The notes under the pieces: generated by a model
The model's input: the letters and a program-made list of their open reading frames with translations, nothing else
Databases searched by the model: none
What the model was told of the DNA's origin: nothing
IMG/VR virus record: IMGVR_UViG_3300005549_000034
Span: 1-21,589 of that record
DNA: 21,589 bases
Origin: a virus
Reading direction: 5' to 3' (one strand)
Shown here: positions 1-21,589 of the stretch, piece by piece
Layout: the number at the start of each line of letters is the position of its first letter
Numbering within the stretch: position 1 is the first letter of the stretch
Program-made: the position numbers and the translations under genes

Positions 1-4
1 AGCC

Positions 5-25
5 GTCGCGCGCCTTCGGCGCGAC
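5..25 (-). terminator. Possible terminator hairpin at window edge
   Basis: A perfect 7-bp stem (positions 5-11 and 19-25) encloses a 7-nt loop, just after the stop codon of the leftmost minus-strand gene. On the minus strand it would follow that gene as a GC-rich hairpin. The window ends before any U-tract could be seen, so calling it a terminator is inference from its position. Confidence 0.3.
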
Positions 26-33
26 TGCTGTGG

Positions 34-330
34 TCACGACCAGGGACGTGCTTGCCACGCCTTCACCGCGTCATCGGTGGCGTCCATCACCGCGGTCACG
101 GCCTGCAACGTCAGCCGCGGCACCTTCGGCGACACCCTGCATTTCTTCGACGGCCCCGACGATGCCAACCCGAGTACACCGTTGACGTCTTCGGACCAGT
201 AGACACACATCTGCGCGTCGGTGATCGTCAACGTCGGCGCGTTCGCGTCGTCACCGTTGAGGAACCCGAAGAACACGCCTCGGTGCTCGGTTGTCACAAC
301 GACTGGACGTTGCTGTTTACGTGCGGTCAT
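34..330 (-). CDS. DUF6948-like phage protein, 98 aa
   Basis: A small soluble protein of unknown function. The central stretch ITDAQMCVYWSEDVNGVLGL, followed by a CRVSP segment and a C-terminal AWQARPWS, matches my memory of the DUF6948 family, which occurs in phages and actinobacteria. The family name is from memory, not a search. The ATG at 330 is preceded by an AAAGG-type ribosome site. It overlaps the stop of the upstream 110-aa gene as ATGA, so the two are translationally coupled. It is the last visible gene of the leftward regulator unit, with a small hairpin just after it. It has no signal peptide or membrane segment. The reading frame is secure; the role is unknown. Confidence 0.8.
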   Translation of the reverse strand: MTARKQQRPVVVTTEHRGVFFGFLNGDDANAPTLTITDAQMCVYWSEDVNGVLGLASSGPSKKCRVSPKVPRLTLQAVTAVMDATDDAVKAWQARPWS

Positions 331-659
331 GTTCCCGCCTTTCTTTGAGAGGTCGAGTCGGTGGGCCCGTCCATGCCGCTATGCCAAGAAGGGCCCACCG
401 ACTCGGGCGCCGTCACGAGCGAGGCGGAGCCGGAGATTCCGCTCTCAGAAACCCGTGACGGCACCCCAACCGGCAAACCCATGAGCGCGACGACACAACA
501 ACGGATCGCGGTGTTCGGCAGGGGGACGTTGGCGATGGACGCGGCCAGCGCCCATTCCCACTCGTCGAGTTCGACGATTTCGTCCGCGGTGATGTAGCCC
601 GCGCCCCGTAGGGCCAGCGCGAGACGTTCGGGGGCGTCAGGGAAGGCGAGAACGGTCAC
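327..659 (-). CDS. Hypothetical phage protein, 110 aa
   Basis: I do not recognise the family. The first 55 residues look like a compact helical domain (WEWALAASIANVPLPNTAIR), a composition seen in small phage regulatory proteins. The C-terminal 45 residues are Gly/Ser/Pro-rich and probably disordered, and their coding DNA holds the 15-bp inverted repeat. The GTG start at 659 overlaps the previous stop as GTGA. Its own stop overlaps the next ATG as ATGA. It is the third gene of the regulator-led unit. The tail may be shaped by the DNA structure it contains rather than by protein function. The frame is well supported by the overlaps on both sides; the function is unknown. Confidence 0.65.
   Translation of the reverse strand: MTVLAFPDAPERLALALRGAGYITADEIVELDEWEWALAASIANVPLPNTAIRCCVVALMGLPVGVPSRVSESGISGSASLVTAPESVGPSWHSGMDGPTDSTSQRKAGT
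354..405 (-). repeat. 15-bp perfect inverted repeat with 22-nt spacer
   Basis: Positions 354-368 (CGAGTCGGTGGGCCC) are the exact reverse complement of 391-405. It lies inside the 3' end of the 110-aa gene, a little upstream of the ribosome site of the DUF6948-like gene. There is no U-tract, so it is not a classical terminator. It could be an RNA stem controlling the downstream gene, or a protein-binding or recombination site. Confidence 0.7.
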
Positions 660-829
660 GACGCCTCACCCTTCGGGCAGAGGCACCCTGTTGCGGTCCA
701 GTGCCCGCGGTCCAGACGTCCTAAGGGGCATTGGCCGCAGACGATGATGACGCCGGAGGTGATGTCGCGGAGATGGGTGAAGCGGGGGTCCGCGGGATGT
801 TGGACCGGGGAGACCTGACGGCGGATCAC
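656..829 (-). CDS. Cys-rich zinc-ribbon-like small protein, 57 aa
   Basis: A 57-residue protein with CGQC at residues 31-34 and a GCLCPKG segment at 48-54. The spacing suits a small zinc-binding ribbon, although the second pair is CxC rather than CxxC. Metal binding is inferred from the cysteines alone. The GTG start at 829 shares one base with the TAG stop of the XRE regulator (TAGTG). Its TGA overlaps the next GTG start (GTGA). This tight coupling on both sides is the best evidence that it is real. It may be a DNA- or RNA-binding partner of the regulator, but nothing in the sequence shows that. Confidence 0.6.
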   Translation of the reverse strand: MIRRQVSPVQHPADPRFTHLRDITSGVIIVCGQCPLGRLDRGHWTATGCLCPKGEAS

Positions 830-1086
830 TAGGAGTTGACCGCCTTCGGCTCATCAGGCTCGCGGGTGCTCGCGATCGCGAGCGCGTCGTTCTCTTCGGC
901 GAACAGGCTCGACACCGTCACACCCAGCGCGGTGGCGAGGGCTTCGACCACCCTCAGGGTCGGGCTGTGGCCGTAGGATTCGATTCTGACGACGGTGGCG
1001 GAAGAGATCCCCGCCTTGACTGCGAGGACCTCACGGCTCAACTCAGCGGCCTCTCGTGCCCTTCTGAGGTTCCGGGCCAGACCCAC
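829..1086 (-). CDS. XRE-family helix-turn-helix regulator
   Basis: A small DNA-binding regulator of the Cro/C1 (HTH_3) type. The domain runs from RNLRRAREAAELSREVLA through KAGISSATVVRIESYG to LRVVEALATALGVTVSSLF, which is the usual five-helix layout. An acidic tail of about 20 residues follows. I chose GTG 1086 because AGGTGG lies 8 nt upstream. GTG 1098 or CTG 1119 would add 4 or 11 residues. A promoter at 1129-1158 places the transcription start near 1122. The gene heads a four-gene leftward unit, convergent in order with the end of the late operon and separated from it by a terminator. A role in lysogeny or control of this unit is inference. Confidence 0.85.
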   Translation of the reverse strand: MGLARNLRRAREAAELSREVLAVKAGISSATVVRIESYGHSPTLRVVEALATALGVTVSSLFAEENDALAIASTREPDEPKAVNS

Positions 1087-1128
1087 GTTCCGCTCCACCT
1101 GCTCGACAGTGATGCTCAGGCAGGGGTG

Positions 1129-1158
1129 ACGATACAAACGTGGGGCCGGGAATGTCAA
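1129..1158 (-). promoter_or_regulatory. Sigma70-type promoter of the regulator unit
   Basis: On the minus strand a perfect -35 TTGACA (1158-1153) is followed after 18 nt by TATCGT (1134-1129, four of six consensus bases). Transcription would start near 1122, about 36 nt before the chosen GTG of the regulator. The tandem 11-bp repeats lie immediately upstream of the -35 box. Confidence 0.6.
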
Positions 1159-1181
1159 GCATGTACTTACGCCCCTGTGGT

Positions 1182-1255
1182 TCGTCCACAACTAATCCAC
1201 AACTTGTTCACAACCTGTGGACCCGCCTGACCTGCCCTCTTCCGGGTTGTCCACA
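1182..1255. repeat. Three tandem 11-bp repeats plus DnaA-box-like sites
   Basis: TCCACAACTAA, TCCACAACTTG and TTCACAACCTG follow one another without a gap at 1185-1217. Read as 9-mers, TCGTCCACA (1182), TAATCCACA (1193) and TTGTTCACA (1204) each differ by one base from the DnaA-box forms TTGTCCACA or TTATCCACA. A perfect TTGTCCACA lies at 1247-1255. CCTGTGG occurs at 1174 and again at 1214. The 11-bp period puts the sites on roughly the same face of the helix. The array sits just upstream of the regulator promoter. It may be an operator array or a DnaA-binding or replication element. Confidence 0.6.
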
Positions 1256-1269
1256 TCTTGCCGGAAAAC

Positions 1270-1307
1270 GAAAAGAACCCGCCCTCCAGCCGAAGCCAGA
1301 GGGCGGG
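1270..1307 (-). terminator. Rho-independent terminator of the late operon
   Basis: A perfect 9-bp GC stem (CCCGCCCTC at 1278-1286 and GAGGGCGGG at 1299-1307) with a 12-nt loop. On the minus strand it is followed at once by TTCTTTTCGTTTT. It lies 66 nt beyond the TAG of the interrupted last gene of the lysis operon and upstream of the promoter for the regulator unit, so it separates the two. Confidence 0.85.
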
Positions 1308-1373
1308 GTTCTGCGTGGGGGGCCTAGTCGTTTTCGAGGACGACGCCACCGATTCTATACCTCAGGTGAAGGT

Positions 1374-1499
1374 CTAACCAGGTCCATCCTCCACGGGGGG
1401 TATGACACTGAGGCGGCGGATACGGCGGGCCTCGGCGTCTCGGGCCACCATCTCGCGCCGGTGCTGGTGTTCCTCGGTGCTCTCTGTGTCGGGGCCGCC
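1374..1499 (-). pseudogene. 3' part of phage gene split by the transposon
   Basis: This is the downstream half of a 61-codon gene whose first 20 codons lie at 4552-4611. After excision of the transposon and one copy of GGGCCGCC, the frame runs unbroken through an acidic and basic, charge-rich helical segment (STEEHQHRREMVARDAEARR) to TAG at 1374-1376. Family unknown. It would have been the last gene before the late terminator. In its present state this half has no start codon of its own in phage sequence. Its separation from the start by 3 kb of foreign DNA should abolish the product. Confidence 0.8.
1492..1499. repeat. Left target-site duplication GGGCCGCC
   Basis: These 8 bp are repeated exactly at 4544-4551, directly flanking the outer ends of both terminal inverted repeats. 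Eight bp is the usual duplication length of the IS1595 family. Confidence 0.9.
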
Positions 1500-1524
1500 G
1501 GTGATGAGTGACTTGACAAACGCA
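1500..1524 (+). repeat. Left terminal inverted repeat
   Basis: 25 bp beginning GGTGATGAGTGACTTGACAA, identical to the reverse complement of 4519-4543. It contains the TTGACA -35 box of the transposase promoter. Confidence 0.92.
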
Positions 1525-1541
1525 AACGACTGTTCGATAAT
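1513..1541 (+). promoter_or_regulatory. Transposase promoter, leaderless
   Basis: TTGACA at 1513-1518 lies inside the left inverted repeat. GATAAT at 1536-1541 follows after exactly 17 nt. The ATG at 1548 begins 7 nt after the -10 box, so the transcript should start at or within a base of the start codon. No Shine-Dalgarno sequence precedes it, which fits leaderless translation, common in actinobacteria. Confidence 0.8.
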
Positions 1542-1547
1542 GGACCC

Positions 1548-2588
1548 ATGGCGGATACCTGGAACATCGGCAAGCTCTCCGAACGGCTCCAAACCGAGGC
1601 TGATGCCTACCTGTTGATGGAACAGATGCGGTGGGGTGACCGGCCTGTGTGCCCTCACTGTGACTCCGAGCGTGTCCACTTCCTCAACCCCGAGAACGGG
1701 ACCACCCGCAAGACTCGCACCGGCAACAAGTCTGAGCGGCGGGTGTGGTTCTGCGGAGCCTGCCGCAAGCAGTTCTCGGTCCTGACCGGCACCGTGTTCC
1801 ACGGAACCAAGATCAGCCTTCGCAAGTGGCTGTTCGTCGTGTTCGAGATGGTGTCCTCGAAGAACGGTGTTGCCGCCCGCGAGATCGAGCGCAAGTACGG
1901 CCTGACGAACAAGACCGCGTGGTTCATGCTCCACCGGGTTCGTGAGGCGATGCAGCAGGGCCCTCTCGCTTCGATGATGAGCGGCACCGTGATCGCGGAC
2001 GAGACATGGATCGGTGGACGCGAGCGCAACCGCCCGGTCAGCAAGCGCACTCCGAAGGGTGGGTTCGCTGCGGAGCCAATGCGGATCGTTCCCGGATCCG
2101 GAGCGAAGGGCAGCACGTCACGCGGCCCGCTCGGGAACAAGACCATTGTCCTGACGCTCATCGACCGTGATCGTGGCCAAGCGCACTCGCGGATCATCCC
2201 CGACGTGACGGGCGCGACGTTGCGGAAGACCATCGCGGAGCGCGTTGACATGCCCAACACGACACTCCACACCGACGAAGCGAAGGGCTACAAGACCATC
2301 GCATCCGAGTTCGCTGCACACGAAACCGTCAACCACGCTCAGGACGAGTACGCCCGATACGAGAACGGCGCGGTCATCACCAGCAACCATGCGGAGAGCT
2401 ATTTCAGCCAGCTCAAACGGTCGCTGGACGGGACACACCATCACGTCAGCCGGGAACACCTCGGGCGGTACCTCGCCGAGTTCGACTACCGCTACTCCAC
2501 CCGCAAACTGTCCGACACGGCCCGCATGAACCGCCTCATGGGTCAGGTCGGCGGACGCCGACTCACCTACAAGCGGGTCGTCGGTTAG
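1548..2588 (+). CDS. IS1595-family (ISXO2-like) transposase, 346 aa
   Basis: Cuts and joins the element at its inverted repeats. The N-terminal zinc ribbon has CPHC near residue 36 and CGAC near residue 70, the Zn_Tnp_IS1595 arrangement. The catalytic DDE_Tnp_IS1595 domain follows, with the first Asp in VIADETWIGG, the second in LHTDEAKGYK, and the NHAESYFSQLKRSLDGTHHH segment that carries the third position (Asn or Glu in this family). The C-terminal YLAEFDYRYSTR is also typical. Length is normal for the family, with no frameshift or internal stop. The ATG at 1548 is fixed by the promoter spacing. The stop overlaps the end of the convergent passenger gene by 4 bp. Confidence 0.95.
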   Translation: MADTWNIGKLSERLQTEADAYLLMEQMRWGDRPVCPHCDSERVHFLNPENGTTRKTRTGNKSERRVWFCGACRKQFSVLTGTVFHGTKISLRKWLFVVFEMVSSKNGVAAREIERKYGLTNKTAWFMLHRVREAMQQGPLASMMSGTVIADETWIGGRERNRPVSKRTPKGGFAAEPMRIVPGSGAKGSTSRGPLGNKTIVLTLIDRDRGQAHSRIIPDVTGATLRKTIAERVDMPNTTLHTDEAKGYKTIASEFAAHETVNHAQDEYARYENGAVITSNHAESYFSQLKRSLDGTHHHVSREHLGRYLAEFDYRYSTRKLSDTARMNRLMGQVGGRRLTYKRVVG

Positions 2589-2752
2589 TCCTTCTTGGGC
2601 GGCGGGGTTGTCAGCAACCCCGTGACGGCTTGCTCAAAGCCAAGGGGGGCGAGGGAAACACGATCGTCGTCGCTGTCGTCGTCCTTCGGCCCGTCCGGCA
2701 CGAACTTCGACGGCGTCGGGTTGGAGGTCAACGGGTAGTCGGTCTGCGTCAC
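2585..2752 (-). CDS. Passenger operon gene 4: small acidic protein, 55 aa
   Basis: A 55-residue protein with a Pro-rich start, an Asp-rich middle (DDDSDDD at residues 24-30) and a C-terminal amphipathic segment FEQAVTGLLTTPPPKKD. That ending resembles the F..A...LL..PP tails of small actinobacterial and phage proteins; the resemblance is recalled and assigns no function. The GTG start at 2752 overlaps the stop of the DUF6941-like gene as GTGA, making it the last cistron of the passenger operon. The TAA at 2585 overlaps the end of the convergent transposase gene. A 7-bp GGGGTTG/CAACCCC hairpin lies inside its 3' end (2604-2621) and could help end either transcript. Confidence 0.6.
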   Translation of the reverse strand: MTQTDYPLTSNPTPSKFVPDGPKDDDSDDDRVSLAPLGFEQAVTGLLTTPPPKKD

Positions 2753-3183
2753 TGGGTTCCTCCTCCGTGCGCTTGGAATGACGCTGTCGCTTCAAGCGAA
2801 TCGTTGACGTGGAATTCGACGCGGTACCCGCCAGCGGGGAATGCGAGCGGCGGGAGTCGGACCGCGAGAGGGGCATCGAGTGAGGTGCCTGCCTTTAGGC
2901 CGGGTGGGCGGCCAACCTCCATCGACCCTTCGGCGCGTACGGGCTTGCCTTCGGGGTCTAGGAACGGCGTTCCGTCCTCGGTCATGAGGGCCAGCACGAT
3001 TCGGTGTGGTTGGTTGGATTGTCCCCACGGGATTCGCCAGAACACCGCGATCGCCATTGGGAACGGAACGTCTGCCGCAAGGCGCGACCAGCCGGCGCCT
3101 TGGATGTAGAGCTTGCCGTTGACGTTCTCGGCGTAGTCGCAGAGGACGACAGTGGGCCGGGTCTCATCGGGAAGTTCAGGCAC
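2749..3183 (-). CDS. Passenger operon gene 3: DUF6941-like protein, 144 aa
   Basis: A single-domain, probably beta-sandwich protein. The motifs LCDYAENVNGKLYIQGAGWS (residues 14-33), a PWGQSNQ segment, GRPPGLKAGT and a final GGYRVEFHVND match the pattern I remember for DUF6941, a widespread bacterial family of unknown function and about this length. The assignment is by eye. GTG 3183 is used and overlaps the preceding cistron by 8 bp. The 55-aa gene follows with a GTGA overlap. There is no signal peptide or membrane segment, so it is likely cytoplasmic. DUF6941 proteins are usually chromosomal; finding one as transposon cargo is the odd point. The gene is certain, the function unknown. Confidence 0.85.
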   Translation of the reverse strand: MPELPDETRPTVVLCDYAENVNGKLYIQGAGWSRLAADVPFPMAIAVFWRIPWGQSNQPHRIVLALMTEDGTPFLDPEGKPVRAEGSMEVGRPPGLKAGTSLDAPLAVRLPPLAFPAGGYRVEFHVNDSLEATASFQAHGGGTQ

Positions 3184-3466
3184 TTCGCTTGGCGCCCGAT
3201 ATCTCCACGTTCGTGGGGCGGGCCATCGCGTTTCGTGAATCCAAGTGGGAGGCGAGGGAACGCCAGGACTTCCAGTCGATGCGGCAGGTGATGCTCGCCT
3301 CCCGGCTCTCGGTGATGCGTGCGAGGCAGGAGTCGCCGTCGTTGTCGTACAGCTCGACCGACGCGCCGGGAGACAGGTTCGCTCCGAGCGTCGTGACGCC
3401 GCGCAGCGAAACCCAGATGTGGTCGTCTTCGACCTCGTTGAAATCTGCCTTCAGGCGCATGTTCAT
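3176..3466 (-). CDS. Passenger operon gene 2: hypothetical protein, 96 aa
   Basis: The family is not recognised. The N-terminal 70 residues read as a small beta-barrel: an opening MRLKADFNEVEDDHIWVSL, a hydrophobic/glycine middle (GVTTLGANLSPGASVELYD), then CLARITE and a closing DWKSW. Similar small proteins occur scattered in actinobacterial genomes. The last 25 residues look disordered. The ATG at 3466 is chosen because AAGGA lies 5 nt upstream and the codon overlaps the preceding stop as ATGA. A second ATG two codons later is possible. It overlaps the DUF6941-like gene by 8 bp, so it belongs to the same transcript. No catalytic motif or metal site is apparent. Confidence 0.65.
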   Translation of the reverse strand: MNMRLKADFNEVEDDHIWVSLRGVTTLGANLSPGASVELYDNDGDSCLARITESREASITCRIDWKSWRSLASHLDSRNAMARPTNVEISGAKRSA

Positions 3467-3813
3467 TGGTTCCTTGATGCCGCAGCCGGGTTCTCTATCG
3501 GCTGCCCGAACGCTCCTTGTAAGCGAACTAGTTGAGACAACGTTGGGGCCGCGCTGTGAATTCCCTGTAGGAAGACACTGCAATGGCTGGGGTTGGTAGT
3601 CGGCGTCGGTATGACCTCGAATCCTGCTTCCTCGACGGCGCCGACGGTTGTCGGGGTTACCGACGAGTTCGGGAGTTTCGCGACCATCGCTAGTTCCTGC
3701 AGGGTCACTCCCGGCAATGAGTTCACCGAGATCGCGTACTCATCAGAGAGACCGTGCTCGCGTCGCTTCTGGCAGTAGTTGTCGAAGCCGGACGCGAGGG
3801 TCGTGATGGTCAT
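3463..3813 (-). CDS. Passenger operon gene 1: hypothetical protein, 116 aa
   Basis: The first cistron of the passenger operon; family not recognised. It has an N-terminal helical part (FDNYCQKRREHGLSDEYAIS), a central LQELAMVAKLPNSSVTPTTV segment, and a C-terminal TNPSHCSVFLQGIHSAAPTL followed by SQLVRLQGAFG. The His-Cys-x-Val region and the closing helix recall small single-domain enzymes or toxins, but I cannot name one and claim no activity. I chose ATG 3813, which has GGGGTGG 7 nt upstream. A TTG at 3900 would add 29 residues but starts inside a palindromic operator-like site. Its stop overlaps the next ATG (ATGA). Confidence 0.6.
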   Translation of the reverse strand: MTITTLASGFDNYCQKRREHGLSDEYAISVNSLPGVTLQELAMVAKLPNSSVTPTTVGAVEEAGFEVIPTPTTNPSHCSVFLQGIHSAAPTLSQLVRLQGAFGQPIENPAAASRNQ

Positions 3814-3899
3814 GTCTTTGCCACCCCGAATCACCACAGCATCCGGCGGCAGCGCCGACTGCGCCTGGTTCCCGCCGGACACACGCCGCGAGCCTACCA

Positions 3900-3962
3900 A
3901 CTTACATCACTGTAAGTATCGAAGTTCGCGCTCTGTGCGCGAACGACTACGCACCGTGTAGT
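3900..3962 (-). promoter_or_regulatory. Control region of passenger operon with three dyads
   Basis: Three perfect inverted repeats stand side by side: ACTTACA-TCAC-TGTAAGT (3900-3917), GTTCGCGC-TCTGT-GCGCGAAC (3924-3944) and ACTAC-7 nt-GTAGT (3946-3962). They lie between the leftward passenger operon and a rightward small ORF. On the minus strand, GATACT about 17 nt after TTCGCG is a weak promoter candidate whose start point would fall in the first dyad. An operator overlapping the start site is the usual layout of a repressed promoter. That reading is inference. Confidence 0.5.
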
Positions 3963-4082
3963 TACCGCCATGTGAGCATCGGTGGATGCGACCACGTCCG
4001 AGACCATAGGAACAGGACCGACCACAAGTTCACTGAACGCCGATGCCTGGCGGACCCCAGCTATCGGCGCGACGCTGTTTGT

Positions 4083-4235
4083 GTGTCGTGGCCCGTGGTG
4101 GCGGCGCTAGTCGCCTACCCGTATGTGGCGGTCCTGCTTCTGGCGGCGTACGTGAAGCGGACAACGCCGACGGGGAGCTGGTTCGACGAACAACTCCGCC
4201 GATTCATCGGTGGCGGCAGGGCACACCCGACCTGA
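4083..4235 (+). CDS. Passenger small membrane protein, 50 aa
   Basis: A plus-strand ORF with one clear membrane helix (WPVVAALVAYPYVAVLLLAA, residues 3-22) followed by a basic and amphipathic tail (SWFDEQLRRFIGGG). A GTG at 3972 would give an 87-residue form, but its first 37 residues are Cys/Arg/His-rich and look non-coding. GTG 4083 is therefore preferred, though no good Shine-Dalgarno is seen for either. It diverges from the four-gene passenger operon across the dyad region. Its hydrophobic, well-formed helix argues for a real product; the lack of a ribosome site argues against. Function unknown. Confidence 0.4.
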   Translation: MSWPVVAALVAYPYVAVLLLAAYVKRTTPTGSWFDEQLRRFIGGGRAHPT

Positions 4236-4258
4236 CGCCGAATCTCTGGGGCACATAG

Positions 4259-4310
4259 CCCCCCGGTTGCCGCGAGACCCACAATCCTGCGGCGCATTCC
4301 CGCCGGGGGG
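4259..4310. other. Long imperfect hairpin inside the transposon
   Basis: Outer arms CCCCCCGG (4259-4266) and CCGGGGGG (4303-4310) enclose inner arms GCCGC and GCGGC. It follows the small membrane-protein ORF and precedes the 58-aa ORF. It may terminate transcription from the left or structure the leader of the next gene. There is no U-tract on either strand. Confidence 0.35.
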
Positions 4311-4340
4311 CACCATCGCGTCTAGGGGCAGACTGGCCCT

Positions 4341-4517
4341 ATGAGCGACAGCGACAAGATCGAGGCCCTGACCGTCCTGTGCCGTCACCTCATCGACTGC
4401 ATCGATGCGATGTTCACCGCGGACAGTCAGTTCCACCTCACGAACGTCGGAAAGGCGATAGCGCCAAGCCTCGTGCAAGCGAAGTCCCTGCTGCAGGAGG
4501 TCTATCGGATCGAGTGA
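4341..4517 (+). CDS. Passenger small helical protein, 58 aa
   Basis: An ATG-initiated ORF encoding an almost entirely helical protein (SDKIEALTVLCRHLIDCIDA, then VGKAIAPSLVQAKSLLQEVY). The TGA at 4515-4517 ends one base before the right inverted repeat, so the gene fits exactly within the transposon. AGGGG lies about 15 nt upstream, further than usual. A helical pair with two spaced cysteines would suit a small protein-binding or regulatory role; this is only a guess. No family is recognised. The clean fit to the transposon end and the even codon use support it. Confidence 0.55.
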   Translation: MSDSDKIEALTVLCRHLIDCIDAMFTADSQFHLTNVGKAIAPSLVQAKSLLQEVYRIE

Positions 4518-4518
4518 C

Positions 4519-4543
4519 TGCGTTTGTCAAGTCACTCATCACC
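4519..4543 (-). repeat. Right terminal inverted repeat
   Basis: 25 bp, exact reverse complement of 1500-1524. Read inward it also carries TTGACA, but the nearest -10 candidate (GATAGA, 18 nt on) is weak, so a promoter here is doubtful. Confidence 0.92.
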
Positions 4544-4551
4544 GGGCCGCC
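4544..4551. repeat. Right target-site duplication GGGCCGCC
   Basis: Exact copy of 1492-1499 at the outer edge of the right inverted repeat. Confidence 0.9.
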
Positions 4552-4611
4552 GACGGCGCGGTCGATCTTGTCGAGGAGTTCGTCAAAGTGGGCGGATTCG
4601 GCTGGGGTCAT
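4544..4611 (-). pseudogene. 5' part of phage gene split by the transposon
   Basis: ATG at 4611 with a strong AGGAGG ribosome site. The first 22 residues (MTPAESAHFDELLDKIDRAV, then GG) run to the insertion point and continue, after excision, into 1499-1374 to give a 61-aa charged helical protein. In the present arrangement, reading continues into transposon sequence for about 35 foreign codons to TGA at 4438. A 57-aa truncated fusion could thus be made. It was the last cistron of the phage lysis operon. Function unknown. Confidence 0.8.
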
Positions 4612-4616
4612 CGGTT

Positions 4617-4631
4617 CCTCCTGTCAGGAGG
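4617..4631 (-). promoter_or_regulatory. Hairpin that would hide a ribosome site
   Basis: CCTCCT-GTC-AGGAGG is a perfect 6-bp dyad. On the minus strand its second arm is the AGGAGG Shine-Dalgarno of the split gene (5 nt before ATG 4611). Folding would mask the site. Ribosomes finishing the 41-aa gene just upstream could open it, so translational coupling is the likely meaning. Confidence 0.5.
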
Positions 4632-4656
4632 CGCGGGGACCGGACGCCGTTGGGGT

Positions 4657-4782
4657 TCAGTTGCGGGAGCGGAGCAGCTTGTCGAGCCACACCGCGGCAG
4701 CGACATAGCCGATACCGAACGCGCCGACGACAGCGCCGGTGAGCATCAACGCGAACCGGATCGTGTCCCGGCGGGCGTCCAC
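4657..4782 (-). CDS. Lysis-region small membrane protein, 41 aa
   Basis: One predicted membrane helix (FALMLTGAVVGAFGIGYVAA, residues 10-29) between a basic N-terminus (MDARRDTIR) and a basic C-terminus (DKLLRSRN). The GTG at 4782 is the only start in frame. It stands 7 nt after the stop of the preceding 29-aa gene and has no clear Shine-Dalgarno, so it probably relies on re-initiation. It is the fifth membrane protein after the endolysin. Single-helix proteins in this place are usually holin partners or accessory lysis factors in actinophages; a specific role cannot be read from the sequence. Confidence 0.6.
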   Translation of the reverse strand: MDARRDTIRFALMLTGAVVGAFGIGYVAAAVWLDKLLRSRN

Positions 4783-4789
4783 TAGCCGG

Positions 4790-4879
4790 TCAGCCGAGCC
4801 ATTCGAGCTTCTGCAACACGAACACCACGGCCAGGATCACGCAGATGGCGACAAGGATGCCGCCCCAGTTCACGTTCAT
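4790..4879 (-). CDS. Lysis-region membrane microprotein, 29 aa
   Basis: The whole protein is one membrane helix: a short N-terminus (MNVNWGG), a hydrophobic core (ILVAICVILAVVFVL) and a short tail (QKLEWLG). The ATG at 4879 overlaps the TGA of the two-helix holin-like gene as ATGA. This translational coupling supports a protein this short. Tiny single-helix proteins next to holins are common in actinophage lysis cassettes, and some modulate holin timing. That role is inferred from context only. Confidence 0.65.
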   Translation of the reverse strand: MNVNWGGILVAICVILAVVFVLQKLEWLG

Positions 4880-5163
4880 TTGTTCGCTGCTTTCTTTGCA
4901 GGTTTGGCGGGTTTGAGGGCGGCGACAGTGGCGAGCGTTTCGTTCTTGGCGTTCTCCGCCGCATCAGCGATCTTGGCGTCGACCTTGCTGTTCGGCTGCA
5001 CGGATGCGAACACGAGCACCCCGAGCACCGCGTCGAACGCGACCGACAAAGCCGCGACCTGTTCCCCGGTGAACGAGACGGCGCCGATGATGACCACCGC
5101 CGCCAGCACCGCTTTGAACGCGGCGCTGTAGGCGACAGGCTGGTCGGTGAGTCGCAGTCTCAT
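4876..5163 (-). CDS. Putative holin, two membrane helices, 95 aa
   Basis: Likely the holin that permeabilises the membrane so the amidase can reach the wall. It has two hydrophobic segments (FKAVLAAVVIIGAVSF, residues 16-31; LSVAFDAVLGVLVFAS, about 39-54) joined by a short turn. A long charged tail rich in Lys/Ala/Pro (LKPAKPAKKAANK) follows, the layout of two-helix (class II) holins. The ATG at 5163 overlaps the previous stop as ATGA. It is the third cistron after the endolysin and the best holin candidate of the five membrane proteins. Holin families are too divergent to confirm by eye. Confidence 0.65.
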   Translation of the reverse strand: MRLRLTDQPVAYSAAFKAVLAAVVIIGAVSFTGEQVAALSVAFDAVLGVLVFASVQPNSKVDAKIADAAENAKNETLATVAALKPAKPAKKAANK

Positions 5164-5504
5164 GGTCGGCGCTCCAATGCTTTGACGACAAGGTTGCGGA
5201 GTTCTCGGGTCTCGGCGCGGGCGGTGTCAGCGATTCGGCGTACCTCGTTGAGTTGCTCGGCGTGCATCACCGTGTTCGCTTCGGTGACGATCACCCGTTC
5301 CAGCAGCGTCGGGGCGCCGGGCGGGACATTGTTGACGGCGCGGGCCACCTCGATCCCGGTTGTCTGCACGTCCTCGACGGTGGCTTGCAGTTTGCGGAAG
5401 TCGAAGCTGACCTTGCGGCGACGAGCAAGGTGCACGGTGAGCACAGTCCCGATAGTGATGACGGTGAGCCCGGTCAGATCGAACCCGGACAGGTAGGCGA
5501 TCAC
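5160..5504 (-). CDS. Membrane-anchored coiled-coil lysis protein
   Basis: An N-terminal membrane helix (LTGLTVITIGTVLTVHLA) is followed by a basic stop (RRRK) and about 80 residues of amphipathic helix with heptad-like spacing (AEQLNEVRRIADTARAETRE). The architecture recalls DUF2746 proteins of mycobacteriophage lysis regions. I chose GTG 5504, which has GAAGGA 9 nt upstream. A TTG at 5528 would add 8 residues and overlap the previous stop (TTGA), but its GGAGG touches the start codon with no spacing. It may be a holin partner or spanin-like scaffold; this is inference. Its topology is opposite to that of the preceding gene product (membrane helix at the N-terminus versus the C-terminus). Confidence 0.65.
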   Translation of the reverse strand: MIAYLSGFDLTGLTVITIGTVLTVHLARRRKVSFDFRKLQATVEDVQTTGIEVARAVNNVPPGAPTLLERVIVTEANTVMHAEQLNEVRRIADTARAETRELRNLVVKALERRP

Positions 5505-5524
5505 AGGGCGGGGTCCTTCTGTAG

Positions 5525-5896
5525 TCAACCTCCGAGGAGACGGGACACGACACCGCCGACGAGGAGCAGCAACGGGACACCGACGGCGGCAATACCCTTC
5601 GCCCGTGAGAGCTGATTGCGGATGTCGTCGAGCGCGGCTTGTATCAGCAACTGATTGTCGTTGGCGCGGGACAGTGCCGCCGTCATTGCTGCCGCGTCGC
5701 TCTTACGGTCATCGTCATACTTTTCGCGGGGGACGGAGTTGGCAAGCACCGCCGAGATCCGTTCGTTCTCATGGTTCAACCCCTGCAACCGGCGCTCGTA
5801 CTCTGTGGCTTGCAAGTCGACCGCACGGTCGCGGAGCCGGAGTTCGGTGTCGAGCTCGCGGCGGGTGACGAACTCGCCGTCAGGCTTCGGGGTCAC
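5525..5896 (-). CDS. Coiled-coil protein with C-terminal membrane anchor, 123 aa
   Basis: About 95 residues of charged helix (RRELDTELRLRDRAVDLQAT and on, then YERRLQGLNHENERISAVLA) end in one hydrophobic segment near the C-terminus (IAAVGVPLLLLVGGVVSRLL, residues 102-121). This tail-anchored layout fits a membrane-associated lysis accessory protein. The GTG at 5896 overlaps the endolysin 3' end by 17 bp. No strong ribosome site is visible, so coupling is likely. Paired with the next gene, which has the anchor at the opposite end, the two coiled coils could meet at the membrane. No family name is certain. Confidence 0.65.
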   Translation of the reverse strand: MTPKPDGEFVTRRELDTELRLRDRAVDLQATEYERRLQGLNHENERISAVLANSVPREKYDDDRKSDAAAMTAALSRANDNQLLIQAALDDIRNQLSRAKGIAAVGVPLLLLVGGVVSRLLGG

Positions 5897-6623
5897 CGGT
5901 CCCGCCCGCGGCCGTGAACGTGCGCTTGATGGCGACGCGGGCCTTGTGCAACGCGCCGGCCAGACCGGTCTGCACCTGTGCGTTCGATTCGCCGATCTGG
6001 TTGCGGATGTCGGTCAGCCGCAGGTCGATGGCGTCGAATCGGGCTTCGAGTTCGGGGGTCAAGTCGTCCTCCTCGGGTGTGACGTTGGCGCGGATCTGGC
6101 CGATGAGCGGGTAGAGGTTGGCGCCGGGACATGCGGTCGCGAACACGTCACGGTGGCCACCGAGCTCGAAGTCCGCGGTGAGATGGCCTTGAGCGATGCG
6201 GGCCGCCAACAGCGTGGCGCACGCTTCCAGCGCGGCGTCGGTCGGGGTGTCGTTCTCGAAGTTGCCAATCAGACAGATCCCGAACGACGTCGAGTTGTTG
6301 CCCTTCGTGTGCGCCCCGACATGGGTGCCCATGCCTTCGAGCACGACCCCGGTGGGGTGGATCACCCACGAGTACGACGGATAGCCGAACCGGCCGATGT
6401 CGATGTGTTCGATGAACCGCATGTCGGCCGCCGCGTCCGTCGTCGCGTTCGTGACGGAGTGATGACAAAACGCCTTACGGACGGGCAGGGCCATGGCGGG
6501 CCGTTGGTTGACGTCGTAGGTGGCGCCCCAGTCGGCGCGAGTCAGGAGTTTGATGACGTCACCCCCTGCCTTTCGGAACCGTGACGGAATGGCTGCCGCG
6601 AGTTGGAACCGGGTTGCCCTCAT
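5880..6623 (-). CDS. Endolysin, N-acetylmuramoyl-L-alanine amidase
   Basis: Cleaves the bond between N-acetylmuramic acid and L-alanine in peptidoglycan during lysis. The Amidase_2/PGRP domain is complete. Zinc ligands are the first His of CHHSVTN (residue 54), the His of GGHRD (157) and the Cys of ACPG (165). The PSYSWVIHPTG and VGAHTKGNNSTSFGICLIGN motifs are present. The C-terminal 60 residues form a predicted coiled coil (LEARFDAIDLRLTDIRNQIG) instead of a recognised wall-binding domain. Start choice is uncertain. ATG 6623 (or 6650) gives an extra N-terminus that overlaps the zinc-finger gene in another frame. The best ribosome site (AGGGGGTG) instead points at a rare ATC codon near 6557, just before KLLTRADWGA. 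Confidence 0.92.
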   Translation of the reverse strand: MRATRFQLAAAIPSRFRKAGGDVIKLLTRADWGATYDVNQRPAMALPVRKAFCHHSVTNATTDAAADMRFIEHIDIGRFGYPSYSWVIHPTGVVLEGMGTHVGAHTKGNNSTSFGICLIGNFENDTPTDAALEACATLLAARIAQGHLTADFELGGHRDVFATACPGANLYPLIGQIRANVTPEEDDLTPELEARFDAIDLRLTDIRNQIGESNAQVQTGLAGALHKARVAIKRTFTAAGGTGDPEA

Positions 6624-6732
6624 GCCAGTCGGCGTGCGCCGACGGATCATCGGTGGTCGCCGAGCACAGGTCGCACACGTACAGCAGGGCGTGAGGCACC
6701 CGGCGGAACGTGTAGGTCACCTCGTCGGGCAT
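6559..6732 (-). CDS. C2H2-type zinc-finger microprotein, 57 aa
   Basis: A 57-residue protein with Cys20-x2-Cys23-x9-His33-x3-His37 (VCDLCSATTDDPSAHADWHE), a close match to the C2H2 zinc-finger spacing. Similar small proteins with CxxC and H..WH motifs are common near tail or lysis genes of actinophages. Zinc binding is inferred from the ligands. The ATG at 6732 shares one base with the stop of the preceding tail gene (TGATG). Its 3' end overlaps the annotated 5' end of the endolysin in a different frame. It may be a structural tail part stabilised by zinc or a regulatory protein; the sequence does not decide. Confidence 0.7.
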   Translation of the reverse strand: MPDEVTYTFRRVPHALLYVCDLCSATTDDPSAHADWHEGNPVPTRGSHSVTVPKGRG

Positions 6733-6983
6733 CAGATCACCGCGAACACGAACGCCACCCCGGACGGCTGGTACTCGACCAGCACCCGGTCCCCCGCCGC
6801 CACCGTCACGACGGTGGGGATCGTCACCGCGGTGGTGGCACCGTTGCGCACGATCGTCGCCAACGTCGTCCCGTCACTTCCGGTCGAAGTCGAGGACACC
6901 GTCGCCGGATAGGACTGGGTGTTGCGGCGGGTCGTGAGCGCGTGTTTCGCGGCTTCGACCGCGACCACGGCCAGCGGGTTCAT
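6732..6983 (-). CDS. Small beta-rich tail/baseplate protein, 83 aa
   Basis: After a short N-terminal helix (LAVVAVEAAKHALTTRR), the protein is a run of short Thr/Val-rich strands with a hydrophobic end (GDRVLVEYQPSGVAFVFAVI). This fits the small oligonucleotide-binding-like domain of tail-tip proteins. The family is not recognised precisely. The ATG at 6983 overlaps the preceding stop as ATGA. Its position between the 353-aa tail protein and the zinc-finger protein, at the end of the tail module, supports a structural role at the tail tip. The frame is secure because of overlaps at both ends. Confidence 0.7.
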   Translation of the reverse strand: MNPLAVVAVEAAKHALTTRRNTQSYPATVSSTSTGSDGTTLATIVRNGATTAVTIPTVVTVAAGDRVLVEYQPSGVAFVFAVI

Positions 6984-8041
6984 GCTTCGTAGACAGTCTG
7001 GATGGTGTGGCGGTGCGGGCCGCCCGGTGTCAGATCCAGCGACCACGCCACCTCGAGCATCCGTTCCCCCGACCATTCGACGATCCCCCACGCGTCGTGG
7101 CGGGGGTCGGGCATCGCGTCGAACGTGACGGTCCGCACGACCCGTTGGTGGCGTTGAGCCAACCGGAAGGCCACCAGGTCACAGTCGGCGTCGGTGGCGA
7201 GCCCGTCGATGTTGAACCGGATCGGGTCCTCGTAGCCGATGGTGGCCACCGAGTTCGGCTGGTCGGTCGGCACGTCGTACCGGCCTGACACTTGGGTGCC
7301 GGTGGGGGCGGTGGAACGCACCAGGTACACGTTCGGTCGGCGGGCCACGTTCGAGGTGGTCACCACCGTGTCGGCGTGCACGACCGCGTTCTGGCCGGGC
7401 TCGTACACATGGTCGGGCCACTCGTCGGAGGGGACCGGGATGGGCCGGGCGATGAGGCTGCCCGCCGCGTCGAAATGCACGGGCAGGTAGCCCAACAGGT
7501 CGGTGGCCCAGTCACAGATTTCGAGCCGTTTGCTGTCCCCCGCCGCCCACGCCGGGTAGGTGGCACAGGTGGCGGTCGAGGCGGTGATGGTGGAGGCGGT
7601 GAGCCCGGAGGCGGCGGTCATGTCGTCGATGACGTCGGTCAGCAGTCCGCCGTAGGTGACGCCGTAGTCGTCGGACAGGCTCTTGTCGAGCTGGTAGGAC
7701 CGGTCCGGCATCGTCGAGGCTCTGACCCAGGTGCCGCCCGGTCGTTCCTGTTCGTCCCCGCCGAGATACAGGAACACCCCGAGGGAGTATTCGTCGCCGG
7801 TGGCGAGCACGAACACCGGCCGCAACCGGTGAACTCCGGCGGTCAGCGAGGCGGCTTCGGTGGGGTGGAACTCGACCCCGGACCATTGGCGGGTGATCCG
7901 GTTCGTCGGGTCGAAACTGACGGTCCCCGCCGCCGAGGGCGTGGTGGTCGCGGTCAGGTTGCCGTCCTGGTCGAGCACTTCGACCCGGATGTCCTCGACT
8001 CGTTGGCCGGGGACCCCGCCGAGAATGTCGGTGGCGGTCAT
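6980..8041 (-). CDS. Minor tail (baseplate hub-like) protein, 353 aa
   Basis: A virion protein of the tail tip. Visible features are an N-terminal beta domain (VEDIRVEVLDQDGNLTATTT), a middle helical linker (KSLSDDYGVTYGGLLTDVID), a GYLPVHFDAAGSLIARP segment typical of hub proteins of the siphovirus tail-hub/gp27 type, and a C-terminal beta domain (RHTIQTVYEA). The assignment rests on size, motif style and place among tail genes. The ATG at 8041 shares one base with the stop of the gene before. Its stop overlaps the next ATG. It probably joins the distal tail protein to the receptor-binding part. No frameshift or truncation is seen. Confidence 0.8.
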   Translation of the reverse strand: MTATDILGGVPGQRVEDIRVEVLDQDGNLTATTTPSAAGTVSFDPTNRITRQWSGVEFHPTEAASLTAGVHRLRPVFVLATGDEYSLGVFLYLGGDEQERPGGTWVRASTMPDRSYQLDKSLSDDYGVTYGGLLTDVIDDMTAASGLTASTITASTATCATYPAWAAGDSKRLEICDWATDLLGYLPVHFDAAGSLIARPIPVPSDEWPDHVYEPGQNAVVHADTVVTTSNVARRPNVYLVRSTAPTGTQVSGRYDVPTDQPNSVATIGYEDPIRFNIDGLATDADCDLVAFRLAQRHQRVVRTVTFDAMPDPRHDAWGIVEWSGERMLEVAWSLDLTPGGPHRHTIQTVYEA

Positions 8042-8715
8042 CAGACGGTGACCACGGCGGGCGTGTCGGTCACCTCGACCAACGTCAAGGCCAGGTCAGC
8101 GAGATTATGGAACGGCATCGTCACCTGGGACGGGGACATTCCCGCGAACCAGCGGGTCCCCCACGGGTCCAGCAGGCACACGTAGGACAGGTTCGACCGC
8201 AGGTTCGTGACCAGGGTCCGCCACAACGCCGGGCCGGAGGTGCCGGTGATCGCCAGAGTCACCGACGGGGTTTCCCCCAGCCGGTCCGAGGACCGGGACA
8301 ACCGTTGCCCGTACCGTCCCGCGATGGCGGTGACCTCCGCTCGTTCGGGGAGGTTGGCGGCGAACGGATAGCGGACCCCGATGGTCTGATTGATGGTCGT
8401 GTTCTCGTTCGCGACCACGATGAACGCCTGCCCGGCCGGAACCGTCTTGGTGAGGTTCGAGCTCGACACCGGCACCGACGGCCCGCCGAGCGTGTCGTAC
8501 ACCTGGACCCGGTACTGCTCCTCGACGGTGTACCGGCCTTCATAGTCGTCGTAGGTGGCGGTCGCTTCGGTGGTGATCTTGGCGATGCGCTGCCACCCCG
8601 GCGTGGACAGGCCGTTGGTGTAGAGCAGTTCGTTGTACCGCTCGACCGAGTAGTAGGAGAACGACGCGCCCAACGCGGTGGCGGTCCAGGTGATGTGCGC
8701 CTTGGGGATCGTCAT
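8041..8715 (-). CDS. Minor tail protein, 224 aa
   Basis: The N-terminal 85 residues resemble a fibronectin type III-like fold (IPKAHITWTATALG, then YTVEEQYRVQVYDTL). The C-terminal part (VVANENTTINQTIGVRYPFA to WGTRWFAGMSPSQVTMPFHN) resembles distal-tail or minor tail proteins of actinophages. The ATG at 8715 overlaps the stop of the 663-aa gene as ATGA. It is coupled to the 353-aa hub-like gene downstream. It probably forms part of the tail tip, and the Fn3-like domain may touch host surface carbohydrate. The exact subunit type is uncertain. Confidence 0.8.
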   Translation of the reverse strand: MTIPKAHITWTATALGASFSYYSVERYNELLYTNGLSTPGWQRIAKITTEATATYDDYEGRYTVEEQYRVQVYDTLGGPSVPVSSSNLTKTVPAGQAFIVVANENTTINQTIGVRYPFAANLPERAEVTAIAGRYGQRLSRSSDRLGETPSVTLAITGTSGPALWRTLVTNLRSNLSYVCLLDPWGTRWFAGMSPSQVTMPFHNLADLALTLVEVTDTPAVVTV

Positions 8716-10703
8716 GTTTGCGCCACCCCTTGCGAAGCGGGCGCGGTGCGGGTGGTGCCGACCAACACCGGGACGTCGGTGCCGACCGTCTCGGTCCCGG
8801 CGATGGTGGCAGTGTCGGTGTTCCCGCCGATGCCGAGGGAGGCGTAGACGCCGTCGTGCTGCGCCGCGAAGTCGTCGAAGTACACATAGTTCGAGCCGCC
8901 GTTGGGAAGGCTGTCGACCTCCACTTTGACCGCCGCGTAGGCGGCGGTGGCGGGCGCCGGTGCGGTGACGGTGAGCGCCACAAACCCGGAGTTGGGCAGG
9001 GACACGTCCGAACCGGTGGTGGTGGAGATCGTCGCCCCGGCCGCCGTGTACCAGACGATCTTGAGGCGGCCGGTCTTGGTGCTGATCGCGGCGTTGACTC
9101 GCCCGTAGGCGGTGACGGTGACGGCGGCGCCGACGATCACCGTGAATCCGGATGTGCCGGTCGGGGTTGTCGCGGAGACGGTGGCGGTGCCGGCGGTGCA
9201 CTCGAGCCGTAGTGACTTGGTGCCGGTGCGGGCGTAGGTCGCGGATTGTGAGATGGTCGTGGTGGCTCCGGCCGCCCATCCGGTGGTGTCGGTTTCGAGT
9301 CCTTGCTGGTTGGTGGTCAGCTTCTCTGTCGCCGTCTCACCGGTGGTCAGTGTCGTGACGAGCCACCCCACTCCGGACGCGGCGGTGGACGTGAACTCCA
9401 CGTAGTGCTGCGCCGCACTGCCGGCCGCCCCGGACGCGCCCGGTAGTGACAGGGATTGCGGCAGCCGAGGCGAAGAGCGCACGTCGAACGGGGTGACCGT
9501 GACCGTGCCGCCGACCTGGGAGTCGTCGGAACGCTTCTTCAACTTCGCCAACAGACTGACGGTGGTTGCGGTCGACTGTTGGCGGGCAACGAACTTCAAC
9601 CAGCCTCGCGACGCCGTGTCGGGCAGGGTGACTTCCTGCTGCAACACCCGACCGGTGTAGACCGTCTGCTCGGTGATCGTCACATACGGCTGGCCGGTCA
9701 ACGCGGTGGCGGTCGTGTCGAGAACGATGAAGCCAGGCGCCGCGGTGTCGGTTGTCCCCAACGCTGAGGGAACGGCGCGGGTGTCGAACGTGACCGGGCA
9801 CGAGCTGATGTCGGGATGGGCGGAGCCGGAGTCCAACGCCCGCCACGAGCTCGACCCGGTGCCCTGCGGGTTCGACAGGATCACCAGATACGAAGTGGCG
9901 GCGGCGAGAGACCAGGTGTCGGCCGCCGCGGGGGACAGCATCGACACCGTGTTCCACCCGTCGACCGCGGAGAACTTGCCGGCCGCTACCCGTGAGTCGG
10001 TGGTGGTGTAGTCGACCGTCATCCACTCCTGGTAGACGCGCACCAGGTTCGTGGTCGACGACGAGTTCGCCAGACCGGCATACGACCCGGAGTCGAACCC
10101 GGTGATGTCGGCCGCCGTCCACGGCGCCCCGGTTGACGGGTTGTACGTCCAGGTGTAGGTGATCGTCTCCCGGCCGGTCGGCACCGAGATCGACGGGGCG
10201 TCGTAGACGACGCTGGACAGCGACAGGCGGGGGATCAGCGCGGCGGTGCCGCCCGCCAACGCTTCCACGTCGGCGTGCAGCGTGACCGAGAACGGGCGGC
10301 CGGTGAACCCGGTTGACGCGTACTCGAACAGGCCGTACCCGTTGACGGACTGCATGATGTTGTAGTCGGTGATGTCGACTACGGCCTCGTCGACATCGGT
10401 GTACAGCGGCGGGGTCGACGACGCGCCGGCGTCGGTTACACCGGTCACCGAACCGTCGGCGTTGGGCCGGTAGGTGGCGGTCACCGTCGCGCCAGGCACC
10501 ACCGAGGCTTCGGGGACGATCTCCACCGCGATCACCGGGGAACCGGAGGTGGACGCCATGTAGAGCATCAGGTCGTCGCCGGTCTGCGCACCGGGCGTCC
10601 ACCGGGCCGCCCATTGACGGTCCTGTCCGATGGCGAGGCCGCGTTGGCGGTACGGGAACCATTCCAGTCCGACGACGGTCGGGCTGTTGGCGTTGAGGCT
10701 CAT
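8712..10703 (-). CDS. Large minor tail protein with carbohydrate-binding-like domain
   Basis: A 663-residue beta-rich virion protein and the likely adhesion subunit. The N-terminus (TVVGLEWFPYRQRGLAIGQD) is followed by several Thr/Ser/Gly-rich beta domains. Residues about 500-650 (GTKSLRLECTAG, SLPNGGSNYVYFDDFAAQHD) match a galactose-binding jelly-roll layout like CBM_4_9. It contains few Lys and many Thr/Ala/Val, typical of secreted or virion beta proteins. The ATG at 10703 overlaps the tape-measure stop as ATGA. Host receptor binding is inferred from the jelly-roll and genome position. No chaperone or peptidase domain is seen. Confidence 0.8.
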   Translation of the reverse strand: MSLNANSPTVVGLEWFPYRQRGLAIGQDRQWAARWTPGAQTGDDLMLYMASTSGSPVIAVEIVPEASVVPGATVTATYRPNADGSVTGVTDAGASSTPPLYTDVDEAVVDITDYNIMQSVNGYGLFEYASTGFTGRPFSVTLHADVEALAGGTAALIPRLSLSSVVYDAPSISVPTGRETITYTWTYNPSTGAPWTAADITGFDSGSYAGLANSSSTTNLVRVYQEWMTVDYTTTDSRVAAGKFSAVDGWNTVSMLSPAAADTWSLAAATSYLVILSNPQGTGSSSWRALDSGSAHPDISSCPVTFDTRAVPSALGTTDTAAPGFIVLDTTATALTGQPYVTITEQTVYTGRVLQQEVTLPDTASRGWLKFVARQQSTATTVSLLAKLKKRSDDSQVGGTVTVTPFDVRSSPRLPQSLSLPGASGAAGSAAQHYVEFTSTAASGVGWLVTTLTTGETATEKLTTNQQGLETDTTGWAAGATTTISQSATYARTGTKSLRLECTAGTATVSATTPTGTSGFTVIVGAAVTVTAYGRVNAAISTKTGRLKIVWYTAAGATISTTTGSDVSLPNSGFVALTVTAPAPATAAYAAVKVEVDSLPNGGSNYVYFDDFAAQHDGVYASLGIGGNTDTATIAGTETVGTDVPVLVGTTRTAPASQGVAQT

Positions 10704-12601
10704 ACCGACATCGCCAGCGCGTCGGTCACGGCCCGTTTCATGCCGGCTTCGTCACCGATGAACGTCCCCTGGAAGATGAACGTGTTGCCGCCGAGTTTGT
10801 GGTTCGACACGATCGACCCGGACGCGCCGGGCACGAACAGTTCCGGCCCGCGTTCCCCGACGAGATAGGGCATCGCCGCCGACACTGCACCGCCCATCGC
10901 CTTGTGGGAGCCGGGTAGTTGCGGCACGAATCCCGGCCCGATCAGACCACCACCGCCACCGAGCAGCCCGCCGATCGCATCCTTGGCGTCGAGCAGGAGC
11001 TGGATCGGAATCATTGCCTTCTCGGCGATCTCTTTGATCGTGCCGAGGATGCTGACGATCGGATCGAACACGTTCTGCTTCACCAGATTCCATCCGGCGG
11101 TGACCACATCCCACGCCGTTTGGAACGCGCCCTTGATGGTTCCGAGCACGGTCTCGATCGTGTCCTTGGCGAAGGTGACGGCCCACACGATCTTGTCGAA
11201 GATCGGGGCGCCGACCGTGTCCCACACCGTGCTCGCGGCGTTCCACACCGTCTCGAAGGTGATACGGATCACGTCGAACGCAGTAGCAACGATCGTTGCG
11301 ACCGTCTGGATGTACAGCATGAGACCCTGGTAGAAGGGCACAACCACGTTGTTCCAATAGATCCCGATGGCGTCGAACACCAACTGGAAGGCAGCGCGGA
11401 TCTGATCCCAGTGGTCGACGATGAACATGATGACTTCGGCGTAGGCCGCGATGATCGCCTTGAGCACCGGGGCGTAGACGTTGTCCCACAATGACTTGAT
11501 GGCGTCGAACACCGCCTGGACCGTCGTGCTGATCTCTTCCCAATGGTCCTGCACGAACGTGATGACTTCCTGCGCGGCGGCCACAATCGACTCGAAGACG
11601 GTCTGCATGGTCGGCCATGCCACCTCCATCAACCAGGAGGCGACGTTGTCGACGACTTCGCGGAACCCCTCGAAGTGGGTGTAGGCGTAGTAGACGCCTA
11701 GAGCGAGCGCGGCGACGGCGAGGATCACCAGACCGATCGGGGAGATCAGGAACCCGATGGCGGTCACCAACGATCCGACCACCCCGATGACAGGGCCGAT
11801 GGCGGCGGCGATCAACGCGAAAATCAGGACCGCCTGCTGCATCCCCGGTGACAGGTCGGTGAACCAGTCGGCCAGCTTGCCGAGCCAGTCCGCCAGTTTC
11901 GTGATGAGCGGAAGCAGCGCGGAGCCGATCTTCTCGGCAACGTCGGCCATTTTCAACTTCATGATCTCCATACGACCGGCGGCCGTGTCCGCCGCCGTCG
12001 CCGCCGCGCCACCCATCGTCTTCGACGCGTTCTGCAAAATCTGGTCGTAGGAGAGGGCTTCGCCGGCCGCGTCCTTCGTCTGGATGCCGAGCTTCGACAA
12101 CGCGCCGGTGGAACCTTGCGCCGCCTTCGCCATCGCGTTCACGACAGTCTCGAGCGGAATGTGCCGCGCCGCGGCGATGTCAGCCGCTACCGCCAGGTCC
12201 TTGTGGGACTGCTCCACCGATCGACCGGCGACGAGCAGTTTGCCCATCGCCACCCGCAGGTCGTCGTCCGCGACCCCCGTCGCGTTCTGCATCGACGTGA
12301 TCCACTCTTCGTTGGCGTCGACCTGATCCTGGGTGGCGCCGGTCGTGTTCTTGAGAAGAGTGGCGAGCACCGCCATCTTCTCCTCTTCCTCCGCAGCGGC
12401 GTTCGTCATCAGCCCGAGCGCACCGACGATCGGCAAGGTCACACTCTTGGTGAGCGTCCCCCCCAGGCTCTGCAGTTTCGAGCCCAACCCACGGGCCTTG
12501 GATTCGACACCGTCGATACCGGAACCGACCTCGGCGAACGCCCGCTTGACGTTCGCGACATCCCCTAAGACCTTGATCGTGACAGTTCCTTGACCAGCCA
12601 A
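10700..12601 (-). CDS. Tail tape-measure protein, 633 aa
   Basis: Sets tail length and enters the host envelope during DNA delivery. It has an Ala-rich helical N-terminus (EEEEKMAVLATLLKNTTGAT), strongly hydrophobic segments at about 256-304 (FALIAAAIGPVIGVVGSLVT) and then helical repeats. Two 44-residue repeats share a V.DHW..I....Q.VFDAI...W.NV pattern at the FVQDHW and FIVDHW segments. The C-terminus carries LVGERGPELFVPGASGS, a common tape-measure ending. At roughly 0.15 nm per residue it predicts a tail near 95 nm. TTG 12601 is the first start after an in-frame stop and has GAGGTGA just upstream. It follows the chaperone genes as expected. Confidence 0.93.
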   Translation of the reverse strand: MAGQGTVTIKVLGDVANVKRAFAEVGSGIDGVESKARGLGSKLQSLGGTLTKSVTLPIVGALGLMTNAAAEEEEKMAVLATLLKNTTGATQDQVDANEEWITSMQNATGVADDDLRVAMGKLLVAGRSVEQSHKDLAVAADIAAARHIPLETVVNAMAKAAQGSTGALSKLGIQTKDAAGEALSYDQILQNASKTMGGAAATAADTAAGRMEIMKLKMADVAEKIGSALLPLITKLADWLGKLADWFTDLSPGMQQAVLIFALIAAAIGPVIGVVGSLVTAIGFLISPIGLVILAVAALALGVYYAYTHFEGFREVVDNVASWLMEVAWPTMQTVFESIVAAAQEVITFVQDHWEEISTTVQAVFDAIKSLWDNVYAPVLKAIIAAYAEVIMFIVDHWDQIRAAFQLVFDAIGIYWNNVVVPFYQGLMLYIQTVATIVATAFDVIRITFETVWNAASTVWDTVGAPIFDKIVWAVTFAKDTIETVLGTIKGAFQTAWDVVTAGWNLVKQNVFDPIVSILGTIKEIAEKAMIPIQLLLDAKDAIGGLLGGGGGLIGPGFVPQLPGSHKAMGGAVSAAMPYLVGERGPELFVPGASGSIVSNHKLGGNTFIFQGTFIGDEAGMKRAVTDALAMSV

Positions 12602-12609
12602 CTGTCACC

Positions 12610-13028
12610 TCACTGAGACGATGCTGCTTCCAGAATGTCGTGCATGGTGGTCAGCAGCGCGGCGAAGTCCCGCAGGTTCAGGTCACGCAGCGACTCCAGG
12701 GTGTAACCGGGGTAGAAGTGGCAGAGGGCAGCTAACGTTTCCGTTGCGCTGCCGTCGTAGGGTCCATCTTCACCCGCAGATCGCCAGCCATCTCCATCGT
12801 GAAGTCCGGGTTGTCGCGCTTCTTGATGATGTAGCCGATGATGCGCAGGAACGGTCCGAGCGGGGCGCCGCCCTGTAACGCTTCTGCGAACTCGACGAAC
12901 GTCTTGCCGGTGTGTTCTTCGATCTCTTCGATCTCGCGCACCCGGAGGTCGTCGAGGTCGAAGACGAGCTCATCTGCGGCGGGTTTGGTGACGCGTCCGT
13001 TGCGGACCGCGGCGCGGTTGGGGGCCAT
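12610..13028 (-). CDS. Tail assembly chaperone, -1 frameshift form (gpGT-like)
   Basis: The -1 frame stays open through the end of the short form and on to TGA at 12610-12612. It encodes a 42-residue helical extension (TLAALCHFYPGYTLESLRDL, then NLRDFAALLTTMHDILEAAS) with no usable start of its own. The joined product is about 139 aa if the shift occurs at the AAA codon just before CGT TAG. Such -1 extensions of the G-type chaperone are conserved in long-tailed phages. The candidate slip site (CAA CGG AAA CGT) is not a canonical X XXY YYZ heptamer. The exact slip point may lie further upstream, because the -1 frame is open for many codons. Confidence 0.8.
12732..13028 (-). CDS. Tail assembly chaperone, short form (gpG-like), 98 aa
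   Basis: The zero-frame product that binds tape-measure and tail-tube subunits during tail assembly. It is helical and acidic in the middle (FDLDDLRVREIEEIEEHTGK), then KTFVEFAEALQGGAPLGPFL and a basic end (TTAAQRKR). The ATG at 13028 has AAGGAG four nt upstream. Its position between the tail-tube block and the tape measure and its size match the lambda gpG role in actinophages. A fraction of ribosomes should shift -1 near the stop to make the longer form. The assignment relies on context and the overlapping frame more than on strict motifs. Confidence 0.85.
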   Translation of the reverse strand: MAPNRAAVRNGRVTKPAADELVFDLDDLRVREIEEIEEHTGKTFVEFAEALQGGAPLGPFLRIIGYIIKKRDNPDFTMEMAGDLRVKMDPTTAAQRKR

Positions 13029-13036
13029 GCATCTCC

Positions 13037-13432
13037 TTAGAAGAACTGGTTGATGAGGTCGTTGCAGGCGTCGGCGTACGCCTTCTCCAGTTCGCCGGAC
13101 TCCAACGCTTCGCTCTTCGCGTTCCACAGGAACGGCCGAGCCGGTATCACTCCGCCACGCTTACGACCCCAGTGGATTGCCGCCGCGTACGGAACACGCG
13201 ACGGGGTGCCGGCGCGGACGTTGCCCTTCTTCGGCGTCGACATCGCCTTGACCGACGCCTTCAACTTCCCCGACCGGACCGGCACGTTCGGTAACGCACG
13301 ACGGACAACAACTTCCGCCGCCTTCTTGTTGGCATCGGCCAGCGCCTTGCGCTCGAACCCGTCGTTGACCTGACCGATGATGCGCTTGAGCTGGTCGGCG
13401 CCGATCACTTGGACGTACAGGTCAGCGGCCAT
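13037..13432 (-). CDS. HK97 gp10-like head-tail/tail component, 131 aa
   Basis: Shows the pattern of the HK97-gp10_like family. It has an N-terminal helix (GADQLKRIIGQVNDGFERKA), the conserved VPVRSGKLKASVKA segment at residues about 50-63, then PYAAAIHWG, a PARPFL motif and a C-terminal helix. Family members act as neck or tail-completion proteins. The ATG at 13432 has GAGGG six nt upstream. Its place after two tail-tube genes is unusual, as it usually precedes the tail terminator. A 144-bp gap, unique in this module, separates it from the upstream gene. Confidence 0.85.
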   Translation of the reverse strand: MAADLYVQVIGADQLKRIIGQVNDGFERKALADANKKAAEVVVRRALPNVPVRSGKLKASVKAMSTPKKGNVRAGTPSRVPYAAAIHWGRKRGGVIPARPFLWNAKSEALESGELEKAYADACNDLINQFF

Positions 13433-13450
13433 CAGGTACCCTCACTGGTT

Positions 13451-13573
13451 GTGAAGCGGGTGTGGCGGACGGTTCTGGTGGGACTTCTGGTGACGGTGGG
13501 CGCCTGCTCCGAAGGCAGGGCATCGGACTCGCCGTACGTGAAGACTCACGTCTCTGACGCGTCCAGCCCGTAG
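13451..13573 (+). CDS. Candidate small lipoprotein on opposite strand, 40 aa
   Basis: A plus-strand GTG ORF fills the gap between two minus-strand tail genes almost exactly. It begins with a basic MKRVWR, a hydrophobic run (TVLVGLLVTV) and a lipobox V-G-A-C with Cys19. A short polar mature part (SEGRASDSPYVKTHVSDASS) ends in SSP. This is the full layout of a bacterial lipoprotein signal. GTG 13460 could also start it. No good Shine-Dalgarno is present. A weak TACCCT -10 at 13437-13442 would allow a leaderless transcript. Its strand, opposite to the late operon, suits a gene expressed from a prophage. A superinfection-exclusion role would be inference by analogy with other phage lipoproteins. 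Confidence 0.45.
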   Translation: MKRVWRTVLVGLLVTVGACSEGRASDSPYVKTHVSDASSP

Positions 13574-13576
13574 AAC

Positions 13577-14002
13577 TCACCAGGTCGCGTTCGTGACCGC
13601 CCCAGTCACTTGCAGGCTGGCGGTCCATTCGGCTCGGCCGCCGACACTGCCGGACGGCGTGTACCCGGCGACGAGGCATTCGCCGCTGATCTTCGCCTGC
13701 CCCGACACCGAACCGCCCGGTCCCCACAGGAACGAGAACGACGCCGTCCCGGCGTCCTGGGCGGCGAGACACGAGCCGAGATGGCCGTGCAACGCCACGT
13801 CGTAGGGGCCTTTGATGCTGATCGTGTCACCTCCCGCGAGACCGGCGATGTACGCCTTGGCCGCGGTGCCGAACACCGACACGTCCAACATGGCCCGCGA
13901 CTGCGGGACACCCGAGTCGTCGATGTACGAGGACAAGTTGGTGGGCGTCCCACCTGCATTGTCCAGTGACAGAAACCCTAGGTACCCGGGCTTGAACGAC
14001 AC
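13577..14002 (-). CDS. Major tail (tube) protein, 141 aa
   Basis: Subunit of the tail tube. The order GFLSLDNAGGTPTNLSSYID, a MLDVSVFGTAAKAYIAGL segment and GDTISIKGPYD matches the tail-tube core common in actinophages (DLS.Y, DV..FG, Y..GL, .S..G). The remainder is beta-rich (AEWTASLQVTGAV). GTG 14002 is chosen because AAGGAG lies 9 nt upstream and the codon directly precedes MSFKPG. It is short for a tube protein but complete. A second, longer protein with the same core lies immediately upstream, which is unusual. Confidence 0.8.
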   Translation of the reverse strand: MSFKPGYLGFLSLDNAGGTPTNLSSYIDDSGVPQSRAMLDVSVFGTAAKAYIAGLAGGDTISIKGPYDVALHGHLGSCLAAQDAGTASFSFLWGPGGSVSGQAKISGECLVAGYTPSGSVGGRAEWTASLQVTGAVTNATW

Positions 14003-14018
14003 GATGATTGCTCCTTGT

Positions 14019-14747
14019 TCAGCGCCGGGCGAGCCCGACTTGGAAGGTGGTGGTTCCGGGGGTGCCGGTCAGGTCCCATGAGCAGCGGACGTACCGGCGG
14101 ACGGTCCCGGCGATGACGAGGCGTTCCTGGGTGAGAGCGGTAGCGGTGGCGAACGTGCCGATCGTCGCCCACGTCGAGTTGTTGGCGGAGTCCTCGATGA
14201 TGACGGCGTTGGATGTGAACCCGGAGAACGCGGTGACGTGCAGATGGGCGACGGCCCCGTTGGCCGACGACGCGCCGCCGTCGTAACCGGTCGACGATCC
14301 GTCCAACGTCTCCGCGGTCAGGTCATGCAGGGAGACGCCACGGTCGCAGAGTCCGGTGTTCTGCACGTCGAGCGAGAACGACACGGGGGTGGTGGTGGTG
14401 GCGCCGGTCTCGGATTTGGCGGTCAGCCCGGAGGTGAGCAGCAGCTCCGCGCCCGCCGTGAGTCCGGAGGGTCCGAAGGTGACGGCTTCGGCGCCGGTCC
14501 AGTCGTTGATCTGGTCGTATTGCAGGTCGCTGGTGCCGTCCGGGTCGAGGAACCCTTTCATCGTCAGGGTCGACGAGGTTTGGCCGGGGATGAACACACG
14601 GGACGGGGTCGTCCCGTTGCCGGGGGAGGTGGGGACGGTCACGTCGAGCATGTCGACGGTGAACGGTTCGGACCAGTCGGTGATGTAGGCGGAGAACGAG
14701 AAGTCGCCGCACACCACCCGAGACTTGAAACCGGGGATGAACGTCAT
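14019..14747 (-). CDS. Second tail-tube-like protein, 242 aa
   Basis: The first 75 residues repeat the tail-tube pattern: a SAYITDWSEPFTVDMLDVTV stretch, then SRVFIPGQTSSTLTMKGFLD, parallel to the DVSVFGTAAKAYIAGL and SIKG core of the next gene. The C-terminal part is a Thr/Ala/Gly-rich beta domain (NAVIIEDSANNSTWATIGTF) with discoidin-like features. The ATG at 14747 overlaps the terminator-gene stop as ATGA. It may be the main tube subunit with a surface domain, or a minor tube or tip-adaptor subunit. Which of the two paralogues forms most of the tube cannot be decided here. Confidence 0.75.
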   Translation of the reverse strand: MTFIPGFKSRVVCGDFSFSAYITDWSEPFTVDMLDVTVPTSPGNGTTPSRVFIPGQTSSTLTMKGFLDPDGTSDLQYDQINDWTGAEAVTFGPSGLTAGAELLLTSGLTAKSETGATTTTPVSFSLDVQNTGLCDRGVSLHDLTAETLDGSSTGYDGGASSANGAVAHLHVTAFSGFTSNAVIIEDSANNSTWATIGTFATATALTQERLVIAGTVRRYVRCSWDLTGTPGTTTFQVGLARR

Positions 14748-15142
14748 GCGCAGACCTCGACTTCAAAAGTGATCCGGAGGTATTCCACGGTGCCGACCAG
14801 CACCACCTCGACCGGGCTGCAGCGCTTCACCCACGCATAATCGACGGCGGCGGCGAGGGTGGCGTTGTTCTCGAACACGTACTTGACGGAGCTGGTGTCG
14901 TTCGGGTCGCGCAACGTGTCCAGCAGGATCTGGGCCGACTTCTCGTTGTCGCGTTGCGTGTACACCTGCACGACGTAGTGGTAGGTGTCCTTCGACCCGG
15001 AGAACACCAAGTCGTAGTCGGGGTGCAGGTCGATCATCGCCTGCGGCGGTTTGATTATGTCCGTCATGTACGCACTGACGTTCAACCCCGAGATGGTCGA
15101 CAGCGCCGTTCCCATCGCGGCCCGGTGCGTGGCGATACTCAC
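14744..15142 (-). CDS. Tail terminator protein, 132 aa
   Basis: Caps the tail tube and joins it to the head. An N-terminal helix (STISGLNVSAYMTDIIKPPQ), central strands (DTYHYVVQVYTQRDNEKSAQ), then ILLDTLRD, SVKYVFENN and a final VEYLRITFEVEV form the layout of actinophage tail terminators, whose C-terminus typically reads YL...FEVEV. The GTG at 15142 overlaps the adaptor stop as GTGA. It follows the gp6-like adaptor and precedes the tube genes, which is the normal order. An alternative name would be neck or tail-completion protein. Confidence 0.8.
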   Translation of the reverse strand: MSIATHRAAMGTALSTISGLNVSAYMTDIIKPPQAMIDLHPDYDLVFSGSKDTYHYVVQVYTQRDNEKSAQILLDTLRDPNDTSSVKYVFENNATLAAAVDYAWVKRCSPVEVVLVGTVEYLRITFEVEVCA

Positions 15143-15783
15143 CCGACGGCCGGTTTCCGGTAGGGCTCCAACAACGCGACGGCCAAGGGCGACAACGCGG
15201 AACGCACGAACAGCGCCGCGCCCGTGTCCCCCAACGCGACCCCGCCGAACACCGCGTCCTTCGCTTTGAACAACGCGGCGGCCTGGATGAGACAGGCTTT
15301 GGTGACATCGTCGGGGACGGCAGGCCACCCGAACTTGGCGGACACCTGCACCAGCGGGCGGGCGTACATCGAGCGTTTGAACCAGTAGTTGAGGCCGGTC
15401 ATCCGGATCACCGTGTACGGCCACACCGGGGTCCGGTCGGCGGCGTTGAGGGGTTCGAGGATGAAGTCGGTGTTGACGGTCAGCGTCGTCTCGTAGGTGC
15501 CGGAGTCGTCGTCGTCGAGTTTGACGACCAGTCCGGTGGTGGTGGAGATCCCGGCGCCGTCGTCGTAGTCGGTGACGTCGAGCCATGACGGGTTGTCCGG
15601 GTAGTACTGGCGGTCGACGACCGAGCCGTCCACCCAGAACCGTTGGCCGCAATGCCCGTCGATCTGACGGGAGGCGGCGGCCACCGACTGCTCGAGCTTG
15701 GTGTCATCGGCGGTTTCGGCGGTCTGGTAGCCGAGCTCGGAACGGATCTGCGCCAAGGTGCAGTAGCCGTTCGTGATCGCCAT
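15139..15783 (-). CDS. Head-tail adaptor (HK97 gp6-like), 214 aa
   Basis: A connector protein that sits under the portal. The N-terminus (YCTLAQIRSELGYQ) and the ASRQIDGHCGQRFW helix are characteristic of gp6-like/DnaQ-helical adaptors. A central beta insertion (DYDDGAGISTTTGLVVKLDD) and a C-terminal helix (DVTKACLIQAAALFKAKDAV) follow. The ATG at 15783 begins directly after the TAA of the 100-aa gene. In related phages this gene follows the capsid gene almost at once. Here about 4.7 kb of sugar-modification genes separates them. Confidence 0.85.
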   Translation of the reverse strand: MAITNGYCTLAQIRSELGYQTAETADDTKLEQSVAAASRQIDGHCGQRFWVDGSVVDRQYYPDNPSWLDVTDYDDGAGISTTTGLVVKLDDDDSGTYETTLTVNTDFILEPLNAADRTPVWPYTVIRMTGLNYWFKRSMYARPLVQVSAKFGWPAVPDDVTKACLIQAAALFKAKDAVFGGVALGDTGAALFVRSALSPLAVALLEPYRKPAVG

Positions 15784-16086
15784 TTACGCCTGATCCAACC
15801 GGGTGTTGATCCGGGCGATCGCGGCGGCCAGTGAAGCCACCGCGTTCTGGGTGGACGTCAGACCGGCCGACGTGGCATCCGCGGTACCCGCGATAATGGT
15901 GCCGATGGTGCCGCCGGCGCTGGCGGTGCCGCCCGACTGGTCGGTGACCGCGGTGCCGCCGGTGAACATGACCGTGAACCGGGTCGGGAACATCGTGTAC
16001 AGGTAGTCGTCGTCTTCGATCAACCGCCCCTGTTCGATGTGCACACCGGCGTGGTCGAACGAGACGTTGGCTTTGTAGACGGCCAT
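15784..16086 (-). CDS. Probable virion protein, 100 aa
   Basis: The N-terminal 40 residues (VYKANVSFDHAGVHIEQGRL, IEDDDYLYTMFPTRFTVMF) look like a small beta domain of the kind found next to capsid or connector genes. The C-terminal 55 residues are Thr/Ala/Gly-rich and then helical (NAVASLAAAIARINTRL), possibly a trimer-forming segment. The ATG at 16086 has GAGGAG about 7 nt upstream, the strongest ribosome site in this part of the operon. A head fibre or decoration role is a guess. Family not recognised. Confidence 0.65.
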   Translation of the reverse strand: MAVYKANVSFDHAGVHIEQGRLIEDDDYLYTMFPTRFTVMFTGGTAVTDQSGGTASAGGTIGTIIAGTADATSAGLTSTQNAVASLAAAIARINTRLDQA

Positions 16087-16096
16087 TGACAGCTCC

Positions 16097-16633
16097 TCAG
16101 GAAACGTGGATGATCCCCAACCCCCAACAGTCGGGATGTTCGGTCCAGGTGAACCCTTCGAGCGCACAGAACACTTCGAGCGCAGCTTTCACCGGGAACC
16201 GGGGCCGCAACGGGGCGCCGATGGGATGCTCGAGTTGGGTGTCGTGCAGCACGATCCGCCCGCCCGGTTGGCACAGCCACCGGTAGACGTGCAGTTCGGA
16301 CAGGGTGTGGTCGTAGTGGTGGGATGTGTCGATGAACACGATCTCCGCCGGCTCCAGCGCCGAGACGATGAGGGGGTCGAGGTCGTCGCCTTGCAGGAAC
16401 GTCCAGCGGGGATGTTCGAGCGCGGGGGGCGGGTCGATGTCGATGGATGTGAGCCGGCCGCCGGTACGGTCCAACGCGTCGAGGAAAGCGACGGTGGAGA
16501 CGCCGGTGCGGGTGCCGAGCTCGATCACATGCTGGGCGTTCAGTCCGATGGTGAGGGCGTGGAGCCGGGGCAGGTGGGCGACGATGTCCGACGGGGTTTG
16601 GCACAACCGTTCGTAATCGGCGGTGAGGGTCAA
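16097..16633 (-). CDS. Class I methyltransferase (Methyltransf_24-like), 178 aa
   Basis: A SAM-dependent methyltransferase. It has motif I HVIELGTRTGVSTVAFLDAL, the acidic ribose-binding SIDIDPP, and IVFIDTSHHYDHTLSELHVY followed by PGGRIVLHDT. This is the arrangement of sugar or small-molecule O-methyltransferases in the Methyltransf_24 group. The TTG at 16633 overlaps the preceding stop as TTGA, with GGAG five nt upstream. It is the third of three tandem methyltransferase genes after two glycosyltransferases, so methylation of a glycan or its precursor is the likely job. The substrate cannot be read from sequence. Confidence 0.85.
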   Translation of the reverse strand: MTLTADYERLCQTPSDIVAHLPRLHALTIGLNAQHVIELGTRTGVSTVAFLDALDRTGGRLTSIDIDPPPALEHPRWTFLQGDDLDPLIVSALEPAEIVFIDTSHHYDHTLSELHVYRWLCQPGGRIVLHDTQLEHPIGAPLRPRFPVKAALEVFCALEGFTWTEHPDCWGLGIIHVS

Positions 16634-17196
16634 GGTTTCTCCGCCGCCGCGCAGAACCGGCCCATCCCGTCCTTGGTCACGTCGTCCATGTCGACGAGAC
16701 GCATTCCGTACCGGCCGCACACCTGCCGGGCCGCGTTGTGATGCGATTCGTGGTGGGCGTCGTCGAAGATCACCACCCCGCCGGGGATGCACCGCTCCAC
16801 GGCGTCGTGCATGGTCGCCTCCCGCATGACCCCGTTGGCGAGGTCATGGAAGATCAGGTCGTGAACCGTGTGGGTGTGCCGGTAGTCCTCCCACAACATC
16901 AGCCCGTCGGTCGGCATCTGCTGGGCGGCCAGGAACTCACAGGTCGCTTGCAGCCAGTCGGGGTCGGTGTCGACCGAGGTGACGGTGGCCCCGGACTGTT
17001 GCGCGTAGAGCCGCAGGACGTAGGAGGACCAGCCCGACCCGTAGTCGGCGACGGTGACCGGTTGGCGGGCCCGGCACAACCACAACAAGAACGTCCCGGT
17101 CTGCAATGACATCGCCATGCCCGGCTCGGACACGTCGGTGCAGTAGTCGCGGTAGGAGTCGAGGAGTTCGGCGCGGATGTCGTCGGCGTTCAGCAT
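16630..17196 (-). CDS. Class I methyltransferase, 188 aa
   Basis: Rossmann-fold methyltransferase with motif I VADYGSGWSSYVLRLYAQ, the acidic VTSVDTDPDWL, LIFHDLANG and a late CIPGGVVIFDDAHHESH motif. The His-rich DDAHH segment parallels the IDTSHHYDH and IDGLHTYEE motifs of its two neighbours, so all three are probably distant paralogues. The ATG at 17196 overlaps the previous gene by 7 bp. N-terminal residues 1-35 are helical and acidic. Within the glycan cassette it probably methylates a sugar hydroxyl. Protein methylation cannot be excluded. Confidence 0.8.
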   Translation of the reverse strand: MLNADDIRAELLDSYRDYCTDVSEPGMAMSLQTGTFLLWLCRARQPVTVADYGSGWSSYVLRLYAQQSGATVTSVDTDPDWLQATCEFLAAQQMPTDGLMLWEDYRHTHTVHDLIFHDLANGVMREATMHDAVERCIPGGVVIFDDAHHESHHNAARQVCGRYGMRLVDMDDVTKDGMGRFCAAAEKP

Positions 17197-17708
17197 TTCG
17201 CCCACCACAGGGTGGCGATCACGTTGGCGTCGGGGAACTGTTCGATGACCGCCTCTTGGATCGGTCGGTGGTGGACGTCGTCGCCGCACATGATCCCGTC
17301 CGGCACCACCAACGGGAGGATGGTGTCGATCTGGTCGCGTACTTCTTCGTAGGTGTGGAGCCCGTCGATGAAGCAGAACTTGACCGGCTCACGCTGTTCC
17401 GTGAAGTAGTCACGCCAATCCTGGCGGTGCGGGACGATGTTCAGTCCTTCGGTGTTGGCACAGAAGGTGGAGTACACGTCTCGTTCGGCGGCGAAGAGTT
17501 CGGTGATCTCGCCTGTCGAGCCGCGCCACGTATCGACGGCGTGAACCACTTGCGGGTGTGCGGCGGCGGCCAACGCCAGCGTCGACCGTCCTTCCCACGA
17601 GCCCACTTCGACGATGTCACCGGTCAGGTCACGGGTCCGTCGGCACAGGTCCGCCAACGCTTCCTGCGACCATTCCGAAAACCAATCCTCAGTGAACTGC
17701 GGGGACAC
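17190..17708 (-). CDS. Class I methyltransferase (Methyltransf_24-like), 172 aa
   Basis: Has motif I GDIVEVGSWEGRSTLALAAA, the acidic VHAVDTW, and VKFCFIDGLHTYEEVRDQID followed by VVPDGIMCGDD. These are standard Methyltransf_24 features, with the HTYE motif that often binds a divalent metal near the substrate. The GTG at 17708 overlaps the end of the GT17-like gene by 20 bp. It is the first of three methyltransferases in a row and is the closest of the three to known sugar O-methyltransferases. Expression must depend on coupled translation because no separate ribosome site is clear. Confidence 0.85.
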   Translation of the reverse strand: MSPQFTEDWFSEWSQEALADLCRRTRDLTGDIVEVGSWEGRSTLALAAAAHPQVVHAVDTWRGSTGEITELFAAERDVYSTFCANTEGLNIVPHRQDWRDYFTEQREPVKFCFIDGLHTYEEVRDQIDTILPLVVPDGIMCGDDVHHRPIQEAVIEQFPDANVIATLWWAKC

Positions 17709-18483
17709 GGGACCGGAACCACGACTCGGGACATTTGCGTTCGTAGATCCACCGCGGCCAGGTCCGGTCCACTTCGACCGGGGTCATCTGCTGCCCGTCG
17801 ACATGCCACCCGTCGCCGCGGAAGGCGTCAATCTCCAATCCCATCAGCACCCGTTCGGTCACCTCGGGATGGCAGAACGTCTTCAACTTCTCGCGGGCCG
17901 TCTCCTCCGAGGTTCGGTCACCGACCGGCATCCACGACAGATGCCAGCCACCGTTGGGGATCTTGCGGACGATGTTGCGCATGTCGCGCATCGCCCCGAA
18001 CGATTGGATGTCCTTCACGCGCCCGGCGACCGTCCCGTACCACGGGAGCGGATAGAGCCAGTCAACGCTGAAGAAATGACCTCGTTGCTCCAGGCTGACG
18101 AACCCTTGCGGGCGCAGGTTGCGCACCACCAGCGGGTTAGGGATCTCGTCCACATCGCCGTGCAACACGAGGTCGTCGGGTCGGGCGTTCAGTTCCTCCA
18201 GCCCGAAGCGCACGTATTCGCGTTGCGCGTGTTCTCTCGCCCACGGGTCCGGGTCGAACGTGCGCGGCGGGAGCCCCTTGGCTTTGACGATGTGCAACCG
18301 GTCCGCCCACTGCTCGAACCGGTCCAGGTTCTCGGTGACGTGAAACGGCTTGGGATGGTCCTGGTGGTCGACGTTTGCTTCCACGATGACGTGCACGAGG
18401 TTCGGGATGTCTTGAAGCTCGTACAGGCGACACTCGAGCATCTCGAGTTCGTCGTTCACCATGAAGGAATCGAAGATGGTCAC
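17689..18483 (-). CDS. GT17-like glycosyltransferase, 264 aa
   Basis: A glycosyltransferase of the GT17 type (Glyco_transf_17, the family that includes eukaryotic GnT-III). The N-terminus FDSFMVNDELEMLECRLYEL, the VHVIVEANVDHQDHPKPF stretch and the metal-binding DVDEIP (residues 110-115) are diagnostic. GWHLSWM and a C-terminal Trp-rich part follow. The GTG at 18483 overlaps the previous stop (GTGA). Bacterial and phage GT17 members are usually of unknown substrate. Here it probably adds a sugar to a glycan begun by the larger enzyme upstream. Confidence 0.88.
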   Translation of the reverse strand: MTIFDSFMVNDELEMLECRLYELQDIPNLVHVIVEANVDHQDHPKPFHVTENLDRFEQWADRLHIVKAKGLPPRTFDPDPWAREHAQREYVRFGLEELNARPDDLVLHGDVDEIPNPLVVRNLRPQGFVSLEQRGHFFSVDWLYPLPWYGTVAGRVKDIQSFGAMRDMRNIVRKIPNGGWHLSWMPVGDRTSEETAREKLKTFCHPEVTERVLMGLEIDAFRGDGWHVDGQQMTPVEVDRTWPRWIYERKCPESWFRSRVPAVH

Positions 18484-20399
18484 CGCTTGCCGAGCCCGGT
18501 CCGTTGCATGGCGATCAGCGGCATCCGCGACAGAAACGTCTTGCGGTCCTCCTCCGCCGTCTCCTGCGCTTTCACGTACACCGGGTCCGCGGCGCGTAGG
18601 TCTTCGCGTCCGTCGTAGCCGGGATGGTGGTGTTCGATCACCGACTCCAGACAGGGGGTGAACACGCCGCGAGCCTTCGCAAGCTCGATGATCTCCTTGT
18701 CCACGTACCAGTGGCCGTAGGTCTCCGGTGCGAGGACGCCGGGGCCGTCGAGGCACGCCCCGTACTTCTCCACGTAGGAGCGGCGAACGAAGAAATGGTC
18801 CGCGTGGCGGCCCGCGGCCACGTCGGGGTTCTTCACACCGTTGGAACTGTCGTTGGTTCCGATGACGTCGAATTCGGTGGAGAGCTTGCGGGCCGCTTCG
18901 ATCCATCCGGGCATGAACTCGACGTCGTCACCGACCAGGAGAAGCCAGTCCTCTGACGTTCGGCCGAACTCAAAATTGACCTTGTGCGCGTAGGTCGACG
19001 TATCGAGACCGGTGTTGACGTTGACGGCCTCGGTTGAACACCAAAGCGGGTCATCGCCGACGAGAAACAGATGGGCGCTGCCATCATTCGTCGCGTCGAA
19101 CGACGACACGAGGCGTTCAATGTTCGCCTGTCGCATCGCGGGGACGATGACGGCGACCGATTCCATCTCCGGTCGTTCGAGCTCCAACACTTCGGCCGGT
19201 CTGGCGAGCGTGTCGAGGAACGGCCGCCAGTAGGTGTCGTACACCCGGTCGGTGTCGTACTGCTGCGCGAACTCGATCGCTTTCACCGTCATCGCGTCAC
19301 GGTCGGCGTCGTGCGCTTCGTTCAACGCTCGGATCACGTCGAGCGTGTACGGGCACAGGTAGGAGGCGTGTTGCGCGGGGTCCCATTCGAGTTGGCCTGA
19401 CACCAGCCAGCCCGCAGCACCGAACGCTGGGCCCGCCAACTCGGTTTGCGACGAGAACTCGGAGGCGATGACCGGGGTCCCGCACGCCTGCGCTTCGATG
19501 AGGGGGACACAGAACCCTTCTCCGTGCGACGGGGCCAACAGCACGTCCATGGCGGTGTAGGCGGCGGCCATCATCTCCGGGGTGAAGCCGACCCGGTAGG
19601 CGTACTGGTCGACCCACCGGATCGCGTGCTCGGGGACGGCGGCGTGGATGGCGAGTTCCTTGAGTTGGAAGCCTTCGGCGCCGCCGGGCCAGTCGCAGTG
19701 CATGTACAGGATGGCGTTCTGGTGGGTCAGCCAGAACTGGCCGAACGCCCGCAACGCCTCGTTGAACCCTTTGCGGTCGCGGGCCCAGCCTTTGTTCATG
19801 GCGACCATCCCGACCAGGAACGCGTCGTCGGGGATCGGGTCGCCCAACGCCAGCATCTGGCGGCCGGTGACTTCCTGCCCGGCGATCACACAGGTCGGGG
19901 TCGGCTTGTACACCGTCGTGTCGACCGACAACGGGATGTAGACGGGGTCGAGGCCGGCTTCGGTCAACTGCCGTTCCCCGTAACGGGACATGGCGACCGG
20001 GACGGCGTCGGGGTTGCGGTGGAAGAACTCGAGCACGTCGCGGGGGACGGGGAAGTGGTCGACGGGGCACCAGACGGCGACGTTGAAGTCCTTCAACCGG
20101 GGGTTGGGGAGCAGACACCAGATGTCCAGCAGGGTGACGATCCAGCCGGAGGTTTCGTCGCCGTCGAACCAGTGCGACGCGTGGTTGTGCACGATGTCGA
20201 CGCCGTTCACTTCGTATCCGGTGGGGTAACAGCGGATCTGGCGTGACCCCCACGGCATCACTTCGCCTTGGATGCCGTAGGTGCAGGAGACCGCGACGTC
20301 GTGTCCGTCGTCGTGCAACCGTTCGGCGAGATGGCGGGTCTGCACCCCGTAGCCGGTCTTCACCCACGGGGCGTTGCTATGAATCAAGAAACGGCTCAC
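18480..20399 (-). CDS. Two-domain glycosyltransferase (GT4 + GT2-like), 639 aa
   Basis: The first 400 residues form a GT-B enzyme of the GT4 (Glycos_transf_1) type. The N-terminal SNAPWVKTGYGVQTRHLAER is the nucleotide-sugar glycine loop. SHGEGFCVPLIEAQACGTPV (291-310) carries the E-x7-E pair Glu294/Glu302. Residues about 414-639 form a second GT-A, GT2-like domain (VAVIVPAMRQANIERLVSSF; FLVGDD at 445-450; LLVGDDVEFMPGW at 487-499). Two transfer activities in one chain suggest consecutive additions to a glycan. GTG 20399 overlaps the previous stop (GTGA). The first gene of the cassette's enzyme series. The acceptor, perhaps the capsid, is inferred only from position. Confidence 0.9.
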   Translation of the reverse strand: MSRFLIHSNAPWVKTGYGVQTRHLAERLHDDGHDVAVSCTYGIQGEVMPWGSRQIRCYPTGYEVNGVDIVHNHASHWFDGDETSGWIVTLLDIWCLLPNPRLKDFNVAVWCPVDHFPVPRDVLEFFHRNPDAVPVAMSRYGERQLTEAGLDPVYIPLSVDTTVYKPTPTCVIAGQEVTGRQMLALGDPIPDDAFLVGMVAMNKGWARDRKGFNEALRAFGQFWLTHQNAILYMHCDWPGGAEGFQLKELAIHAAVPEHAIRWVDQYAYRVGFTPEMMAAAYTAMDVLLAPSHGEGFCVPLIEAQACGTPVIASEFSSQTELAGPAFGAAGWLVSGQLEWDPAQHASYLCPYTLDVIRALNEAHDADRDAMTVKAIEFAQQYDTDRVYDTYWRPFLDTLARPAEVLELERPEMESVAVIVPAMRQANIERLVSSFDATNDGSAHLFLVGDDPLWCSTEAVNVNTGLDTSTYAHKVNFEFGRTSEDWLLLVGDDVEFMPGWIEAARKLSTEFDVIGTNDSSNGVKNPDVAAGRHADHFFVRRSYVEKYGACLDGPGVLAPETYGHWYVDKEIIELAKARGVFTPCLESVIEHHHPGYDGREDLRAADPVYVKAQETAEEDRKTFLSRMPLIAMQRTGLGKR

Positions 20400-20572
20400 C
20401 GCGTTTCCTTCTCGCCCGGCGCGGCCCGTTTCGCCTTCTTCGCCTCGACCAACACGAACAGCGACCCCGCCCCATCGGAGGAGACGGTGACGATGTCACC
20501 GGTCTGGTTGATCTCGTCGACCGCGTTCTCCATGTCCGGGTGGGAGGTGGGGACGCGCACGATTCTTCGCAT
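20396..20572 (-). CDS. Hypothetical small protein, 58 aa
   Basis: Begins MRRIVRVPTSHPDMENAVDE, continues through a beta stretch (GDIVTVSSDGAGSLFVLVEA) and ends in a basic tail (KKAKRAAPGEKETR). The ATG at 20572 has ACAGGAG eight nt upstream and is preferred over a longer in-frame start that would run into the adjacent stem-loop. It lies between the capsid pair and the large glycosyltransferase, overlapping the latter as GTGA. This ties it to the sugar cassette. Family unknown; it could be a decoration or adaptor protein. Confidence 0.65.
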   Translation of the reverse strand: MRRIVRVPTSHPDMENAVDEINQTGDIVTVSSDGAGSLFVLVEAKKAKRAAPGEKETR

Positions 20573-20599
20573 GATGGGTTCTCCTGTGTGCAGGGGGAT

Positions 20600-20661
20600 G
20601 TGCAGGGGAACCCGTTGGACGCGCCGCGTGTGGTGCGCGTCCAACGGGGGTTCCCCTGCAC
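20600..20661 (-). other. Very strong stem-loop after the capsid genes
   Basis: A 25-nt arm (20600-20624) pairs with a 27-nt arm (20635-20661) around a 10-nt loop, the only defect being a 2-nt bulge. It lies between the stop of the 44-aa gene and the ribosome site of the 58-aa gene. There is no U-tract on the minus strand, so it is more likely an mRNA-processing or stability element, or an attenuator, than a classical terminator. GTGCAGGGG is also repeated directly at its left edge. Confidence 0.75.
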
Positions 20662-20675
20662 GGGGATGTCAGGGG

Positions 20676-20810
20676 TCAGTCCTTGGAGGACTTCACCTCG
20701 GTCGTGACCTTCCACGCGCCGTTCTGGTCCGGGTCGACGGACACGACCGTCTCGCCCTTCGGCGGTTTGAAGTCGTCCAGTTCGGCGTAGGAGACAATGT
20801 GCTCTGGCAT
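20676..20810 (-). CDS. Small protein after capsid, 44 aa
   Basis: A 44-residue protein starting MPEHIVSYAELDDFKPPKGE and ending VTTEVKSSKD. The ATG at 20810 shares one base with the capsid stop, TGATG-style, so it is translated at the heels of the capsid gene. It has no cysteine, membrane segment or known motif. Charged strands with a KVTTEV end suggest a small beta hairpin. A head-decoration or capsid-accessory role is plausible from position alone. It is followed by a very strong stem-loop that may mark the end of the high-level capsid transcript. Confidence 0.6.
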   Translation of the reverse strand: MPEHIVSYAELDDFKPPKGETVVSVDPDQNGAWKVTTEVKSSKD

Positions 20811-21589
20811 CAGACCGACTGCTTCAACAACACGCCAGCCGTGACGTCGATCCCGTCTCCGTCAAGGAACTGCTTGCCGCGGAACGTGACGAGGTCAGTG
20901 TTGAACGCGTACTCGTCCGAACGCTCGAACACGAACGGGCCAACCAACCGTGCGTAGTAGGAGTTCCAATCGGCGAAGGTGACGATGCGGGCATTTGAAG
21001 CGCACGACGCCACGTTGGGATCGGTGTACACCGGGAAGTTCAACAAGCGGTCCGGTTCGCCGGTATTCAACCCCTGCCACGGGGACATCTGCCAGATGGG
21101 CTGGCCGATGGTCCCGCCCGCGCCGTCGCGGATCTTGCGGATGATCCCGGCGGTGGCGTCACGCATCAACCACGCGCAAGCGGGGGACTGCCGGTACATG
21201 TCGTTGATGCCGTACACGCAGTCCACCAGGTTCTCGAACGTCGGCGTGATGAGCGTGCCCCCGGTCGCCACCGTTCCGTTCGCACCGGTCCAGCCGACCG
21301 TCATCATCCCGTTCGGTTCACCCGACCCGGTTCCGACGATGAGGTCAGCATCAGCGACCTGGGCGACGGCACGAGTGATGTTCCGCCCCACGAAATCGAG
21401 GACGTTGAACCCGGTGTCACGCAAGGTTTCGGGTGCGACCTGCACCAACTGGCCGTACTTGTAGGCGTCGAGCTGCATGCGCAGGAACGTCGGGTCGGTG
21501 CCGCCGATGGCGGTGCCTTGCGCGATGACCTGCGTGCCGATGCCGTGCGCGTTGATCCGCGGGAAGTACATCGTTTCACCGGAATCAGA
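20810..21589 (-). CDS. Major capsid protein, HK97 fold (partial, N-terminus off window)
   Basis: Forms the head shell. The visible 259 residues are the C-terminal part of an HK97-type (Phage_capsid) protein. PETLRDTGFNVLDFVGRNIT is the spine helix and domain start. Then come DADLIVGTGSGEPNGMM, CAWLMRDATAGIIRKIRDG, a GEPDRLLNFPVYTDPN segment and a final FRGKQFLDGDGIDVTAGVLL, all standard features. The frame is open to the right edge with no stop, so the ATG at 21571 is internal and the start lies outside the window. The portal, protease and terminase genes would be expected further right. Confidence 0.93.
   Translation of the reverse strand, partial: SDSGETMYFPRINAHGIGTQVIAQGTAIGGTDPTFLRMQLDAYKYGQLVQVAPETLRDTGFNVLDFVGRNITRAVAQVADADLIVGTGSGEPNGMMTVGWTGANGTVATGGTLITPTFENLVDCVYGINDMYRQSPACAWLMRDATAGIIRKIRDGAGGTIGQPIWQMSPWQGLNTGEPDRLLNFPVYTDPNVASCASNARIVTFADWNSYYARLVGPFVFERSDEYAFNTDLVTFRGKQFLDGDGIDVTAGVLLKQSV

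Follow-up and report, generated by a model that had tools for sequence, protein, structure and literature searches.

The DNA analysed here, referred to as the window, is the whole 21,589-bp stretch of IMG/VR record IMGVR_UViG_3300005549_000034, an incomplete virus fragment with 65% GC. The late genes of the window all lie on the minus strand. They encode the capsid, two glycosyltransferases, a methyltransferase, a head-tail adaptor and two major-tail-type proteins, as well as an HK97-gp10-like protein, a tail chaperone, a tape measure and an amidase. The features in and around the tail block are as follows.

10700-12601, minus strand: tape measure protein
12602-12992, minus strand: tail assembly chaperone, apparently extended in a second frame up to the tape-measure gene (start codon placed near 12992 on the basis of the reading frame)
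13037-13432, minus strand: HK97-gp10-like tail completion protein (gp10; PF04883, phrog_5), with relatives in phiC31 (gp40), Gordonia phages and loci L118-L130
13433-13576, no strand: 144-bp intergenic stretch, seam of two tail half-modules, without a homologue among the fetched loci
13451-13573, plus strand: candidate 40-aa lipoprotein ORF with GTG start and TAG stop, defined by its coordinates, pattern match and rarity
13577-14002, minus strand: major tail protein (MTP; phrog_10528), with relatives in loci L022 (60%) and L023-L042 (46-53%)
14019-14747, minus strand: second major-tail-type protein (MTP2; phrog_9522)

The open second frame of the chaperone stops just short of the tape-measure gene, suggesting programmed frameshifting. 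Between the capsid and the head-tail adaptor, positions 16097-20399 hold GT1 and Glyco_transf_17 glycosyltransferase genes and a CmcI/rhamnosyl-methyltransferase-like gene. This gene order is kept in L002, L003 and many of L024-L042, and the region appears to be a conserved glycosylation cassette within the structural operon. Beyond the lysis region and opposite the late genes, an IS1595-family transposase with zinc ribbon and DDE domains is encoded at 1548-2588 on the plus strand.

The gap between MTP and gp10

Between the end of the MTP gene (13577) and the start of gp10 (13432) lie 144 bp, of which the candidate ORF takes up 123. The preliminary description called this the only gap in the tail operon, which is fair for sizeable gaps, since the second-frame extension of the chaperone occupies what looks like another gap in the tail block (12602-12731). 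The genes on the two sides have different relatives. Those of the upstream half (MTP, MTP2, adaptor, methyltransferase and glycosyltransferases) are found together in L022-L042, whereas gp10, the chaperone and the tape measure are found together in L118-L130 and in phiC31-like phages. Where gp10 directly follows a major tail gene, the spacing, read off the locus list by inspection, is close to 0 and does not exceed 45 bp, compared to 144 bp here, so that the 144 bp look like an addition. A gene other than gp10 follows MTP at a distance of ~13 bp in L022 and others, and in L039 and L041 MTP is separated from gp10 by a chaperone with its extension. The 144-bp sequence matched nothing among the fetched related loci. 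Because the relatives of the flanks differ, the spacing elsewhere is short and the sequence matches nothing, the gap is the junction of two half-modules of a mosaic tail operon, with extra DNA. A phage moron is a gene added between two that adjoin each other in relatives; added DNA is seen here (144 against at most 45 bp), and the gene within it is a candidate.

The gap might also be a minus-strand relic of the late operon, or a leader for gp10 translation, with the plus-strand ORF as its shadow. A minus-strand frame in the gap, lacking any of the usual start codons, ends in TGATG, its TGA overlapping the gp10 ATG, and it outscores the ORF on codon log-odds (0.12 vs -0.03). Some relatives have a stretch of 115-151 bp before gp10, which in L039 is the chaperone second-frame extension. 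In the window, however, the chaperone and its extension sit downstream of gp10, and the minus-strand frame has an internal TGA, no ATG, GTG or TTG, and nothing similar to it in the related loci. Nor does the gap fold more strongly than its shuffles (z 0.23 and -0.15) or match Rfam, results on which an RNA element was also rejected. A relic or leader is thus an unlikely origin of the 144 bp. Separately, a minus-strand frameshift extension or a readthrough of MTP was ruled out by codon scores of -0.72 and -0.22.

The candidate ORF and the rarity of its signal

The ORF at 13451-13573 translates as VKRVWRTVLVGLLVTVGACSEGRASDSPYVKTHVSDASSP. It has a basic N-region (K2, R3 and R6), then a hydrophobic core and V-G-A-C at residues 16-19, and it satisfies the strict Gram-positive lipobox (G+LPP) pattern. 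The antisense 40-codon ORF with a complete lipoprotein signal that had been proposed was therefore borne out with its exact coordinates, and its basic n-region, hydrophobic core and lipobox Cys are those of a bacterial lipoprotein of the Lgt/Lsp substrate type. The predicted signal comprises residues 1-18, leaving a lipidated Cys19 and the 22-residue mature peptide CSEGRASDSPYVKTHVSDASSP, which has a single Cys and no recognisable domain.

Rarity was assessed by a scan combining a strict lipobox pattern with a hydrophobicity threshold. The ORF was the sole match among the 248 window ORFs of at least 30 aa, a figure that, like those that follow, serves as a guide, as the pattern was picked after the ORF had been seen. 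A lipobox ORF appeared in 2 of 100 dinucleotide-shuffled windows and in 2 of 20,000 shuffles of the 200-bp local region. In these comparisons the signal is rarer than expected by chance.

The same 144 bp could nevertheless be untranslated seam DNA, with the lipobox frame an accident of 65% GC that was chosen as striking. This reading is a strong contender, at somewhat under even odds. The ORF was selected by a reader out of the whole window, and any ORF of at least 30 aa arises in 74% of the region shuffles, a setting in which only the full signal is scarce (2% for shuffled windows, 0.01% for the shuffled region). When ~1.24 Mb of related loci, partly redundant, and annotated actinophage genomes were scanned, the matches included two annotated genes (Ottawa gp11 and RemusLoopin gp44), likely lipoprotein genes in L006, L007 and L092/L093, and three probable chance matches (Ottawa 17322-17558, L154 and L193). 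Lipobox matches in this related sequence are likely to be mostly real lipoprotein genes. Probable chance lipobox ORFs do occur at ~3 per 1.24 Mb, which favours an accident, but all three apparently lie antisense within genes and not in gaps, whereas the window ORF fits its gap closely.

Relatives, homologues and coding evidence

No close relatives were recovered by IMG/VR scans using the MTP, gp10 and tape measure proteins singly, or by genome-contig scans using both major tail proteins; profile scans reached relatives at up to 60% identity. In all available relatives, the corresponding gap differs and the lipobox ORF is absent. The preliminary description had taken such a pattern in close relatives to speak against the gene, and it holds for the relatives at hand, the nearest of which shares just 60% identity in the neighbouring tail protein, making this a weak refutation. 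A homologue of the ORF was found in neither phages, plasmids and family libraries nor an IMG/VR scan for the back-translated signal-peptide pattern, as would be expected of a chance frame. The search of Pfam, PHROGs, NCBIfam and phage records gave no significant match, the superinfection-exclusion lipoproteins (Llp, Cor and Ltp) included. A weak PHROGs match to phrog_5492 (E 0.034) has a score that signal peptides alone reach. A spanin identity was rejected, with only a weak PHROGs match (E 0.21) and related phages that infect Gram-positive hosts. The sequence of the ORF, its signal pattern and rarity, its seam position and orientation, and its absence from the available relatives are direct observations.

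Sequence signals give no support to expression, in keeping with a chance frame. The ORF has no Shine-Dalgarno site (-4.8 kcal/mol, where random start codons have a median of -5.9), and neither a sigma-70 promoter nor a T-run terminator, such as a moron would have of its own, was found, the consensus used not covering leaderless or actinobacterial promoters. Its codon log-odds of -0.03 is average for antisense frames and ranks at the 10th percentile among true frames, and its GC by codon position (0.61/0.54/0.83) resembles that of the window genes. Codon usage falls between coding and antisense and is ambiguous. The idea that the gene is on in the lysogen found no support in these signals, and the window, an incomplete fragment, holds no tyrosine or serine integrase or recombinase. 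Some relatives carry one, including a tyrosine integrase on the L023 record.

Precedents and a possible role

The reading that we favour, with a probability of roughly 0.45, is that the ORF is a very small moron-like accessory lipoprotein gene, acquired against the late genes at the recombination seam between the MTP half and the gp10/chaperone/tape-measure half of the mosaic tail operon. We favour it because the lipobox is rare, the ORF closely fits the gap, the 144 bp look added, the flanks differ and precedents exist; even so, the odds that it is a genuine moron-like gene and the odds that it is a chance ORF are about the same. What we infer concerns its status as a gene, processing, location, timing and function. 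If translated, the protein would be exported by the Sec pathway; Lgt would lipidate Cys19, Lsp would remove residues 1-18, and the 22-residue lipopeptide would end up on the outside of the cytoplasmic membrane, in a host that is probably actinobacterial. Most likely it would serve to alter the surface of cells that are infected or lysogenised, with superinfection exclusion as one option.

Superinfection block had been proposed from phage lipoproteins of this size, and here the size was wrong: T5 Llp has 61 mature residues and Ltp is also larger than the ORF product, which at 22 residues falls short of the mature domain of about 60 residues or more taken as typical of the Llp, Cor and Ltp group. 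T5 Llp contains a disulphide and jams the outer-membrane TonB transporter FhuA (PMC9586334). Like Llp and phi80-T1 Cor, the predicted product would be a small lipoprotein encoded by a phage and lipidated at an N-terminal Cys, but the mature peptide is about one third the length of Llp and has a single Cys. While the target of Llp is FhuA, the related phages of this window infect actinobacteria, which are not known to have FhuA-type transporters. Streptococcus phage TP-J34 Ltp, considered a moron, has a serine-rich spacer and two repeat regions and is a lipoprotein anchored outside the cytoplasmic membrane of its Gram-positive host (PMC3952083). The predicted product would be tethered in the same way; in contrast, the gene for Ltp belongs to the lysogeny module, whereas the ORF is part of the tail operon and encodes no such spacer or repeats.

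The best precedents for the ORF are phiC31 gp32 and an ORF of L007 that is likewise antisense and has a lipoprotein signal. L007 is distantly related, judged by its capsid, and its record carries a serine recombinase.

L007 18535-18780, minus strand: antisense lipobox ORF of 81 aa (CNRTSKASNPAITRINAETDCAQLQTEFDRAEQ...), in a gap flanked by a glycosyltransferase gene and a tail gene

Antisense genes in late operons thus exist. In phiC31, which shares the gp10/chaperone/tape-measure order, gp32 runs opposite to the late operon and carries the annotation 'transcribed in lysogens'. It differs from the ORF in its length of 531 bp, its lack of a lipoprotein signal and its position between terminase genes. 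The L007 frame, for which no phage homologue was found, is likewise an antisense lipobox frame in a gap beside a tail gene. It is longer, with a mature part more than twice the length, and lies upstream of the tail gene, and the similarity is limited to the signal. Lambda Bor (97 aa) is a lipoprotein moron expressed by the prophage, antisense to the late genes; it lies downstream of the lysis genes and belongs to a Gram-negative host.

It is conceivable, though improbable, that this group of phages harbours a class of very short antisense lipopeptide genes, unrelated to one another, at tail-side seams, missed by gene callers, that alter the lysogen surface. The window ORF and the L007 ORF, both beside tail genes and antisense to the late operon, would be its examples. 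If the window ORF is not expressed, it shows that GC-rich phage DNA can produce a perfect-looking lipobox by chance, a few times per megabase. An expressed ORF would rank with the shortest phage lipoproteins and be an accessory surface gene at a tail-operon recombination seam, a place rarely examined by gene callers, and its 22-residue lipopeptide could alter the cell surface.
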